Assembly (NCBI GenBank): GCA_030446805.1
Contig: JAUJMO010000001.1
Location: forward strand, 1,011,241-1,075,240
Length of the DNA stretch: 64,000 nucleotides
Source of the DNA: Caulobacteraceae bacterium
GTDB lineage: Bacteria > Pseudomonadota > Alphaproteobacteria > Caulobacterales > Caulobacteraceae
Direction: 5' to 3'
Positions within the stretch are counted from its first letter, which is position 1. Each line of letters begins with the position of its first letter. The translations under genes and the position numbers were made by a program. Positions 1 to 64,000 of the stretch are shown piece after piece. The notes beneath the pieces were generated by a model, which saw only the letters and a program-made list of their open reading frames with translations, was not told the DNA's origin and did no database searches.

Positions 1-90
1 CGACATGGACGCTCGCTTTCGCCGAGGGGAGCGGGATGGGATGCCCCCGGCTTGACCTCACCTCGCGTCCGGCGTTCCTGCCCGGCCGTG

Positions 91-1119
91 ACCTCCCCTA
101 CCCTTCCCGATGCGGCCCCCGCCAACTGGGTGGACCGCTGGGCGCCCGCGCGCTTGCGGCCCTGGCTGCGGTTGGGCCGCTTCGATCGGCCAGTGGGGAT
201 CTGGCTGCTGATGCTGCCCGGGTGGTGGGGCGTGGCGCTGGCGAGCGCGCTGGGCGGGCGGTGGCCGGACCCGCGGCTGCTGCTCCTCTTCTTCCTGGGC
301 GCGGCGGTGATGCGGGCGGCGGGCTGCGCTTACAATGACGTCGTCGACCGAGACCTGGACCAGAAAGTCGCGCGGACGGCGGGGCGGCCGGTGGCGTCGG
401 GAGCCATCAGCCGCAGGGCGGCGCTGGCCTATTCGGTGGGGTTCAGCCTGATCGGGCTGTTGGTCTTGCTCCAGCTGAACAGGACGGCTCAGCTGGTAGG
501 CGTGGCGTCGGTGCTGCTGGTCGCGGCCTATCCCTTCATGAAACGGATCACCTGGTGGCCGCAGGCCTGGCTGGGGCTGACGTTCAATTGGGGCGCGCTG
601 GTGGGAGTGGCGGCCGCGTTTCCGGTTGCGGTGGTCGGCTATCGAGCTGAGACCGCGCATAGGATCGCCGAGATGCTCGGGGGCATGCCCGACGATCTCG
701 CCGGGTCGGTCAACGTCTACGCCATCCACACCGGCGCCCAGATATTCGTAATGGCCGCCGTGCTGCTCTACCTTTCGGGCGTCTTCTGGACGTTGGGCTA
801 CGACACGATCTACGCCCTGCAGGATCTTGAAGACGACGCTCTAGCCGGAGTGAAATCCTCGGCCAGGCGACTGGGCAGGCGTACCCGGTTCGGGGTGGCG
901 ATCCTTTACGCCCTCACCGCTGGCTTTGCGGTTCTGGTCGGCACCCAGGCTGGATTGAAGCCCCTCTTCTACGCTGGCGTGGTGCTGTTCGCGGCGCAGC
1001 TGGGCTGGCAAGTGCTGCGGCTGCGCTTGGACGATCCTCAGGGGGCGCTGCGGTTATTCAAATCGAACATCTGGGCGGGGCTGATCCTGTTCGCGGCCTT
1101 GGCGTTCGGTTTTGTCTGA
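91..1119 (+). CDS. ubiA: 4-hydroxybenzoate octaprenyltransferase
   Basis: UbiA attaches the polyprenyl tail to 4-hydroxybenzoate in the inner membrane, the committed membrane step of ubiquinone synthesis. Both Asp-rich prenyl-diphosphate/Mg motifs are visible, NDVVDRDLD and YALQDLEDD, among many hydrophobic segments. I chose the GTG at 91 because the protein then begins close to the conserved NWVDRW stretch; a TTG at 52 in the same frame would add 13 residues. Between the GALVGVAA helix and FWTLGYDT there is a polar stretch of about 35 residues that looks longer than usual for the family. The stop overlaps the start of the next gene (TGATG). Bases 1-90 hold no complete gene. Confidence 0.93.
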   Translation, partial: TSPTLPDAAPANWVDRWAPARLRPWLRLGRFDRPVGIWLLMLPGWWGVALASALGGRWPDPRLLLLFFLGAAVMRAAGCAYNDVVDRDLDQKVARTAGRPVASGAISRRAALAYSVGFSLIGLLVLLQLNRTAQLVGVASVLLVAAYPFMKRITWWPQAWLGLTFNWGALVGVAAAFPVAVVGYRAETAHRIAEMLGGMPDDLAGSVNVYAIHTGAQIFVMAAVLLYLSGVFWTLGYDTIYALQDLEDDALAGVKSSARRLGRRTRFGVAILYALTAGFAVLVGTQAGLKPLFYAGVVLFAAQLGWQVLRLRLDDPQGALRLFKSNIWAGLILFAALAFGFV

Positions 1120-1904
1120 TGAGGTCGCTGCTGCTAGGCCCCACGCTGGCGGGACTGGTAGGGTGCGCGCAGGCGGCGCAACGCTCCGAGCCGGAAATGG
1201 ACCAGTCTCGAGCTTCCAATGTCGAGAGGTCGGCCAAACACCTGCTTGCCCCCTCGTCGAGCTTCGATACGGAGCGGCTGATTCCCTTGCATGATGATGT
1301 AGGCGAGGTCCGGTTCCTCGCTCCGGCCGGGTTTCGTCCGACCGGCGGCGCGGACCTCCGCCTGCATATGAGCGTGGGTGGCCAGTTCGACGCTCGTCAC
1401 CTCGATTATGTGAAAGACGTGCTCGGCGTCGATCCTGATGCGGTAATCTTCAAGGCGGAGCACTTCGCAGACCGCACGCCCGGTCGCGCCTTGACGGTAG
1501 TCACCAGCCTCGCGGACAGCATGCACGGCGGCGAAGGGCTCCGGACCGCCACGGGCGTGATCCACGGCCTTCTCCTCATACCCGCGGGCGCGGACCCGGC
1601 CGGAGAGGTTCAATACCGTTCGGAAGATCGCTACGAGCCCACTGCACCGGATTGGCCGGCAAGGGGCCGCCCCGAGCGGACGATGCTGTTCTGCACGGCC
1701 GAACACGAGCTCGATGAGCTGATCGTCAACCGGTACTGCACCGATTACTTTCTGTACGATGAGCTCCTAGTGGAGGTGCGGTTCCAACACCGGCACTTGG
1801 CGAACTGGCGAGCTTACCGGTGCCGGGCTGTGGCCCTGATCCGAAGTTGGTCCACGCGGCCACGGGCCGACACGACGCCGTGCGGCGCAGCGGGGGCGAT
1901 TTGA
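1119..1904 (+). CDS. Hypothetical lipoprotein between ubiA and a methyltransferase gene
   Basis: This 261-residue protein starts with a short hydrophobic leader ending in a lipobox-like LVGC, so it is probably a lipoprotein. No family is recognised. The body contains patterned beta-like segments and several acidic and aromatic residues. Its ATG overlaps the ubiA stop, and its TGA overlaps the TTG start of the next gene (TTGA), so the three genes look translationally coupled. Function is unknown. The last 30 or so residues are basic and low in pattern, so the true C-terminus may once have been shorter. Confidence 0.6.
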   Translation: MRSLLLGPTLAGLVGCAQAAQRSEPEMDQSRASNVERSAKHLLAPSSSFDTERLIPLHDDVGEVRFLAPAGFRPTGGADLRLHMSVGGQFDARHLDYVKDVLGVDPDAVIFKAEHFADRTPGRALTVVTSLADSMHGGEGLRTATGVIHGLLLIPAGADPAGEVQYRSEDRYEPTAPDWPARGRPERTMLFCTAEHELDELIVNRYCTDYFLYDELLVEVRFQHRHLANWRAYRCRAVALIRSWSTRPRADTTPCGAAGAI

Positions 1905-2548
1905 TCGCGGATGCCCGCGCCTTTATCCTGGCCAACACCACCCTGCAGGCCCCGCCGCATGCGCCGGAACTGCGGCTGCACCTGGCCGACGAGGTCACAC
2001 CGATCTGGCGGATGACGGAAGAGGCGCTGGGCGAAATCGGGCTGCCGCCGCCGTTCTGGGCTTTCGCCTGGGCGGGAGGTCAGGGTCTGGCGCGTTGGGT
2101 GTTGGACCATCCGGAGTGGGTGCGCGGGCGCCGCGTCGTGGACTTCGCCGCCGGCGGCGGCATCGTTGCGATCGCAGCCATGCGCGCCGGCGCGGCGGAG
2201 GCGGTCGCTGCCGATCTGGACACCTTCTGCGAGGCTGCGATCGCGCTGAATGCGGAGGCCAACGGGGTGGCCGTGCGCTTCACGGCCGAGAACCTGCTGG
2301 ACAGTCCGCCGCCCCAGGCGGACGTCATCTTGGTTGGAGACATCTTCTACGAGAGGCCTCTCGCCCAGCGGGTGCATGGGTGGCTGCGCCAAGGCCATGC
2401 CGCCGGCGCCACCGTGCTGATCGGTGATCCCGGGCGCACCTATTTCGATCCAACCGGCCTCACTCAGCTGGCCAACTACCGCGTCCGCACCACGCGCGAA
2501 CTGGAGGATGCGGCCGTCAAACAGACGGGCGTTTGGACGATCGCCTAA
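1901..2548 (+). CDS. Class I SAM-dependent methyltransferase, ETF-beta lysine methyltransferase type
   Basis: The protein opens with the FILANTTLQAPPHAPELRLH region typical of METTL20/ETFBKMT-like enzymes, which methylate lysines of the electron transfer flavoprotein beta subunit. The SAM-binding glycine motif is VVDFAAGGGIVAIAA, and VLVGDIFYE is a plausible motif IV equivalent. I chose the TTG at 1901 because it forms a TTGA overlap with the previous stop and places the start just before the conserved N-terminus; an in-frame start at 1820 would add 27 residues of unconserved sequence. An ETF-ubiquinone oxidoreductase gene lies about 22 kb away, which fits the proposed substrate system. The exact substrate is inferred. 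Confidence 0.8.
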   Translation: MIADARAFILANTTLQAPPHAPELRLHLADEVTPIWRMTEEALGEIGLPPPFWAFAWAGGQGLARWVLDHPEWVRGRRVVDFAAGGGIVAIAAMRAGAAEAVAADLDTFCEAAIALNAEANGVAVRFTAENLLDSPPPQADVILVGDIFYERPLAQRVHGWLRQGHAAGATVLIGDPGRTYFDPTGLTQLANYRVRTTRELEDAAVKQTGVWTIA

Positions 2549-2552
2549 ACCT

Positions 2553-3110
2553 CTAGCGGATGCCGAGCAGGCGGGGGCCGTCGCGCAGCAAGGTGAGGTG
2601 GTCGAGGATTTGGCCGCGCGAAACGGTCGCTATGTGGCGCAGGTGCATGTTGCGCCCGCCCCGGAGGTAGTCCTCCTGGATGCGGAGCAGTTGCTGGTGC
2701 CCTTCGATCTGGCCTATGCCGTAGAGCCGGTCGAAAGCGGGGCCGCTGGCGCGGACCAATCGAGCCTCCAGGACGGCGTTGCGCGGGTCGGGCGGCGGCG
2801 GGGCGCCCACGCCGGAGATCTCGCCCAGCACCTGGGACAGACCCGTCTGTTCACGCAGCTCCATCTCCGCAAAGGCGCGGACCAGGGGCGAGGCGGCCCG
2901 GCTGCGGGCAAGTTGGCTGGCGCGGAGCGCCACGCCGCCCACGCGCAGGGTGTCCATGACATAGCGCTGGTCGCCCACGGTGATGCCCATCGTGGTGTGG
3001 GACATGCCCGGTCCCATGGGGCCGCGAGGCTGGGCCACGGCGGCCGTCCCGGCGAAGGCGGTCAGAACCGCCATGGCGCCGGCTTCGCGCCGGCTGAGCG
3101 ACTTGGTCAT
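2553..3110 (-). CDS. DUF4142 family exported protein
   Basis: A 185-residue protein with a Tat/Sec-like leader: basic MTKSLSRREAG, then an Ala-rich hydrophobic stretch ending in AVAQ. The rest is a helical DUF4142-type domain (ferritin-like bundle), with segments such as RASQLARSRA and VRAFAEMEL. Members of this family are periplasmic or outer-membrane associated and of unknown role. I chose the ATG at 3110 because it begins the signal peptide directly; an in-frame start at 3152 would add 14 unrelated residues. It converges on the methyltransferase gene with a gap of four bases. A TTAACCAT element lies just upstream at 3125-3132. Confidence 0.75.
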   Translation of the reverse strand: MTKSLSRREAGAMAVLTAFAGTAAVAQPRGPMGPGMSHTTMGITVGDQRYVMDTLRVGGVALRASQLARSRAASPLVRAFAEMELREQTGLSQVLGEISGVGAPPPPDPRNAVLEARLVRASGPAFDRLYGIGQIEGHQQLLRIQEDYLRGGRNMHLRHIATVSRGQILDHLTLLRDGPRLLGIR

Positions 3111-3186
3111 GCTGCGCTGTCCTGTTAACCATTGAATACAGCAGCGGAACACACGGAAAGGCCTAAGGTTTCCAGCCTACCCGGGA

Positions 3187-3963
3187 CTAGGGGCGGCGGG
3201 CGGTGAAGGCCAGGCCGTCCCATGTTCTTAGGGCGTGCTGGCCCAGATGCTCGGGTGCAAGTCCCGCCTTTCGCGCAGCGCGCTCGAACGCTTCGGTCTG
3301 CTTGGTCGCCTGTTCGACATAGCTCCAGTTGAAGATCACTAGGTCACCTCCCGCCGCCAGCACCCGTGCGCTTTCCTCCAGGTGCGCCTCGGCCAGACCG
3401 GCCCCGACCAGATAAGGAAAGCTGTCCACCGCCAGAACCAGATCGACGCTGGCGTCATCGATCATGGACAGGTCTCGGCCGGGCGTCTGCAACACCACCA
3501 CATTGTCCAGCCCGACCGTGCGGGCGCGCGCCTCCGCGCACATCACCCCCGAGACGTCCAGCCCGACCATGGCCTCGACCTCCGGCGACAGTGCGCGGAG
3601 GAAGCGGCCGATGCCGCAGCCGATCTCCAGCACCAGCCGATCGGGGCCGAGCAGCCGCTGGGCGCGCAGCCAGGCGACCACCTCGTCCGTCGCGGTCTGC
3701 AGCCGGCCCTCGTCGCCCAGCGAGTAGAGGGCGACGCTGGCGGCCGGCGAACGGCGGGCCAGTTCGTCGAAGACGGCCGCCCAGGCCTCGGGCGAGCTGT
3801 CGGACGCGTGGTCCGCCTCCGCCGCCGTGCGCTTCACCAGGGAGAAGGCGGTTTCGGTCAGCAGAGGCAGGATCTCGGGAGACGCCTCCGCCCGCGCCGC
3901 CTCCAGCGTGGGCGCGCGCAGCATGAGCTGCATGGCGGTGAGACCGTCGTCCGTGGGCGCCAT
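3187..3963 (-). CDS. Class I SAM-dependent methyltransferase
   Basis: A 258-residue soluble protein with a Rossmann methyltransferase core. Motif I is LVLEIGCGIGRFLRAL, followed by VGLDVSG (the acidic residue after strand 2) and VDLVLAVDSFPYL. About 80 helical residues precede the catalytic domain. I chose the ATG at 3963 because upstream in-frame sequence up to 4107 is a low-complexity, repeat-like stretch (recurring GAAGCGGAACCCC-type units on this strand) without family signal. The substrate is not predictable. It is transcribed in the same direction as flaF/flbT but separated from them by a pseudogene remnant. Confidence 0.8.
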   Translation of the reverse strand: MAPTDDGLTAMQLMLRAPTLEAARAEASPEILPLLTETAFSLVKRTAAEADHASDSSPEAWAAVFDELARRSPAASVALYSLGDEGRLQTATDEVVAWLRAQRLLGPDRLVLEIGCGIGRFLRALSPEVEAMVGLDVSGVMCAEARARTVGLDNVVVLQTPGRDLSMIDDASVDLVLAVDSFPYLVGAGLAEAHLEESARVLAAGGDLVIFNWSYVEQATKQTEAFERAARKAGLAPEHLGQHALRTWDGLAFTARRP

Positions 3964-4072
3964 GGGAGCACTCCGCTCAACCCTGCGGGAAGCGGGGTTC
4001 CGGGGTTCTGCTTCGATCCGCCCCGCTGGAGAAGTCCGGGGTTCCGCTTCCAGGGCGTCCGCCGCGTAGACG

Positions 4073-4279
4073 TCAGAACTGCCCTGACCCCGGCTGGGCC
4101 ATCGCACGGCGCCGCCCGTCCAGGCCCGTGTCAGGCGGAACGCGCGGGGCGGCGACCTGGAGCTTGTTCTTCAGCCCGGAGGTCACATCGCCCTGCCCCG
4201 TCATCAGGGCCTTGAAGCCGTCCTTGGCCACCTCAGCCGTGCCGGCCTTCTCCGAGGAGCCCACCTTGGCGGTGTCAGG
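4073..4279 (-). pseudogene. C-terminal remnant of a short-chain dehydrogenase/reductase
   Basis: Reading this strand from 4279, the frame gives a DTAKVG start, then VAKDGFKALMTGQGDV, LKNKLQVA and a terminal MAQPGSG. These match the C-terminal 60-70 residues of SDR-family oxidoreductases, which typically end with a VA..GF.ALM.G..DV..G.KNK.Q...HR.MA.PGSG pattern. The Rossmann domain, the catalytic YxxxK and the rest of the gene are absent. The remnant starts exactly at the flaF stop codon, as if a deletion joined the end of flaF to the tail of an SDR gene. A GTG at 4264 could still start a 63-residue peptide, but function is unlikely. Confidence 0.5.
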
Positions 4280-4643
4280 CCGCGGCCGCTTCTGCGGCCG
4301 GCACCAGGGCGGACATGATCATGCGGTTGATTTCAATCAGGGGCTCGAATGTCTCCTCCCCGCGCATAACGGCGCTGGTGTGCCGGCCGACCCATAGGCT
4401 GAGCGAGATGATGGACGCTCTGACGGAGGCGGGCAGCCCGTTGTCGGGAGAAGAGCAGTCGTTGGCGAGGGTCGTCCACAAGCGGCGGTTCCAGTCCAGC
4501 GCGTCCATCCGGGCCGAAATCTGCAAAGGGTCCAGCTGCGAGGCGTCCAGAAGGGCGCGGGTGACCTGGCCGAAGAGGCGGTATTCCATCTCGCGCGGGC
4601 TTTCGCCGCGCTGCGTCGCTTGTTTATAGGCGTTAAGCGACAT
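4275..4643 (-). CDS. flaF: Flagellar biosynthesis regulator FlaF
   Basis: FlaF is a small cytoplasmic protein that promotes flagellin production and secretion in Caulobacter, opposing FlbT. The 122-residue product has the family's N-terminal SLNAYKQA and the central [10 protein letters not shown] and [12 protein letters not shown] segments. I chose the ATG at 4643 (MSLNAY) over an in-frame upstream start at 4658, because it matches the family start. Its start lies inside the last 11 bases of flbT, so the two are co-translated. Flagellin genes are not in this window. An SDR gene remnant begins immediately after the stop codon. Confidence 0.92.
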
Positions 4644-5028
4644 CGGCCATCCTCGCATCCTCGTAGTCGATCAGCTTGCGGCAGCCCATCAAGCCCTTGT
4701 AGAACTCGCGCGCCAGCACGTGCCTGGAGATGTTTACGCATTCGGTCAGCACGTCGGGATTGCTGATCACGCCCATGAACTCTGTCATGCGACGCACGAA
4801 TTCGTCGTAATACTTCCCGGCGTTCCCTTCATCGAGGTACATCATCATAACGGGAAAATAGACGCGGCGTCCGGGCGTGGTGACGTCTTCGATCTGCATG
4901 ATGTCCTTTTCACGCAGGACCGAGGCCTTGTTCTGGAGCACGAGGGTGCCGCGGCGGTCGCCGTTCTGGACCACGGCGCCGTTCAGGACGAACTTCTCGC
5001 CGGGCTTGAGCGAGAGCTTCAACGGCAT
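4633..5028 (-). CDS. flbT: Flagellin mRNA repressor FlbT
   Basis: FlbT binds flagellin mRNA leaders and represses translation until hook-basal-body assembly is complete. The 131-residue protein shows the characteristic start [19 protein letters not shown] followed by a beta-rich domain and a helical C-terminus ([14 protein letters not shown]). Length is normal for the family. It is the first gene of a pair with flaF (11-base overlap) and is transcribed away from the acidic-protein gene. The 174-base intergenic region contains a perfect 14-bp palindrome at 5065-5078. Confidence 0.95.
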
Positions 5029-5064
5029 GGACAGGCTCCAGGCATGCGCGGGACGCTAGGGCCT

Positions 5065-5078
5065 GGGCGTTAACGCCC
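5065..5078. promoter_or_regulatory. Perfect 14-bp palindrome in the flbT/acidic-protein divergent region
   Basis: GGGCGTTAACGCCC is a perfect inverted repeat 37 bases before flbT. It contains a central GTTAAC. It could be an operator or simply a short hairpin. No binding protein can be named from the sequence. Confidence 0.3.
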
Positions 5079-5202
5079 TCTTGTGACCGGAAGCAAATAC
5101 AGCCTTGCGAGGGCTAGGCGCGCGCATTTTCGCCGGCCCCGCCGCTCGGCTCGGAACGGCCCCGAGGCCCGCCACGTTAACCGGCCGACGTGGAGAGTTC
5201 CT

Positions 5203-5964
5203 ATGGCCGATGCCGATCTTCCTGAATTCGACGAACAGGATCAGTCCGAGGTCTTCGACGAGGACAACACCACCGCGCTGGACGGCGCAGGCAGCGGTTC
5301 GGACATGCTGACCTTTGAAGAGCTGCCGGACGTCTACGACGTGACCACCGCGCTCGGCGACCGCGACGTGGACGACGTTCACGCCGCTCAGGACGCGGAC
5401 GAACTGGACGACGAGGAGCTGGACGATATCGGCGACGACCTCGAATACGATGATGAAGCCGAAGACGACACCCTGGACGACGAGCTCGAGGATGTCGCGG
5501 AGGACGCCGAGATCACCGACGACGTGGACGACCTGGACGAGGTCGACGGCGTGGACGATCTTGAAGACGACGAGGTCGATCAGGAGCTCGGCGGCGACCT
5601 GAACGAAGTGGGCGAAGACGACGAGGTCGCCGACTATGAATCCGAAGACGAACTCAGTGACGAGGACGTTCAAGAGCTGGGCTACCAGGAAGAGGACCCC
5701 GCTGGCGGCGGCGACGACGAGGAGGAGGAAGAGGTGGACGAAGCAGAAGACGACCGTGCGCACGGTTCGGGCCTCGTCCCCAGGGGCCCTGGCCAGGCTG
5801 CACAGGGTCACAGCGGCGAGGCGGCCGATCTGGCCGCCGAACGCGTGCACAAGAACGACCTGGATGAACTCGATGCAAAGGATCGGCAGGACGTCCTCTT
5901 GGACGAGGGGGTGGAGGAGACCTTCCCCGCCAGCGATCCCGTGTCGGTGAAGCGGATCACCTAG
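5203..5964 (+). CDS. Extremely acidic low-complexity protein with a conserved EETFPASDP tail
   Basis: The 253-residue product is dominated by Asp and Glu (runs such as DELDDEELDDIGDDLEYDD), so it is strongly anionic and probably disordered over residues 1-190. The last 50 residues differ: a KNDLDELDAKDRQDVLLDEG segment followed by VEETFPASDP. That tail motif recurs at the C-terminus of many short proteobacterial proteins of unknown function. I chose the ATG at 5203 because a GGAGAG ribosome-binding site lies six bases before it. The MoxR ATPase gene follows after six bases, so the two are probably one operon. It may be a charge-rich partner or chaperone substrate, but no function is known. 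Confidence 0.75.
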   Translation: MADADLPEFDEQDQSEVFDEDNTTALDGAGSGSDMLTFEELPDVYDVTTALGDRDVDDVHAAQDADELDDEELDDIGDDLEYDDEAEDDTLDDELEDVAEDAEITDDVDDLDEVDGVDDLEDDEVDQELGGDLNEVGEDDEVADYESEDELSDEDVQELGYQEEDPAGGGDDEEEEEVDEAEDDRAHGSGLVPRGPGQAAQGHSGEAADLAAERVHKNDLDELDAKDRQDVLLDEGVEETFPASDPVSVKRIT

Positions 5965-5970
5965 GCGCGC

Positions 5971-6828
5971 GTGGCTCTGCGTTTCACCGGCACCGCCGAC
6001 TATGTCGCGACCGAGGATCTCAAGGTCGCGGTCAATGCGGCGGTTGCGCTGGAGCGCCCGCTGCTGGTCAAGGGCGAGCCCGGCACGGGCAAGACCGTGC
6101 TGGCCTATGAGATCGCGCGCGCGCTGGATGCCCCCCTGATCACCTGGCACGTCAAGTCGACCACCAAGGCCCACCAGGGCCTGTACGAATACGACGCGGT
6201 GAGCCGGCTGCGCGACAGCCAGTTGGGCGACCCGCGGGTGGGTGACGTCCGCAACTACATCCGCCGGGGCAAGGTGTGGGAAGCGTTCGACCTCGAACGC
6301 CGGGCGGTCCTGCTGATCGACGAGATCGACAAGGCCGACATCGAATTCCCCAACGACCTGCTGCAGGAACTCGATCGTATGGAGTTCTTCGTCTATGAGA
6401 CGGGAGAGACGATCAGCGCGCGGCAGCGGCCGATCGTGGTGATCACCTCCAACAATGAAAAGGAGCTGCCCGACGCCTTTCTGCGGCGGTGCTTCTTCCA
6501 CTACATCCGCTTTCCGGACGAGGACACGATGCGGGCCATCGTGGATGTCCACTACCCTGGGATCAAGCAGAAGCTGGTCTCGGAGGCTTTGCGTATCTTC
6601 TACGAGCTTCGGTCCGCGCCGGGGTTGAAGAAGAAACCCTCCACCAGCGAGCTGCTGGACTGGCTCAAACTGCTGATGGTCGAGGACGTCGATGAGCGCG
6701 TGCTGCGCGAGCGCGACCCCGGCAAGCTGATCCCGCCGTTGCACGGGGCGTTGCTCAAAAATGAGCAGGACGTGCACCTGTTCGAGCGCCTGGCCTTCAT
6801 GGCGCGCCGGGAGACGCGACCCGGCTAG
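5971..6828 (+). CDS. MoxR-family AAA+ ATPase
   Basis: The 285-residue protein has a Walker A GEPGTGKT at residues 35-42, a Walker B VLLIDEIDKAD, and the sensor segment VVITSNNEKELPDAFLRRC. MoxR ATPases act as chaperones that help assemble enzyme complexes, usually together with a von Willebrand factor A (CoxE-like) partner. The start is GTG at 5971, six bases after the acidic-protein gene. The expected VWA partner is not downstream: a small gene on the other strand converges on it, sharing the bases CTAG as both stop codons. The acidic protein is therefore its only obvious operon partner here. Confidence 0.9.
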   Translation: MALRFTGTADYVATEDLKVAVNAAVALERPLLVKGEPGTGKTVLAYEIARALDAPLITWHVKSTTKAHQGLYEYDAVSRLRDSQLGDPRVGDVRNYIRRGKVWEAFDLERRAVLLIDEIDKADIEFPNDLLQELDRMEFFVYETGETISARQRPIVVITSNNEKELPDAFLRRCFFHYIRFPDEDTMRAIVDVHYPGIKQKLVSEALRIFYELRSAPGLKKKPSTSELLDWLKLLMVEDVDERVLRERDPGKLIPPLHGALLKNEQDVHLFERLAFMARRETRPG

Positions 6829-7097
6829 GGCCGCGGCGTGCCGTCCGGCCAGGTAAGGGGGGCAGGCTTGGCCCTGGCGTCAAGGTCCTGTTCGGCGTCC
6901 CCGTCCCCGCAGGCGCGGCAACGGTCCAAGGACACGACGGAGTCCGCGCCGTTGTTGACGTCGCGCAGCCAGGCCTTGCCGTCGTCGATCCAGATCACGC
7001 GGTAGAGCGGCAGGGCGTTGGTCCCGTGGTGGCAGAGGTCGCCCGGCTGCAACCCTCCTCCGGCTTGCCCGTCACTCGTCCGATCAGCGGAGGTCAT
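6825..7097 (-). CDS. Small hypothetical protein with a CxxC pair
   Basis: This 90-residue protein has a Gly-rich N-terminus, a beta-like core (LYRVIWIDDGKAWLRDV) and a CRAC motif near residue 63. No family is recognised. The core reads like a compact SH3-like or DUF-type fold. It converges with the MoxR gene so that the two TAG stops share the palindrome CTAG. The start codon is not certain. The patterned core suggests it is coding rather than antisense noise. Confidence 0.5.
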   Translation of the reverse strand: MTSADRTSDGQAGGGLQPGDLCHHGTNALPLYRVIWIDDGKAWLRDVNNGADSVVSLDRCRACGDGDAEQDLDARAKPAPLTWPDGTPRP

Positions 7098-7207
7098 TAA
7101 GCTCCAACGCTCCGCCGCCGCTCGGGTTCGACGCCCGCCTTACCGCGAATTCACTCGACCCGAGACCCCGCCCAGCGCACCTTGGCCTTGAGGGACGGGA
7201 GGGGTTC

Positions 7208-7936
7208 ATGGGCGCACTCTGGGCGATGACGGGGGCGGCCGCGGTCGTGCTGACGACCGGTTGCTCCGACAGGGGGCAGGTCGGCGCCGCCGCGATGGGC
7301 GAGGCCGGCGCTCCGGCGCGCGTGGCCGCCCGGCTGGACTGCCCCGAGCGGGAGGGCGACCTGCGCCTGGCCTCGAGGGCCGCCGATGGTCTGGCTTGCG
7401 CCTATCGCGGAGAGGATGGCACCGAAGTGGAGCTGCGCCTGGCGGCGGCGAGCGAACTGCCGTCGGTGGAAGGGGAGCTGAAGGCGCTGATTCCGGCGGC
7501 AAGTGCGCCGCCCGAGCCGCCTTTTCCGCCCAGAGCGGAGGACCGCGACCGCACCCAGGTCCGCCTGCCCGGCGTCGACATCAACGCCCAGGGCGACCGC
7601 GCCTCGGTCAGCATGCCGGGGATCCGCGTCGATGCGGACGGCGAGAACGCCGACGTGCAGATCGGCGGCGAGGATGGCGAGAGCGTCGACATCCGGGCCC
7701 ACGACCGCGGGGCGGTGATCCACATCGCCGAAGAGGCGGACGGAGGCGCTCTCCGCTCGACCTTCCTCGTCAGGAGCGAGGAGCCGGGGCCCGCGGGCTG
7801 GCGTCTGGCCGGCTATCAGGCACGCGGTTCCGAGACGGGCCGCGTGGTCCTGGGCGTCGTTCGTGCGCGTCGGGAGCGCCAGCGCGGCCTGATGGACGAC
7901 CTTGAGGATCTGATCGAGCGCAACGCCCGGCGCTGA
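7208..7936 (+). CDS. Putative lipoprotein with repeated beta-strand segments
   Basis: The 242-residue product begins with a hydrophobic leader ending in LTTGC, a likely lipobox. A Pro-rich linker (PPEPPFPPR, about residues 102-110) separates an N-terminal domain with two Cys from a C-terminal domain. The C-terminal domain has short alternating units such as VRLPGVDIN, VSMPGIRVDADG and VDIRAHD, which suggest a stacked beta structure. It ends in a basic helix. No family is recognised. The preceding GGGAGGGG about ten bases before the start is a plausible ribosome-binding site. The 280 bases after it (7937-8216) show no gene or clear structure. Confidence 0.7.
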   Translation: MGALWAMTGAAAVVLTTGCSDRGQVGAAAMGEAGAPARVAARLDCPEREGDLRLASRAADGLACAYRGEDGTEVELRLAAASELPSVEGELKALIPAASAPPEPPFPPRAEDRDRTQVRLPGVDINAQGDRASVSMPGIRVDADGENADVQIGGEDGESVDIRAHDRGAVIHIAEEADGGALRSTFLVRSEEPGPAGWRLAGYQARGSETGRVVLGVVRARRERQRGLMDDLEDLIERNARR

Positions 7937-8216
7937 AGCGCATACTGAAGCTCGACGGACTTGGGCCAGGCCGTTCATGCGGGCTCCGAGACGAGTCCCT
8001 CCATCCACAGCCCAGGTCCCGCAGGCCGCCAAGCTCATCCCGTCGCCCCCCTTGGGTCGACGGAGAGCTTCGGACTCCCGCCGGCCCGGGCGCAATCATC
8101 ATGGGTCCGGCTTGTCCTGAGGCAGGTCGGCCATGACGACTCGGTCGCTTGGACTTCCGGGGGCGCAGCGACCGGACGTACGGGGAGGCCCGACTCGCGT
8201 CAGATGACGCGCCCGG

Positions 8217-9206
8217 TCACACGCCCTCCAGGGTCCCGAGCGCGCGCGCGGCGCCCACAAGGGCGGCATGCGGATGCAGCACCACCTCCGTGGGGATTGC
8301 CGCCAGGTAGGTGGCGAACCGACCCTTGTCCTCGAAACGGGCGCGGAAGGCGCCGGCGGAGGGGGTGGCCAGAAGCTTCTGCGAGACGCCGCCCGCGATC
8401 TGCACCCCACCCCGCGCCCCATAGGCTAGGGCGAAATCGCCCGCCACGGAGCCCAGGATGGCGCAGAACCGTTCGATGCAGGCCAGGGCATGAGGGTCGC
8501 GTTCCGCCGCCGCCGCCGTGATCGCGTCGGGCGTCAGGAAGGCTGCGGGACGGCCTTCGATGTGGGCGATCGCCTGGTGCAGATTGAGCAGGCCGGGGCC
8601 GGACAGGACGCGTTCGATCGAAACCCGCCCGTAGCGGAGCGCCAGGAAGCGCTGGACCTCGATCTCCATGCGATCCTGGGGCGCGAAAGCGGCGTGGCCG
8701 CCCTCCCCGACCAGCGCCGCCTCACGATGGCCGTCGCGCACCAGGGCGGAGACGCCGAAGCCCGTACCAGCTCCCATGACGGCGATGGTGCCCGCCACCC
8801 GCGACTCGGGCGCAGGACCGACCAACTGAAGGTCCGAACGGCTGAGCGCCGGCGCCGCGTAGGCGAGCGCGGCGTAGTCGTTGATCAGCCGCGCCGGTCC
8901 CCCGCCGGTCCAGCTGGACAGTTGAGCCTCCGTGATCGACCAGGGGTGGTTGGTCATGGCGACAGCCCCGTCCAGCACCGGGCCGGCTACAGCAATGGCG
9001 GCGCCGACCACGACCGCGCCCGGCGCCTTGTGCTTGAGGTAGAAGGACAGGGCCGCTTCAAAGCTGGGATGCTCGGCGCACTTCAGCGTCAGCGGAGCTT
9101 CAAACATCGGGCGCGCCTGGCCCGGACGCACCAGGGCCAGCCGGCAGTTGGTCCCGCCGATGTCGCCCACGAGCCGATAGGAGCCGCTGGCCAGATCAAG
9201 CATCAT
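8217..9206 (-). CDS. glk: Glucokinase
   Basis: This enzyme phosphorylates glucose to glucose 6-phosphate with ATP in the cytoplasm. The ATP-binding phosphate loop GDIGGTNCRLALV lies near the N-terminus, NDYAALAYA carries the likely catalytic Asp, and GAGTGFGVSALV and the GEGGHAAFAP segment are typical of bacterial Glk (ROK-like superfamily). The 329-residue length is normal. Two adjacent ATG codons (9206 and 9203) fit the start; an in-frame start at 9284 would add 26 residues outside the family. The 284 bases before it (9207-9490) show nothing convincing. Confidence 0.93.
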   Translation of the reverse strand: MMLDLASGSYRLVGDIGGTNCRLALVRPGQARPMFEAPLTLKCAEHPSFEAALSFYLKHKAPGAVVVGAAIAVAGPVLDGAVAMTNHPWSITEAQLSSWTGGGPARLINDYAALAYAAPALSRSDLQLVGPAPESRVAGTIAVMGAGTGFGVSALVRDGHREAALVGEGGHAAFAPQDRMEIEVQRFLALRYGRVSIERVLSGPGLLNLHQAIAHIEGRPAAFLTPDAITAAAAERDPHALACIERFCAILGSVAGDFALAYGARGGVQIAGGVSQKLLATPSAGAFRARFEDKGRFATYLAAIPTEVVLHPHAALVGAARALGTLEGV

Positions 9207-9490
9207 CGAACCTGGCGGTTCCGCCGTGTCCGGCGCGAAAGGCAGGCTCGGCGGGGCCGCGGCCAGCCTCCCTCGTACAGCCAATGGTCATGCAGAAGGC
9301 CAGAGCCTTGCGGCGTCTTCTCTCTCCGGAGCATGAACCCGCCGCGGTGGCCGCATCCGCGCGTCTCGGCGCCGCCGCTCCCACCGCCATTTCAGCGTTC
9401 AATCCTGTTCACGATCCACAACGCCGCGCCCGCCGCGATCCGTCAAGCTGCCCTGTCGGACCACGTCAGCAGGCGCCCGCGCGAGCGGCG

Positions 9491-9862
9491 CTAGAGCGGG
9501 GCCACCTCGGTCACCTTGTAGGTGAGCAGCCGGCCGTCTTCGTCGGTGACGCTCACATATTCGCCCACGGCGAACCGGTGCTGACCCAGGCGATGGATCG
9601 GCTCGTCATCGGCGGCGTCCTCGTCGTCATAGTCGAAGAACCAGGTCTGGCCGCGGCGGGCGAGACGACCTTCCTCCACATCGTCGTCGGGGGCGAAGCG
9701 GCGAACGGTGCACCGATTGCGCGCGGCCTGCCAGGCGGACTCGTCGAACATGCCGTCCGGCGTCAGCGGAGCGGTAAGCGTGTAGCCGCGATGGTCGTCG
9801 CCGTCGGCGAACTCCGTTCCGGGATTGCGCGCCATGCGCATGATGATGCGGGACAGACCCAT
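9491..9862 (-). CDS. Conserved hypothetical acidic protein
   Basis: The 123-residue product starts MGLSRIIMRMARNPGTEF and continues into a segment combining GYTLTAPLTPDG, CTVRRFAPDDD and a beta-rich C-terminus (FAVGEYVSVTDEDGRLLTYKV). It resembles a Caulobacterales-type conserved hypothetical protein. I chose the ATG at 9862 because the residues encoded upstream (to 9955) look like non-coding sequence. It is transcribed away from the HD hydrolase gene. No function is proposed. Confidence 0.65.
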   Translation of the reverse strand: MGLSRIIMRMARNPGTEFADGDDHRGYTLTAPLTPDGMFDESAWQAARNRCTVRRFAPDDDVEEGRLARRGQTWFFDYDDEDAADDEPIHRLGQHRFAVGEYVSVTDEDGRLLTYKVTEVAPL

Positions 9863-9984
9863 GCGAACTTCTCCGTCGGTGATGCGCGCCCAAAGACGGC
9901 CCTGGACGCCGGCGCCGTTGAACTCGCGACCGACCTCGCACATTGAGGCGGCCACGGCTTCCAGCTTGAGAGGGAAACGGCCGA

Positions 9985-10638
9985 GTGCGCAAAGGGCTGC
10001 GTGGAACCTCCGACAAGGGCGAGCCCCCGCGCGCCTGGCAGCGGATGTTGTCGGGACGGAGACTGGATCTGCTGGATCCCTCCCCGCTCGACGTGGAGAT
10101 CGAGGACATAGCGCACGGGCTCGCCAGGGTGGCGCGGTGGAACGGCCAGACGCTCGGGGAGCACGCCTTTTCCGTGGCCCAGCACAGCCTGGTGGTGGAG
10201 GAGATCGCCGCTCACCTCCGTCCGGGCTTGGAACCGCGCTGGCGGCTGGCGGCGCTGCTGCACGACGCGCCCGAGTATGTGATCGGCGATATGATCTCGC
10301 CCTTCAAGGCGGCCTTGGGGTTCGACTACAAGCGTTTCGAGGCGAGGCTGGAGACGGCGATCCACCTTCGCTTCGGCCTGCCCGCCCAGACGCCGGCGGA
10401 GATCAGGGACCTTATCAAAACGGCCGACCGGGCCTGCGCCGGCCTGGAGGCGGTTCAGTTGGCGGGCTTCGCGCCGGCCGAGGCCCTGAGGCTGTTCGGG
10501 CCGGCTCCGTCCGGCTGGGGCGCCGGTCTGACTCCCTTGAGCCCCTCCGCCGCCCAGAGGCGTTACCTGACCCGGTTCCATCTCCTGCTGGAAAGCCTAG
10601 GTCTCGAGCCCGGCGTGGACGCCTTGAACACCGAATGA
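9985..10638 (+). CDS. HD-domain hydrolase, YfbR/5'-nucleotidase-like
   Basis: The 217-residue protein carries the HD phosphohydrolase residues: His in GEHAFSVAQHS, the metal-binding HD pair in ALLHDAPEYVIGD, and a later Asp in IKTADRA. This layout matches bacterial HD hydrolases related to YfbR, which remove phosphate from deoxynucleoside monophosphates. The start is GTG at 9985. The stop overlaps the ATG of the NrtR-type regulator (ATGA), so the two are coupled. Regulation by an NAD-sensing neighbour makes a role in nucleotide or NAD salvage plausible, but this is inference. Confidence 0.85.
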   Translation: MRKGLRGTSDKGEPPRAWQRMLSGRRLDLLDPSPLDVEIEDIAHGLARVARWNGQTLGEHAFSVAQHSLVVEEIAAHLRPGLEPRWRLAALLHDAPEYVIGDMISPFKAALGFDYKRFEARLETAIHLRFGLPAQTPAEIRDLIKTADRACAGLEAVQLAGFAPAEALRLFGPAPSGWGAGLTPLSPSAAQRRYLTRFHLLLESLGLEPGVDALNTE

Positions 10639-11594
10639 GCCCGCCTGCCCGCCCGCGCGACGTCGTGATCGGCTTGTCGGCTGTGGTGGCGGCCCTGCGC
10701 GGCGGCGAGGCCTCCGTGTTGACCGTGCGGACGCGGGACGGCCTGGGGCTGCCGTTCGGACGGTTCGATCCCGACGGGCATCGGACCTTCGAACTGGCCC
10801 TGCGCGCCTTTGTGACGACCCAGACCGGGTTCAGCCTGGGCTATGTGGAGCAGCTCTACACCTTCGGGGACAAGGGCCGGGACGCGCCCGTGGCCGACCT
10901 GCACGGGCTGGACGCGGAGGCGGCGCGCATCGTCTCGGTCGGCTATCTGGCCCTGGCGCCGGCCGCGACCGAGGCCGCGACCGGCACGGCCTGGTCGCCC
11001 TGGTCGCGGTTCTTCCCTTGGGAGGACTGGCGGGGCGGCCGACCAGCGATCCTGGACACGGTGGTGGCGCCCGCCTTGCGCAGTTGGGCCGGGCAGGACG
11101 AGGGACGCTCCTCGCGCGCCCGGCTGTCTTTCGCCCTGAACGGCGTGGGCTGGAACGAGGAGCGGGTGCTGGAGCGCTATGAGCTGCTTTACGAGGCCGG
11201 TTTGGTCCACGAGGCGGTTCGGGATCGAGGCGGCTCCGCACCGTCTCCCGACGGCTTGGGCGACCCCATGATCTCCGACCACCGCCGGATCCTGGCCACC
11301 GCGCTGGGGCGGCTGCGCAGCAAGGTTCGCTACCGGCCGGTGATCTTCGAATTGATGCCGCCGGAGTTCACCCTTCTGGGGCTGCAGCGGGCGGCGGAGG
11401 CGATCGCGGGCGTGCGCCTGCACAAGCCTAATTTCCGGAGAACGGTTGAACGCAGCGGGCTGGTGGAGGGCCTGGGCCGGGTAGACGCGGCCGCCGGGGG
11501 GCGCCCCGCCGAACTGTTTCGTTTCAGACGCGAGGTGCTGGGAGCCCAGCCCGTGAGCGGCTTGTCGCTTCCAACGAGCCCGCGAGAGGGTTGA
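10635..11594 (+). CDS. NrtR-type regulator: degenerate NUDIX domain plus winged helix
   Basis: NrtR proteins sense ADP-ribose-type ligands with a NUDIX-like domain and repress NAD-metabolism genes. Residues 1-200 of this 319-residue protein resemble the NUDIX fold (VVAALRGGEASVL, GLPFGRFDPDGHRTFELALR), but the canonical GX5EX7REUXEEXGU box is not intact, which is common in NrtR. The C-terminal region has the family's winged-helix segment, FELMPPEFTLLGLQRAAEAI followed by KPNFRRTVE. The ATG at 10635 overlaps the HD-hydrolase stop. A strong hairpin terminator follows at 11605-11634. Confidence 0.8.
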   Translation: MSPPARPRDVVIGLSAVVAALRGGEASVLTVRTRDGLGLPFGRFDPDGHRTFELALRAFVTTQTGFSLGYVEQLYTFGDKGRDAPVADLHGLDAEAARIVSVGYLALAPAATEAATGTAWSPWSRFFPWEDWRGGRPAILDTVVAPALRSWAGQDEGRSSRARLSFALNGVGWNEERVLERYELLYEAGLVHEAVRDRGGSAPSPDGLGDPMISDHRRILATALGRLRSKVRYRPVIFELMPPEFTLLGLQRAAEAIAGVRLHKPNFRRTVERSGLVEGLGRVDAAAGGRPAELFRFRREVLGAQPVSGLSLPTSPREG

Positions 11595-11604
11595 GGACGC
11601 ATGA

Positions 11605-11634
11605 GAACGGCGCGCCCCGAAAGGCGCGCCGTTC
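11605..11634. terminator. Bidirectional hairpin terminator between convergent genes
   Basis: A perfect 12-bp stem (GAACGGCGCGCC and its complement) encloses a 6-base loop. It lies between the NrtR-type gene and the converging barrel-protein gene, so it can serve both. There is no T-run, as is common at high GC. Confidence 0.75.
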
Positions 11635-11656
11635 AGCAGGTCTGGCCTTTGCCGGA

Positions 11657-12274
11657 TTAGAACTTGCGGACGTAGGAGATGCTGAAGCTGTCGAACTCGG
11701 CGCCCTCGTCCTCGTCCGTGTCCAGGTTGAAGCGGGTGTACTCGCCGCGCACGCCGTTCAGCCCGTCGAAGAAGTACTGGCCGCCGCCGCCGAAGGCGAA
11801 GAAGTTGGCCTCGCCCTCCATCTGCTCGCTTTGGGAGAAGCCGCCGGCGCGGGCCGTGACCTCGAATTCCGAGGAAAGCCGACCGACGCCGACGCGGCCG
11901 AACAGGTCCGCGTTGGGGCTGACGGGCAGGAAGCCCACCCCATAGACGGCGGCTTCGCCGTTGATCTTGTAGTTGATGTCGGCCGTCACAGGCACGCGTT
12001 GGAAGGTGGTGGTGATGCTCTCTTCACTTTCGGTCACCCCGAAAGCCACTTCGCCCTCCACACCGACGTACGGGCCGAAACGGGCGCCCAGGCGACCGGT
12101 GATGGCGCCGGCGTCAAGGTCGATATCTTGGCCGAAGGTGCCGTCATCCTCCAGGGTCGTGGAGGCCTGGGTGTAACCGATGGCGCCATAGTACTGGACC
12201 GGTGCGGTTTGGGCCATGGCGGAGCCGCCGGACAGCAGAGCAACGGCGGCGGCCGCGCCAAACAGGAGCTTCAT
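11657..12274 (-). CDS. Outer-membrane beta-barrel protein, first of two tandem paralogues
   Basis: The 205-residue precursor has a signal peptide (MKLLFGAAAAVALLSGGSAMAQ) and alternating amphipathic strands. It ends with FSISYVRKF; a C-terminal Phe after alternating aromatics is the BAM recognition signal. It fits the small OmpA-like/porin-family barrel of about eight strands, without a peptidoglycan domain. The neighbouring gene 12507-13076 is a clear paralogue: both have the same leader style, similar ADYTRY/GEYTRF penultimate strands and an ISYVR.F ending. A shared 15-base motif lies 120 bases upstream of the start. Confidence 0.88.
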   Translation of the reverse strand: MKLLFGAAAAVALLSGGSAMAQTAPVQYYGAIGYTQASTTLEDDGTFGQDIDLDAGAITGRLGARFGPYVGVEGEVAFGVTESEESITTTFQRVPVTADINYKINGEAAVYGVGFLPVSPNADLFGRVGVGRLSSEFEVTARAGGFSQSEQMEGEANFFAFGGGGQYFFDGLNGVRGEYTRFNLDTDEDEGAEFDSFSISYVRKF

Positions 12275-12393
12275 GTTCAGTCCTTCTCTCGCCCGCGCCA
12301 GGTGACCGCGGCTTTCATTGCGGCCCGGCTAGGAGCCCTGCTTGCGGCCGATATGGAGCGCGTTCCTGACGCCACACGATCGCCTCGCAACGA

Positions 12394-12408
12394 TGCTTTT
12401 GTGCAACA
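12394..12408 (-). promoter_or_regulatory. Shared upstream motif, copy 1
   Basis: On the minus strand this reads TGTTGCACAAAAGCA. It ends 120 bases before the start of the barrel gene 11657-12274. A near-identical motif (13 of 15 bases) lies 118 bases before the paralogous gene. It could be a promoter element or an operator. Confidence 0.5.
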
Positions 12409-12461
12409 GTGGTTTCGATCGGGTTAAGGACGAGCGCAGCGTGCAGGATCGGTGAACCAGC

Positions 12462-12492
12462 GAGGGCGCGCTCCACGGACAAGTCCGCCCTC
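12462..12492. terminator. Likely hairpin terminator after the second barrel gene
   Basis: GAGGGCG (12462-12468) pairs with CGCCCTC (12486-12492), enclosing a loop that can itself form CGGAC/GTCCG. It lies 15 bases past the stop of the gene at 12507-13076. There is no T-run. Confidence 0.45.
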
Positions 12493-12506
12493 CTCAGCCG
12501 AGCGGA

Positions 12507-13076
12507 TCAGAACCGACGGACGTAGGAGATCCCGAGAGCGTCGGCGTCGGCGCCCCTCTCCTCACCGGTGTAGCGGGTGTAGTCGGCGCGGATGCCGTTC
12601 ACGCCGCCGAAGAAGTGCTGAACCCCGACCCCCAGGCCGAAGAGGGTCTGGGAGCCCCCGCCGCTGGCGTCGCCGGTCGAAGGGGTGACTTCGGACTCGA
12701 TCTCGATCAGACCCACGCCCACCCGCGCGAACAGCTCGGTGCGGGTTGTCACCGGGAGATAGCCCACCGCAAAGGCCGCAGCTTCATAGTTGAGCTTGCT
12801 GGTGATGGTGGTCGCGCCCAAGGATGCTTCCTTGTCCTGCACCCCGACCGCGAGCTCGGCTTCCAGGCCGAAGTTGGTGTTGAGCTTGGAGCCGAAACGG
12901 CCGGTCACCGTGCCGAGATCGAAATCCGCGTTGCTGACGTCCTGACCGCGGACCTGGTCGAGCGCGAAACTGGTGTAGCCGACGTTCAGGTAAGTTTCCT
13001 GGCCGAAGCCTTGAGCAAAGGTCGGCGAGGCGGCAAGCAGGCCGGCGGCGGCGGCGGCGGCGAAAAGGACTTTCAT
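12507..13076 (-). CDS. Outer-membrane beta-barrel protein, second tandem paralogue
   Basis: The 189-residue precursor has a signal peptide (MKVLFAAAAAAGLLAASPTFAQ), alternating strands such as EAELAVGVQD and LFGLGVGVQHFFGG, and the C-terminal LGISYVRRF, ending in Phe as expected for BAM-assembled barrels. It is a diverged duplicate of the next gene downstream (11657-12274), with the same direction and similar length. A 15-base motif shared with that gene lies 118 bases upstream. Substrate or ligand specificity cannot be read from the sequence. Confidence 0.88.
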   Translation of the reverse strand: MKVLFAAAAAAGLLAASPTFAQGFGQETYLNVGYTSFALDQVRGQDVSNADFDLGTVTGRFGSKLNTNFGLEAELAVGVQDKEASLGATTITSKLNYEAAAFAVGYLPVTTRTELFARVGVGLIEIESEVTPSTGDASGGGSQTLFGLGVGVQHFFGGVNGIRADYTRYTGEERGADADALGISYVRRF

Positions 13077-13193
13077 CTCATTTCCTTGAGTGATTTGCGC
13101 CGAGCCGACGCGATCCGAGGCAGCCCAACTAGGCGGGGAGCCCAGGCCGAAAAAGGGGCAGCCACCTGCGCCGGGATCAAGCTTCCTCGGCGG

Positions 13194-13208
13194 TGCTGTT
13201 ATGCAACA
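13194..13208 (-). promoter_or_regulatory. Shared upstream motif, copy 2
   Basis: On the minus strand this reads TGTTGCATAACAGCA, with TGTT-GCAT-AACA forming an inverted repeat. It ends 118 bases before the start of the gene at 12507-13076. It matches copy 1 in sequence and position. Confidence 0.5.
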
Positions 13209-13287
13209 CCGACCCTTCCCGGTCTCCGCCGTTAGCCTGCGCGGCGCAGGTCCCGTAAGCTACGGAACTGATCGAGAGGACGTCCGC

Positions 13288-14412
13288 TTGCGCCAAGCCG
13301 TCATCGCAGCCACCGGCCTGCACACCCCGGCCGAGAGCGTGTCCAACGCCGAGCTGGTGGCGGCCTTCAACGCCTTTGCGGAACGGTTCAACGCCCAGAA
13401 CGCCGGGGCCATCGCGTCGGGCGAGATCGCCGCCCTGGAGCCGTCTTCCGAGGGGTTCATCGAGAAGGCTTCGGGGATCAAGTCGCGCTACGTCGTAAAC
13501 AAGGCGGGCGTGCTGGATCCGGCGCGCATGGCGCCCGACCTGCCAGAGCGTCCGAACGAGGAGTTGTCCATCCTGGCCGAGATGGCCGTCCTGGCGGCGC
13601 GCGACGCGATTGCGGCCTGGGGCAAGCCCGCCTCCCTGCTCGGGGCGGTTCTTTGCGCGGCCAGCAACATGCAGCGCCCCTACCCCGCCATGGCGGTCGA
13701 GGTGCAAGGAGCGCTCGGCGTCGAGGGCTTCGGCTTCGACCTGAACGTGGCCTGCTCATCGGCCACCTTCGGCATCAAGACGGCGGTGGACTACATCGCC
13801 ACGGGGTCGGTCGACGCCGTGCTGGTGGTCAATCCGGAGATCACCTCGGCGCACCTGAACTTCCGCGACCGCGACAGCCATTTCATCTTCGGCGACGTCG
13901 CCACGGCGGTGATCGTGGAGCGAGCCGACCAGGCCACGGCCGGCTGGGAGGTGCTGGGGACACGGCTCAAGACCGTGTTCAGCAACAACATCCGCAACAA
14001 CTTCGGCTTCCTGAACAGCACCCACCCCCCGCGCGAGCGGCTTGCGCACCAGGACGATCGCCTGTTCGTCCAGCAGGGTCGAAAGGTGTTCAAGGAGGTG
14101 GTCCCCATGGTCAGCGCCATGATCCTGGAGCACGCAGGGGACCTGGGCGTCGATCCGCGCCGGCTCAAGCGGCTGTGGCTGCACCAGGCCAACATCAACA
14201 TGAACGATTTGATCGCCCGCCGCGTCCTGGGACGGGAGCCCACGCCGGAGGAGAACGTGATCATTCTGGACGAGTATGCGAACACCTCCTCAGCCGGTTC
14301 GATCATCGCCTTTCACAAGCACAACGCAGGCTTCGCGCCCGGCGAGACCGGTCTCCTATGCTCGTTCGGAGCGGGCTATTCGGCGGGCACGGTGTTCGTG
14401 CGCAAGCGTTGA
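13288..14412 (+). CDS. Beta-ketoacyl-ACP synthase III-like thiolase-fold enzyme
   Basis: The 374-residue enzyme has the KAS III catalytic triad: Cys156 in NVACSSATFG, His299 in LHQANINMN and Asn332 in EYANTSSAG. It condenses an acyl-CoA with malonyl-ACP or performs a related condensation. It is longer than housekeeping FabH (about 320 residues), with an N-terminal insertion around AFNAFAERFNAQNAG, so it may be an alternative initiator. I chose the TTG at 13288 because GAGAGGA lies seven bases upstream and the protein then begins at the family start (LRQAVIAATGLHTP); in-frame sequence before it has no family signal. Confidence 0.85.
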   Translation: MRQAVIAATGLHTPAESVSNAELVAAFNAFAERFNAQNAGAIASGEIAALEPSSEGFIEKASGIKSRYVVNKAGVLDPARMAPDLPERPNEELSILAEMAVLAARDAIAAWGKPASLLGAVLCAASNMQRPYPAMAVEVQGALGVEGFGFDLNVACSSATFGIKTAVDYIATGSVDAVLVVNPEITSAHLNFRDRDSHFIFGDVATAVIVERADQATAGWEVLGTRLKTVFSNNIRNNFGFLNSTHPPRERLAHQDDRLFVQQGRKVFKEVVPMVSAMILEHAGDLGVDPRRLKRLWLHQANINMNDLIARRVLGREPTPEENVIILDEYANTSSAGSIIAFHKHNAGFAPGETGLLCSFGAGYSAGTVFVRKR

Positions 14413-14653
14413 GCCCTGCCCAGACATCGCCCGGCCCCAAGGACCCCGCTAAGCACGAAAGCCCGTCCCGAAGCTCACGGACGAGGCCCGCCCCTGCCGG
14501 CGTTTCCGGTCTGCGCCGTCAAGGCGGCGTTAAGGAAAGCGGGCGACAACGCCCCTCGTGACCCTCGGCCGCCACATCGATTTGCTCGCGCGCGTCCTGG
14601 CCGCCAACGCCCTGCTGGTGGGCGCACGCGCCTGGTACGGAGTGCAGGCCGGG

Positions 14654-15091
14654 CTACGCTGAGGCCTTCACGTCCACCACGGCCAGCGTCACTCGCGAGA
14701 TGCAGACCAGCTTGTCGGCTTCATTGGTGATCCGCACCGTCCAGACTTGGGATGTGCGGCCCAGCGACTCGGGGCTGGCCCGGCCGTAGACCCAGCCCTC
14801 GACCGCCGGGCGGACGTGGTTGGCGTTGATCTCCATTCCCATGCAGGTCTTGCCGTCGGGCACGCAGCAGTCGCCGCCCCAGGCCGCCATGGTCTCGGCG
14901 AACGCGACCGAGGCGCCGCCGTGCAGGAAGCCGTAGGCCTGGCGGGTGCGCTCGTCCACGGGCATACGGCCGCGCACCCAGTCGTCGCCGGCCTCGAGGA
15001 ACTCCATGCCGAGCGCGCCGATCAAGGTGCCCTCGCGGCCAAGGGCGAACCGCTCTGCGGGGGAGACGCCCTCCCGCCAGATTGCGGGCAT
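14654..15091 (-). CDS. PaaI-type hotdog-fold thioesterase
   Basis: This 145-residue protein has the hotdog thioesterase signature: GFLHGGASVAFAETMAAWGG in the central helix and ANHVRPAVEGWVYG in the following strands. The family hydrolyses acyl-CoA or aromatic acyl-CoA thioesters. Its ATG overlaps the ppdK stop (TGATG), which indicates translational coupling. The acyl group is not predictable. The 241 bases between this gene and the KAS III-like gene contain no supported gene. Confidence 0.87.
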   Translation of the reverse strand: MPAIWREGVSPAERFALGREGTLIGALGMEFLEAGDDWVRGRMPVDERTRQAYGFLHGGASVAFAETMAAWGGDCCVPDGKTCMGMEINANHVRPAVEGWVYGRASPESLGRTSQVWTVRITNEADKLVCISRVTLAVVDVKASA

Positions 15092-17772
15092 CAGCGGCCC
15101 TCGCGGGCGTCGGCGTTCAGCGCGGCTTGCGCCGCCGCCAGGCGCGCGATGGGCACGCGGTAGGGAGAGCAGCTGACGTAGTCCAGGCCCACCCGCTCGC
15201 AGAAGGCGATGGAGGCTGGGTCGCCGCCGTGCTCGCCGCAGATGCCGAGCTTGAGGTCGGGGCGGGTCGCGCGGCCGCGTTCGGTGGCGATGCGGATCAG
15301 GTCGCCCACGCCCTCCTGGTCCAGCGAGACGAACGGGTCGCGTTCGAAGATCCCTTTCTCGAGATAGTAGGGCAGGAAGGCGCCCGAGTCGTCCCGGCTG
15401 ATGCCGAAGGTGGTCTGGGTCAGGTCGTTGGTGCCGAAGGAGAAGAACTCGGCGGACTGGGCGAGCTCGTCCGCACGGAGCGCGGCGCGGGGGAGTTCGA
15501 TCATGGTGCCGACCAGGTAAGGCGCCTCGACGCCCTGTTCGTCGATGACGATTTTGGCTGTGCGGTCCGTGAGTTCGCGCAGGAAGGTCATCTCCTCCTT
15601 CTTGGCCACCAAGGGGTGCATGATCTCGACGATGGCGGGACGGCCGGCCTTGGCCAGCTCGCAAGCGGCTTCCATGATGGCGCGGACCTGCATCTCGTAG
15701 ATTTCGGGAAAGGCCACGCCCAGGCGGCAGCCGCGCCAGCCCAGCATGGGGTTGGTCTCGTGCAGCTCGCGCGCCCGGCGGGTCAGCTTGGCGGCGTCGA
15801 GCCCGGAGGCGTCGGCCACGGCCTGAAGCTCCGCCTCCGTGTGCGGCAGGAACTCGTGCAGCGGCGGGTCGAGCAGACGCACGGTGACCGGCAGGCCCTC
15901 CATGATGCGGAACAGCTCGAGGAAGTCGCCTTTCTGGAATGGCGCGATCTTGGCCAGGGCCGCACGCCGACCGGCTTCGTCGTCGGCCAGGATCATCTCG
16001 CGAACCGCGGCGATGCGAGCCTCGTCGAAGAACATATGCTCCGTGCGGCAGAGCCCGATACCCTCAGCCCCGAACCGCCGCGCGGTTGAGGCGTCCAGCG
16101 GCGTCTCGGCGTTGGCGCGCACCCGCAGGCGGCGCACCTTGTCCGCCCATTGCATCAGCTGGGCGAAGTCGCCGCCCAGTTCGGGTTCCAGCGTGGCCAC
16201 GGCGCCCAGCAGGACCTCGCCCCTGGAGCCGTCGATGGTGACCACCTCGCCGGCGTGGACGGTGCGGCCGCGGGCGGTGAAGGTCCGGCTCTTGCCGTCG
16301 ATGTTCAACTCGCCCGCGCCGCTCACGCAGGGACGTCCCATGCCCCGGGCGACCACGGCGGCGTGGCTGGTCATGCCGCCCCGGGCGGTGATGATGCCGC
16401 GCGCGGCATGCATGCCATGGATGTCCTCCGGGCTGGTCTCCTGACGCACCAGGATGACGGCCTCCCCCAGGCCGCCCAGGCGCTCGGCCTCGTCGGCGTC
16501 GAACACCACCTTGCCGCTGGCGGCGCCCGGCGAGGCGGGCAGGCCGGCCGCGATCACGATCCGCTCCGCGTCCGGGTCCAGGGTGGGGTGCAGCAGCTGG
16601 TCGAGCGAGGCGGGGTCGACGCGCCCCACCGCCTCCTGCTCGGTGATCAGGCCTTCCGAGGCCATCTCCACCGCGGTGCGGAGCGCGGCCTTGGCGGTGC
16701 GCTTGCCCGAGCGCGTCTGCAGCATGAAGAGCCGGCCGTTTTCCACCGTGAACTCAACGTCCTGCATGTCGCGATAGTGGCGCTCCAGCCGTTCCACCAC
16801 CGCCTTGAATTCGGCGAACACCTCCGGCAGCGCTTCCTCCATCGAGGGCGCGGTCTCGCCCATCTCCTCGCGGGTCTGGCGGGTGAGCGCCTGGGGCGTG
16901 CGGATGCCGGCCACGACGTCCTCGCCCTGAGCGTTGATCAGGAACTCGCCATACAGCCGCGCCTCGCCGGTGGAGGGATTGCGCGTAAAGGCGACGCCCG
17001 TGGCCGAGGTGGCGCCCATATTGCCGAACACCATCGACTGGACGTTCACCGCCGTGCCCCAGCTCTCGGGGATGTCGTGCATGCGGCGGTAGAACTTGGC
17101 CCGGTCGTTCATCCAGCTGGCGAAGACGGCGCCCACTGCGCCCCACAGTTGTTCCTGAGCGTCCTGGGGGAAGTCGCGGCCGAGCTCCCGACGGACCACG
17201 GCCTTGTAGTCGGCCACCACGCGCTCCCAGTCGGCGGCGGTCAGGTCCGTGTCGACCTGGGCGTCCAGTTCGGCCTTGGCCTCGTCCAGCACCTCCTCGA
17301 ACAAGTGGTGGTCGAGGTCGAGCACGACGTTCGAGTACATCTGGATGAAGCGGCGGTAACTGTCGAAAGCGAAACGACGATCGCCGGACAGCTCGGCCAG
17401 GCCCTCGACCGTCTCGTCGTTGAGACCGAGGTTCAGCACGGTGTCCATCATCCCGGGCATGGACGCGCGCGCGCCGGAGCGGACGGAGACCAGGAGCGGG
17501 TTGGCGGGGTCGCCGAAGCGCTTGCCGGTGGCCTGCTCCACGCGGGCCAGCCCTTCGCGGACCTGATCCTCCAGCCCGGCGGGCCAGCTGCGGCCGTTGG
17601 CGTAATAGTGCGTGCAGGCCTCGGTGCTGACGGTGAAGCCGGGGGGCACGGGCAGACCCAGCGAGGACATCTCCGCCAGATTGGCGCCCTTGCCGCCCAG
17701 GAGGTTCTTCATCGAAGCGTCGCCGTCGGCGCCGCCCCCGCCGAAGCCGTACACCCAGCGCGTTTCGGTCAT
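15091..17772 (-). CDS. ppdK: Pyruvate, phosphate dikinase
   Basis: PPDK interconverts pyruvate, ATP and phosphate with phosphoenolpyruvate, AMP and pyrophosphate through a swivelling phosphohistidine domain. Visible parts are the N-terminal ATP-grasp region (LLGGKGANLAEM), the phospho-acceptor His at about 470 in GGMTSHAAVVARGMGRPC, and the C-terminal PEP domain with FGTNDLTQTTFG and the catalytic Cys in GICGEHGGDP (about 845). At 893 residues it is full length. I chose the ATG at 17772 (MTETRWVYGFGGG); an in-frame start at 17787 would add five residues. Confidence 0.97.
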   Translation of the reverse strand: MTETRWVYGFGGGGADGDASMKNLLGGKGANLAEMSSLGLPVPPGFTVSTEACTHYYANGRSWPAGLEDQVREGLARVEQATGKRFGDPANPLLVSVRSGARASMPGMMDTVLNLGLNDETVEGLAELSGDRRFAFDSYRRFIQMYSNVVLDLDHHLFEEVLDEAKAELDAQVDTDLTAADWERVVADYKAVVRRELGRDFPQDAQEQLWGAVGAVFASWMNDRAKFYRRMHDIPESWGTAVNVQSMVFGNMGATSATGVAFTRNPSTGEARLYGEFLINAQGEDVVAGIRTPQALTRQTREEMGETAPSMEEALPEVFAEFKAVVERLERHYRDMQDVEFTVENGRLFMLQTRSGKRTAKAALRTAVEMASEGLITEQEAVGRVDPASLDQLLHPTLDPDAERIVIAAGLPASPGAASGKVVFDADEAERLGGLGEAVILVRQETSPEDIHGMHAARGIITARGGMTSHAAVVARGMGRPCVSGAGELNIDGKSRTFTARGRTVHAGEVVTIDGSRGEVLLGAVATLEPELGGDFAQLMQWADKVRRLRVRANAETPLDASTARRFGAEGIGLCRTEHMFFDEARIAAVREMILADDEAGRRAALAKIAPFQKGDFLELFRIMEGLPVTVRLLDPPLHEFLPHTEAELQAVADASGLDAAKLTRRARELHETNPMLGWRGCRLGVAFPEIYEMQVRAIMEAACELAKAGRPAIVEIMHPLVAKKEEMTFLRELTDRTAKIVIDEQGVEAPYLVGTMIELPRAALRADELAQSAEFFSFGTNDLTQTTFGISRDDSGAFLPYYLEKGIFERDPFVSLDQEGVGDLIRIATERGRATRPDLKLGICGEHGGDPASIAFCERVGLDYVSCSPYRVPIARLAAAQAALNADAREGR

Positions 17773-17905
17773 CGCCGTCCCTTCCACGTCCGCTGTCCCC
17801 GGCCAGGGCCCGGGCTCATCCCACCCCGCACGCCCACCCCGTCGCTTGAGCGCCTGGAACGACGGTGGGCCCCGGCCGCCGTCGGGGAGAGCGGGACGGA
17901 AGGGC

Positions 17906-19975
17906 TCACCCCGCCACCTGCGAGAAATCGGCCACGCGGTTCATCAGGTCGCGGACCTGACCCAGCAGGCGCAGGCGGTTGAGGCGCACGGCGGGATCGG
18001 GGTCGTTGACCAGAACACGGTCGAAAAAGGCGTCCACCGGCGCCCGGAGAGCGGCCAGGCTGGTCATGGCGGCGGCGAAATCCTCCCGCTCCAGGGCTGC
18101 ATCCACCTCCGGCGCGGCGCGCTCGGCGGCGGCGTGGAGCGCCCTCTCCTCCCCGGCGGTGAAGGCTGCGGGGTCGGGGCGGCCCTGGAAGGTGTCGCCC
18201 GTCTTCTTGGCTTCGGCGCGCAGGATGTTCACCGCACGCTTGTAGCCGGCCAGCAGGTTGGCCCCGTCTTCCGTGTTGAGAAAGGCCGACAGGGCTTCGA
18301 CGCGGGCCACGATGCGGACGAGGTCGTCGTCACCCAGCGCGAAGACGGCGTCCACGAGGTCGTGGCGACGGCCTTGGTCCCGCAAGACGACTTTCAGGCG
18401 GTCAGCAAAAAAGGCGAGGAGATCCGGCGCGATCTCCGTAGCGGACCCGCCCAACGCGCCTTGGGGCTGCTCCATGCGGGCCCGATCCGCAGAAAGGAGG
18501 GCCTTCCGTAACGGCGCCCTGAGCTGGCCCTCAACCACGATCCGGATCACCCCCAGCGCAGCGCGGCGGAGCGCATACGGGTCCTTCGACCCCGTCGGCT
18601 TCTCATCGACGGCGAAGAAGCCGACCAGCTGGTCGAGCTTGTCGGCCAGGGCCACCGCGACGGTCATGGGCGCGGTCGGCACGGCGTCGTTGGGGCCCTG
18701 CGGCTTGTAATGGTCACGGACGGCGTCGGCGATCTGCGGGTCCAGGCCCCACTCGCGGGCGTAGTAGCCTCCCATGACGCCCTGCAGCTCAGGAAATTCG
18801 CCCACCATGCCGCTGGCGAGATCGGCCTTGGCGAGGCGCGCCGCCTGCTGGGCGAGGTCGGGATCCGCGCCCACCAGCGGGGCCAGTTCACGCGCAAGCG
18901 CGGCGATGCGTTCCACGCGCTGGGCCACCGTCCCGAGCTTGGCGTGGAAGGTGACGCCCTTGAGCTTCTCCAGCCACGCGTCAAAGGCGCCCTTGCGATC
19001 CTCGTCCCAGAAAAAGCGAGCGTCGCCCAACCGGGCCGAGAGCACGCGGCCGTAACCGGCCGTCATGGCGGCGCCGCCATCCGAGGCCTCGATGTTGGCC
19101 ACCGCCAGGAAGCGCGGGGCCAGGCCGGTCGAGCCCGGCGCGCGCACCGCGAAATACTTCTGATGCGTGCGCATGGAGGTGCGGATCACCTCCGGCGGCA
19201 GATCCAGAAACCCCGGATCCATGGCACCCAGCACGGGCGTGGGCCATTCGGACAGGCCCGACACCTCGTCCAGCAGGCCCTCGTCCTCGATCAGCTCCAG
19301 GTTTTCGGTGGAGCACAGCCCGCGGGCGCGATCCAGGATGCGGGCGCGGCGGTCGGCGGCGTCCAGCACCACGAACTCGCGTTCGAGCGCCCCGCGGTAA
19401 TCGGCGAAGTCCCGGACGGTGACCGGCTGGCTCGACCCCATGAAACGATGGCCTTCCGTGACGTCCCCGCTGTCCACGCCTTCGACGCTGAACGGGACCA
19501 CGCCGCCGTCGAACAGACAGACGATGCGCCGGATCGGGCGCACCCAACGCAGCTGGCTGGCGGCGGAGCGCATGGACTTCGGCCAGGGAAAGGCGCGAAC
19601 CACGGCCGGCACGGCCTGGGCCACGATCTCCGGGGTGGGGCGGCCCCGGGTGGAGACCGCCGCGAAGAAGACGCCGTCGCGCTCTGAGAGCTGCTCGCGG
19701 GCCAGGCCGGTCTTGCGCAGAAAACCTTCGAGCGCCTGGGGCGGAGCGCTTGTCCGCGGACCCTTGATCTCGTCGGATTGGTCGGGCGTGGCGGACGGCA
19801 GGCCTTCGGCGACCAGCGTCAGACGACGGGGGCCCGCATAGGTCTGCAGCGACTCGGGCGAAAGCCCGGCCATGGCGAGGTGCTCGCCAACCAGCCGCGC
19901 GAGGTCGCGCCCAGCCCCGGCCTGCATGCGCGCAGGAATCTCTTCGGACAGGATCTCCAGGAGGAGCTGGGGCAT
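17906..19975 (-). CDS. glyS: Glycyl-tRNA synthetase beta subunit
   Basis: GlyS is the large subunit of the bacterial alpha2beta2 glycyl-tRNA synthetase and carries tRNA recognition and the anticodon-binding domain. The 689-residue protein has the typical start MPQLLLEILSEEIPARM and the conserved EGHRFMG and KYFAVR regions. It follows glyQ in the same direction with one base between the genes, a standard operon. A cgacgg/ccgtcg hairpin lies in the 133-base gap towards ppdK. Confidence 0.97.
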   Translation of the reverse strand: MPQLLLEILSEEIPARMQAGAGRDLARLVGEHLAMAGLSPESLQTYAGPRRLTLVAEGLPSATPDQSDEIKGPRTSAPPQALEGFLRKTGLAREQLSERDGVFFAAVSTRGRPTPEIVAQAVPAVVRAFPWPKSMRSAASQLRWVRPIRRIVCLFDGGVVPFSVEGVDSGDVTEGHRFMGSSQPVTVRDFADYRGALEREFVVLDAADRRARILDRARGLCSTENLELIEDEGLLDEVSGLSEWPTPVLGAMDPGFLDLPPEVIRTSMRTHQKYFAVRAPGSTGLAPRFLAVANIEASDGGAAMTAGYGRVLSARLGDARFFWDEDRKGAFDAWLEKLKGVTFHAKLGTVAQRVERIAALARELAPLVGADPDLAQQAARLAKADLASGMVGEFPELQGVMGGYYAREWGLDPQIADAVRDHYKPQGPNDAVPTAPMTVAVALADKLDQLVGFFAVDEKPTGSKDPYALRRAALGVIRIVVEGQLRAPLRKALLSADRARMEQPQGALGGSATEIAPDLLAFFADRLKVVLRDQGRRHDLVDAVFALGDDDLVRIVARVEALSAFLNTEDGANLLAGYKRAVNILRAEAKKTGDTFQGRPDPAAFTAGEERALHAAAERAAPEVDAALEREDFAAAMTSLAALRAPVDAFFDRVLVNDPDPAVRLNRLRLLGQVRDLMNRVADFSQVAG

Positions 19976-19976
19976 G

Positions 19977-20873
19977 TCAGGCGCCCGGGCCTTCCACCCA
20001 GGCCTGGGCGCAGGCGCGGGTGAGGTCGCGGATGCGGCCGATGTAGCTTTGACGTTCGGCCACGGCGATGGCTCCCCGGGCGTCCATCAGGTTGAACAGA
20101 TGGGACGACTTCAGCACGTGGTCGTAGGCGGGCAGGACCAGGGCTTGGCCCTGGGGTCCCCTGGCGTCCAGCAAGCGGGCCACCTCGCGCTCCATCGCCT
20201 CGAAGCGGCTCTTCAGCCCGTCCACGTCATAGATCTCGAAATTGGCGGCCGACTGTTCGCGCTCGTTTTCGAGGAACACCTCGCCATAGGTCACCCCCGC
20301 CTTGTTGAACCGGAGGTCGTAGACGTTGTCGACGCCCTGCACATACATGGCCAGGCGCTCCAGGCCGTAGGTGAGCTCGCCGGAGACGATCTCGCAGTCC
20401 AGGCCGCCGACCTGCTGGAAATAGGTGAACTGGGTCACCTCCATGCCGTCGCACCAGACCTCCCACCCCAGACCCCATGCGCCCACGGTGGGGTTCTCCC
20501 AGTCGTCCTCCACGAAACGGATGTCGTGCAGCCGGGCGTCGATGCCGATGGCGGCCAGCGAGCCCAGGTAAAGCTCCTGCAAGTCGGGCGGGTTCGGTTT
20601 CAGGATGACCTGGAACTGATAATAGTGCTGCAGCCGATTGGGATTCTCGCCATAGCGGCCGTCCGCGGGGCGGCGGCTGGGCTGAACATAGGCGGCGCGC
20701 CAGGGCTTGGGACCGAGCGCCCGGAGCACGGTGGCGGGATGCAGGGTGCCCGCGCCCACCTCGATGTCATAGGGCTGGAGGATCAGGCAGCCGCGCTCGC
20801 TCCAATAGTGCTGGAGCGTGAGAATGAGATCCTGAAAGCTGAGCGGTTCTTTGGGCGGTTCGTCGTCGGCCAT
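19977..20873 (-). CDS. glyQ: Glycyl-tRNA synthetase alpha subunit
   Basis: GlyQ is the catalytic class II synthetase subunit that activates glycine and charges tRNA-Gly with GlyS. The 298-residue product has the family hallmarks [34 protein letters not shown] and [17 protein letters not shown]. It is the first gene of the glyQ-glyS operon. A hairpin terminator for the upstream secreted-protein gene lies just before it (20919-20944). Confidence 0.97.
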
Positions 20874-20918
20874 GCACTCGGCGGACCGAACGGCCCTCCC
20901 CTTCTTCGCAGATGCGAA

Positions 20919-20944
20919 AGCCGGCGGACCTTAGGGGCCGCCGG
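20919..20944 (-). terminator. Hairpin terminator after the Met/Gly/Ser-rich protein gene
   Basis: A perfect 8-bp stem, GCCGGCGG with CCGCCGGC, encloses a 10-base loop. On the minus strand it is followed by TTTCG. A second small hairpin (CTTCGC/GCGAAG, 20902-20917) follows. Confidence 0.65.
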
Positions 20945-20971
20945 CTCAAGCTTCAAGCAATGTGGGCGCGC

Positions 20972-21514
20972 TTAGCGGCCAGTGCGGCCCGGGCGGGCGC
21001 GCGTGCGACGGCCGCCTTGCGACTCCGGTCCGCCCGTGCGGGCGCGGGTCGAGGGCGAGTCCGGAATGGGGGCGTTGGAGATCACGGTGACGCCCTGAGC
21101 GTTGGTGCTCATCATCAAGCCGTTCGGCATGGTGGTGCCGCCCATGACGTTGGGGCTGCCGGCCATGGTGGAGCCCATGGCCCCGCCGGCGTTCATGTTG
21201 CCGCTGGCGTCCGCGCCCATGGAGCCGCCCGCGTTCATGTTGCCGCTGGCGCTGGAGCCCATGGCGCCCCCGGCGTTGGTGGAGCCCATGGAGCCTTGGC
21301 CGGACATGGAGCCGGAGCCCTGGCCGGACATGGAGCCGGAGCCCATGGAGCCGGAGTTCATCGAGCCGGAGCCTTGACCGGTCGTCGAGCCCGACATCGT
21401 ACCGGACTGAGGCGTCGTCGTGGTGCTGCCGCCCGTCGTTCCTTGGGCGAAGGCCGTGCCAGTGAGGAGCGCGGCGGCCGCAGCGGCCGCGGTCAGCATT
21501 CGAGCGGTGTTCAT
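20972..21514 (-). CDS. Secreted Met/Gly/Ser-rich repeat protein
   Basis: The 180-residue precursor has a signal peptide (MNTARMLTAAAAAAALLTGTAFAQ), then about 90 residues of irregular short repeats built from GSMSGQGS, SGNMNAGG and GAMGS units with Met at regular intervals. A C-terminal part follows with TNAQGVTVISNAPIPDSP and a basic Arg/Gly tail. It is probably a flexible periplasmic or surface protein. The Met spacing might allow soft-metal binding, which is inference only. The codons for the repeats are nearly identical, giving a repetitive 200-base stretch at about 21160-21380. Confidence 0.7.
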   Translation of the reverse strand: MNTARMLTAAAAAAALLTGTAFAQGTTGGSTTTTPQSGTMSGSTTGQGSGSMNSGSMGSGSMSGQGSGSMSGQGSMGSTNAGGAMGSSASGNMNAGGSMGADASGNMNAGGAMGSTMAGSPNVMGGTTMPNGLMMSTNAQGVTVISNAPIPDSPSTRARTGGPESQGGRRTRARPGRTGR

Positions 21515-21607
21515 CGCGAAGTCCTTTCTGATGGAGCGCCAGCCAGGAAGACGCGCCGGCGTTAACCGGTAAGCGGCTCGATCCGCGCTCGGTTGCCCGG
21601 TGCGGCG

Positions 21608-22522
21608 TCAGGTCACGCGTTCGTGAACTGTGTCGAGTTGACTACCCAAAAGACAGGCACGCACCCACCAGTTCGGCTGTTCCTGGACGATCCGCGAGGC
21701 CAGCGCTCTCGTCGCCTTGGGCGTGGAGCAAAGGGCGAAACAGGTGGCGCCGGACCCGGACATGCGGGCCAGAAGCGTTTCGGGTTGGTCCGAGACAAGG
21801 TCCAGAACGTCGCGAATGGCGGGTTCGAGCGCCGAGGCGGCCGCCTGCAGGTCATTGCGGCAAGCGCGCAGGACGACGGCGGCCTGCTCGGGGCCCCTGA
21901 TCGCTCGGGGCAGGTCCGGCACGTCGGCCGCGACGACCGGACCGGCGTCATAGGCGCGGTAGACGGCTCCCGTGGGGGATGGCCTTCGCGGGTTCACCAG
22001 CACGGCCGGAAGCGGCGGGCACGACGGGGCGGGCCCGAGCACCTCGCCCACGCCGGTGGCCAGGACCGGACGGGCCTGGAGGCAGGCGGGACCGTCGGCG
22101 CCCAGCCCGGCGGCCACGGCCTTCAACGCTTCGGGGGTGAGCGGTTCCGGCAGGCGCGCGTTCAACAGCCGAAGCGCCGCGCCCGCGTCGCTGGATCCGC
22201 CGCCCAGGCCCGCTGCGACGGGCAAGGACTTGCGCAAGGTGAGTCGCAAGCCCGGCGGGGGGACCGCAGCGGCTTCGAACAGGAGGCGAGCCGCACGCTC
22301 CACGAGGTTCTCGCCTTCATCGATGGCCGCCGCCATCTCGCCCTCCGTCCCGAAGGTCCAGGCCGGGGCGGGGGCGAGCCGAAGTTCGTCGCCGATGTCG
22401 GCGAACACCATCCAGCTGGCCACGGGATGGTAGCCGTCGGGGCGGACGGGCCCGACGTGCAGAAAGAGGTTGATCTTGGCCGGGGCCAGCGCCCGGCCGG
22501 CCCCGTCCGCCCGCAGGCTCAA
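21608..22522 (-). CDS. ispE: 4-diphosphocytidyl-2-C-methyl-D-erythritol kinase
   Basis: IspE phosphorylates CDP-methylerythritol in the MEP pathway for isoprenoid precursors. The GHMP-kinase motifs are clear: APAKINLFLHVG with the catalytic Lys, the ATP-binding PVAAGLGGGSSDAGAALRLL, and MSGSGATCFAL near the C-terminus. The 304-residue length is normal. The TTG at 22522 is chosen as start because it overlaps the stop of the upstream TPR gene (TTGA) and leads directly into the family N-terminus. The product feeds quinone tail synthesis, which UbiA also uses. Confidence 0.94.
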   Translation of the reverse strand: MSLRADGAGRALAPAKINLFLHVGPVRPDGYHPVASWMVFADIGDELRLAPAPAWTFGTEGEMAAAIDEGENLVERAARLLFEAAAVPPPGLRLTLRKSLPVAAGLGGGSSDAGAALRLLNARLPEPLTPEALKAVAAGLGADGPACLQARPVLATGVGEVLGPAPSCPPLPAVLVNPRRPSPTGAVYRAYDAGPVVAADVPDLPRAIRGPEQAAVVLRACRNDLQAAASALEPAIRDVLDLVSDQPETLLARMSGSGATCFALCSTPKATRALASRIVQEQPNWWVRACLLGSQLDTVHERVT

Positions 22523-24321
22523 GGCTGGGCGGCTTGGGCCGAGGGACGGGCGACGTCAGGCCCTGCCGGAGAGGCCAGCTTGGCCTGGACCTCGGCGCGC
22601 AGCTTGGGCTCGGGCTCGAGGCTGAGCGCGCGGGTCCATTGGAACTGGGCCTCGGTGCGGCGGCCCGCGCGCCAATAAGCGTCGCCCAGGTGGTCGTTGA
22701 TGGTCGGGTCGCCGGGCTCCAGCACGACAGCTCGTTCCAGGGCCTCCACGGCAGCAGCGAACTGGCCGAGTCGGTAGTGGGCCCACCCCAGGGAGTCCAC
22801 GATGGCGCCCGATCGTGGGCGAAGGGCGGCGGCCTTTTGCACCATGGCCATGGCCTCTTGCAGCCGCTCGCCGCGGTCGATCCAGCTGTAACCCAGGCTG
22901 TTCAGGATCTCCGGTTCATTGGGAGCCAGCCGCAGCGCCTCCTGGAGGTCCCGTTCGGCTTCGGGCCAGCGGCCGGCGCGCTGGCGGGCGGAGCCTCGCA
23001 ACCACCACAGGCGCCAGTCGCCCCGACCCCGCTCGCTGGCGAGTGCGCGGTCGAAGACGTCGGCGGCCTCCCCTTCTCGGCCGTTCTCGGCCAGAAGGGC
23101 GGAATAGGCGGTCAGGACCGAGCCGTCCTCCGGAGCCGCGGCGGCGGCTTCGCGGATGAGGTTCAGGGCCTCGGCCTTACGGCCGTTGTCGTTGAGCAGG
23201 AGGGCCAGCCGCGAGCGGGCGCCGGGGTAGAGGTCCGAAGCGGGCTTGAGGGCCAGGTAGGCGCGGCGGGCGCCATCCACGTCGCCCGACGCGGCCGCGA
23301 GGTCGCCCACCAGCACGCGGGCTTGGTCGAACTGCGGATCGAGGTGCAGCGCCATCCGGGCGTAGGCCAGGGCGGTCTCGAACTGACGTCCGCCGGCGAA
23401 GGCCTGGGCGGGAATCAGCATGGCTTCGGCCGCGCCCGACTTCAGGGTTGGGGTGGCGGGCGCGGGTCGCCCCGCCTGGGCTCGCGCGAGCGCGCCCAGC
23501 AACGCGCGCTCGCCCGGATTACGGTCCAGCGCTCGCTGGTAAAGGGCCACGGCTTCGGGACGGCGGCGACGCCGCTCGAGATAGGCGCCTGCCCTGATCA
23601 CCTGATGGGGGCTCGCCTCGACGGGGTTCAAGGCCGACGCAAGGGCGTCGGCTTCCCCGAAGCGGCCGGCGCGCTCCAGCAGGATCAGGCGACCGCCCTG
23701 GTTGAGCGTCTCGGCGAGTTGACCCACGGAGGCCCTCGCCGGGGCGGCGCTCTGGCCGGGCGAGACGCTCAGCGGCGCAGCGGGGACGGGCGGGGGCGCC
23801 AGGGCCGCGGCCAAATCGCCCGAGGCGGCGGCGGCCCAGGGTTTGAGGATCTCCGCGGCGAGTCCATGGGGCGGTTCGCTCCCGCCGCTTGAGAGCAGGG
23901 CGTAGGCTTCGCGCGCACGGTCGTCGGCCAGCGCATCCACCGCGCGCGCCAGCCGGCCCAAGGTGGAGGCGGTCGCGTCCGTGGGCTCGAGCTGGGCGGC
24001 CAAACGGGCCGCGCGGTCCATGTCGCCCGCGGTCAGGGCGGCGGCGAAGGCCCGGCCGCGGATCACGCCGTTGTCCGGCGAGCCCGCGCTGGCCCGCGCG
24101 AACAGGGCGGCGGCTTCTTCGGCCCGGCCCGCCGCCAAAGCGGCCTCGCCCGCGAGAAACAACCCATAGGGCGAGCGCCCCTGCCCCACCGTCATCAGCT
24201 GGCGATCGCGCTCCACACGCGCCTGAACCCCTGTGGCGGGGCCGCCGGCGCAGCCGGCCAGGGAGGCGGCGGCGAGCAGAACGGCGAGAAGCGGGGCGGA
24301 GCGCATGACGGCCTGTCTCAC
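22519..24321 (-). CDS. TPR-repeat lipoprotein
   Basis: This 600-residue protein has a signal peptide with lipobox LAGC (about residue 24), followed by many tetratricopeptide-like helical hairpins, for example the FARASAGSPDN, LDRNPGERALLGALARAQ and LGDAYWRAGRRTEAQFQW units. TPR lipoproteins of this size act in the periplasm as scaffolds. The start is either GTG at 24321, which overlaps the ETF-QO stop (GTGA), or ATG at 24306. Both keep the leader. Translational coupling to ETF-QO and ispE suggests one operon, but no functional link is known. Confidence 0.85.
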   Translation of the reverse strand: MRQAVMRSAPLLAVLLAAASLAGCAGGPATGVQARVERDRQLMTVGQGRSPYGLFLAGEAALAAGRAEEAAALFARASAGSPDNGVIRGRAFAAALTAGDMDRAARLAAQLEPTDATASTLGRLARAVDALADDRAREAYALLSSGGSEPPHGLAAEILKPWAAAASGDLAAALAPPPVPAAPLSVSPGQSAAPARASVGQLAETLNQGGRLILLERAGRFGEADALASALNPVEASPHQVIRAGAYLERRRRRPEAVALYQRALDRNPGERALLGALARAQAGRPAPATPTLKSGAAEAMLIPAQAFAGGRQFETALAYARMALHLDPQFDQARVLVGDLAAASGDVDGARRAYLALKPASDLYPGARSRLALLLNDNGRKAEALNLIREAAAAAPEDGSVLTAYSALLAENGREGEAADVFDRALASERGRGDWRLWWLRGSARQRAGRWPEAERDLQEALRLAPNEPEILNSLGYSWIDRGERLQEAMAMVQKAAALRPRSGAIVDSLGWAHYRLGQFAAAVEALERAVVLEPGDPTINDHLGDAYWRAGRRTEAQFQWTRALSLEPEPKLRAEVQAKLASPAGPDVARPSAQAAQP

Positions 24322-25994
24322 ATGTTCGGGTAGTTGGGCCCGCCCCCGCCTTCCGGCGTGGTCCAGACGATGTTCTGCGACGGATCCTTGATGTCGCAGG
24401 TTTTGCAGTGAACGCAGTTCTGGGCGTTGATCACGAAGCGTGGGTCCGAGCCGTCCTCATTGGCCACCACCTCATAGACGGCCGCGGGGCAGTAGCGTTG
24501 GGCGGGCTCGGCGTACTTGGGCAAGTTGACCGAAATGGGGATGGAGGGATCGCGCAGCTTGAGGTGGCTGGGCTGGTCCTCCTCGTGATTGGTGTTGGAC
24601 AGAAAGACCGACGAGAGCTTGTCAAAGGTGATCACGCCGTCCGGCTTGGGATAGGTGATCGGCTTGTGCTTGGCCGCGAGCTCGGTGGAGGCCGCGTCCG
24701 TCTTTCCGTGCTTCAGCGTGCCGAAGGGCGAGAAGCCGCGCAGCAGGTGGGTGGTCCACATGTCCACGCCGGCCAGACCGATGCCCAGCGTCCCCAGCTT
24801 GGACCACAACGGCTTGACGTTGCGAACGGCCTTGAGCTCCTTGGCGACCCAGGAGCGGCGGTAGGCTTCGTCGAGGCCGGTCAGGTCGTCTCCGCCGCGG
24901 CCCTCCTGCAGGGCGGCGAAGGCCTGTTCGGCGGCCAGCATGCCCGTTTTAAGCGCGTTGTGGCTCCCCTTGATCCTGGGAACGTTCACAAAGCCCGCGG
25001 CGTCGCCCACCAGGGCGCCGCCGGGGAAACTGAGCTTGGGCACCGACTGGTAGCCGCCCTCGCTGATGGCGCGGGCCCCATACGCGATGCGTTTTCCGCC
25101 CTCGAGGTAGGGCCGGATCGAGGGGTGGAGCTTCCACCGCTGGAACTCGTCAAAGGGCGACAGGTACGGGTTGCGGTAGTTCAGATGCACCACGAACCCG
25201 ATCGACACATAGTTGTCGCCGAAATGGTAGCAGAAGCCGCCCCCGCCGGTCTTCGCGTCCAGGGGCCAGCCGAAGCTGTGCAGCGCGAGGCCGGGCTGAA
25301 AAGCCTCGTCCGGGACCTGCCAGATCTCCTTGATGCCGATGCCGTACTTCTGGACGTCGCGGCCCTGGTCCAGGCCGAACTTCTCGATCACCAGTTTGGA
25401 GAGCGAGCCGCGGACGCCTTCGGCCAGCAGGGTGTACCTGCCGTGAAGCTCCAGGCCGGGCTGGAAGTCGGCTTTGGGCTGACCGTCCCTGCCGATGCCG
25501 AAAACGCCAGCCACCACGCCCTTCACCGCGCCGTCCGGGCCATAGACGACCTCGGACGCGGCCATGCCGGGATAGATCTCCACGCCCAGGCCTTCCGCCT
25601 GCTCGGCCAGCCAGCGGCACAAGGCGCCCAGCGAGCCCACCGTGTTGCCGTGGTTGCTCATAAAGGGCGGCATGGGCGCCCAGGAGATGTCGAGCTCGCC
25701 GTGCGGACCCAGGACCAGCCACTTTTCCTTGGTGACCGGCTGGCCCACGGGAGCGTCCAATTCGCGCCAGTTGGGGAAGAGCTCGTTCAGCGCGCCGGGG
25801 TCGAACACCCAGCCGGAGAGGATATGGGCCCCGATCTCGGAGCCCTTTTCGACCAGGGCCACCGACACCTCGGCCCCAGCGGCGGCGGCGAGCTGTTTGA
25901 GCCGGATCGCGGCGCCCAGGCCCGCCGGCCCGCCGCCCACGATCACGAGGTCGTACTCCATCGACTCGCGCTCGATCTCCGCGTCGAAAGCCAT
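24318..25994 (-). CDS. Electron transfer flavoprotein-ubiquinone oxidoreductase
   Basis: ETF-QO passes electrons from reduced ETF to ubiquinone at the inner membrane. The 558-residue product has an FAD-binding GGGPAGLGAAIRLKQL motif near the N-terminus, the GDAAGFVNVPRIKGSHNA FAD segment, a membrane-associated central region, and a C-terminal 4Fe-4S segment, NCVHCKTCDIKDP, with another Cys earlier in QRYCPAAVYE. I chose the ATG at 25994 because GGAG lies six bases before it; a GTG at 26009 is the alternative. It relates functionally to the ETF-beta-type methyltransferase at 1901. Confidence 0.95.
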   Translation of the reverse strand: MAFDAEIERESMEYDLVIVGGGPAGLGAAIRLKQLAAAAGAEVSVALVEKGSEIGAHILSGWVFDPGALNELFPNWRELDAPVGQPVTKEKWLVLGPHGELDISWAPMPPFMSNHGNTVGSLGALCRWLAEQAEGLGVEIYPGMAASEVVYGPDGAVKGVVAGVFGIGRDGQPKADFQPGLELHGRYTLLAEGVRGSLSKLVIEKFGLDQGRDVQKYGIGIKEIWQVPDEAFQPGLALHSFGWPLDAKTGGGGFCYHFGDNYVSIGFVVHLNYRNPYLSPFDEFQRWKLHPSIRPYLEGGKRIAYGARAISEGGYQSVPKLSFPGGALVGDAAGFVNVPRIKGSHNALKTGMLAAEQAFAALQEGRGGDDLTGLDEAYRRSWVAKELKAVRNVKPLWSKLGTLGIGLAGVDMWTTHLLRGFSPFGTLKHGKTDAASTELAAKHKPITYPKPDGVITFDKLSSVFLSNTNHEEDQPSHLKLRDPSIPISVNLPKYAEPAQRYCPAAVYEVVANEDGSDPRFVINAQNCVHCKTCDIKDPSQNIVWTTPEGGGGPNYPNM

Positions 25995-26098
25995 GATCCG
26001 CTCCGTCACCCAGCCCGCCTTATCGGAGCCGCAGGGGGCGGGAGCAAGGGACGACGGGACGGGCTGTGTTCCCAGCGCGCCCGGCCTATGCTGCCGCG

Positions 26099-26908
26099 AT
26101 GACGCCGAGCCCGGCTCCCGACCCCCGCGCGCTGGAAAGCCTGCTCGCCTTTTGGCGCGACGCGGGCGTGGCGGAGCTCACCGACGACCAGCCGCACGAC
26201 CGGACGCTGGAGGGGGCCGAGCGGCTGCGGGCCAAGGCGCCGCCGCCGGATGCGGTGGCGCCGGCCGTGCTCCCGCCGGCGGGACCGGATGCAGCCGAAG
26301 GCGCCGCGCGGGCGCGTGAAGCGGCGCTGGCCTGCGACAGCCTGGACGCGCTGGCCGCGGCGATCGGGGCGTTCGACGGGTCCACCCTGCGCCGAGGGAG
26401 CCGGGCCGCCGTGAGCTTTCGAGGACCGCCGGACGCGGCCGTGATGGTGGTGGGCGAGGCGCCGGGGGCGGACGACGAGGCGGCCGGGCGGCCCTTCGCA
26501 GGGCGTGCGGGCGCCTTGCTGGACCGGGCCTTGGCGGCGGCCGGCCTGGGGGAGCGGGCGCTGTTGACGCACACGGTGTTCTGGCGACCGGCGGGGGACC
26601 GGGCGCCCACGGCCGACGAGCAGGCGGTGCTGGAGCCCTTCCTCGACCGGGCGATCGGCCTGGTGCGGCCGCAGGCCCTGCTGCTGCTGGGGGCCGGGCC
26701 GGTGCGGTCGCTGCTGCGGCAGGAGGGGGGGATCCTCGGGCTGCGCGGACGCTGGTTGGAGCGTGCGGCGGACGACGGCGCCTCCGTGACGCCCGCACTT
26801 GCGAGCCTGTCCCCCGGATTCCTATTGCGCCAGCCGCGCAGCAAGAAGCTGTTCTGGGCCGACCTGCTGGCGCTGGCTGCAAGGCTTGAAGGCGAAACGT
26901 CAGGGTGA
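26099..26908 (+). CDS. Family 4-like uracil-DNA glycosylase, degenerate
   Basis: The 269-residue protein aligns with alphaproteobacterial family 4 UDGs: a water-activating-type motif GEAPGADDEAAGRPF (119-133) and the later LLLLGAGPVRSLL and LLRQPRSKK segments. However, family 4 enzymes hold a 4Fe-4S cluster with four Cys, and this protein has a single Cys (Cys79). The usual Cys after FDG is Ser95. The HPAYLL motif that carries the conserved His reads SPGFLL (Ser238). It may be inactive or altered in function. I chose the ATG at 26099; an in-frame start at 26066 would add 11 residues. Confidence 0.8.
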   Translation: MTPSPAPDPRALESLLAFWRDAGVAELTDDQPHDRTLEGAERLRAKAPPPDAVAPAVLPPAGPDAAEGAARAREAALACDSLDALAAAIGAFDGSTLRRGSRAAVSFRGPPDAAVMVVGEAPGADDEAAGRPFAGRAGALLDRALAAAGLGERALLTHTVFWRPAGDRAPTADEQAVLEPFLDRAIGLVRPQALLLLGAGPVRSLLRQEGGILGLRGRWLERAADDGASVTPALASLSPGFLLRQPRSKKLFWADLLALAARLEGETSG

Positions 26909-26944
26909 ACGGGACGTCAACCCTGTTGGACTAAGCCGGCAGGC

Positions 26945-28540
26945 ATGCGGTTCCTCCGATCCCTGCTGCTGGCCGCCGGCGTGGCCGCCCTGGCCACGGG
27001 CGCCGAGGCCCAGACGGCGCCCAAGCCGCTGTCGCCTTGGGACGCGCAGATCTATGCGGCGGCGTTTGCCGCGGCCGAGCAGGGCGAGTTCGCTGCGGCG
27101 GAGACGCAGGCGGCGCAGGCCTCGGACCCGTCCCTGCGGGGCCACCTGCAGCTGCGGAAGCTGCTCAGCCCCGGTCACAAGGCGGCCTATTCCGAGCTTG
27201 CGGCCTGGCTGGAGAGCCACCGTGATCACCCGGAGGCGGCCCGGGTCCATGCCCTGGCGCTGCAGCGCAAACCGGCTGGGGCTCCGGAGCCCGCCCGGCC
27301 CGCCGCGGTAGGCGGCGCCCGACGCTGGGTCGATCTGGTGGGGCGACCCCGGCCTGTGGCCCAGGGCCCGAGCGCCGCGGGGCGGAGCGCGCGGGAACTG
27401 TTCTACTCGGGCGAGACCCAAGCGGCCTACCAGGCGGCGGCAGCCTCCGGGGAGACCTGGATCGCTGGGCTGGCCGCCTTTCGCATGGGGCGGTTCGAGG
27501 AGGCGCTGCGCCGCTTCGACGCCGTGGCGCGGGACGGGTCGGAGAGTCCCTGGCTGCGGGCTGCGGGCGGGTTCTGGGCGGCGCGGGCCGCCACGGCCGG
27601 AGGCTCGCCGGAGATGGCGCCGGAGTTCCTGCGACAGGCTGCAGCCTATCCGACCACCTTCTATGGTTTGATCGCAGAGCGCCAGCTGGGGTTGGAGCCG
27701 GAGATCGCGCCGCCCCCCGCCGAGCTGGTGGAGGCGGCCCAGTTCGCCGAGCTCGTCGACCTCTCCCCTCTGGTGGCCAAGGACGCCCGGGCGCGGCGAG
27801 CCGCCGCGTTGACCCAGGTGGGCGAGACGGAGGACGCCGCAGCGGAGCTGCGGCTGGGATTGGCTTCGGCCAGGGACGAAACAGGACGGCAGGCCTGGCT
27901 GGCGCTGGCTTCAAGTGCGGGCGTGTCGCTGGGCGAGGACGGCGGGCGGTTCCGGCCCACGGACTTCCCGACGCCGGACCTGCGGCCGCAGGGCGGGTTC
28001 ACCCTGGACCCGGCGCTGGTCTATGCGGTGGTGCGCCAGGAAAGCCGGTTCAACCCACGGGCGGGAAGCCGGGTGGGAGCGAGCGGGCTGATGCAGCTGA
28101 TGCCCGCCACGGCGGCGGAGGTGGCCGGGGATCCACGACTACGCAACGATCCGTCCCCGCTGCACGACCCCGCGTTCAACCTGCGCCTGGGGCAGACCTA
28201 TCTGGCGCAGCTGCTGCGCCAGGCCGGGGTGGAGGGCGATCTTCTTCGCGCGCTGGCCGCCTACAACGGGGGGCGGGGAGCGGTGCTCAGCACCCGGCGC
28301 AAGCTGGGCGCGGACGACGACGTACTCATGCACATCGAGAGCCTGCCCTACGCGGAGACGCGCAATTACGTCGAGCGGGTCATGGCCAACTACTGGATCT
28401 ATCGCCGGCTGTTCGGCCGCGACTCCGCTACGCTGGACGCGGTGGCTTCAGGCGCCGCCACGATCGATCCGCGGCTGGACGCGGCGCCAGCGGCGAAGCG
28501 CTTCGCCGTTGTCGACGTCCAGCAGGGTCTCCAGCAGTAG
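26945..28540 (+). CDS. Soluble lytic murein transglycosylase
   Basis: The 531-residue periplasmic enzyme has a signal peptide (MRFLRSLLLAAGVAALATGAEAQ), a long superhelical alpha domain and a C-terminal SLT catalytic domain. The SLT motifs are VRQESRFNP with the catalytic Glu, GASGLMQLMPATA and LAAYNGGRGAVLS. It cleaves peptidoglycan glycan strands with formation of 1,6-anhydro ends. Its last 93 bases overlap the converging TIGR04282 gene. The extended C-terminus after YRRLFGR is therefore coding on both strands. Confidence 0.92.
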   Translation: MRFLRSLLLAAGVAALATGAEAQTAPKPLSPWDAQIYAAAFAAAEQGEFAAAETQAAQASDPSLRGHLQLRKLLSPGHKAAYSELAAWLESHRDHPEAARVHALALQRKPAGAPEPARPAAVGGARRWVDLVGRPRPVAQGPSAAGRSARELFYSGETQAAYQAAAASGETWIAGLAAFRMGRFEEALRRFDAVARDGSESPWLRAAGGFWAARAATAGGSPEMAPEFLRQAAAYPTTFYGLIAERQLGLEPEIAPPPAELVEAAQFAELVDLSPLVAKDARARRAAALTQVGETEDAAAELRLGLASARDETGRQAWLALASSAGVSLGEDGGRFRPTDFPTPDLRPQGGFTLDPALVYAVVRQESRFNPRAGSRVGASGLMQLMPATAAEVAGDPRLRNDPSPLHDPAFNLRLGQTYLAQLLRQAGVEGDLLRALAAYNGGRGAVLSTRRKLGADDDVLMHIESLPYAETRNYVERVMANYWIYRRLFGRDSATLDAVASGAATIDPRLDAAPAAKRFAVVDVQQGLQQ

Positions 28541-29044
28541 GGCGTGACCGCCCAGGGCCGCGCGGGTGTCGGCCAGGGCGTGTGGGCTGGACCAGCGCAC
28601 GCCCTGGAAGCGGACGGTGCGGGCGCGGCGGGCGTCTAGGGCCAGGATCCAGAAGCCGCCGTCCTCCGCCGGGCCCAGGACGACGCCGGCGCCTTTGGTT
28701 TGCTGAAAGGCGCGCCAGACCCGTTCGGGGGTGACGTCCGGAGCATCGGCGCCGACCGCCGCGACCGGACCCCGCGCGTGCGCTCGAAAGGCGGCCTGAA
28801 GCCTTTCACCCAGGCCGCCCCCGCCCTGCCCTTCGCTCTCCACGCCCGGCCAAGCGGCGTGGTCCGGGGCCATCCGCACTACGGTGCGCCAGCGCGGATC
28901 GCGGGCGAGACTCCGGATCAACGGAAGGCTCATGGCGCGATAGGCCCGCCAGGCCTCGACCCGGCCCACGTCGCGCGCCAGGCGCGTCTTGCCGACGCCA
29001 ACCGCGGGTGCGCGCGCGAAAACGATCAGGGTCGGCCGGTTCAC
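28448..29044 (-). CDS. TIGR04282-type glycosyltransferase (DUF2064)
   Basis: The 198-residue protein starts NRPTLIVFARAPAVGVGKTRLA, the hallmark of the DUF2064/TIGR04282 family, which is linked to arsenosugar biosynthesis in many bacteria. GADAPDVTPERV and GPAEDGGFWIL are the nucleotide-sugar and metal-binding segments of this GT-A-like fold. The start is GTG at 29044 and overlaps the stop of the partner gene (GTGA). The 3' end overlaps the transglycosylase gene on the other strand by 93 bases. No arsenic methyltransferase is visible nearby. Confidence 0.85.
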   Translation of the reverse strand: MNRPTLIVFARAPAVGVGKTRLARDVGRVEAWRAYRAMSLPLIRSLARDPRWRTVVRMAPDHAAWPGVESEGQGGGGLGERLQAAFRAHARGPVAAVGADAPDVTPERVWRAFQQTKGAGVVLGPAEDGGFWILALDARRARTVRFQGVRWSSPHALADTRAALGGHALLLETLLDVDNGEALRRWRRVQPRIDRGGA

Positions 29045-29715
29045 CGCCGATAGCTCCGGGCGAGGTCCTTGGGGTCGGCGCCGGCCAGCCATCGGCTGAC
29101 CAGGGCCCAGTTGCGCAGGCCTCGCTTGAGGTAGCCGCCGCGCTGGTAGCGCGCCGCGCTGGTGAGCGCGCGAGCGCCGACGCCGCGCAACCTCTTGGCC
29201 CCGAGACGGCGGACGATATCCAGATCCTCCATGAGCGGCAGGTCGCGGTAGCCGCCAACCTCCTCGTAAAGCGGGCGGGAGATCAGCAGGCCCTGATCGC
29301 CGTAGGGCCAGCCCAGACAGCTGCGCAGCCCCACCCCGACCTCCCAGAGACGGGCCACCGGGCGAGGATCGTCGAGGGCGAAGGTGAACCAGCCCGCCCG
29401 GTCCGACCATTTCGCGAGATGGCGCCCGGCCGCCTCGGCCCAGTCCGGTCCCAGGCGGGTGTCGGCGTGCAACGCGAGCAGCCACTCGCCCCTCGCCACG
29501 GCGCAACCCGCGCGGAGCTGCCCGCCGCGCGAGGGCGGGAGGGGACCGAGAACGCGGACTCCGGCCTGCTCGGCGACCTTCCGGGTGTCGTCGGACGAGC
29601 CGGCGTCGGCGACGATCACCTCGTGCACGAGCGGCGCATCCAGCGCTCGCAGGCAGTCGGCCAGGCTGGCGGCGGCGTTCAGCGTTGGGATGATCACCGA
29701 AATCGGGCCCGTCAT
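29041..29715 (-). CDS. TIGR04283-type family 2 glycosyltransferase
   Basis: The 224-residue GT2 protein begins with ISVIIPTLNAAASLADCL, has the VIVADAGSSDDT nucleotide-binding motif and the LALHADTRLGPDWAE DxD-type segment, and GGYRDLPLMEDLDIVRRL for acceptor binding. This layout is that of TIGR04283, the usual partner of TIGR04282. The two genes overlap by four bases (GTGA), so they are a coupled pair. An arsenosugar-like glycolipid or a similar sugar conjugate is a possible product, by family knowledge only. Confidence 0.87.
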   Translation of the reverse strand: MTGPISVIIPTLNAAASLADCLRALDAPLVHEVIVADAGSSDDTRKVAEQAGVRVLGPLPPSRGGQLRAGCAVARGEWLLALHADTRLGPDWAEAAGRHLAKWSDRAGWFTFALDDPRPVARLWEVGVGLRSCLGWPYGDQGLLISRPLYEEVGGYRDLPLMEDLDIVRRLGAKRLRGVGARALTSAARYQRGGYLKRGLRNWALVSRWLAGADPKDLARSYRR

Positions 29716-29881
29716 GCCCGTCCTTCGACAGGCTGAGGCTCAGGATGTCTATCCAGCTTGCTCGACCAAGGGCAGCATCGCCCCGGCCTCAGAACACCCG
29801 CGCACCCCATCCCGCCAGGCTTCCATCGAGCTCGTACGGAGAGCCTAGGCCGCTTGCCTGGGCTGCCGGACCGCCCCGATT

Positions 29882-29896
29882 GTTCTTGCTTTGTTC
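29882..29896 (+). promoter_or_regulatory. LexA (SOS) box upstream of the radical SAM gene
   Basis: GTTC (29882-29885), seven bases, then GTTC (29893-29896): an exact match to the alphaproteobacterial LexA consensus GTTC-N7-GTTC. It ends 23 bases before the ATG at 29920, a repressor-like position. Confidence 0.8.
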
Positions 29897-29919
29897 TGGT
29901 AGTCGGGTAGGGTTGCTGC

Positions 29920-30999
29920 ATGCTCCCGCCCTCCCCTGCTCCGGCCCAGAAAGGACGCGGCGCCCGGTCCAACGCTTCCGGGCGCTACGAGAGTCTGGAG
30001 CGGGAGGCCTTTGACGACGGCTGGCGAGAGGGCGATCCAAGGCCCGTCACGCTCCGCACCACGGTTACGGCCGAGACGGCGCGGGTGATCCTGACCACCA
30101 ACGACAGCCCGGACATCAGCTTCAACCAGTCGATCAACCCCTACCGGGGGTGCGAGCACGGCTGCGTTTATTGCTACGCTCGTCCGGCGCACGCCTACAT
30201 GGGGTTGAGCCCCGGGCAGGACTTCGAGAGCAAGCTCTTCTTCAAGCCGGACGCAGGGCGCCTCCTGGCTGCAGAGCTGAGTCGGCCGCGATACCGAGTC
30301 CAGAACATTCAGATCGGCGGCAACACCGATCCGTATCAGCCGGCGGAGCGCGACCTGCGGGTCACGCGCGAGGTTCTGGAGACCCTGGAGCGGTTCAGGC
30401 ACCCCTTCTCCATCATCACCAAGTCGCAGGCGATCACGCGGGACCTGGACATACTGGGGCCCATGGGGCGGGCGAACCTGGCCCGAGCGGCGGTCAGCGT
30501 GACCACCTTGGATCGCAAGCTGGCGCGGGCGATGGAGCCGCGGGCGGCCACGCCCGAGCGGCGGCTCGAGGCGATCCGGCGGCTGGCGGCGGCGGGCTGT
30601 CCGGTGACGGTGATGTTCGCGCCCGTGATCCCGGGACTGAACGACCACGAACTGGAGGCGGTGCTGGAACGGGCGGCCGAGGCCGGGGCGGTGAACGCCG
30701 GCTATGTGGCCCTGCGGCTGCCGCTGGAGATCAAGGACCTGTTCCGGGAATGGCTGGAGCTGGAGCGGCCGGACCGGGCGCAACGGGTGATGTCGCTGGT
30801 GCGGCAGATGCGCGGTGGGCGGGACTACGACCCGCAATGGCGCAAGCGGCAGACGGGCGGAGGACCGATCGCGGAGCTGATCGCGCGACGCTTCCAGCTG
30901 GCGTGCACACGATTGGGGCTGAACCGGAACTGGGCGCCGCTGGACCTCACGCAGTTCCGCGTGCCCGAAAAGGCCGGCGACCAGCTGCCCCTGTTGTGA
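29920..30999 (+). CDS. PA0069-type radical SAM protein (SplB-like)
   Basis: The 359-residue protein has a 4Fe-4S radical SAM motif, CEHGCVYCYARP, plus the NPYRGCEHG lead-in and IGGNTDPYQPAE that mark the PA0069/COG1533 group related to spore photoproduct lyase. The chemistry of this subgroup is not established. A perfect LexA box lies just upstream, so the gene is expected to be DNA-damage-inducible. That makes a DNA-repair or damage-response role plausible. The gene is monocistronic and diverges from the TIGR04283 gene. Confidence 0.88.
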   Translation: MLPPSPAPAQKGRGARSNASGRYESLEREAFDDGWREGDPRPVTLRTTVTAETARVILTTNDSPDISFNQSINPYRGCEHGCVYCYARPAHAYMGLSPGQDFESKLFFKPDAGRLLAAELSRPRYRVQNIQIGGNTDPYQPAERDLRVTREVLETLERFRHPFSIITKSQAITRDLDILGPMGRANLARAAVSVTTLDRKLARAMEPRAATPERRLEAIRRLAAAGCPVTVMFAPVIPGLNDHELEAVLERAAEAGAVNAGYVALRLPLEIKDLFREWLELERPDRAQRVMSLVRQMRGGRDYDPQWRKRQTGGGPIAELIARRFQLACTRLGLNRNWAPLDLTQFRVPEKAGDQLPLL

Positions 31000-31081
31000 G
31001 CTGCGGGCCCAGATCACCGACCTCACAGCACAGGACCTGTTCCGAACGCCGGCCCAGTGAGGAAACGCCGCGGCCCGCCCT

Positions 31082-32125
31082 CTATTTCCGGAACAGCCAG
31101 GCCTTGGTCAGGAAAGCCTTGTCGGACCCTTCGAACGTCAGCCCCGCCCCGGCGAACAGGGCCGGCACGTCCAGCTCTTGGTAGGACCCGTAATAGGGCT
31201 CATGGAAATAGGCCGGGAAGCTTTGCAGCATGCGGCGAAGCTCCGGCTCGTCGCCGCCCTGGACGGAGTCGGCCAGGGCCAGGACGCCTCCGGGCTTGAG
31301 CACGCGAGCGATCTCGCCGGCCACTTGGGGGCGCACGCGCGGGGGCAGTTCATGGAACAGGTAAACGCAGGTGACGGCGTCCAGGCTGCCGTCCGCGAAG
31401 GGAAGCCGCTCCGCCGGGGCCTGCACCCTCGCCTCCACGCCCGAGCGGCTGCAGGCTTCCGCGAGGTAGGCGGGCGAAAGGTCGAGGCCCGCAAGGTGCG
31501 CGCGGGGAAAGGTGCGCCGCAGGTCGGCGAGAAAGGCGCCCGAGCCGCAAGCGAGGTCCAGCACGCGCAGCCCGCGGTGGTCGCGCCCGCGCCAGGCGCG
31601 GGCCAGCAGCGACAGGGCGCGGCGGCGCATAGGGCCGGCGGCGCCGGCGAACAGGGTCTCGACCTGATCTTCGTAGCGGCGGGCGCTGTCGGCCGTGAAC
31701 CAGCCCCCGGACTGAAAGTGGAAATTCTGGCGGTAGTAGGCGGGAAAGGCGTCGGAGCCGGCTTCGGCGCGGGCTTCGGTTCCACCGTGACGGCGGCGAC
31801 GGGCCTCCACCGCGCGAGCGTCAGCGATCACATCGGCGGCGCTGCGCACGGCCTTGAGCGGGTCCACCCCGTCGGGCGCGGCGGGGTACAGGCCGGTGGC
31901 GACGTCCCGGGCGTCCTTGGCGAAGGCTTCGCCATAGGCGCGGCGGATGGCTGCGCGGGAGGGCGCCGGCATATCGAGCCTGGCTTCCGGTTCGCCCCCG
32001 AGCTCCGGGCGAACGATGAGGCGCCCGGCCGCGGCCGCGCCGGCGTACCAGGCGGCCCGCGTCAAGGAGCGCACGCGCTGGCTGGCCACGTCAGCGGTGA
32101 AGGCGGGGCGGGGTTGATCGCTCAA
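31082..32125 (-). CDS. Class I SAM-dependent methyltransferase
   Basis: The 347-residue protein has an N-terminal helical region with a YYRQNFHFQSGGW segment and a C-terminal methyltransferase core: LRVLDLACGSGAFLADL (motif I), LAGLDLSPAYLAEA, and CVYLFHELPPRVRP followed by RVLKPGGVLALADS. The start is uncertain: the TTG at 32125 sits eight bases past the stop of the upstream RNA methyltransferase gene and is the best candidate; GTG codons further in are alternatives. It probably shares a transcript with that gene. The substrate is unknown. Confidence 0.78.
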   Translation of the reverse strand: MSDQPRPAFTADVASQRVRSLTRAAWYAGAAAAGRLIVRPELGGEPEARLDMPAPSRAAIRRAYGEAFAKDARDVATGLYPAAPDGVDPLKAVRSAADVIADARAVEARRRRHGGTEARAEAGSDAFPAYYRQNFHFQSGGWFTADSARRYEDQVETLFAGAAGPMRRRALSLLARAWRGRDHRGLRVLDLACGSGAFLADLRRTFPRAHLAGLDLSPAYLAEACSRSGVEARVQAPAERLPFADGSLDAVTCVYLFHELPPRVRPQVAGEIARVLKPGGVLALADSVQGGDEPELRRMLQSFPAYFHEPYYGSYQELDVPALFAGAGLTFEGSDKAFLTKAWLFRK

Positions 32126-32133
32126 GGCAGGGC

Positions 32134-33435
32134 TTACCGGATGAAGACGCCGACCAGTTCCATATGGGGTGACCACAGGAACTGATCCACCGGGCGGACG
32201 CGCGCCAGGGTGAAGCCGCCGTCCACAAGCAGGCGCGCATCGCGGGCGAAGGTGGCCGGGTTGCACGACACCCCCACGACGGTCTGCAGGCTGGGCGCCC
32301 GGGCGAGCTCGGCGGCCTGGGCCGCGGCGCCCGCCCGGGGCGGGTCGAACACGGCCGCATCGGTCTTTTTCAGCTCCATCGCCAGCACCGGGCGGCGGTC
32401 AAGGTCGCGCACCTCCGCGGTGAGCGCCTTCAGTCCCGGCGTGGCGCCCACGGCGGCCTTGAGCGCGGCGACCGCTTCGGGCGCGCTGTCCACCGCGTGA
32501 ACCGTGGCGGACTCCGCCAGGCGGAAGCTGAAGGTGCCCACGCCGCAGAACAGGTCCAGCACCCGCCGTGCGCCCGCGACGGCCTCCACGGCGTCGGCGG
32601 CCATGGCCGCCTCGGCGCCGGGCACCGCCTGAAGAAAGGCGCCCGGCGGCAGGGTCAGGCTGGCCGGACCCAGCCGCACCACCGGGGGTCGAGCGCCGTA
32701 GACGACCTCGCCGCTCATGGTCACCCGGGCGAAGCCGGCGGCGAAGGCGGCCTCGGCGGCGCGGCGGCGGGCGGGGGCGGACAGCCCGCCGCTCTTGCGC
32801 TCCACGCCCGTCACATCGACGTCTAGGCCGGTCTCGGTCAGGGTGACGTGGAGTGTCGGCGCGCTCTTGGGATGCTCCAGGAAGGGAGCGGCGAGACGCC
32901 GCAACGCCGGCAAGGCCTCGACCAGCCGCCTGTCGCTGATCGGGCAGGTCTCGATCTCCACCAGATCCCACGACCGTCGCGCCTTGTAGCCCAGGCGCGC
33001 TTCGTTCGGCCCTGCCCCGCGCCGGGCGTGCAGGGCGAAGCGCCGCCGCGACCAGGGCGGCGCGGCGTAGGCGGGGAGCATCTCGCATTCCAGCCGCTCG
33101 CGGGCCAGCGCCAGCCGGACCTGCTCGGCCTTCCACTGCAGGTAGGGCTCGTGCGCCCAGTGCTGCAGGGCGCAACCGCCGCAGGCGAAGAAGTGTGGAC
33201 AGGGAGGCTCCGCGCGGTGGGAACTGGGCCGGAGCAGCTCCAGCAGTTCGCCCCGATCGCCAGCGAACCCCGCCTGCACCCGCTCGCCAGGAAGGGTGAA
33301 CGGGACAAAGCCGCCCTCCTCCGCCACGCCGTCACCCTGCGCACCCATCACCGCGATCTCAACTTCGCGCGCTTGCGTCGCAGGAGCCGGAGCTGAGCTT
33401 GGGCGTTGTGTAGGGCGACGGCGGCTCGTGCTTCG
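32134..33435 (-). CDS. RumA/TrmA-family RNA 5-methyluridine methyltransferase
   Basis: The 433-residue enzyme transfers methyl to C5 of uridine in RNA, probably 23S rRNA. The 4Fe-4S ligands are visible in CPHFFACGGCALQHW, motif I is VLDLFCGVGTFSFRLA, and the catalytic nucleophile lies in VGVSCNPATFARDARLL, with DPPRAGAAAQ upstream of it. The N-terminal TRAM-like region follows a short basic start. I chose the ATG at 33435 (MRSTSRR); an in-frame start at 33480 would add 15 residues with no family signal. Confidence 0.9.
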   Translation of the reverse strand, partial: RSTSRRRPTQRPSSAPAPATQAREVEIAVMGAQGDGVAEEGGFVPFTLPGERVQAGFAGDRGELLELLRPSSHRAEPPCPHFFACGGCALQHWAHEPYLQWKAEQVRLALARERLECEMLPAYAAPPWSRRRFALHARRGAGPNEARLGYKARRSWDLVEIETCPISDRRLVEALPALRRLAAPFLEHPKSAPTLHVTLTETGLDVDVTGVERKSGGLSAPARRRAAEAAFAAGFARVTMSGEVVYGARPPVVRLGPASLTLPPGAFLQAVPGAEAAMAADAVEAVAGARRVLDLFCGVGTFSFRLAESATVHAVDSAPEAVAALKAAVGATPGLKALTAEVRDLDRRPVLAMELKKTDAAVFDPPRAGAAAQAAELARAPSLQTVVGVSCNPATFARDARLLVDGGFTLARVRPVDQFLWSPHMELVGVFIR

Positions 33436-33559
33436 CATCGGTGCTCCGACAAGGTGAACAAGTATGAACGGCACGCTCAAACGGCGTTCAGGCGGGGACC
33501 TCTAAACCCATCCTCGACGCCGCCCAAAGCGGTTCCGGAAACGAAGAGGAGATCGAACC

Positions 33560-33973
33560 ATGCGCAAGACGCTCAGCCTGTTGGCCGCGGCTGCGACCGT
33601 CGTCGCTCCCGCCGCCGCCACTGTGGCCTTGCCGGGCGTGGCCGCCGCGCAAGCTGCACCCTACCTGTCCAACCCCTGCGGGCCGACCCAGCGCAACCAC
33701 CGCATCGTCGGCGGCGGCGTGGGCGCGGTGGCCGGCTACTTCCTGGGCGGCAGGATCGCCGCGGACAACACCAAGCAGGAAGGCAAGGCGCTTGGCGCTC
33801 TCGCCGGGGCGGCCGCGGGTCAGGAGATCGGTCGTCGCACGGGCTGCCAGGCGGCCTACCGCCAGGCTCAGCACCGAGCCTACGCCTACCAACCCGGCTA
33901 TGCGCGGCCCGCCTGCAAGGCGATCGCCGGCGGCCGTTCCGTCTGCCTCCAGCCCGACGGCCGGTGGCGCTAA
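33560..33973 (+). CDS. Glycine-zipper secreted protein with Cys pairs
   Basis: The 137-residue precursor has a signal peptide ending in AAAQ, then a glycine-zipper segment (IVGGGVGAVAGYFLGGRI and ALGALAGAAAGQEIG), as in Rick_17kDa-type envelope proteins. Four Cys lie in the mature part (NPCGP, TGCQA, PACKA and SVCLQ), so two disulfides are possible. GAGGAGA lies ahead of the ATG. The next gene (34002) encodes another glycine-zipper protein and follows after 28 bases, so the two likely form an operon. Confidence 0.8.
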   Translation: MRKTLSLLAAAATVVAPAAATVALPGVAAAQAAPYLSNPCGPTQRNHRIVGGGVGAVAGYFLGGRIAADNTKQEGKALGALAGAAAGQEIGRRTGCQAAYRQAQHRAYAYQPGYARPACKAIAGGRSVCLQPDGRWR

Positions 33974-34001
33974 GCTCTAATCAATAGATCAGGAGTCTAG
34001 A

Positions 34002-34547
34002 ATGAACTTCGCTCGTTCCGCCCTGGCCGGCGCCGCCGTCCTCGGCTTGACCCTCACGGGGGCGACCGCCGCCTCCGCCCAGGGCTACTACAACGGTTAC
34101 GGCTACAACGACTACGACCGTTCCGGCCGTGTGGTGGCTGGAGCGGTGGTCGGCGGCGGCATCGGCGCTGTTGTCGGCTCCAACGTCGCCCGTCGTGGCA
34201 ACCGCACGGAAGGGGCCATCATCGGCGGCGCTCTTGGCGCCATCGTGGGCTCCCAGGTGGGCAAGGGCTCCGGCTACGGCGGGTCTTACGGCTACAGCCA
34301 GCCTTCGTACGGCTACGCCCAGCCCAGCTACGGCTACGGCCAGCCCTACGGCCAGCCCAGCTACGGCTACAGCCAGCCGAGCTATGGCTACTCGCAGCGC
34401 AGCTACGGCTATAGCCAGTCCCAGTACGGCTACAGCCAGCCCCAGTACGGCTATAGCCAGCCGCATTACGGCTATGGCCAGCCGAGCTACAGCTATGGCC
34501 ATTCGAGCCGCCGGGCGCGCCGGACCTACTATCCGTACGGCTACTAA
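34002..34547 (+). CDS. Glycine-zipper protein with a Tyr/Gly/Gln repeat tail
   Basis: The 181-residue precursor has a signal peptide ending in AASAQ, a glycine-zipper pair of segments (VVAGAVVGGGIGAVVGSNVA and IIGGALGAIVGSQVG), and a tail of about 75 residues made of YGYSQPS-like 7-residue units. A basic SSRRARR and YYPYGY close the chain. The zipper suggests membrane insertion or oligomerisation, and the tail is low-complexity and aromatic. An RBS (AGGAG) lies before the ATG. A strong T-tailed terminator follows at 34570-34599. Confidence 0.82.
   Translation: MNFARSALAGAAVLGLTLTGATAASAQGYYNGYGYNDYDRSGRVVAGAVVGGGIGAVVGSNVARRGNRTEGAIIGGALGAIVGSQVGKGSGYGGSYGYSQPSYGYAQPSYGYGQPYGQPSYGYSQPSYGYSQRSYGYSQSQYGYSQPQYGYSQPHYGYGQPSYSYGHSSRRARRTYYPYGY
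34287..34499 (+). repeat. Tandem 21-base repeats encoding YGYSQPS units
   Basis: About ten imperfect copies of a 21-base unit (tac ggc tac agc cag ccc agc type), one shortened, encode the tail of the glycine-zipper protein. Third-base differences between copies show some age. Slippage could change copy number between strains. Confidence 0.8.
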
Positions 34548-34569
34548 GTCGGCGGGTCAGACCTGTGGA

Positions 34570-34599
34570 GGCCGTCCGCGCCATGCGGGCGGCCTTTTT
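34570..34599 (+). terminator. Rho-independent terminator after the glycine-zipper operon
   Basis: A 10-bp stem with one G-T pair (GGCCGTCCGC with GCGGGCGGCC) and a GCCAT loop is followed directly by TTTTT. It is 23 bases past the stop codon. Confidence 0.9.
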
Positions 34600-34634
34600 C
34601 ATGCCGGGCGAAGCCGCTCCGGTCATGGCGGGCC

Positions 34635-35711
34635 TCAGTCGCAATCACCCTGGGCGCTTGGTTCGGGTCTCGGGTCCAGCAGCTCGAAGTCCTCAAGCTC
34701 CAGCTCAGCAACCTGTCCGCTCCAGGTTTCAATCATGAGCGAGCCCTCGTCCACACGGCACACGGTCGTCGGCGCGCGGCGCCCGTCGGCGAAGCGCAGG
34801 GCGGCTTGATAATTCAGGACCCGTCCGTGCCCGTTCTCGGCGATCAGCAGCAGACTGCGGCCGTCCGGTCCCCGGCCGAATGTGAAGCGAACCTCGTCGG
34901 CGCCGGGGCCCTCCCGCTGCACGCCGGCCGGCCCAAGAAGGGGCGTGAACCGCTCTTGATCACCTGTCTCGCGTTGCGTCTTCGCGGCCTGGGCCGCCAT
35001 GGCCGCCGTCGCCGCGTCACGGAGCTGATCCTCGGCCCGCCCGGTTCTCGTGATCCGGGGCTCCAGTTCGCCGTCCGCCGATGCGGCCAGGCGGACCGTC
35101 ACCGACGATCCCAAGGGAAGGTGAAGCCGACGGTCGGCGAGCAAGGGCGCGTTGCCCGCCGCTGACGGCGCGCGCAGTCCGACAATGGCGGGACGAAAGT
35201 CGGCCATGGCGACCTGGGCCACGGCTCTCGTCCAACGCTCCGTAGCCGTGCGTCCGGGTTGGAGCGTCTGCACCGGCGGCCTGTAGAGTCTGTCATCGGC
35301 GCTGACGGCCAAGAGATTGTACTCGACGGGCTGCGCCAGACGGCTCTCGACCGTGAACACCAGGGCGGAGTCGGGCGCTTGCCGCAAAGCCACCCGCATC
35401 TCGCCCTTTCCCGGCGCTCGCCTCGCAGACGCCGGCCCCGTCCGCACCAGTCGAGGCGCCAAACCGCGGTTCTCCGGTTCCAGACGCACCGTGACGGACT
35501 CGCCGGGGAAGACGATGATGTTGCCTCCGAACAGCCAGGGCCTGGGCTGCCCGCCCATGCGCACCGGCACGCGCTCCCCCCGCGGCCCACGCAGCTCGAA
35601 GTCGCGCACCACGCGGCAGTCCGCGGCCCTCACGCAGGGGTTCGCGACTGTCTGGGGGTCAAGCCCGTACGAAGTCTGCAACAGCGCAATGACGGGAAGG
35701 AGCGGGATCAT
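34635..35711 (-). CDS. Hypothetical exported protein
   Basis: The 358-residue protein begins with a short hydrophobic leader (MIPLLPVIALLQTSYG) and continues as a beta-rich protein with repeated ESVTVRLEPE, SSVTVRLAAS and RFTFGRGPDG segments. Two Cys near residue 30 (NPCVRAADCRVV) could form a disulfide. No family is recognised. I chose the ATG at 35711 because it starts the leader; an in-frame upstream start at 35762 adds 17 residues. It is probably a periplasmic protein. Confidence 0.65.
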   Translation of the reverse strand: MIPLLPVIALLQTSYGLDPQTVANPCVRAADCRVVRDFELRGPRGERVPVRMGGQPRPWLFGGNIIVFPGESVTVRLEPENRGLAPRLVRTGPASARRAPGKGEMRVALRQAPDSALVFTVESRLAQPVEYNLLAVSADDRLYRPPVQTLQPGRTATERWTRAVAQVAMADFRPAIVGLRAPSAAGNAPLLADRRLHLPLGSSVTVRLAASADGELEPRITRTGRAEDQLRDAATAAMAAQAAKTQRETGDQERFTPLLGPAGVQREGPGADEVRFTFGRGPDGRSLLLIAENGHGRVLNYQAALRFADGRRAPTTVCRVDEGSLMIETWSGQVAELELEDFELLDPRPEPSAQGDCD

Positions 35712-35812
35712 GGGCGTCTCCTGCGAACCTCGCCACCCTCGCTCCAATTGGTCGCAGCACAAAGAGCGTCGCCGCGCTTTCTCCGACTCGCCTCGGGCGC
35801 TAGTCGGGCCCC

Positions 35813-36487
35813 ATGGCCCGCCCCCGCCCGCCCCACTTCCTGCTCGAGCGCGAATGCGACGGCTTGGTCTGCGGCGTGGACGAGGCGGGGCGCGGCCCCT
35901 GGGCCGGGCCCGTGTACGCCGGGGCGGTGGTGCTCGATCCCAAGCGGGCCCCCAAGGGACTCAACGACTCCAAGAAGCTGAACGCGAAAACGCGCGAAGC
36001 GCTCGAACTGGAGATCAAGAAAAAGGCGGTGGCCTGGGGAGTGGGGTTCGCCACGGTCGAGGAGATCGCCTGCCTCAACATCCTGCATGCCACGGGGCTG
36101 GCCATGTGCCGCGCGGTCGAGGCCATGGCGGTGAAGCCGGCCTGCGCCCTGGTGGACGGAAACTATCCTTTCGCCCTGCCCTGCACGGTCAAGACGGTGG
36201 TGGGCGGCGACGGACTGTCGCGCTCCATCGCCGCCGCCTCGATCCTGGCCAAGGTGGAGCGGGACCGGGTCATGGCGGCCTACGACGTCGAATACCCGGG
36301 CTACGGCTTCGCCTCACACAAGGGCTACCGCGCGGCCGTCCATGCGCGCGCGCTGCTCGACCGGGGCGTGACGCCCATCCACCGGCATGCCTGGGGGCCG
36401 GTGAAGCTGGCCGTGCTCGGCCTGGACCCCATGGGCGTCTACGCCGCGCTGGTGCAGGAGGACCTGCCGCTCATGGCGGCCGAATAG
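35813..36487 (+). CDS. rnhB: Ribonuclease HII
   Basis: RNase HII removes ribonucleotides from DNA and RNA-DNA hybrids. The 224-residue protein has the active-site DE pair in [20 protein letters not shown], a further Asp in ALVDGNYPF, and the [12 protein letters not shown]-type [19 protein letters not shown] region. Length is normal. It converges with the DUF6491-type gene, with one base between the stops. Confidence 0.96.
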
Positions 36488-36488
36488 G

Positions 36489-36884
36489 TCAGCGGCCGCC
36501 GGCGCGTTCGGCCGCGCGCTCCTCGGGTGAGCGCTGGCGCAGGCCGACCGCCGGGCACACGCGGGGCCCGATCTGGGAGGGGACGACCAGCTCCACGTCA
36601 TTGTCCTCGCAGACATAGCTGGAGCCGCCGCGCGTGCGCACGGCCACGCCCACCGCATCGCGGACGTCCGGACAGGTTCCGAGCAGCTGCAGTCGGAAAA
36701 CGCGGTTAGCGCCCACATTGAGGTCAACGGTGCGGTCGTCGACCACCTGGAAGCCGTTCACATTGCGAGCATTGAAGCACTGCCGCGCCGTGACCGAAGC
36801 CGCTGGGCCGGGCGTCGCCGGGTCCACGGGTGCGCAGCCCTCCGCCGCCACGGTCGCCAGACCCGCCAGAACCCACCGTTTCAC
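36489..36884 (-). CDS. DUF6491-type putative lipoprotein
   Basis: The 131-residue precursor starts MKRWVLAGLATVAAEGC, a lipobox-like leader. The mature part has ARQCFNARNVNGFQVVDDRTV, CPDVRDA and GSSYVCEDNDVEL, with Cys spaced for disulfides, which matches the DUF6491 pattern common in Caulobacterales and Sphingomonadales. I chose the GTG at 36884 because GGAGG lies five bases before it. Function is unknown. Confidence 0.7.
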   Translation of the reverse strand: MKRWVLAGLATVAAEGCAPVDPATPGPAASVTARQCFNARNVNGFQVVDDRTVDLNVGANRVFRLQLLGTCPDVRDAVGVAVRTRGGSSYVCEDNDVELVVPSQIGPRVCPAVGLRQRSPEERAAERAGGR

Positions 36885-36951
36885 CTTGGCCTCCGCTTGC
36901 ACCAGCCTCTCCCAATGTTAACTCGCGAGCTTCGGAAAGGGAGCGCCGACC

Positions 36952-37392
36952 ATGCGTTATCTGCACACCATGGTCCGCGTGGCCGACCTGGAGGCGGCGC
37001 TCGACTTCTGGGGGGACGGCCTGGGCCTACAGGAGGTTCGTCGCCTGGAGAACGAAAAGGGTCGGTACACTCTGGTCTTCCTGGCCGCTCCGGAAGACAT
37101 GGACGCGGCCCGGTCCACCAAGGCTCCCACCCTCGAGCTGACCTACAACTGGGATCCGGAGAGCTACACCGGTGGGCGGAATTTCGGCCACCTCGCCTAT
37201 CTGGTGGACGACATCTACGCGACCTGCGGGCACCTGCAGGGCAAGGGCGTGACCATCAACCGGCCGCCGCGCGACGGCCACATGGCCTTCGTGCGTTCGC
37301 CGGACGGCATCTCGATCGAACTGCTGCAAAAGGGCGAAAGCCTGCCCGCAGCCGAGCCCTGGGCGTCCATGCCGAACACGGGCAGCTGGTGA
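36952..37392 (+). CDS. gloA: Lactoylglutathione lyase (glyoxalase I)
   Basis: Glyoxalase I converts the methylglyoxal-glutathione hemithioacetal to S-lactoylglutathione. The 146-residue protein has the two-beta-alpha-beta-beta-beta layout and the four metal-ligand positions: His5 in YLHTMVRV, Glu in TLELTYNWD, His in [10 protein letters not shown] and Glu in SIELLQKGE. The start MRYLHTM is the family start, with GGGAGCG upstream. It is a stand-alone gene with a 244-base spacer to the helicase gene. Confidence 0.95.
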
Positions 37393-37559
37393 GCAATCAG
37401 AACACCCGAGTCCGGGGTATGGACATTTTAAGTTTCGGACGCTACATTCCCGTTTCGCCGCACTGGCGACACCGGTGTTCGACCCGCGTGAGGGCGCTCT
37501 GAGATAGAGCCGCCCACGGTCTGAACGCCCGATCCTCCTGATCATACGACGCCTGGACA

Positions 37560-37582
37560 CGCGGGGCGTTCTCCACCCCGCG
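37560..37582. other. Hairpin in the leader of the DEAD-box helicase gene
   Basis: CGCGGGG and CCCCGCG form a perfect 7-bp stem with a 9-base loop, 54 bases before the helicase ATG. It may end gloA transcription or structure the helicase 5' leader. The T-run needed for a simple terminator is absent. Confidence 0.35.
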
Positions 37583-37636
37583 CCCGCACGCCCTGAGTCC
37601 CGAGAGGACAGGCGGCGCGCGCTCCTACGCGAAAGC

Positions 37637-39078
<1,442 letters not shown>

Positions 39079-39082
<4 letters not shown>

Positions 39083-39903
39083 GGCTGACAGTCCGGTCCC
39101 GGCTGCAGTGCGGCGCAGGGATCGGGCGGCTCGGCCAGCCGCAGCGCGACCGCCCACGATCGGGTGGTCGCGGGCGGAACACGGCCCCCGGTCACGGCCG
39201 TGACCGTGGCCGCGACGGCGTTCTTGACGTTGCCGCCGATCAGGGTGAGCGCGTCAGGACCGACGTCCACGATGATGTCGCAGTGAGAAGGAAAGAAGTT
39301 CCGCTCCTCGCGCAGGCGGCGCAGGAACTCCGGCGCGTCCCGGGGGCCCGATCCGCGGCCGGCGCAGATGAGATCCCCCGCGACGGGCTCATAGATCGCC
39401 AGATCCACCACCGACTCCGGCCTCCGCTCCAGGGACGCGCGGAGGTAGTCCGCATGGGCGGGGTCCGGCGTGAAGTCGGGCGCTCCGGCCGTTTGCATGA
39501 CCCAGCTGATGAAGGCGGCGGACCAGGGCCGGCGCCAAGCGGGCCAGAGCTCGCGGGAGGGCGCGCGGGCGGCGGCGGCGCGCGCCTCCATAGCGTGGCC
39601 GGGGTCGGCGGCGTCCCAATAGCCGCCAACGCGGGCCCACACCGACAGCGAGTCCTCGTCAGGGCCGAAGGCGACCTGCGCCTCGGGCCAACCGCGGTCC
39701 AGCAGCACGCTTTGACGCCCGAACGCGGTCCATTCGCACCCCGCCAAGTGGACGACCCGGCGCCGCAGGGACCATTCCGGCCGGGCTTGGGAACGGCAGG
39801 GGTCACTGACTGCGCCAGACGCCGCCGTTGGTGGGATCGGGCGCGGAACGGCCGCGCAGGCGCCGGTGGCCAGCAACAAGCCAAGGGCGAGGGCATGTCT
39901 CAT
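39079..39903 (-). CDS. DUF2272 domain lipoprotein
   Basis: The 274-residue precursor has a leader ending in ATGAC (lipobox-like) and a DUF2272 region with WSAAFISWVMQTAGAPDF, YLRASLERR and GDLICAGRGSG followed by HCDIIVDVG. DUF2272 is a papain-like/CHAP-related fold, with the Cys-His pair here in GDLICA and SHCDII, suggesting cell-wall amidase-like activity that is not proven. I chose the ATG at 39903 (MRHALALG). It ends against the helicase gene with a shared CTAG. Confidence 0.8.
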
Positions 39904-40036
39904 CCGAAGATGGCGACGCCGCTGCTGTACACATTGAACAGCAGCCTCAGAGTCGCTGGGCGGCGGCGGCGTCATCGACCCCTGGCTAGCACAGGGAAAC
40001 GGCGACGCGAACGCGGTCGCCCGCCGCGCGGCTGCT

Positions 40037-43000
40037 TCACCCCGCCTTGCGCAGATTGTCTCCCGAGTTGCGGTCCACCAGCTTGTTGTAGGGGTCCACG
40101 CCCGCCCACCCAGGCGCCCGGTCGGCGATAAAGGTGAGCGTCTGCCGCCCCGAGCGGATCGGTCGGCGCTCGAACAGGATCACGTCCTCCCGGTTGAGGG
40201 CCTTGTTCCCCAGTTCGGCGGCGAACAGCCCCACGTCCAGCGACTCGTTGAGCGGCGCCTCCGTCTCCTCGCCCTGGCCGTCGGCGTAGAGCTTGCGCGC
40301 CTCAACCGTGAGCGCGACGTCGTAGCGACCGTCGTCCCGCCGCCGCGAAGCCACCTCCGTGGTCTTCAGGTCGTAGAGGGTGATGCGCTCGAACAGGTCT
40401 GTGATCAGCGCCTGGTGCTCCGGCCCGGCTTCCTGCCGCAAGGCGCGCACCAGATCGACCGAACTCGGATAGGGCGGGCCCTGGAACTTATAGGCCTCCA
40501 GCACGCGCCGGAGCGCCCGGTTCACCGCCGCCTCCCCCATGCGGTCCTTGAGAAGGTACATCACCAGGGAGCCCTTCTGATAGTGGATGTAGCCCTGGTT
40601 CTCCACGCGGATCAGCGGCAGCTCCTCGACCACCTCCCGCCCGCGCGCCGCCAGGTACTGATCCAGCTCGTATTTCAGGTAACGACGCATCTGGTCCGGC
40701 CCATACAGCCGCTCCATGACCATCAGGGCCGAATAGGCGGCCAGGGTCTCGGACAGGGTCGTGGCCCCCTGCATGTCGGCGCCGATGATCTGGTGCGCCC
40801 ACCATTGGTGCCCCAGTTCGTGCGCGGTGATGTAGGTCACGTAGTCGATCTTCTCCGGATCGCGCAGATCGGCGATGAAGCCGACGTTCTCCGAATAGGG
40901 CATGGTGTTCGCGAACGCCTGGGCGAAGCTCCCATAGGGGAACTCGATGATCCGCGCCTGCCGGAACTGATAAGGCCCGAACGCCGACTGGTAGTAGTCC
41001 AGCCCCGTCCGAAGGGCGGTCAACATCCGCTCGATGTTATACTCGTGCCCGGGGTGGTGATAGATCGCCAGGTCCACGCCTCGGTGGTTGCGCCGCTTGA
41101 TGGCGTAGCGCGCCGACTGCACCGAGAAGAAGTGAAGTATGGGCGCTTCGGTCACGAAGCGGGCAGTCCTTCGGCCGTTTGCGACTGCGTCCGACAGCTT
41201 ATAGCCCGGCGCCAGGGGGGTCTGGTCGGCCACGGTGGAGACGGTGATGTCGGCCTTCACCCAGTCTGCGTTCCCGGGGAAGTAGTTGCTGGCGCGCGCA
41301 CCTTGGTCTTCCAGCCTGGCCATGCGCAGCTCGGACGGCAGCCGGTATTTCCGCCGCTTGGCCCGGTCCTGCAGGAGGTCGGATCGGTCCATGCCGATCA
41401 TAGGCGCAAAGCTGAAGTTGTTGATGAAGGTGCCGTTGTCCGCCACCTCCCGGAGATTGCCTCGCGCCCTGAACCCACGCTGGGCCAGCACGGACTCGAA
41501 TCGCGCGGTGCTGCGCGCGCCCGGCGCCAAGGGCTGGTTGAAGGTGAAGATGCGGTAGTCGAACGTGTCGAAGCGGCGGCTCTGGCGCGCACCTTCGACC
41601 GTCAGCGACCGCAGCTCCAGGTCGCGGTTCAGACGGCGGAGATGGACCTCGCGCAAAGGCGCGCCTGTCCGATTCTCCAGCAGATATTCGCCGCGCGTCA
41701 CGGCCCGGGGTTCGTGAGGATGCAGCTCCACATTCAGCCGCACGGCCGTCACGGCGGGCTGCGGCGTGGTTTCATAGCGGAGGAGCGTCTTTTCGTAATC
41801 CGCCAGGAAGCGATCCTCGTCCGTGCTGGAGCGGTACTCGTTCCAGACATTGGTGTTGACGAAGATCCAGGCGCCCAGCCCCACAAAGGCCGCCGCCGCC
41901 GTCGCGCCGATCAGGCCGGCCGGGCCCTTGAGCCGCATCGGCAGCCGCCGGAATTGGGGGCCGTAGCGCGTCTCGGCGCCCCGCCGATACAGGGCGTAGG
42001 CCAGCACCAGCAGCAGCACCGCAAAGGCCGTCCAATATAGGTCGAACCAGGTCGCATGAGCCCGGAAGTCGCCCTGCCCGTTCATGTCCGACAGGGGTAC
42101 CGGCGAGCTGGTCCCGTAGCTGTAGAGCGGATGGTCGTAGCCCATCACCGACAGCACGATACTGGCTACGATGTAGAGCACCATCACGCCCCAGCCGACG
42201 AACTTGTTGGGCGACAGCGTCTGGACGAACACCGCCAAGACTGCGAGCGAAAAGGCGCTGAACAGCCCGGGCAGGAAGTACCAGCCCAGGTACTGTCCCG
42301 GCTGGATGTCCGTGAAGCCCCTGACCAGCTGCACGCCCACCGCCGTCACCACGCCCACCGCCATGAGGGAGCAGAGGACGAGAAACACCGCCAGCGTCTT
42401 GGGAAGGACGAAGGCCCAGTCGGGCACGGCGCTGGAATCAGTGATCTCGTGAACACGCCGCTCCCGCTCGCGCCAGACCAGCTCGCCTGCATAGTAGGTG
42501 GCCACGATGGTGTTCAGCAGGCCGAAAGCGCCGCCGATCCCCAGGATCATGATCCGGGTGACGGGGTAGGTCCGCGTCCCGGAGGCCTCGCCCAGGGTCC
42601 ACAGGATGAGCGCAGCCATGAGCACGCCCAGGATGAGGAGGATCAAGAACGCCGGGCTCTTGAACACCTGACCCAGCTCAAACCGGGTGCGCTTGATCAG
42701 GACCGCGCAGCCCGTCGCGGGACCGAAGGCCGGCATGGGCAGGGGTCGGGCCGCCCCGGCCGGCGCGTCGGTGGCTTCCAGGCGAGCCAGCTTCTGCTTG
42801 CGACGCGCCGCCTTGCCCTGCACCTCGAAGCGGAACAGCCCATAGGCGAGCGCCAGCGCCCCCAGGCTGAGCGCCAGGGCGAACAAGCGGTTGGCGATCA
42901 CCGTCCCGCTGAGGGGGACATTGCGGCTGTTGCGCTCGGCGGCCGTCCAGTATTCGGTCGCCTGGCCGTAAGCGGCGTTGCCAAAGGGCTCGAAGAGCGC

Positions 43001-43612
43001 CGCGGCGTCCTCGAACCGTGGTCGGTCCAGGTAGCTGCCCGCCACCGTGTAGATCGCGAACAGGGCGACCACGCCGAGGTAGGTGTACATCATCGACCGG
43101 GTCACGGTGGCCAGGGCGAAGAAGAGCGACGAGGTCAGCAGCAGGCCCGGCCCCGCCCAGAGCGCAAGGTTGTAAAGATAGTCGCCGGGGCGCAGCGGCC
43201 CCAGAAGTTCGGGATCCACCCAGGGCATCAGCGTGCCCACGATCATCCCGATCGGCACGGCGAGGAAGGACAGCAGCACCGCCCCGAACGCGCCGGTGAA
43301 CCGCCCCAGGAGGTAGTCGAACTTACGCACGGGCGTGGAGCGCACGATGGGTCCGTAACCCGTTGCGTCGTCCCGGATCACCACATTGGCCACAAAGGCC
43401 GCGGCCGCCAGCATGTAGAACAGGGTGAAGCCCAGCATCAGCGTGCCGATGATGTACGGCGCGTTCCGGTGGACGGTGCCGCCCGCGCCCGCACTGATGA
43501 ATTCGCTGGCCATCGAGCCGAAGCTCAGCAGGAAGAACAGGATGGCCACCACATAGAAGACGGGCTGGCGCAGCTGGTAGCGGAGCTCGAAGCCCGCGAT
43601 CTTGCCGAACAT
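40037..43612 (-). CDS. ABC transporter permease fused to an M1-family aminopeptidase
   Basis: This 1191-residue protein combines an ABC-2-type permease with many membrane helices (residues 1-620, in two sets of about six) and a periplasmic-side M1 peptidase domain. The zinc site is HELGHQWW at His931-Glu932-His935, with the third ligand Glu955 in LSETLAAYSAL. The usual GAMEN exopeptidase motif reads YSENVGF. The ATPase gene at 43615-44508 is two bases upstream, so the pair forms one system. It may export a peptide or protein and process it, but the substrate is unknown. Confidence 0.9.
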   Translation of the reverse strand: MFGKIAGFELRYQLRQPVFYVVAILFFLLSFGSMASEFISAGAGGTVHRNAPYIIGTLMLGFTLFYMLAAAAFVANVVIRDDATGYGPIVRSTPVRKFDYLLGRFTGAFGAVLLSFLAVPIGMIVGTLMPWVDPELLGPLRPGDYLYNLALWAGPGLLLTSSLFFALATVTRSMMYTYLGVVALFAIYTVAGSYLDRPRFEDAAALFEPFGNAAYGQATEYWTAAERNSRNVPLSGTVIANRLFALALSLGALALAYGLFRFEVQGKAARRKQKLARLEATDAPAGAARPLPMPAFGPATGCAVLIKRTRFELGQVFKSPAFLILLILGVLMAALILWTLGEASGTRTYPVTRIMILGIGGAFGLLNTIVATYYAGELVWRERERRVHEITDSSAVPDWAFVLPKTLAVFLVLCSLMAVGVVTAVGVQLVRGFTDIQPGQYLGWYFLPGLFSAFSLAVLAVFVQTLSPNKFVGWGVMVLYIVASIVLSVMGYDHPLYSYGTSSPVPLSDMNGQGDFRAHATWFDLYWTAFAVLLLVLAYALYRRGAETRYGPQFRRLPMRLKGPAGLIGATAAAAFVGLGAWIFVNTNVWNEYRSSTDEDRFLADYEKTLLRYETTPQPAVTAVRLNVELHPHEPRAVTRGEYLLENRTGAPLREVHLRRLNRDLELRSLTVEGARQSRRFDTFDYRIFTFNQPLAPGARSTARFESVLAQRGFRARGNLREVADNGTFINNFSFAPMIGMDRSDLLQDRAKRRKYRLPSELRMARLEDQGARASNYFPGNADWVKADITVSTVADQTPLAPGYKLSDAVANGRRTARFVTEAPILHFFSVQSARYAIKRRNHRGVDLAIYHHPGHEYNIERMLTALRTGLDYYQSAFGPYQFRQARIIEFPYGSFAQAFANTMPYSENVGFIADLRDPEKIDYVTYITAHELGHQWWAHQIIGADMQGATTLSETLAAYSALMVMERLYGPDQMRRYLKYELDQYLAARGREVVEELPLIRVENQGYIHYQKGSLVMYLLKDRMGEAAVNRALRRVLEAYKFQGPPYPSSVDLVRALRQEAGPEHQALITDLFERITLYDLKTTEVASRRRDDGRYDVALTVEARKLYADGQGEETEAPLNESLDVGLFAAELGNKALNREDVILFERRPIRSGRQTLTFIADRAPGWAGVDPYNKLVDRNSGDNLRKAG

Positions 43613-43614
43613 AC

Positions 43615-44508
43615 TCAGGCCGCCTTGGCGGAAGCGGCCTGTCGCGAGGCGGCCAGGGTCGAGAAGTAGACGTCCTCCAACCCGCCTCGCACCGGCTCGA
43701 AGCCCGGCCCCGGAGCGCTGTCGGCCAGGACGTTGATCACCGTGCGCCCCGCGAACAGCCGCGTGGAGATCACCTGGTGCTGCGCCCGATGGGCCTCCAG
43801 TTCCTCCTTGTTGATCGTCTTGCTCCAGACGCGCCCTTCCAGCTCGCGCATCAGCTCGGAGGGCGCGCCCTCCCGCAGGATGCGCCCGGCGGCCAGCACC
43901 GCCATGCGCGGGCACAGGTCCGCCACGTCCTCGACGATGTGGGTGGACAGGATGACCACGACGTTCTCGCCGATTTCGCCCAGCAGATTAAGGAAGCGGT
44001 TGCGTTCCTCCGGATCCAGCCCCGCGGTGGGCTCGTCCACGATGACCAGCTTCGGATTGCCGATCAGGGCCTGCGCGATGCCGAACCGCTGCCGCATCCC
44101 GCCCGAGAAGCCCGCCAGCGCCTTCTTGCGCACGCCCCACAGGTTCACCTGCTGCAGCAGGGTCTCGACCGTGTGCTTGCGATCCTTCGCGCCGCTGATC
44201 CCTTTCAGCACGGCCATGTGGTCCAGCATGTCGTAGGCGGAGACCCGGGGGTAGACGCCGAAGTCCTGTGGCAGATAGCCCAGCGTCCGCCGGAGCGCCT
44301 CCGGCGCCTTGATCACGTCCAGCTCGCCGAAGCGGATCGACCCGGAGCTCGGGGTCTGCAGGGTCGCGATCGAGCGCATCAGCGTCGACTTGCCCGCGCC
44401 GTTGGGTCCCAGGAGGCCGTACATCCCCGTTGGAACCGTGAGGCTCACCTCGTCCAGCGCCCGCACGCCGTTTCCATAGACGTGCGTCAGCTTTTCGATG
44501 ACCAGCAT
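43615..44508 (-). CDS. ABC transporter ATP-binding protein
   Basis: The 297-residue ATPase has Walker A GPNGAGKSTLMRSI, the Q-loop in YLPQDFGVYPRV, the ABC signature FSGGMRQRFGIAQAL, Walker B KLVIVDEPTAGLD and the switch His in VVILSTHIVEDVA. It is the partner of the fused permease/M1 peptidase, two bases downstream. Its C-terminal extension after the nucleotide-binding domain is typical of ABC-2 exporters. Confidence 0.95.
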   Translation of the reverse strand: MLVIEKLTHVYGNGVRALDEVSLTVPTGMYGLLGPNGAGKSTLMRSIATLQTPSSGSIRFGELDVIKAPEALRRTLGYLPQDFGVYPRVSAYDMLDHMAVLKGISGAKDRKHTVETLLQQVNLWGVRKKALAGFSGGMRQRFGIAQALIGNPKLVIVDEPTAGLDPEERNRFLNLLGEIGENVVVILSTHIVEDVADLCPRMAVLAAGRILREGAPSELMRELEGRVWSKTINKEELEAHRAQHQVISTRLFAGRTVINVLADSAPGPGFEPVRGGLEDVYFSTLAASRQAASAKAA

Positions 44509-44688
44509 GCGAGTCGACCCCCGGTCCGCTCGTCATCGCAAGCCGCAGGGGCACGCTCAAGTTAAGGAACGGTCATCTCGGCGATCCCCGCGACGCAGAC
44601 CGTCGCTGAACCCAAAAGCAGCCGTGGCGGTCAGCCGAGGTTCAGGCGTGGAGGCGCAGAACCGCTGCGCTAACAAGGAGACCTGCCC

Positions 44689-45444
44689 GTGAACCGCATC
44701 CTCGCCGCCGGAGCCGCCGCGCTCGCGACCCTCGCCGCCGGCGCCGCCTCGGCCCAGCAGTCCTTCCCCTTCCCGTTTCCGTTCGGCCAGCAGCAGCAAC
44801 AGCCTTATGGTCAGACCTACGGCTCGGGACCCAGCATCACCTTCTACGAGGGCGAGAACTTCACCGGCCGCCAGATCACCATCTACGGCGAGGAGCGGGA
44901 CTTCTCCCGCATCGGCTTCAACGACCGCGCCCGCAGCGCGCGCACTTCAGGCAGCTTCACCGTTTGCGACGACAGCGAGTTCCGCGGCCGTTGCGAACGC
45001 CTGACGGGCTCCGTCCGCAGCTTGGACCGCCTGGGCCTCAACGCCCGCATCTCCTCCGTCCGCGCGGAGCAGGGAGGCGGCTTTGCTGGCGGCGGATACG
45101 TCGATGCCGACGACCGCTACGAACAGGACAACCGTTACGAGCGGAACGGCTACCAGCGAGACGACCGCGACGAAGACTTCCGTCCGGGTTCGGGCAGGGC
45201 CTACGGGGCCCCGCGGCGCGACGGCGTCCAGGGCCGCAGCGTGGTCTTCTTCGCCCGGCCCAGCATCGGCGGAAGCGACGTCGCCGCCCGCGGTCAGAGC
45301 TCGGCCGACCAGTTCTGCCGCGCCTCCGGCCACGGCTCCGCCGTCTACTTCAACCAAGGGGAACGCTCCCGCCGCGCGGTCGACCAGGACGGACGCCTGG
45401 TCGAGGCTGCCGCGCTGCGCGACGTCCTCTGCCGGCTGCGCTGA
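44689..45444 (+). CDS. Secreted beta/gamma-crystallin-like protein
   Basis: The 251-residue precursor has a signal peptide (MNRILAAGAAALATLAAGAASAQ), a Gln-rich linker, and a beta/gamma-crystallin domain at about residues 45-125: ITFYEGENFTGRQITIYGEE, then FTVCDDSEFRGRCERL. A charged, Arg/Tyr/Asp-rich linker follows, and then a C-terminal domain with two Cys (FCRASG and VLCRLR). Crystallin domains in bacteria often bind calcium. GTG start with AAGGAGA nine bases upstream. Confidence 0.82.
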   Translation: MNRILAAGAAALATLAAGAASAQQSFPFPFPFGQQQQQPYGQTYGSGPSITFYEGENFTGRQITIYGEERDFSRIGFNDRARSARTSGSFTVCDDSEFRGRCERLTGSVRSLDRLGLNARISSVRAEQGGGFAGGGYVDADDRYEQDNRYERNGYQRDDRDEDFRPGSGRAYGAPRRDGVQGRSVVFFARPSIGGSDVAARGQSSADQFCRASGHGSAVYFNQGERSRRAVDQDGRLVEAAALRDVLCRLR

Positions 45445-45628
45445 ACAGCCGGCTCGGCTTTCCGTCAGGAGACCGGCACGGAGGTGGCTCGTGCAACCCA
45501 CGGCCCCCTTTTCGCCGGAGCTGTTCTCCCGCCCCGGCCGCCGCCGCCTTACAGGAATTTCATGCAAGGGCGACCTTGCGTCGCACCGAGAAGCTGAGCC
45601 ATAAGCACGACGGATCGGCGGGAAGGCC

Positions 45629-45811
45629 ATGGAAACGTTGGCTCAACTCATCGCGGACGTCGCGTTCGCTGTGGCGGCCACCGCCCTCGCTCATCTCGGG
45701 CTTTGCACCGACGGCCTTGAAGTGCGCGCCCCCAAGGCCCAGGATGAGCGCGTCATCAAGCGGAGCCGCATTTCCGAGCGCCCGCCCGTCGCCCTCAGGG
45801 CGACCATCTGA
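45629..45811 (+). CDS. Possible small protein in a 500-base intergenic region
   Basis: A 60-residue frame begins METLAQLIADVAFAVAATALAHLG, with GGGAAGG a few bases before the ATG. It is hydrophobic at the N-terminus and polar after residue 30. No family is recognised. It is the only plausible coding frame between the crystallin-like gene and the TipN-like gene (45445-45944); the rest of that stretch shows nothing I can identify. Confidence 0.3.
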   Translation: METLAQLIADVAFAVAATALAHLGLCTDGLEVRAPKAQDERVIKRSRISERPPVALRATI

Positions 45812-45944
45812 AGACACCGCAAGGCGTGGTCCTCCCGTCTCGCGAATCGTTCAACACCGACTCGTCAACCGACGAACGAGACTGTAGCCTCGCTTCGAAT
45901 TGCGCGAGCCCGGTGGGGGTTCGCGCCGTGAGTTTCAGGTTGCG

Positions 45945-48900
45945 ATGAAATCCCCGGTCCGCCCGCCGCTCGACTTCTCCAACCCGGGCGAGTCCAAGGT
46001 CGGGGACAGTTCGCCGAGTCCCGCGCCGACCGCGGCGCCCTCCCCGGCGCTTCAGCCTGCGCCCTCGGCGCCCCCGGCTGCGCCCCAGGTCTTGAGGGAG
46101 GCGCCCCGCGCGCCCCTGCCGGCGCTTTCGCCGGACGAGGCCGCCGACCTGGCCATACGTCCTCCTCCCGCCCCCCTGCAGCGCTTGGCGCCTGTGGAGG
46201 CCGAGGATCCCGACATCGGGCGGCGCGGCTATGCGGCTGCGGTGGTGTTCGGGGTGCTGTGGGCCGGCGCCCTGGTCGCCTTCATGCTCGGCATGGGCCA
46301 GGGCGGAGTGCTCCAGTTCGGGCCCCTGCAGTTCCTGGTCTTGGCCGTGCTGGCCGCGGCGCCTTTCGCCATGGCGATCCTGATCGCCTACGCCCTGCGC
46401 CAGGGCGCCAAACTCGCCGCAGAGACCCGGCGAGCCAAGGCGGTCGCGGAGCGCATGCTGGGGCCGGCCATGCTGGCCGCGGCCGACACCGGCACGGCGG
46501 TGGACGAGGTTCGCCGCCGCATAGGAGAGGCCAGCGCCGCGGCGGAAAAGGCCCGCGTTGACCTGGCCGCGCTGCGCGACGCCGTGGCCACCGAAACCCG
46601 CGGCCTGCTGGAAGCCTCTCAATCGGCCTCCCGCTCCGCCGAAACCATCAAAGGCACCCTCGGCCGCGAGCGCGAACAGCTGTTCGACCTCGCCCACTCG
46701 CTGGACAGGCAGGCGACGGGCGTCACGGAAGCCGTCAGCCGCCAGGCCCGCATGGTCGCCGACGCCTCGGATCTGGCCCAGACCCAGATTCGGGAAGCCG
46801 AGGCCGCCCTGGCCGCTCGCGCCGCCGACCTGGCCGCCGCCGCCGCCGAAGCCGGCGACGCCGCGCGCACCGCCGGCGAGGATCTTGGCCGTCAGGTGCT
46901 GCGCTTGGAGACCTCCGGCTCCGGTCTCTCCGAACAGGTCCGCGCCGTGGAGGAGACGCTCACCTCCCAGCGCGGCGCCCTGGCCACCCTCGGGGACCAG
47001 CTCCGCACCGAACAGCTGGCCTTTTCCGGCCAGATCGAAGATCAGCGCGCCAGCCTGGCCGACGCACTGGCCCACACCCGCGCGGGCGCCCTGGAGCTCG
47101 GCCAGCTCTCCACCCAGGGCGCCGAAGCGCTCCGGACCCTGCTTTCGGGCGCCTCCGAACAGTTCCGGGAAATGACGGATACGGCGCGCACCGAGCACAA
47201 GGCGCTGGACGAGCGCACCCGGGCCGTGCTGACCGACCTCGCCCGCACGGCCCAGGAGGAGCGGGCCGCGCTGGAGTCCGACACCCGCACGGCCATGGAA
47301 GGCCTCGTCCAGACCGGATCGAGCTCTCGCGAGGCCCTCCAGGCCGCCGCCGTGCGCGCCATCGAAGCGCTTATCGAGCGCAGCGCAACCGAGCGCCAGA
47401 CCGTCGAGGCCGACACCCAGCGCGCGCTGGAGGTGCTGGCCTCCACCGCGCAGGGCGAGCGCCAGTCCGCCCAGGCGGATTTCCAGACCGCCCTCCAGGC
47501 GCTGGTCCAAACAGGCTCCAGCGAACGCAACGCGGTCTCGGCCGAAACGCACCGTGCATTGCTGGCCCTGGCGGAGGCCGCGGCGGCCGAGCGCCGGGCC
47601 GCCCAGGAGCAAACCGAGCGCGCCATCGGCGACCTCACTCAGACCGGCGCCGCCGAGCGTCAGGCCGTCCAGGCCGACACGGAGCGGGCGTTGCAGAACC
47701 TCTCCCGCACGGGCGCCACGGAGCGCGACGCCGTGGAGCACCGCACGCGTGAAGCGGTGGAAGCCATGCTCGCCAGCGGCGCCGCCGCGCGCCAAGGGCT
47801 CGAAGCCGAGACCCAGACCGCCGTGGCCGCCCTGGCCGCCACCAGCTCCGCCGAACGCGCCGCCATCGCCGGCGACACGCAACAGGCCCTGGCCGCCCTG
47901 GCTCAGACGGGCGCAGGCGCCCGTGAGGTCATCACCAGCGAGACGGAGGGCGCGCTGGAGCGCCTGTCGCGCACCGGGGCCGGCGAACGCGAGACGCTGC
48001 AAACGGGCATCCAGCGCGCGCTCGAGGAGATCGCCAACTCCGGCTCCGCCGAGCGCGACGCCCTGCAGGCCGCCACCCAGAGCGCGCTGGACGCGCTCAC
48101 CACGGCCGCCGAAGCGGCCCGGGACGCGGCCGGAGTCCACGCCGAGGCCGCACGCGGCAAGGTGGAGCAGCTCAACGAGGCCGCCTTTGTGGTCGGCCGC
48201 AAGGCGGACGAGACCTTCGACAGCCGCCTCAACGCCGCGCGCAAGCTGATCGACCAGTCCGCCGCCCTGGTGGAGGCGGCCGGAGAGCGCTCGGCCAGCC
48301 GGCTGGACGGCCAGCTCGAGGCCACCCGCGTGGCGATGGGCAAGCTCGAAGAGATCATGACGCAGATCGACGCGCGCGTGGAGCGTTTGCCGGCCGAAGC
48401 CCAGCTCCGCGCCGACGAGGTCCGGGTGGCGGTGGAGCGCGGCGTGGGCGACCTGACCGCTGCGGCCCGCCGCGCCGCCGAGGAGACCCAGGCGTTGGAC
48501 GCCGCCTTCCAGGAGCGGGTGCGTCGCAACTACCAGATGCTGAGCGAGGCCGTCCGCCTTATGGGCGCGGTGGCCTCCCCCGCCGGCTTTCCGCCGCTCA
48601 CGCCTGAGCCGCTCTCTCCCGCCCTGCCGAACGTGGTCGGAGGCGGCCTGCCCACCGCGACCGCCGCCGCCCTTGAGCCGGCGGCGCCCTCGCCTGCGCT
48701 CCCGGCCGTGGAGCCCATGCCCATCGAGGCGCCGGCGGCGGAGGCCCTGGCGGAAGCTCCGTCCGAACCCGAGCCTCCGGCTCCGCAGCTCGAGCCGGCC
48801 CAGCCCCCGGCCTTCTCCTCCGCCCTTCCCGCTGCGCCCGCACGCCGGCCAGGGCGGTTCACCAAGGCTCCCGCCCCGATCACCGTGCCGGATGTCGCCT

Positions 48901-49499
48901 CCGCCCCGGTCACGCCCGCCGCGCCCATCCCGACCTTTGCGCCCGTCAGCCTGCGCCCGAGCATCCGCATCACCGCGCGCGCCGAACCCCCCAGCGTGCA
49001 AAGCGTGTTCGAGGGCCGGGTCTCCGCCCCCGTGGTCTCCACCGGAGAGGGGGCCGCGCGCGGCGAGGAGGGCGGCTGGAGCTGGACCGACCTGCTGTCC
49101 TCCATCGATACCGAGAGCGCCGGCGAGGGGCCTTCGCAGGAGGACGTCCTGGCTGACCGGATGATCGCCGAGATCGAGGCTCTGGGACTGGACGCCGGCG
49201 TGCTGCTGCCCCGCGCCCGCATCGATGAGATCGCGGCCGCCATTCAGCTGGGCGACCAGCCTGCCGCCCGCGACGTGGTCCGGCGCTTGGCGCCCGCCGC
49301 CGTCCAGCGCCTCTCGCGCCGCGTCCTGCTGAACGCCGACCTGCGCGCCCAGACCGAGCAGTATCTCCGCCGCTACGGAGAAATCCTGTCCGACGCCGCC
49401 GCCAAGGACCGCGAAGGCTATATGGTGGCCGCGTTGCTCAGCTCCGACCCCGGCCGCGCCTACCTTTTGCTGGACGCCGGCATCGGCGAGCTGAACTGA
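45945..49499 (+). CDS. tipN: TipN-like polarity protein with a long 22-residue-repeat coiled coil
   Basis: TipN marks the new pole in Caulobacter and helps set the division axis and flagellum position. This 1184-residue protein has the same architecture: a Pro-rich N-terminus starting MKSPVRPPLDFSNPG, two membrane helices (about residues 95-117 and 130-152), a very long helical region and a conserved C-terminal domain ending EGYMVAALLSSDPGRAYLLL. Residues 417-724 are 14 gap-free copies of a 22-residue repeat. A Pro/Ala linker (about 875-1010) precedes the C-terminal domain. TipN of C. crescentus is shorter, so identity is by architecture and termini. ATG at 45945; TTG at 45900 is the alternative. 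Confidence 0.68.
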   Translation: MKSPVRPPLDFSNPGESKVGDSSPSPAPTAAPSPALQPAPSAPPAAPQVLREAPRAPLPALSPDEAADLAIRPPPAPLQRLAPVEAEDPDIGRRGYAAAVVFGVLWAGALVAFMLGMGQGGVLQFGPLQFLVLAVLAAAPFAMAILIAYALRQGAKLAAETRRAKAVAERMLGPAMLAAADTGTAVDEVRRRIGEASAAAEKARVDLAALRDAVATETRGLLEASQSASRSAETIKGTLGREREQLFDLAHSLDRQATGVTEAVSRQARMVADASDLAQTQIREAEAALAARAADLAAAAAEAGDAARTAGEDLGRQVLRLETSGSGLSEQVRAVEETLTSQRGALATLGDQLRTEQLAFSGQIEDQRASLADALAHTRAGALELGQLSTQGAEALRTLLSGASEQFREMTDTARTEHKALDERTRAVLTDLARTAQEERAALESDTRTAMEGLVQTGSSSREALQAAAVRAIEALIERSATERQTVEADTQRALEVLASTAQGERQSAQADFQTALQALVQTGSSERNAVSAETHRALLALAEAAAAERRAAQEQTERAIGDLTQTGAAERQAVQADTERALQNLSRTGATERDAVEHRTREAVEAMLASGAAARQGLEAETQTAVAALAATSSAERAAIAGDTQQALAALAQTGAGAREVITSETEGALERLSRTGAGERETLQTGIQRALEEIANSGSAERDALQAATQSALDALTTAAEAARDAAGVHAEAARGKVEQLNEAAFVVGRKADETFDSRLNAARKLIDQSAALVEAAGERSASRLDGQLEATRVAMGKLEEIMTQIDARVERLPAEAQLRADEVRVAVERGVGDLTAAARRAAEETQALDAAFQERVRRNYQMLSEAVRLMGAVASPAGFPPLTPEPLSPALPNVVGGGLPTATAAALEPAAPSPALPAVEPMPIEAPAAEALAEAPSEPEPPAPQLEPAQPPAFSSALPAAPARRPGRFTKAPAPITVPDVASAPVTPAAPIPTFAPVSLRPSIRITARAEPPSVQSVFEGRVSAPVVSTGEGAARGEEGGWSWTDLLSSIDTESAGEGPSQEDVLADRMIAEIEALGLDAGVLLPRARIDEIAAAIQLGDQPAARDVVRRLAPAAVQRLSRRVLLNADLRAQTEQYLRRYGEILSDAAAKDREGYMVAALLSSDPGRAYLLLDAGIGELN
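47193..48116 (+). repeat. Fourteen tandem 66-base repeats encoding a 22-residue coiled-coil unit
   Basis: Units of exactly 66 bases begin at 47193, 47259, 47325, 47391 and so on to 48051, each with the pattern ERxAvxadTxrALeaLaxTGsa. A weaker fifteenth copy follows to 48182. No unit has an insertion or deletion. 22 residues equal two hendecads, which suggests a straight or right-handed coiled coil. Confidence 0.9.
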
Positions 49500-49506
49500 G
49501 GGCGGG

Positions 49507-50760
49507 TCAGGGAAGCTCGCCTTCCCGAACGTAACCGTTCAGCGCCGCCCGCAGACGTTCGCCGCCCAGGGCTCGGGCTCGAAGCAGGTGGACCTCGCCG
49601 TACGGCGTCTCCAGCGTGGGCAGCGTCGGACGGCACGGCGGGCGCATAGCCTTGAGCGCCGCCTTGTCGGGCCGCGACAGCCGCCCGGCCACGCCGCCCG
49701 CCGCCCGAACCACCCCGGCTTCCCCGGCCACCAGTTCGAAGCGGCCGTCCCAGACGATCCGCTCCCCCGCCGCGACCGGCAGCTGCGGCAGGCCGCTGCG
49801 TCCCGCATCCCGCGTCAGCAGGATGGTCCCGGGCCCCGCATGCAGGCGCGCGCCGGCCAGGGTGGCCGTGACCTCGGCTGGCTCCCCAAGCCGGGCCAGG
49901 AGCGCGGAAACGGAGCGGCCCCGAGGCGGGCGATGCTGGCCGGAGGCGCACAACAGCGCCGCCGAGAGGAGGCGGTGGGCGTTTGGCGCAATCGAGAGCT
50001 CCGCCCGATCGAGCACCAGACCGCCTGGCGCCTCCGCAGGATCGATGCCCGTCAACCCCGCGGCCGGACGCGGCTCAAGCTCTTCGAGCGGGCCGTCCTC
50101 CCCGGTTGCGCCCCCCCCACGGAGGGCCGCGCGGGCGCGAGTCCGCGCAAACCGGGGATCGGCGTTGGCCGGATCCTCGATCCAGCCGATGCTGCGCGCG
50201 CAAAGCCAGGCGCGAAGCGCGGCGCGTCGGGCCCCCAGCAGCGGTCGGAGCAGCATGATCCCCCTCCCCTCCGGCCAGGCGGGCGAGGGCGACCAGATCT
50301 GCAGACGCCCCAGGGTGGAACCCTCCGCGACCATGTGCTCGGCCTCAGCGCGGTCGTCGGCCGTGTGGCCCAACAGGATCACACGCGCCCCCGCTTCTCG
50401 GGCGGCCTCGGCCAACAGCGCATGCCGCGCGGCCCGGGCCGCCGCCGGAACCCCGGTCGCGGGCTTGGGGCCGGCCCAGGCGAGCGTCCGAACCGGCTGG
50501 CCCAAGTGGCGGGCGGTCTCCGCCACCAAGCCCGCCCAGCCCGGCCCATCGGGGTTCAGGCCGTGATCAACGGTCAGCACCAGCAGCCTGCGACCGCGTC
50601 GGACCGACCAGGCATGAGCCAGATGGAGCAGCGCCACCGAGTCGCCGCCGCCCGAGACCGCAACGGCCAGCGGCGCCGAGCTCTCCGTCTCGAGCCGGGC
50701 GTCGAGTTGGGCGAGCGCGGCCGCCGCCCAGCCCTCGCTCCTACACCTCAGGCGGCGCAC
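49507..50760 (-). CDS. tilS: tRNA(Ile)-lysidine synthetase
   Basis: TilS modifies the wobble cytidine of tRNA-Ile(CAU) to lysidine, changing its codon meaning. The 417-residue protein has the PP-loop ATP motif AVAVSGGGDSVALLHLAHAW near residue 33 and the HTADDRAE substrate segment. The start GTG at 50760 overlaps the end of cpoB by 13 bases. It is the last gene of the ruvC-to-tilS run and ends seven bases from the convergent TipN-like gene. In other alphaproteobacteria ftsH usually follows tilS; it does not here. Confidence 0.93.
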   Translation of the reverse strand: MRRLRCRSEGWAAAALAQLDARLETESSAPLAVAVSGGGDSVALLHLAHAWSVRRGRRLLVLTVDHGLNPDGPGWAGLVAETARHLGQPVRTLAWAGPKPATGVPAAARAARHALLAEAAREAGARVILLGHTADDRAEAEHMVAEGSTLGRLQIWSPSPAWPEGRGIMLLRPLLGARRAALRAWLCARSIGWIEDPANADPRFARTRARAALRGGGATGEDGPLEELEPRPAAGLTGIDPAEAPGGLVLDRAELSIAPNAHRLLSAALLCASGQHRPPRGRSVSALLARLGEPAEVTATLAGARLHAGPGTILLTRDAGRSGLPQLPVAAGERIVWDGRFELVAGEAGVVRAAGGVAGRLSRPDKAALKAMRPPCRPTLPTLETPYGEVHLLRARALGGERLRAALNGYVREGELP

Positions 50761-51575
50761 TTGGCCTGAGCGCGGGCCGAGCGCGCGCGGGTCTTCAGCG
50801 CGGCCGGAGCGGAGCCGTAGCGCCGGTCGAACTCGCCCAGGGTCTTGCAGGCTTCCGCCGGTTGTTTCAGCGCGATCAAGCTGCTGGACAGCTTCACCAG
50901 GGCGTCGGGCGCCCAGGGCGATTTGGGCCAGCCCTTGAGCGCGACGATATAGGCCTGCGCGGCCTCACCGTAGTTCTCGCGGAGGTAGAGGGTCTCGCCC
51001 AGCCAATAGTTCGCCTCCGCCGCATTGGGCTGGGACGCGTGCGCTGACGCATAGGCCTCGAAGGCGTCACCCGCCTCGGCGAAGCGGCCGCCGTCCATCA
51101 GGGCGCGCGCGGCGGCGAAGGCGGCCGCGGGATCGCTGGGCGCGGTGGCCGCGGCCGGCACGGCCGAGCTCCCGCTCGTCACCGTCAGCGCCGCCTGGGC
51201 GGACTCCACCCGCGCCAGGCGCTCCAGCAGGTCGCGGTTCTGCGCCTGGGCCGCGCCCAGGTCTCGACGCGCCGTGGCCAGATCCGCGGCCAGAGTTTCA
51301 GCCGTGCCGTTCAGCGACTTCACCGTGGCCTCCATGTCGTCGACCCGTGCGCTGGCGGCCGTAAGCTCGCCCTTGGTGTTGTTGTGCGCCTGGGTGAGGG
51401 CCTTGATCTCGGCCTGCGCCGTCCGGTGGGCGTCCTGCAGTTCGGCGATGCGCGCCTGGATGGCGGCGATGGCCTCGTCCTGGCGCTTGCCGCCTAACAG
51501 CTGGGCCTGGGCCGGAGTGGAGGCCAGCGCCAATGCGGCGAGCGCGGCGGCGGCGATCAGGCGCGGCTGTGTCAT
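50748..51575 (-). CDS. cpoB: Tol-Pal system coordinator CpoB (YbgF)
   Basis: CpoB coordinates outer-membrane constriction with cell-wall synthesis in the periplasm. The 275-residue precursor has a signal peptide (about residues 1-24), an N-terminal coiled coil (EAIAAIQARIAELQDAHRTA and following) and C-terminal TPR repeats (ARALMDGGRFAEAGDAF, NYWLGETLYLRENYGEAAQA). I chose the ATG at 51575. It lies between pal and tilS in the standard tol-pal order. Confidence 0.93.
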   Translation of the reverse strand: MTQPRLIAAAALAALALASTPAQAQLLGGKRQDEAIAAIQARIAELQDAHRTAQAEIKALTQAHNNTKGELTAASARVDDMEATVKSLNGTAETLAADLATARRDLGAAQAQNRDLLERLARVESAQAALTVTSGSSAVPAAATAPSDPAAAFAAARALMDGGRFAEAGDAFEAYASAHASQPNAAEANYWLGETLYLRENYGEAAQAYIVALKGWPKSPWAPDALVKLSSSLIALKQPAEACKTLGEFDRRYGSAPAALKTRARSARAQAKCAA

Positions 51576-51600
51576 GTGCTGAGGTCCAGAGGACCGGCCC

Positions 51601-52191
51601 TTATTCGCTGGAGCCGGTGAAATTTGTGCGCGCATTGCGGTTGATGGCCCAGCCTTCCTCGCTGGACCGCGTGTCGACGGGCCGCTCCTTGCCGTAGGAG
51701 ATGGTGGCGATCCGCTCCGGACGGAGACCCAGCTGGATCATCCGCTCACGAACGGCCTGCGCCCGGCGCGCGCCGAGGCCCAGGTTGTATTCTCGGGTGC
51801 CGCGCTCGTCGGCGTTGCCTTCCACCGTGACCAGCACGCCGGGATAGCGTTGCAGCCACTGGGCCTGGGCCTGGATGACGGAACCGGCCTCCTGCGTCAG
51901 CTCGTAGCTGTCCGTCGCGAAATAGATCCGCTCGGAGCCCGCCACGGCCACGAAGTCCTGACGGGAGCCCGGACCCGAAGCCGGAATGTTGGCCTGCGCG
52001 GCGCCGAAGGAAGGGTCGGCCGGCGCCGCGTTGATCGGCGACGCCCCCACCACGGTCCCGCCCGGCGCCGTTTCCGCCAGCGGCGGCGGCGTGCTGGCCG
52101 CCGTGGGCGGAGGTGCGCGGCGTGAGGCGCAGGCGCTGGAGCCGAGCGCGGCGGCGAGCGCGAGAACCAGTCCGATTTGCTGGGGATGCAT
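51601..52191 (-). CDS. pal: Peptidoglycan-associated lipoprotein Pal
   Basis: Pal anchors the outer membrane to peptidoglycan. The 196-residue precursor has a lipobox (SSAC) and an OmpA-like domain with IYFATDSYEL, VTVEGNADERGTREYN and LGARRAQAVRERM, which bind meso-diaminopimelate. Length and position between tolB and cpoB are as expected. Confidence 0.95.
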   Translation of the reverse strand: MHPQQIGLVLALAAALGSSACASRRAPPPTAASTPPPLAETAPGGTVVGASPINAAPADPSFGAAQANIPASGPGSRQDFVAVAGSERIYFATDSYELTQEAGSVIQAQAQWLQRYPGVLVTVEGNADERGTREYNLGLGARRAQAVRERMIQLGLRPERIATISYGKERPVDTRSSEEGWAINRNARTNFTGSSE

Positions 52192-52210
52192 TGACCTTGC
52201 TCCTTCTGGT

Positions 52211-53512
52211 CTAGTTCAGCATGGGCGACCACGCCGGGTCGGAGGCGCCGCCCGGAAAAGCGGCGGGTCGAAGATTGCGCCCGGAGACGTCCACGGAGAA
52301 GAGTCGGCTTTCCCCTCCGGGCCCGCTTTCGCGACTGAACATGATGACGCGGCCGTTGGGAGCCCAAGTCGGGCCCTCGTCGAGGTAGGAGGAGGTGAGC
52401 ATGCGCTCGCCGCTTCCGTCGGCGTTGATCACGCCGATGCCGAACTGTCCGCCGTTCTGCCGCGTAAAGGCGATCAACTCGCCGCGGGGCGCCCAGACCG
52501 GCGTCGAGTACCGCCCGCCGCTGGCCGCGATCGGCCGCTGGCCGGAGCCGTCGGCGTTCATGAGGTAGAGCCGCGGGGCGCCGCCCCGGTCGGAGTTGAA
52601 GGCGATCCGCCGTCCGTCGGGCGAGAAGGACGGCGAGGTGTCGATCCCGGGATCGCTGGTCAGGCGCGTGCTCTTGCGCGTCCGCAGGTCCATCACGAAG
52701 ACGTCGGAGTTGCCATTGCGCTCGGCGCTGAACGCCACCTGCTGGCCGTCCGGCGAGAAGCGCGGCGCATAGACCAGGCCCGGGAACTCGCCCAGCGTCT
52801 CCTGACGCGCCGTCTCGATGTTGAACAGGTACAGCCGCGAACGGCCGCCCTTGATCGCCATATAGACGATCTCCTGGCTGTTGGCGCTGAAGCGCGGCGA
52901 GGTGACGATGGCCGAGCCGTCCGTCAGATACTGCGGCGTGGCGCCGTCCTGGTCCATGATGGCCAGCCGTTTGACCCGGCGGTCGCGAGGTCCGGTCTCG
53001 GCCACGAACACGACGCGGGTGTCGAAATAGCCGGTGCGGGCGCCCGTAAGCCGCTGATACACCGCGTCGGCCACCTTGTGGGCCACCCGTCGCCAGTTGT
53101 CGGGCGTGGCGGTGAACTGCAGGGCGGTGAGCTGCTGGTTCAGCGCCGTGTCCCACAAGCGGAACTCCACCTGCAGTCGCCCGTCCGGCCCCACCACCGA
53201 GCGGCCCGCAACCAAGGCCTGGGCGCCGCCCGCCCTGAACTCGGCCAAAGGCGGCGTAGAGGCGACGTCTGCGGCGGGCAGGCCCGCGCTGTTCAGCGGT
53301 CGGAAATAGCCGGAGCGCTCCAGGTCGGCCGCGACCACCCGGGCGATGTCGGCGCCGTACGGCCCCGCACCGGCGAAGTTGGGCAGAGCGATGGGCAGGG
53401 GCTCGACGATCCCCTGGTTGACGTCGATGGCGACCTGCGCCTGCGGCGAGGTCGGCGCGAGCGGGACCGCGGCGATCGCCAGCGCACTCAAGAGAATCAG
53501 GCCGAACCGCAT
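52211..53512 (-). CDS. tolB: Tol-Pal translocation protein TolB
   Basis: TolB is a periplasmic beta-propeller that binds Pal and TolA. The 433-residue precursor starts with a signal peptide ([19 protein letters not shown]) and has an N-terminal domain followed by five propeller repeats with [19 protein letters not shown]- and [15 protein letters not shown]-type units. I chose the ATG at 53512 rather than a TTG two codons upstream. It is preceded by tolA (139-base gap) and followed by pal. Confidence 0.95.
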
Positions 53513-53656
53513 CGCCAATCCTAGCCGCCAGCACCCACAAGCGTCACCCTCGAAACAAGTCCGAGGGCCATCCCTTTGTTGAGGAGGAACGCGGCGGAAA
53601 ACAGGCCCTTAGGTAAACGAGAGCTTAATCGCCCCCCGACGGGCCCCGCCTGGTGC

Positions 53657-54502
53657 TCAGCCACAGGCTTGTTCGGCGTTGAAGCTGGGTTGGAAGTCGC
53701 CGTTCTGCAGTTCTTGGGGCAACCAGTCGTAGGGCGCGGCGGAGCGCACCGCGGCCAGCGCTCGTTCCTGGGCGGCGCGGACCACGCCGTCGTCGGACTG
53801 TCCCCCGATGAGTTCCGGCGCGCCCTGGATGCGCCCGCCGTTCAGGCGAAAGCGGACACGGACGTTGACGGCCAGCGCCCCGTCCGGTCCGCAGTTGGGT
53901 CGCCACAAGCGCTGGAGCCGCTGGCCCAATTCGGCGCGGGCCGCGGCCAGTTGGCCGGGCGTGGCTCCTGCAGGCTTGGCCGGACGGCGCGGCTGATTGC
54001 GGGCGAGCCGATCGCCCAGGGCGGACAGGTCGAGCGGCTCCTCGGCGGGGCGGGCAGGCGGCGATGGCGCGGGGCGGGGCGGTGTGGACCGAGGCGGGGC
54101 GGGCCGGGGCGGCGCCGGGCGCGGGGCGGGCGCGGGCGTTGTCGAACGTGGGGGGGCCGGGCGGGCCGGGGGCGCGCTCGGGCGAGGCGGAACCGGGCGT
54201 GGCGGAGCCGGGGCGGGTGGCGAAGGCTGGGGCGGCGCGGGACGGGGCGGCGGTTCTGCAGCCGGCGGCGATGGAGTTGGGGGCTCGAGAACAGGCTCGG
54301 CGGCGGGCTCGGAAGCGGACGGCTCCGGCGAGGGCTGGGCCGCGGTGGCGACTTCCGCGGCGCCCTCGGGCGGAGGCGGTATGAGCTTGACAGGTACGGG
54401 CGGAGGCGGCGGAGGCGGCGCGCGGTCGGGCCAGGCCACAAAGGCCGCCAGCAGGCCCCCGTGCAGCAGGGCGGAGGCGAGAAGCGCCGGGCCGCGGTTC
54501 AC
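53657..54502 (-). CDS. tolA: TolA-type energy transducer with a proline-rich linker
   Basis: TolA spans the periplasm from TolQR to TolB/Pal. This 281-residue protein has one N-terminal membrane helix (LLASALLHGGLLAAFVAW), then about 120 residues that are almost only Pro, Ala, Arg and Ser, and a C-terminal domain with a Cys pair (WRPNCGPDG ... NAEQACG) as in TolA domain III. The central domain is usually an Ala/Lys/Glu helix, so the Pro-rich TonB-like linker is unusual. GTG start at 54502. Its position between tolR and tolB supports the assignment. Confidence 0.85.
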   Translation of the reverse strand: MNRGPALLASALLHGGLLAAFVAWPDRAPPPPPPPVPVKLIPPPPEGAAEVATAAQPSPEPSASEPAAEPVLEPPTPSPPAAEPPPRPAPPQPSPPAPAPPRPVPPRPSAPPARPAPPRSTTPAPAPRPAPPRPAPPRSTPPRPAPSPPARPAEEPLDLSALGDRLARNQPRRPAKPAGATPGQLAAARAELGQRLQRLWRPNCGPDGALAVNVRVRFRLNGGRIQGAPELIGGQSDDGVVRAAQERALAAVRSAAPYDWLPQELQNGDFQPSFNAEQACG

Positions 54503-54503
54503 C

Positions 54504-54962
54504 TCACTCGTCCTCGGGCGCGGCCACATCCGTGATCAGGCCCACCGAGGACAGGCCCGCAGCCTGCAACCGGGCCATGACCTGGGCCACCCGTCCGTAC
54601 GGAGCGCGGCCGTCCGCCCGGACATTGACCGGCCGGTCGGGCGTGTTCTCGGCGATGGCGGCCAGACGCGTTGGGAGCGTCTCAAAGGGCGCGGGCTCCT
54701 CGCCCAGGAAGACGGCGCCGTCCGCCCGGATGCTGATCGTGAGCGGCTCCTCCTGCTCTTCCAGGGCGCCCGCCTCCGTTCGGGGTAGCTCGACAGGCAC
54801 GCCTACGGTCAGCAGAGGGGCGCTGACCATGAAGACGATCAGCAGAACCAGCATCACATCGACCAGGGGCGTGACGTTGATTTCGGACAAGGCGCCTCGC
54901 CGGCCGCGGCGACGACGCCGGCCGCGGCTGTGCGCAAAGGCGTCTGTGGAGGCCAGCGCCAT
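54504..54962 (-). CDS. tolR: Tol-Pal inner-membrane protein TolR (ExbD family)
   Basis: TolR works with TolQ as a proton-driven motor. The 152-residue protein has a cytoplasmic basic N-terminus, a single helix with the proton-binding Asp ([19 protein letters not shown]), and a periplasmic domain ending [10 protein letters not shown]. It starts one base before the tolQ stop and ends one base before the tolA start, so the three are co-translated. Confidence 0.95.
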
Positions 54963-55676
54963 CTAGGCCGCCCTTTGCGGCTGGGCCAGCCGGCGGGCCA
55001 TGGCGGCGGTCAAGTCGTCGGCGAAGCCCTCCAGCCGGCCGGCGAACCGCCCCGCGTCCGTGCTGAACTTGTTGTAGGCGATATAGGCCGGAATGGCCGC
55101 GATCAGGCCGATGGCGGTCGCGAACAGGGCCTCGGCGATCGCGGGCGCCACCACGGTGAGGTTGGTGGATCGCTGCACGGCGATCTCCTGGAAGGCGTTC
55201 ATGATGCCCCACACCGTGCCGAACAACCCCACAAAGGGCGAGGCGGTGGCCACGATGGCCAGCGAGCCCAGCCCGTCCTCCACCCTCTGGCTTTCCCGCG
55301 CGATCACCCCGTCGAGGCCCCGATCGATACGCTGCATCATCAAGGCGCCTGCCGTCTCCCCGACCGGCCCATGGCTGCGCGTTTCCCGCCACTCGCGGAG
55401 GGCGACGACCAGCATGCGCGGCAGCGCGTGGCGGGGTTGATCGCCCGCCTTGGCCGCCACCTCCTCCAGGGAGCGTCCGGAGCCGACCTCGTCCTCGAAC
55501 GCGTTCGCCTGGCGGTTCAGCGCGGAGAAGCGGAGCAGCTTGTCCAGGATGATGGTCCAGGACCACAGGCTGGCGGCGGCCAGCCCGACCATGACCAGCT
55601 TGACCACCCAGTCCGCGCGCAGAAACAGCGAAACCGCGGAGAAGCTCTCGGCCGTAAGTGCGGGATCAGGCGCCAT
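54963..55676 (-). CDS. tolQ: Tol-Pal inner-membrane protein TolQ (MotA/ExbB family)
   Basis: TolQ is the multi-spanning stator of the Tol motor. The 237-residue protein has three membrane segments: near the N-terminus ([19 protein letters not shown]), then [19 protein letters not shown], and [20 protein letters not shown]. These match the family. It heads the tolQRAB-pal-cpoB set and lies 33 bases after ybgC. Confidence 0.96.
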
Positions 55677-55709
55677 GGGCCGGCTCCGTGAACGAATCAG
55701 AGGCCGAAA

Positions 55710-56171
55710 CTATGGCCTGTCGGGGCGGCCCCCGGCGAGGAGGAAAGGGCGCAGTTTGTCGACCAAACCCGTCGGCGGCCGCCGTGGCCGCCCGTCCGGG
55801 GTGATGCAGGCCGCCTCCACCATGGCCGACAGCAGCAAGTCCGCGCCCCGGATCACCGTCTGCCCGACCAACAGGCGCGCGCCGCGAAAGCTGTCGTAGG
55901 TGGTCCGAACGGTCAGGGCGTCGTCCACGCGCGCCGGCCGTCTGAAATCCAGCGTCATGCGGACCACCGCAAAGACAGCCGGGTCGGGGCGGTCCAGCAG
56001 CTCGGTATGGCTGACCGCCGCCAGACGCAGGAAGTCCGACCGCCCGCGTTCCAGATAGCGCAGGTAGTTGGCGTGATAGACCACACCCGTGAAGTCGGTG
56101 TCCTCGTAATAGACACGCACCGGCAACCGGTGCTCGCGGCCCTGGAAGACGCCGGAGGACGGATCGGTCAC
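55710..56171 (-). CDS. ybgC: Tol-Pal system acyl-CoA thioesterase YbgC
   Basis: The 153-residue hotdog thioesterase has the 4HBT motif VYYEDTDFTGVVYHANYLRY with the catalytic Asp and Tyr, and ERGRSDFLR. YbgC is associated with the Tol-Pal complex and acts on short acyl-CoA. It starts with GTG at 56171, one base after the ruvB stop, which links ruvCAB and tol-pal into one gene run. Confidence 0.93.
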   Translation of the reverse strand: MTDPSSGVFQGREHRLPVRVYYEDTDFTGVVYHANYLRYLERGRSDFLRLAAVSHTELLDRPDPAVFAVVRMTLDFRRPARVDDALTVRTTYDSFRGARLLVGQTVIRGADLLLSAMVEAACITPDGRPRRPPTGLVDKLRPFLLAGGRPDRP

Positions 56172-56172
56172 G

Positions 56173-57186
56173 TCAACCTTCGAACAGGCCGGGCTGGCCG
56201 GGCGGAGTCGTGGGCGGGGAAAGGCCCAGGTGGCCGTAGGCCTTGGGGCATGCGGTCCGCCCGCGAGGCGTGCGCTGGATGAAGCCCTGCTGCAGCAGAT
56301 AGGGCTCGATCACATCCTCGACGGCGTCGCGCGCCTCCGCCAGGGCGGCGGCCAGGGTCTCCATTCCGGCCGGACCGCCCGAATAGTTCTCGATCAAAAC
56401 TCCGAGGTAGCGCCGATCCATGGCGTCCAGCCCCGCTTCATCCACCTCAAGCCTGGCCAGCGAAGCCGCCGCGAGCTTTCGATCGACCGGCTCCCCGCCC
56501 GCGAAATCACGCACCCGGCGCAGCAGCCGGCCGGCGACCCGCGGCGTGCCCCGCGCCCGGGCGGCGATCTCCGCCGCACCGTCCCCCGTCAGCTCGACCC
56601 CGAGCTTGCGGGCGGCCTGGAGCAGCACCTGTCTAAGTTCGGCCGGGGTGTAGAACTCGAGGCGAAGCGGAATGCCGAAGCGGTCGCGGAGCGGGGTTGC
56701 CAAGAGGCCGGCCCGTGTGGTGGCGGCCACCAGGGTGAAGGGCGACAGGTCAATGCGCACCGAACGCGCCGAAGGTCCCTCCCCGATCATCAGGTCCAGA
56801 ACCTGGTCCTCCATCGCGGGATAGAGGATCTCCTCCACGATCGGCGCCAGCCGGTGGATTTCGTCGATGAACAGCACGTCTCGGGGTTCGAGATTGGTCA
56901 GGATGGCGGCCAGGTCTCCGGCCTTGGCCAGCACGGGCCCGGAGGTGGCCCGAAAGTTCACGCCCAGTTCGCGGGCGACAATCTGCGCCAAGGTGGTCTT
57001 GCCCAAGCCCGGAGGACCGAACAGCAGCACATGGTCCAGCGCCTCGCCCCGTCCCCGTGCGGCGTCGATGAAGACCTTGAGGTTCCCCTTGGCCTGGGCC
57101 TGGCCCACGAACTCGGCCAGGGTTTGGGGGCGCAGCGCCTTGTCCGCCTCCTGGGCCTGAGGCTCGCCCGAGATCAACCGGCTCAA
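56173..57186 (-). CDS. ruvB: Holliday junction branch-migration helicase RuvB
   Basis: RuvB is the AAA+ motor of the RuvABC complex. The 337-residue protein has Walker [16 protein letters not shown], Walker [11 protein letters not shown], the sensor AATTRAGLL and the C-terminal winged helix ending [14 protein letters not shown]. The TTG at 57186 is chosen because it overlaps the ruvA stop (TTGA) and gives the standard MSRLIS start. Confidence 0.96.
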
Positions 57187-57803
57187 CGCGCCAGCTCCTG
57201 CAGCGCAGCCTTGATCACCGCAGCCTCGGCCGCGTCCTCGCCCAGCCGCAGCACGGCCCCTTCCACGGCGCGGCGAGCCGCCGGTTCGGCTATGCCCAGG
57301 CCCAGCAGGGCGGCCGTGGCCTCGCCCGCAACGCTCGGCGCCGTTGGAGCATAGCCGGTTGCGGCCACCTGCGCGTGGAAGGCCGCCACCGTTTCCCCAC
57401 CCAGGGGCTTGTCTTTGAGTTCGACCACGATGCGCTGGGCGAGTTTGGGGCCGACCCCCTGCGCCCGGCCGACGGCCGCCTTGTCCTCGCGCGCGACGGC
57501 TTGGGCGAGGTCGCCGGGGGGCAACACGTCCAGCACCGACAAGGCGGCCTTGGGACCCACGCCCTGCACGGCGGTCAGGACCACGAAGGCCCGTCGCTCC
57601 TCGCGCGCCAGGAAGCCGTACAGGGTGGGGCCGCCGTCCTGCACCCAGCGGGTCTCGACATGAAGCAGCACCTCGTCGCCGGGCGCAGGCAAACGGGTCA
57701 GGGTGCGCGCGCCGCAGCGGACCACATAGCCGACCCCCGCCACGTCCACGAGCGCATCCTCCTCGCCCACCTCGGCGAGGACTCCCCGGAGGCGGCCGAT
57801 CAT
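57183..57803 (-). CDS. ruvA: Holliday junction DNA helicase subunit RuvA
   Basis: RuvA binds four-way junctions as a tetramer and loads RuvB. The 206-residue protein begins [20 protein letters not shown] (OB fold) and has the helix-hairpin-helix regions [17 protein letters not shown] and [19 protein letters not shown]-terminal domain with [19 protein letters not shown] contacts RuvB. It overlaps ruvC (ATGA) and ruvB. Confidence 0.96.
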
Positions 57804-58294
57804 GCCGCCCGCCGGCTGGTGCGGCGGTGCGCGTGCGTGATGGCCACGGCCAGGGCGTCCGCCGCGTCGGCCGACACCTCGCCGCAGCCCGGCAGCAGCC
57901 GGCGCACCATGAAACCCACCTGCGCCTTCTCCGCGCGCCCGGTTCCGACCAGCGCCTTCTTGACCTCAGCGGGCGCGTATTCGGCAACGGGCAACCCGGC
58001 CTGCGCCGGAGCGATGAGGCTGGCCGCCCGCGCGTGCCCGAGTTTCAATGTAGAGGCGGCGTTGACGTTGACGAAGGTCTCCTCGACCGCGGCTTCGTGC
58101 GGCGCATGCGCGGCGATCACGGCCGCGACCCCCTCCAGCAAGGCGCAGAGCCGGTCGGCGAAGGCGGCCGCTTCAGGGGGCGCGATCACGCCGTGCGCGA
58201 TCCAGCTCAGGCGTGAGCCCTCCACGGCCACCACGCCCCAGCCCGTCCGGCGAAGACCGGGATCAAGCCCGATGATGCGAGTTGCGTTCGTCAT
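57800..58294 (-). CDS. ruvC: Crossover junction endodeoxyribonuclease RuvC
   Basis: RuvC resolves Holliday junctions. The 164-residue protein has the catalytic acidic residues in [15 protein letters not shown] (Asp11), [20 protein letters not shown] and [17 protein letters not shown] chose the ATG at 58294 because it begins [13 protein letters not shown]; upstream in-frame sequence to 58351 has no family signal. A LexA box encloses this start codon. It heads the ruvCAB-ybgC-tol run. Confidence 0.95.
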
Positions 58295-58300
58295 GTGTTC
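58286..58300 (-). promoter_or_regulatory. LexA (SOS) box overlapping the ruvC start codon
   Basis: On the coding strand it reads GAAC (58300-58297), seven bases that contain the ATG, then GAAC (58289-58286). This is an exact GTTC-N7-GTTC/GAAC-N7-GAAC alphaproteobacterial LexA site. Repressor bound here would cover the start codon. Confidence 0.75.
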
Positions 58301-58388
58301 CAGCCAGCATGACGGCCCGGGAGGGTTAAGGAAAGCTTGCGGCCGCGCCACGACGGGCTAACGTACCTGAGACAGCGGGGGCGTGAGC

Positions 58389-59795
58389 ATGAAACGGTTG
58401 GCATGGTTGGCCACGACGGTGGCGGTCGCGGGGGGTGCGGCCCAGGCCCAGGGACCCGGGCTCCGGCCGGACCAGGCGCGTTTCCGGGAACTCTACAAGG
58501 AGTTGGTGGAGATCAACACCACCCTGTCGCAGGGCAGCTGCACCCGGGCCGCGGAAGCCATGGGCGCGCGGCTGCGCGCGGCCGGGTACCCGGCCGCCCA
58601 CGTGCGCGTGCTGGCGCCCGCGGAGCGGCCCAAGGACGGCGCGCTTATTGCGGAGCTGAAGGGCTCGGACGCCAGCCTCAAGCCCATCCTGCTGCTGGCG
58701 CACATCGACGTGGTCGAGGCGAACCGGGCCGACTGGGAGCGCGATCCCTTCACCCTGGTCGAGGAGGGCGGCGTCTTCTACGCCCGGGGTGCCAGCGACG
58801 ACAAAGCCCAGGCCGCGGTCTGGGTGGACAGCCTGATCCGCTACCGGCAGGAGGGCTTCCGGCCGAAGCGCGGCATCAAGGTCGCGCTCACCTGCGGGGA
58901 AGAGACGGCGGACGTCTTCAACGGCGTGGAGCACCTGCTGAAGACCGAGCCCGACGCACTGGACGCCGCCTTTGCGCTGAACGAAGGCGCCGGAGGGCGC
59001 ATGGACGAGCAGGGCCGCCGAGTCGCGCTCAACATCCAGGCGGGCGAAAAGGTCTACCAGGATTTCACCCTGGAGATCACCAACCCGGGCGGCCACAGCT
59101 CCATGCCGCTGAAGGACAACGCCATCGTGCGCCTGTCCGCGGCGCTGGCGCGGCTGTCTCCGGACGCCTTCCCCGTGGCGCTGAACGCCACAACACGCAC
59201 GCACTTCGCCGAGATGGCCAAGCTCACGCCCGCCCACGCCGCCGACATGCGCGCGCTGTCCGCCCAGCGGACCGACCTGGCCGCAGCGGGCCGCGTGGCC
59301 GCGGCGGACAAGGCTTGGAATAGTATGATGCGCACCACCTGCGTGCCCACCCAGGTGAACGCCGGCCACGCGCCCAACGCCCTGCCGCAGCGCGCGACCG
59401 CCAACGTCAACTGCCGCATCCTGCCGGGCGTCCCTGTGGCCCAGGTGCAGGCCGAGCTGGCCCGGACCTTCGCCGACCCGGGCATCAAGATCACCGCGAT
59501 CGGCACGGCCGACCCCTCCACCCCGCCGCCGCTCGACGAGGCGATCCTGGGGCCGGTGCGCGCCGCCGCCGCCAAGCTCTGGCCCGGCGTGCCGGTCGTG
59601 CCTGTGATGGCCACCGGCGCCACCGACGGCCGTTTCACCAACGCGGCCGGCATCCCGACCTACGGCCTGACCGGCTTCTTCCACCCCCCGCAAGGCTCCA
59701 ACGCGCACGGCCTGAACGAGCGGATGCCCGTGCGCAGCCTTTATGAAGGCCGCGACTTCCTCCACCAGGTGGTCAAGGCCTACGCCTCGCGCTGA
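58389..59795 (+). CDS. M20-family metallopeptidase, exported
   Basis: The 468-residue precursor has a signal peptide (MKRLAWLATTVAVAGGAAQAQ) and the M20 dizinc sites: LLLAHIDVV with a catalytic Asp, ARGASDDKAQ with a bridging Asp, TCGEET with a catalytic Glu pair, and the C-terminal SNAHGLNERM His. A dimerisation domain lies in the middle (ITNPGGHSSMPLKDN). It hydrolyses peptides or acylated amino acids in the periplasm. I chose the ATG at 58389 because of its spacing to GGGGG; GTG at 58383 is close by. It diverges from ruvC. Confidence 0.9.
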   Translation: MKRLAWLATTVAVAGGAAQAQGPGLRPDQARFRELYKELVEINTTLSQGSCTRAAEAMGARLRAAGYPAAHVRVLAPAERPKDGALIAELKGSDASLKPILLLAHIDVVEANRADWERDPFTLVEEGGVFYARGASDDKAQAAVWVDSLIRYRQEGFRPKRGIKVALTCGEETADVFNGVEHLLKTEPDALDAAFALNEGAGGRMDEQGRRVALNIQAGEKVYQDFTLEITNPGGHSSMPLKDNAIVRLSAALARLSPDAFPVALNATTRTHFAEMAKLTPAHAADMRALSAQRTDLAAAGRVAAADKAWNSMMRTTCVPTQVNAGHAPNALPQRATANVNCRILPGVPVAQVQAELARTFADPGIKITAIGTADPSTPPPLDEAILGPVRAAAAKLWPGVPVVPVMATGATDGRFTNAAGIPTYGLTGFFHPPQGSNAHGLNERMPVRSLYEGRDFLHQVVKAYASR

Positions 59796-59797
59796 CC

Positions 59798-60571
59798 TCA
59801 GCTGGCCAGCTTGGCCATGTCCTCGTCGCTGACGTCGAGGCTGGAATAGACGCTCTGCACGTCGTCCTCGTCGTCCAACGCGTCGATCAGCTTCAGCACG
59901 GAGGCCGCGGTGTCCGCCGGGACGGGCGTGGGGACCTTGGGCCGCCAGACGATGCCCGTGGACTTGGGATCGCCAAGGATGGGGACCAGCGCCTCAACCA
60001 CGGAATTCAGGTCCTCGAATGCGGTGTAGATGGTGTGCCCAGGAGCGGGCTCGTAGATGTCGGGCTTGACCAGATCGGACTCGACGTCCTCGGCGCCGGC
60101 CTCGATCGCGGCCTCCATCACCGCGTCTTCGCTGCCGGCCTCGGCGGGATAGATGATCTGGCCCACCCGCTCCCACAGGAAGCTCACTGAACCTGTCTCG
60201 CCCAGCGCTCCACCGTGCTTGGTGAACAGGCTGCGCACATTGGAGGCGGCGCGGTTGCGGTTGTCGGTCAGCACCTCCACGATGAGACCCACCCCGCCGG
60301 GGCCGAAGCCTTCGTAGCGGATCTCTTCCATGGTGTCGGCCTCGCCGCCCGCGCCCTTCTTGATGGCGCGGTCGATGTTGTCCTTGGGCATGGACTCGGC
60401 CTTGGCGTTGTTCACCGCCAGGCGCAGGCGCGGGTTCATGGCCGGGTCGGGCATGCCCGACTTCGCCGCCACGGTGATGTCACGGCTGAGCTTGGAGAAC
60501 AGCTTGGAGCGCTGCGCATCGGCGCGCCCCTTTTTGTGCATGATGTTCTTGAACTTGGAATGGCCGGCCAT
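59798..60571 (-). CDS. YebC/PmpR family protein
   Basis: The 257-residue protein has the full family pattern: [20 protein letters not shown] at the N-terminus, [26 protein letters not shown] and the central [20 protein letters not shown]. YebC-type proteins act on transcription or, as shown for several members, rescue ribosomes stalled at proline-rich sequences. It converges with the M20 gene. It normally neighbours ruvC in related genomes, which it nearly does here. Confidence 0.94.
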
Positions 60572-60689
60572 GGGGCTCTGGTTCTCGAAGGCTCTTAGGG
60601 AAGGACCTCGGCTATCTAGCGCGGACGGGGGCCGGGCGGAACCGGTCCGAGGCCGGGCTGTTCAACAGCCGAGCAGGACGGGAGACGTC

Positions 60690-60932
60690 ATGAACACTGA
60701 AGGAGTGGTCCATCCGGACGAGGAGCCCACGCAGCCCATCGTGAAGTGGTTTCCGCCGGGCGGCATGGCCAGGACGGCCCCCGCGGCCGCAGCGGGGATG
60801 GCGGCGCTGGTTCTGGGCGCCTTGGTGTACGCCGGCTTCTCACTGACGCGGGCGGCGCTGAACAGGGGGTTCGGACGGCCCCTGACGTTGGACAGGCTGG
60901 TGGTGCGCAAGCTCACCGTATTGGAGGACTAG
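60690..60932 (+). CDS. Small single-span membrane protein
   Basis: The 80-residue protein has a polar N-terminus (MNTEGVVHPDEEP), one hydrophobic segment (AAAAGMAALVLGALVYAGFSL) and a basic/aliphatic C-terminus. GGAGA lies five bases before the ATG at 60690. No family is recognised. It is the last gene before the decayed IS element and belongs to the yebC side of the boundary. Confidence 0.55.
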   Translation: MNTEGVVHPDEEPTQPIVKWFPPGGMARTAPAAAAGMAALVLGALVYAGFSLTRAALNRGFGRPLTLDRLVVRKLTVLED

Positions 60933-61007
60933 GTCCAATCGGGGATCGGCGCGTCTGAGTGCTGAATCAATACGCTTCGGGTCAGGTGATTCGGAGCAGG
61001 CGGTTGC

Positions 61008-61310
61008 CGATGAAGCGCTAAGAGCTGAGCGAGGCGCAGCGGTCTCGCATTGCGCCCATGCCGCCCGGCAAGGCCGGCGATCCCGGCCGGACGGGCGCGC
61101 GCAACCGATTGTGCGTCAACGGGGTTCTCTGGGGTTGCGCTCGCGCGCGCACTGGCGCGACCTGCCCGAGCGCTACGGTAGGTGGATGAGCGTCCACAAA
61201 CGCTTCACGCCCTGGGCCAAGGCCGACGCTTGGGAGCGGGTGTTTCAGGCGCTCACCGAGGATCGGGACAACCAGTATCGCGCGCCCTGTTATGTCGTCG
61301 CGCCTGGCCG
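61008..61310 (+). pseudogene. IS5-family transposase, decayed N-terminal part
   Basis: Read in two frames the sequence gives ELSEAQRSRIAPMPPGKAG, then RTGARNRLCVNGVLWG, then (after a frameshift near 61120-61130) RAHWRDLPERYGRWMSVHKR and WERVFQALTEDRDNQY. This is the N-terminal third of IS5-family transposases (DUF4096-type). The fourth codon is TAA where these proteins usually have Tyr. Similarity ends at about 61284, just before the luxI stop. The DDE residues and the rest are missing here. The C-terminal part of an IS5-type transposase lies beyond the lux genes at 63530-63665, on the same strand. Confidence 0.85.
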
Positions 61311-61311
61311 C

Positions 61312-62109
61312 TCACGATAACAGCGCACTACGTACCTTCTGCAGCAAAGCGTCGGCCTCCGCGTCCGACATTGTAGCGCTGAGCTCGCCGAGCCGGCCCA
61401 TCAGCTTCCCCAGGATCCGGAGATCTCCCTGACCGAGGACGGCCGCCGCTTTCGCCAGCACCTCAAGCTCATGTGGCTCGGCATTCTCGGCCTCCGTCGG
61501 ACCGATCTCGAGCAGCAGCGGCGCTGAAAGACCGTGGCGTTCCATAAGACTCTCGACCGAACGCGCGCTGGGCCGGACGTCGAACGCGATCGCGTCCCCG
61601 TGAGCGTAGCTCATCGGCAGGCCCAGAAAGCGGTGCTCCCACCCCGTGCGGATCACGGTGTTCATCAGGTACACGTCGGTGACCGCCACAACGCGGCGGG
61701 CTCCCCTTTGCAGAGCTGAGGCCACCACAGCCGTCCGCAGCTCCATGTTCCGTCTCAATCCCTCCCGCCCGCGATGACGCGGAGCAGCGAAGTAGCGGCT
61801 GAGTTCCCAGACGCCAGGCGCCTTCACCTCCGAAGCGGGTTCGCTGAGCAGCTCCGGGAAGTGGTCCGCCAGCATGCTCTTGTCGCCTGTCGGGCGGATG
61901 CGGGCGCTCAGCCCGATACTCCCGTCCGTCTCCAGACCGAACAGGTAGACGGCACGGTCGTCGTCCAGATCGTCGAACTCGCCGCCGTCGCGTGTGGTTC
62001 TATCGGACCAGCCGCGTTCCTCAATGAAGAACGCCTTGCGCAGCTGGTGCATCTCTTCGAGCTGGCGTGCGTACAGGCCCCGGTTCTCGAGCTTGACTAC
62101 GTGGATCAT
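61312..62109 (-). CDS. Acyl-homoserine lactone synthase, LuxI family
   Basis: LuxI enzymes make acyl-homoserine lactone signals from SAM and acyl-ACP or acyl-CoA. The 265-residue protein keeps all the conserved residues: Arg24 and Phe28 (LRKAFFIEE), Trp34 (RGW), Asp46 and Asp49 (GEFDDLDDD), Arg70 (ARIRPT), Glu102 and Arg105 (WELSRY). It is about 50 residues longer than typical LuxI proteins, with a helical C-terminal extension containing LEVLAKAAAVLGQGDLRILG. A perfect lux box lies 53 bases upstream. The stop falls at the edge of the IS5 remnant. The acyl chain cannot be predicted. Confidence 0.9.
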   Translation of the reverse strand: MIHVVKLENRGLYARQLEEMHQLRKAFFIEERGWSDRTTRDGGEFDDLDDDRAVYLFGLETDGSIGLSARIRPTGDKSMLADHFPELLSEPASEVKAPGVWELSRYFAAPRHRGREGLRRNMELRTAVVASALQRGARRVVAVTDVYLMNTVIRTGWEHRFLGLPMSYAHGDAIAFDVRPSARSVESLMERHGLSAPLLLEIGPTEAENAEPHELEVLAKAAAVLGQGDLRILGKLMGRLGELSATMSDAEADALLQKVRSALLS

Positions 62110-62162
62110 GGCGGCGACTTCCCCAGAATTGCCGCATCGTGGCCGCCAAGCGGGCCGAGGCT

Positions 62163-62182
62163 ATCTGGGTGACTACCCAGAT
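62163..62182 (-). promoter_or_regulatory. lux box (perfect 20-bp palindrome) upstream of luxI
   Basis: ATCTGGGT, a 4-base spacer and ACCCAGAT form a perfect 20-bp inverted repeat, the size of a lux/tra-box-type LuxR operator. It lies between the luxR stop (62190) and the luxI start (62109), ending 53 bases before luxI. Confidence 0.8.
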
Positions 62183-62189
62183 TGACGGG

Positions 62190-62927
62190 TCAGTAGGCGT
62201 CCTCACGGGGAAGCCAGCCGCGCCGAAAAAGCTCGTAGATCATCTGCGGCCGGTTGCGAACGCCGAGACGACGCTTGATCCGCTCGATGTGCATGTTCAC
62301 CGTGCTCTCGCTGATGCCGAGTATCACGCTGGCGTCCCAATCCGACTTGCCTCGGGCGATCCAGTGCACGCATTCCGTCTCGCGTTTCGTGAGCTTTCCC
62401 GGCCTGGGTTCGTCGTCCTCGATCTCGGCCAGCGGCAGGCCGAGAGTCGCGTACAGCATCGCCATGGCGTGCAGGGTGGTTTTGGCCTTCGGGTCGAAGC
62501 CGGGCTCCTCCGAGATCATCAGCACGGAGGCGAGTTCTCCCGCAGCGCCATGGATGGGCACCAACAAGCCTTCACGTGCGCCGGTTGATTGAGCTTCTGC
62601 GAACACCCGGCGCGCTTCCGGCGTCTCCGCCTGACATTGCACCTCCGACCACGCGAAGGGGCGGGTGTTGCTGAAGATGCCGGCCATGGCAGGGTCGTGA
62701 GCGCCGAAACCCTGCTCGATGTAGTAGGCGGCCCATTGTTCCACGCCACGCCCAAAGGCCAGTCGAGGTACGATGGGCTGCCCATGCTCGGCCAGCTTCA
62801 CGTAAGAATAGCGGCTGAACCCGTGATGTCGGATTGCGGCTTCGAAGCGGTCCTGAAATGCGCTCAGGTCGGAGGCTGCCGGACCGGCCTGGAGGAACTC
62901 CAGAGCTGCAGCCTGGGCTGGGGTCAT
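62190..62927 (-). CDS. LuxR-family quorum-sensing transcriptional regulator
   Basis: The 245-residue protein has an autoinducer-binding domain with the ligand-contact residues at Trp65, Tyr69, Asp78 and Trp93 (WAAYYIEQGFGAHDP and FAWSEV), and a C-terminal LuxR HTH (LTKRETECVHWIARGKSDWD ... SESTVNMHIERIKRRLGV). These match TraR/LuxR receptors for acyl-homoserine lactones. It overlaps the XRE gene upstream (ATGA) and precedes luxI by 80 bases, which contain the lux box. It is the obvious cognate receptor for the adjacent LuxI. Confidence 0.93.
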   Translation of the reverse strand: MTPAQAAALEFLQAGPAASDLSAFQDRFEAAIRHHGFSRYSYVKLAEHGQPIVPRLAFGRGVEQWAAYYIEQGFGAHDPAMAGIFSNTRPFAWSEVQCQAETPEARRVFAEAQSTGAREGLLVPIHGAAGELASVLMISEEPGFDPKAKTTLHAMAMLYATLGLPLAEIEDDEPRPGKLTKRETECVHWIARGKSDWDASVILGISESTVNMHIERIKRRLGVRNRPQMIYELFRRGWLPREDAY

Positions 62928-63340
62928 GCCGGGGGGGCCTCGCCCCTGTCGTCGACCATCGCCTTCACGAGAGAAAGCACGCGGCGGCGAAGCTGGGGCG
63001 AGTCGATCTGCGAAAAGGCCGTCAGCAGCGGCCTGGCCCCATCCAGCATCAACAACCGGGCCGGGCCGTCGGCCGTGATGTCAACGGCTTCCCGGTCGGT
63101 TTCGAGGTCCCCCAGCAGATCGGCGACTCGGCAATTGAGCGCCCGCGCGATCTGAACAGCTCGGGATATGCTGACCCGATTTGTGCCCCGCTCATACTTT
63201 TGCACCTGCTGAAAGGTGACGCTGGCGCGCCGGGCCAATTCGTCCTGCGACATGCCGAGTTCTCTTCGGCGCAATCGAATGCGGGCGCCGAATTCCACAT
63301 CGGCGTGTTCCGCGGAGCGGGTGGAGTGTGACGAGGTCAT
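62924..63340 (-). CDS. XRE-family HTH regulator
   Basis: The 138-residue protein has a Cro/CI HTH at about residues 17-72: FGARIRLRRRELGMSQDELA, then VTFQQVQKYERGTNRVSISR and ALNCRVADLLG. It resembles a class of alphaproteobacterial XRE regulators with a C-terminal helical tail. Its stop overlaps the luxR start (ATGA), so it is co-translated with luxR and likely co-transcribed with luxI. It might set expression of the quorum-sensing operon, which is inference. Confidence 0.88.
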   Translation of the reverse strand: MTSSHSTRSAEHADVEFGARIRLRRRELGMSQDELARRASVTFQQVQKYERGTNRVSISRAVQIARALNCRVADLLGDLETDREAVDITADGPARLLMLDGARPLLTAFSQIDSPQLRRRVLSLVKAMVDDRGEAPPA

Positions 63341-63529
63341 GCCACCAAGAGTGGAGCAGACGCTCCCGACCGTCCAGACAAAAGCGCGGCGATCCGCAGG
63401 GCGTCGTCGAGCCGCGACGCGCAGCGCGCGCGCAGGAGCGTTTCCACAAGCTTGGTCGGACGTGCAAGATTCGATTGCTACTCGGGGAGCTAGCGCTTGA
63501 GCGGAACCGTCTCGCGGCGCTCAGCGTCC

Positions 63530-63665
63530 TGAACAAACACCGCAACGCGTCGAGCGCTGCTTCATCAAACTTCCGCCGCTTCGAGGCCCGCTACGACCGC
63601 CCGGCGATCCAATTCCTCGCCTTCGCCCACATCGCAGCCGCAATGATCTGGATGCCCTGGATGTC
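63530..63665 (+). pseudogene. IS5-family transposase, decayed C-terminal part
   Basis: With two single-base frameshifts the sequence reads LNKHRN, VERCFIKL, then FRRFEARYDRPAIQFLAFAH and IAAAMIWM. This is the conserved C-terminal end of IS5-family transposases (VERxFxKLKxFRRxATRYDK...FLAFxHxAAxxxW). The stretch from 63341 to about 63530 shows no further reliable match. It lies on the same strand as the N-terminal remnant at 61008-61310, with the XRE-luxR-luxI operon between. Its end touches the stop codon of the YmdB-like gene. Confidence 0.75.
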
Positions 63666-63673
63666 GATCAGAC

Positions 63674-64000
63674 CTAGGCTTCCGGCATCGCTGGGCGGAG
63701 CCGGCCGCCGACGCGGATGGGCTCAACGCGACGCGCCAGGCCCGTGCGGTCGTCCGTCTCCACAAACACGCCGCACACCGTCGCCGGCCCGCTCGCGGGC
63801 TCCATGCGGGCCTGATTGATCCGGGTGGTGAAGCGTCGCAGCGGCTCCTCCTTCTTCATGCCGATCACGCTGTCGTAGTCGGCGCAAGCGCCCGCGTCGG
63901 TCTGATAGGCCGTCCCGCCTGGCAGAATCTGGGCGTCGGCGGTCGGCACGTGCGTGTGAGTCCCCACCACCAGCGACGCCCGGCCGTCGCAGAAGTGGCC
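63674..64000 (-). CDS. TIGR00282 (YmdB-like) metallophosphoesterase, 3' part
   Basis: The gene runs off the end of the window; 108 C-terminal residues are present. They contain the family's VVGTHTHVPTADAQILPGGT metal-binding His segment, then DYDSVIGMKKEEPLRRF. YmdB-like enzymes hydrolyse 2',3'-cyclic nucleotides and dimerise. In related alphaproteobacteria this gene is usually next to yebC; here the IS/lux region separates them. The start lies beyond base 64000. Confidence 0.9.
   Translation of the reverse strand, partial: GHFCDGRASLVVGTHTHVPTADAQILPGGTAYQTDAGACADYDSVIGMKKEEPLRRFTTRINQARMEPASGPATVCGVFVETDDRTGLARRVEPIRVGGRLRPAMPEA

Follow-up and report, generated by a model that had tools for sequence, protein, structure and literature searches.

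The window examined here, a stretch of 64,000 nucleotides of Caulobacteraceae DNA, carries an apparent SOS operator directly in front of a gene for a radical SAM protein. This arrangement raises two questions: whether LexA controls the gene, and what kind of enzyme would then be produced upon DNA damage. The sequence-only reading of the window had described an exact LexA box ending 23 bases before a radical SAM gene of the PA0069 group, and both the positions and the group assignment agree with the present analysis. On the + strand, GTTCTTGCTTTGTTC at 29882-29896 is an exact match to GTTC-N7-GTTC, and 23 bases separate it from the ATG at 29920 that opens an ORF of 1,080 bases. The match of the encoded protein to the model NF033668 (rSAM_PA0069) spans model positions 1-348 of 348 and scores well above the cut-off.

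29882..29896 (+): LexA box GTTCttgctttGTTC, putative alphaproteobacterial SOS operator, judged from its sequence, its conservation upstream of orthologues and the same motif at the genome's own lexA
29920..30999 (+): PA0069-family radical SAM protein, 359 aa (NF033668, 508 bits, cut-off 360; PF04055, 84.6 bits)

A single GTTC-N7-GTTC site, taken alone, proves little. The window has three such sites where shuffled sequence would give 1.36, and three or more were seen in 12 of 100 shuffles; genome-wide there are 95 sites against 44 for a reversed control pattern. The fuller form GTTCTTGNNNTGTTC is much rarer, with three occurrences in the 3.04 Mb genome and none for its control, and the box at 29882 is one of the three. 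The genome also encodes a cognate LexA (G000:C1:533253-533945), and the same operator, as GTTCCCGCCTTGTTC, lies upstream of the lexA start with a second site beside it facing the other direction. In the alphaproteobacterial LexA regulon the operator is expected near the start of the gene, as is found for the box in the window. One of the two other sites in the window is itself suggestive.

58286..58300 (pattern reads +, ruvC on -): GTTC-N7-GTTC that overlaps the probable start codon of ruvC, separate from the PA0069 unit

This site fits LexA control of ruvCAB, for which putative LexA sites in alphaproteobacteria are given in the available part of an earlier study (PMC3323433). The third site, at 56956-56970, lies within an ORF read as ruvB and is probably a chance occurrence.

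The box in front of the radical SAM gene stands beyond chance because it is conserved upstream of orthologues and is scarce in controls. Orthologues were found in 126 of 149 family genomes and 166 of 289 class genomes, the nearest named loci being those of Phenylobacterium, Brevundimonas and Caulobacter, which agrees with the Caulobacterales named in the sequence-only reading. Some copies are decayed: one genome carries extra damaged copies of the gene (G048:C8:973-2303 and 16262-17098), and another only a remnant with a stop (G067:C1:2692078-2692374). Conservation of the box upstream of Caulobacterales orthologues was the check proposed in the sequence-only reading, and within the 250 bases before the first matched codon an exact GTTC-N7-GTTC is present for 65 of 70 Caulobacteraceae orthologues (27/30 and 38/40); of the 126 family genomes that gave a match, these 30 and 40 loci represent 70. 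Class-wide the count is 92 of 108 (67/79, and 25/29 in further loci from the class search), drawn from a set of 109 places (29 loci, two of them from the family, and 80 more) among the 166 matching class genomes, with L061 left out because its upstream sequence was too short. Among the named loci, which partly overlap with the genomes of the G series (e.g. L011 and L183, apparently a single contig), 71 of 80 have the box. In other parts of the named loci it occurs in 9 of 3565 windows on the same strand, and among the promoters of neighbouring ORFs in 1 of 524 (mean GC 0.63 versus 0.60 in the test set).

Many of the apparent misses are near misses. The first set of counts left 26 loci with no exact box, of which 16 have a site matching 7 of 8 positions within 350 bp and one, L256, has an exact site further up, at -333; the remaining nine fall lower, eight at 6 of 8 and one at 5 of 8. 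The spacer of the box is conserved as well, with the consensus TTG(T/A)T(T/A)T, though the definition of the box leaves the spacer free.

Outside the alphaproteobacteria the operator is replaced by the LexA box typical of the group concerned. Among the matches listed, 37 same-phylum sequences make up the gamma/beta set, and 21 of these 37 have an exact CTGT-N8-ACAG upstream, which we take to be the gamma/beta LexA box, with one more at 7 of 8. Shuffles give an exact match in 0.3% of trials. The two motifs do not mix: the alpha box is found in none of these 37 upstream regions, and CTGT-N8-ACAG in none of 228 alpha upstream regions. Within the same listed matches the distribution follows anonymous families, the exact motif being present in 9/9 of f167, 4/4 of f187, 4/5 of f166, 2/2 of f190, 1/1 of f185 and 1/1 of f191, and being found in 0/7 of f169, 0/3 of f188 and 0/5 of five single genomes; 15 of the 37 upstream regions have no site at 7 or 8 of 8. 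Control of the gene thus appears to have survived, or to have been acquired anew, with two different LexA operators, and to be missing in some groups. The Pseudomonas aeruginosa SOS list drawn up by Cirz et al. in 2006 reportedly includes PA0069.

More distant or mobile relatives give a mixed picture. On an 880-kb Sphingomonas plasmid (L323), a PA0069 gene near moaB and dnaE is preceded by a pair of GTTC-N7-GTTC sites, which lie 95 and 28 bases before the match. Two plasmid-borne actinobacterial relatives were available: in Streptomyces (L321) GAACATGTGTTC lies 147 bases before the matched start, and in Arthrobacter (L322) no box was found. Upstream of the Legionella gene (L320) a scan for three kinds of box found none. 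A search for the gene in phages returned nine records, each with less than 80% of the query covered.

The genes around the box also need to be considered, since the intergenic region is shared with a divergent gene.

29041..29715 (-): divergent glycosyltransferase (TIGR04283, 197.4 bits versus 182), sharing the intergenic region with the box
35813..36487 (+): rnhB (RNase HII), 4.8 kb from the PA0069 gene; context only

A glycosyltransferase-like gene at 28451-29041 (-) adjoins the first of these (TIGR04282, 113.8 bits, below 134). A related divergent glycosyltransferase recurs in 31 of the 80 named loci, and in 42 of the 79 with enough sequence the PA0069 gene is followed on its own strand by rnhB, at 14 to 4276 bases by aligned start. 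In five named loci that distance is within 50 bases, and rnhB could there join the LexA-controlled unit. A CcrM-like methyltransferase also recurs near PA0069 orthologues. As a clue to function these neighbours were set aside, rnhB and the glycosyltransferase being read as general synteny, in the window as elsewhere, and no neighbouring gene in the loci examined names a substrate.

Two readings would deny the box its role at the radical SAM gene. It could serve the divergent glycosyltransferase instead, a possibility raised by the shared intergenic region and by the recurrence of that neighbour; given how many named loci have the box, though, at least 40 are boxed without that neighbour among the gene clusters compared, and the gamma/beta box likewise lies near the PA0069 gene among the matches listed, so that this reading is very improbable. 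The box could also have arisen by chance and play no part in regulation, as the frequency of the bare motif in the window might suggest, yet its retention in orthologues relative to both controls and its replacement by the gamma/beta motif leave this with next to no probability. SOS control of the radical SAM gene, as the sequence-only reading had put it, is by comparison strongly supported by conservation and by the way the motif follows the LexA operator that other classes use, and judged from these upstream regions the gene is very probably a member of the SOS regulon.

Such control is known in kind. It is not a new proposal, because a published prediction already placed 'splB' of both alpha- and betaproteobacteria under LexA (Sanchez-Alberola et al. 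2012; PMC3323433). In the available part of that paper, the occurrence of two divergent motifs was taken to make splB a real SOS member, and the gene was named photolyase and read as spore photoproduct lyase (SPL) (PMC3323433). As far as the accessible portions of later papers go, SplB-like radical SAM proteins were linked with other SOS genes in 2013 (PMC3765255), and in 2021 SplB/COG1533 was described as SOS regulated in several species, with an extension to Bacteroidetes (PMC8565304). A radical SAM gene of Streptomyces venezuelae, likened by its authors to enzymes that repair thymine cross-links, was identified by ChIP-seq as a target of LexA, and mitomycin C raises its expression about 20-fold (PMC9380542). 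As a possible relative of the present gene, it is counted in favour of a damage-induced reading.

The 'splB' of 2012 was probably itself of the PA0069 type, because a PA0069-type gene of S. meliloti is boxed and proteins matching the SPL model are rare in the class. On pSymB of S. meliloti, a species listed in the available part of the 2012 study (PMC3323433), GTTCTTGATTTGTTC lies 187 bases before the first matched codon of the PA0069-type gene. The SPL model PF20903 exceeds its cut-off in 7 of 289 class genomes, versus 166 of 289 with a matching PA0069 relative. In the text passages searched in Caulobacter SOS papers, no report of LexA binding or damage induction of a PA0069 orthologue was found, and no paper found in the search treats PA0069 together with radical SAM, or Rv2578c together with LexA.

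The second question concerns the enzyme. Three stretches of the protein bear on it.

29950..29991 (+): N-terminal tail, residues 11-24, GRGA..N..GR.E; conserved, predicted disordered
30151..30174 (+): CX3CX2C, C78/C82/C85, predicted ligands of the [4Fe-4S] cluster; invariant
30316..30342 (+): GGNTDPYQP, residues 133-141, aligned with the loop of the SPL hydrogen-donor cysteine, here Asn135

The sequence-only reading had related the protein to SPL and had taken this relation to suggest a repair chemistry. At the level of fold the relation stands, SPL being the closest solved fold. An AlphaFold2 model built from 42 sequences (pLDDT 83, and below 50 for residues 1-37) placed SPL structures at the top of a Foldseek search (E 4.6e-8), and structure comparison gave six SPL entries Z scores of 18.7-19.1 versus 15.4 for the next, non-SPL entry; the alignment to 4fhf reaches Z 19.1 over 267 residues at 3.9 A. 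In sequence searches of the PDB, the single protein found no match at E 0.1, and a profile found SkfB at 0.0023. Among Pfam models at E up to 0.001 the window protein matches only PF04055, with no match to PF20903, the Pfam model of SPL.

At the level of catalytic residues the relation fails. In SPL, C141 of B. subtilis (C140 in Geobacillus, Gt) donates a hydrogen atom to the allyl radical of thymine and is then restored by way of Y99, according to the available part of the source (PMC5368176). The column of this cysteine corresponds to position 135 of the window protein, where 80 PA0069-family sequences have N in 68, D in 7 and V in 5, and never Cys, in an alignment of low identity (14% in the structural alignment) that is anchored on the shared TD motif. 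That the 80 sequences have no conserved cysteine beyond the three of the cluster is independent of this low-identity alignment. The position of the relay tyrosine (Y99 in B. subtilis, Y98 in Gt) is F in 49 and Y in 31 of the 80, with Tyr in the window protein, and Tyr84, directly before the third cluster cysteine, is invariant. Because the hydrogen-donor cysteine and the tyrosine relay are not conserved and the SPL model in Pfam is unmatched, a repair chemistry of the SPL type is without support.

The same genome holds a protein that does answer to the description. At G000:C1:291936-292982 (-), outside the window (loci L002 and L261), lies a true SPL with 288.6 bits to PF20903 and E 6.4e-64 to the solved Geobacillus SPL, which keeps the hydrogen-donor cysteine in FEASCYTDPLGIEHLT. 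No GTTC-N7-GTTC occurs in 4 kb around it. Among 30 other family genomes searched, pieces of SPL were found only in the one of the same genus. A profile of the PA0069 family aligns to the genome's own SPL only over residues 188-258 by default; full-length alignments were obtained only by forcing and merit little confidence. In this organism SPL and the PA0069 protein appear to be maintained as two distinct tools, with the box only at the latter.

These observations bear on what an SOS-controlled PA0069 protein would do. The reading proposed in 2012, a functional SPL that reverses 5-thyminyl-5,6-dihydrothymine under SOS control in non-sporulating bacteria, draws on SPL as the closest solved fold, on the shared TD motif and cluster cysteines and invariant Tyr84, and on the authors of both the 2012 and the Streptomyces studies, who in the available parts read their genes in this way (PMC3323433; PMC9380542). 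It is nevertheless improbable, as the donor column is never Cys, the Tyr98 (Gt) position is mostly Phe, and PF20903 is absent from the Pfam matches of the protein and instead picks another gene in the genome, the true SPL with its cysteine and without the box. An enzyme that is damage-induced and modifies RNA or protein, for example by a mark on tRNA or the ribosome, with no part in DNA repair, is unlikely to a lesser degree. RNA is the target of many radical SAM enzymes, the same structural list includes RlmN and TYW1 below SPL, and the conserved GRG tail would be compatible with nucleic acid of any kind; SPL is clearly higher in Z, however (about 19 versus 13-14), and SOS control under two LexA motifs better fits DNA damage. 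SOS membership alone does not establish a DNA substrate, and SOS regulons include genes for other tasks.

The account towards which we lean, with modest confidence in its entirety, is that of a LexA-repressed, SOS-induced PA0069-family radical SAM enzyme that acts on nucleic acid without the cysteine cycle of SPL. The mechanism of the SOS response is established: RecA-driven self-cleavage of LexA lifts repression. In the undamaged cell, LexA bound to the box, 23 bases ahead of the ATG, would block transcription, and upon damage its RecA-driven self-cleavage would free the promoter and induce the gene. With its SPL-like radical SAM fold and three cluster cysteines, the enzyme would most likely make a 5'-deoxyadenosyl radical whose target would be nucleic acid, damaged or modified, that the conserved tail helps to hold. 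This tail is possibly nucleic-acid binding; among the matches listed, GRG near the N-terminus was seen by eye in 34 of 37 gamma/beta fragments, and a stricter pattern matched 20 of 37. The cysteine-return cycle by which SPL regenerates SAM is probably not run, because the hydrogen-donor cysteine and the relay tyrosine are not kept; hydrogen might be returned by another residue, or SAM might be consumed. Our best guess is that the enzyme would directly reverse or modify some lesion that is linked to damage but is not spore photoproduct.

A wider proposal is offered tentatively, as a possibility for which we would not claim the upper hand. In alpha- and betaproteobacteria and in some gammaproteobacteria, the PA0069 family may belong to the core of the SOS response and carry out a non-SPL radical reversal or remodelling of a nucleic-acid lesion, with another route of hydrogen return or with consumption of SAM; its control would have been kept as the LexA operator changed, and it would work beside, and not as, the true SPL. 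LexA control under two different motifs argues for a real damage function. The usual label of spore photoproduct lyase or 'photolyase' misfits the active site, which makes a widespread annotation doubtful and raises the question of how an SPL-like enzyme without the SPL cysteine acts on DNA or RNA after damage. SOS regulons still contain enzymes without a known substrate.

Set against known systems, the window protein is a full-length match to NF033668, a hypothetical equivalog in NCBIfam, and no feature was found that sets it apart from that family. The Rv2578c family (NF038135) is second best, with E 5.6e-65 over residues 59-295 of the window protein; membership was rejected at 219.5 bits versus a cut-off of 430. 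With SPL (PF20903; PDB 4fhc and others) the PA0069 protein shares the fold, the CX3CX2C motif, the TD motif and the tyrosine before the third cysteine. The PA0069 family differs in having no hydrogen-donor cysteine, mostly Phe at the relay position, no PF20903 match and an additional GRG tail, and SPL membership of the window protein is ruled out on PF20903, the donor cysteine and the relay tyrosine. The closest parallel is 'splB'/COG1533. In the available part of the 2012 paper it is read as SPL (PMC3323433), whereas the window protein is without the SPL residues; as far as the accessible portions of the two sources go, it resembles the window gene in that it encodes an SplB-like radical SAM protein and is preceded by the LexA motif of its class (PMC3323433; PMC8565304).

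Follow-up and report, generated by a model that had tools for sequence, protein, structure and literature searches.

A putative quorum-sensing operon between the decayed ends of an IS5-family insertion sequence in a Caulobacteraceae genus

The locus and its genes

The window, meaning here the whole stretch of DNA that was analysed, is 64 kb of a Caulobacteraceae genome (contig C1:1011241-1075240 of genome G000), and it was compared with the second species of the same genus (G001, GenBank contig JAHWJX010000004, a MAG, 0711_bin8). Within the window an operon of three intact genes runs from 63340 to 61312 on the minus strand. Its first gene encodes an XRE/HTH_3 regulator of 138 aa (62924-63340, minus strand, Pfam HTH_3 8.5e-15), the reading frame of which overlaps by 4 bp that of luxR (62190-62927, minus strand), encoding a predicted AHL-responsive regulator of 245 aa (Pfam Autoind_bind 9.9e-25, GerE 5e-16), and the last is luxI (61312-62109, minus strand), encoding a predicted acyl-homoserine-lactone synthase of 265 aa (Pfam Autoind_synth 1.2e-16). 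The region upstream of the operon (63341-63406) is conserved and is probably its promoter/operator, and beyond it lies fast-diverging DNA (63407-63532, 19% divergence, without an IS match) that reaches to an insertion sequence (IS) remnant on the right. On the left, a spacer of 32 bp (61280-61311) separates the stop codon of luxI from a second remnant.

The genes outside the remnants are yebC (59798-60571, minus strand, NCBIfam PRK00110 7.8e-99) and a ymdB-like TIGR00282 phosphodiesterase gene, the 3' part of which is in the window (63674-64000, minus strand, Pfam YmdB 1.1e-34, TIGR00282 6.6e-25). A reading of this DNA made earlier from the sequence alone, referred to below as the sequence-only reading, held that the usual neighbourhood of these two genes is broken here, and indeed they are 3.1 kb apart compared with 105-1277 bp in those relatives where the distance was measured. 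The same reading made no mention of a further small gene between the two, ORF80 (60690-60932, plus strand), which is convergent with ymdB and encodes a small membrane-type protein of 80 aa. ORF80 has no Pfam or NCBIfam match, yet it has homologues in other genera, with a hydrophobic middle and a conserved C-terminus (VRKLTVLE), and it is 96% identical to its G001 homologue with a dN/dS of 0.06. Its TAG stop falls within the CTAG target of the IS that is described below.

The insertion sequence remnants

Both flanks of the operon were searched with nhmmer and a profile HMM of 857 positions, built from 10 complete copies of the same IS in relatives. The left remnant (60931-61279, plus strand) corresponds to positions 2-359 of the model, that is the 5' end and the first ~92 codons of the transposase, now pseudogenised, with an E-value of 1.6e-62 in a 3-kb search and 1.9e-61 in the 64-kb window. 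The right remnant (63533-63677, plus strand) corresponds to positions 704-857, the last ~45 codons and the 3' end (4.5e-29 and 4.8e-28 respectively). The two matches are far beyond chance and are the only ones in the window, and likewise the only matches to this IS type across the genome, with the same being true of G001. Together with the Pfam matches of the three genes they bear out the proposal that an XRE-luxR-luxI operon lies between two plus-strand remnants of an IS5-family transposase. The positions proposed for the remnants, 61008-61310 and 63530-63665, are right in strand and need adjustment at the edges, as the true ends of the element lie further out and the inner edge of the left remnant is ~30 bp shorter. 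A match to PF13340 (DUF4096) above the cut-off is also found within the left remnant (C1:1072375-1072485).

As the profile maps the two halves to 2-359 and 704-857, the outer ends of the IS are complete and its central 344 bp (~codons 93-208) are gone. The missing centre was sought in the DNA next to the operon (61280-61330 and 63341-63532) with the profile at maximum sensitivity and no match was obtained, nor did the sensitive profile detect an inner IS end or any duplicated IS sequence. At the outer ends, the inverted ends and target duplication that the sequence-only reading had asked to be looked for are present, with a CTAG at 60929-60932 on the left (duplicated TA at 60930-60931) and at 63674-63677 on the right (duplicated TA at 63675-63676), the latter giving ymdB its TAG stop. 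The CTAG junction is common to nearly all complete copies of the IS and TA is the likely duplication.

The remnants have decayed by stops and frameshifts, as had been suggested: the left has an early stop (MKR*ELSEAQ) and a frameshift near codon 43, and the right has a deletion of 8-9 bp. The left remnant of G001 ends at the same model position, 359, and its right remnant has decayed further and begins only at position 783.

In its length, the structure of its ends, its 2-bp duplication and its split frame the element fits the description of the IS427 group of the IS5 family (PMC3281130). Complete copies are 855 bp, within the ~830-865 bp and with the terminal inverted repeats of 13-21 bp that are typical of the group, and, when the printed ends are read against the consensus TAGGTCCAATCGACATTCAGG, 2 of 21 positions differ in the left end of G001 and 3 of 21 in the right end in the window. 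The 2-bp duplication, TA in CTAG, is found at both ends in the window, in G001 and in most complete copies. The transposase of two overlapping frames joined by a frameshift is seen in the complete copy of G013; the part concerned is missing in the window. Both halves fall in the same IS subgroup, so that remnants of clearly different IS groups, which would have spoken against the sequence-only reading, are not what is found.

The insertion site in relatives

ORF80 on the plus strand ends GAC-TAG and ymdB on the minus strand ends GCC-TAG, thus it can be inferred from these flanks that a single CTAG would serve both stop codons if the block were absent. Relatives often have a small ORF between yebC and ymdB, and in two of them (G031 and G009) an ORF80-like gene is convergent on ymdB across a short gap, without IS and without lux genes. 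The comparison of the yebC-ymdB junction that the sequence-only reading had called for therefore shows, in sister genera, the site without either component. In G001 the same block is present in the same position with the same left breakpoint, and a scan of the collection for further lux blocks bounded by ends of this IS returned the G001 contig only, so that the block is found at one locus in two species.

In a further relative, G003, a reversed copy of the same IS occupies the CTAG at the ymdB stop (L028 280-305, G003:C6) and is an independent insertion. Gene ends in CTAG may thus be recurrent targets of this IS. The solitary copy in G003 makes plausible a lux-free first step, in which a plain IS was first inserted at the CTAG between ORF80 and ymdB and the lux genes then recombined in situ into the middle of the element, with the deletion of 344 bp. 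Neither element ends nor a duplication could be recognised where the lux block meets the two remnants, and no congener is known with the IS and without the lux genes; this history is considered unlikely.

Selection on the lux genes and decay of the IS

Comparison of G000 with G001 gives dN/dS values of 0.195 for luxI, 0.23 for luxR and 0.36 for xre, with yebC, at 0.04, under stronger constraint than the lux genes. In a simple count test the nonsynonymous share was below the neutral expectation for luxI (p 6.5e-06), luxR (1.3e-04) and XRE (0.006), and for the three pooled (1e-10). There are no indels between the two species in the lux genes, compared with 8 events in the 349 bp of the left IS remnant, and the right remnant is 35% different. 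The 66 bp before xre contain 1 substitution whilst the next 126 bp contain 24. The lux genes are evolving under purifying selection while the IS decays, and from this contrast in indels and substitutions it follows that the operon has been kept along with its presumed promoter, and the IS has not.

Predicted signalling function

The synthase carries the catalytic-type residues R24, F28, W34, D46, D49 and R70, it is paired with an AHL-binding regulator with conserved domains, and a perfect 20-bp dyad, ATCTGGGTGACTACCCAGAT (62163-62182), lies 54 bp upstream of luxI as a candidate lux box. The arms of the dyad are identical in G001 and the spacer differs, and most relatives in the family have a dyad of their own at the corresponding position before luxI. 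Given the residues of LuxI and the conserved dyad, AHL synthesis, binding by LuxR and positive feedback on luxI are likely: LuxI would make an AHL, and LuxR with AHL bound would act at 62163-62182 to activate luxI. The XRE regulator may control the operon from the conserved region 63341-63406, although this role is a guess taken from its position as the first gene.

A second lux-box candidate in the genome (C1:401592, 1 mismatch, conserved in G001) was rejected, as it falls in codons (IWVATLI) of a membrane-protein ORF, and hence no regulon is proposed.

Origin of the lux genes

The lowest GC3 values of the 37 genes in the window are those of luxR and luxI (0.771 and 0.796, with a mean of 0.868 and s.d. 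of 0.034), although a low GC3 can alternatively reflect weak expression. LuxI is patchy in the family, being present in 81 of 390 genomes. The nearest proteins, at ~40% identity, are those of XRE-luxR-luxI operons at other loci in other genera, and no IS turned up beside these when IS proteins served as queries; the same XRE gene precedes luxR in G373, G327, G006, G375, G398 and G342. The sampled genera that are nearest to the host (g4, g8 and g9; by YebC, G004, G025, G008 and G009, at ~80% identity) have no LuxI match. In a LuxI tree G000 and G001 form a deep branch within the clade of the family. A literature search on LuxI in Caulobacter gave, among the results listed, no report of this XRE-luxR-luxI module. 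In another relative, G031, a LuxI frame runs for ~553 aa into an extra C-terminal region (L047, G031:C5:1941-2528), possibly a LuxI fusion protein.

The simplest reading of these data is import from an unsampled member of the family. Differential loss from an ancestor that had the operon is a less probable alternative, for which the patchy distribution of LuxI leaves some room. Another alternative has an old, vertically inherited lux operon with the IS pieces arriving as unrelated later insertions on either side, a history that would suit a module that is widespread in the family and a LuxI that sits inside the family's clade. It is nevertheless very improbable, as the remnants complement one another within one IS type, run in the same direction and have outer duplications that match, other genera have an empty junction, the nearest sampled genera are without a LuxI match and the composition of the lux genes is atypical.

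The sequence-only reading had described acquired signalling now fixed by IS decay. Acquisition is favoured by the outer ends with their duplication, the empty sites, the GC3 values and the nearest genera without LuxI, and fixation by IS decay is a reasonable view, on the grounds that the genome and its congener hold remnants only and no complete copy of the IS type. Relatives with the same lux genes and no IS at either side would also have told against that reading; relatives with the lux module but free of the IS do exist, but their modules are at other loci and are only ~40% identical, and it follows only that the IS is not intrinsic to the module.

One insertion sequence or two

The best explanation of the locus, given a probability of about 0.72, is that of an acquired XRE-luxR-luxI operon, bounded by IS sequence and maintained by selection, which is a passenger between outer ends of the IS427 type. 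The 2.74-kb block (60932-63674) would have been inserted at the CTAG in which ORF80 and ymdB both terminated, in a common ancestor of the two species that have been sequenced, with lux genes that probably came from outside the lineage.

How the operon came to lie between the ends is a separate question. Slightly preferred, because no IS sequence is present twice, is a history in which the operon replaced the transposase centre of one IS copy to give a derivative like a mobile insertion cassette; it is given slightly less than an even chance. Any single-copy history needs the deletion of 344 bp of the IS centre, which counts against it. Solo copies of the IS with a similar missing centre occur in G196 (389|676), G297 (293|600) and G128 (254|757).

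A credible, if less favoured, alternative is that two direct IS copies moved the lux genes as a unit and their inner parts were later deleted. Such an eroded composite would account for the direct orientation of both remnants and for the duplicated target outside them, deletion in the right half is ongoing, as the G001 remnant that begins at model position 783 indicates, and among 20 complete reference copies the best match differs between the halves (L066 for the left, L025 for the right), a difference too weakly supported to decide between one copy and two. Against this, the sensitive profile shows no inner end and no duplicated IS sequence, and two large deletions would be required, each stopping close to the operon. 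A composite transposon is recognised by two IS copies, complete or at least recognisable, flanking the cargo and here there are complementary halves only, without inner ends, but a composite stripped of both its inner parts would be indistinguishable from a single element.

With regard to the slightly preferred cassette-like derivative, there is indeed a passenger with cognate IS ends at its two sides and no functional transposase, but mobilisation in trans with multiple genomic locations is not seen, the block being at one locus in two species. The block is probably immobile now, as no intact transposase of this IS type was found in the genome, and with two genomes only, both with the same site, there is no direct evidence of it ever having moved as a unit.

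Wider activity of the IS group

MITE-like derivatives of the IS appear to be common in Caulobacteraceae, with blocks of ~130-300 bp and inverted CTAGG..ATCGACATTCA ends observed in nine genomes (G147, G104, G215, G241, G245, G249, G255, G256 and G102; L150-L153). In G253 a block of 3.9 kb (L148 204-4106, G253:C167:57103-61005), which has inverted ends of this type lying in CTAG sites, carries a TonB-dependent receptor gene and may be a second element with a passenger; 71 congeners yielded no empty site for it. It can be speculated, doubtful as it is, that the IS427-type group makes internally deleted cassettes in Caulobacteraceae that are moved in trans and carry passenger operons into CTAG stop codons with the neighbouring genes left intact.

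The block gives a base-pair view of how so small an element can bring in a signalling operon that is then retained: both neighbours regain their stop codons from the CTAG target, and the transposase dies while the passenger stays under selection. It is an informative and well-delimited case of IS-bounded quorum sensing, and comparison of the two species that have it helps in judging whether quorum-sensing operons carried by mobile DNA are kept for the sake of their function.

Comparison with known systems

The IS427 group of the IS5 family includes IS1248, ISPaes1 and ISPam4 of Paracoccus (PMC3281130, Table 2). The element resembles these in its ~855 bp, ends of ~18-20 bp, 2-bp duplication, split-frame transposase and DUF4096, and differs in that the window copy is pseudogenised, lacks its central 344 bp and is interrupted by 2.25 kb of other DNA.

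Quorum-sensing genes associated with a transposable element have a precedent in the spnIR system of Serratia marcescens SS-1, which is transposon-borne according to the account given in a later paper (Wei et al. 2006, cited in PMC6433178). There, as here, a LuxI/LuxR pair is associated with a transposable element, but the element type and the host are different and there is evidence of movement, whereas the present IS is inert and occupies a site that is fixed in the genus. The element of SS-1 is reportedly Tn3-like. Mobile insertion cassettes and transporter ISs are likewise known element classes (PMC3129680), and with these and the spnIR precedent, IS-bounded quorum sensing is a known type of event. 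The block, a candidate cassette, is like the mobile insertion cassettes in having IS ends that flank passenger genes with the transposase missing, and unlike them in its single known site and in the transposase remnants that are still present.

The operon itself is most like the XRE-luxR-luxI modules of other Caulobacteraceae (G373, G327, G006 and others), with which it shares gene order, a C-terminally extended LuxI of ~270 aa and a dyad before luxI. It is set apart from them by a protein identity of ~40%, by its locus, and by the IS ends at its sides, none having been detected beside the others.
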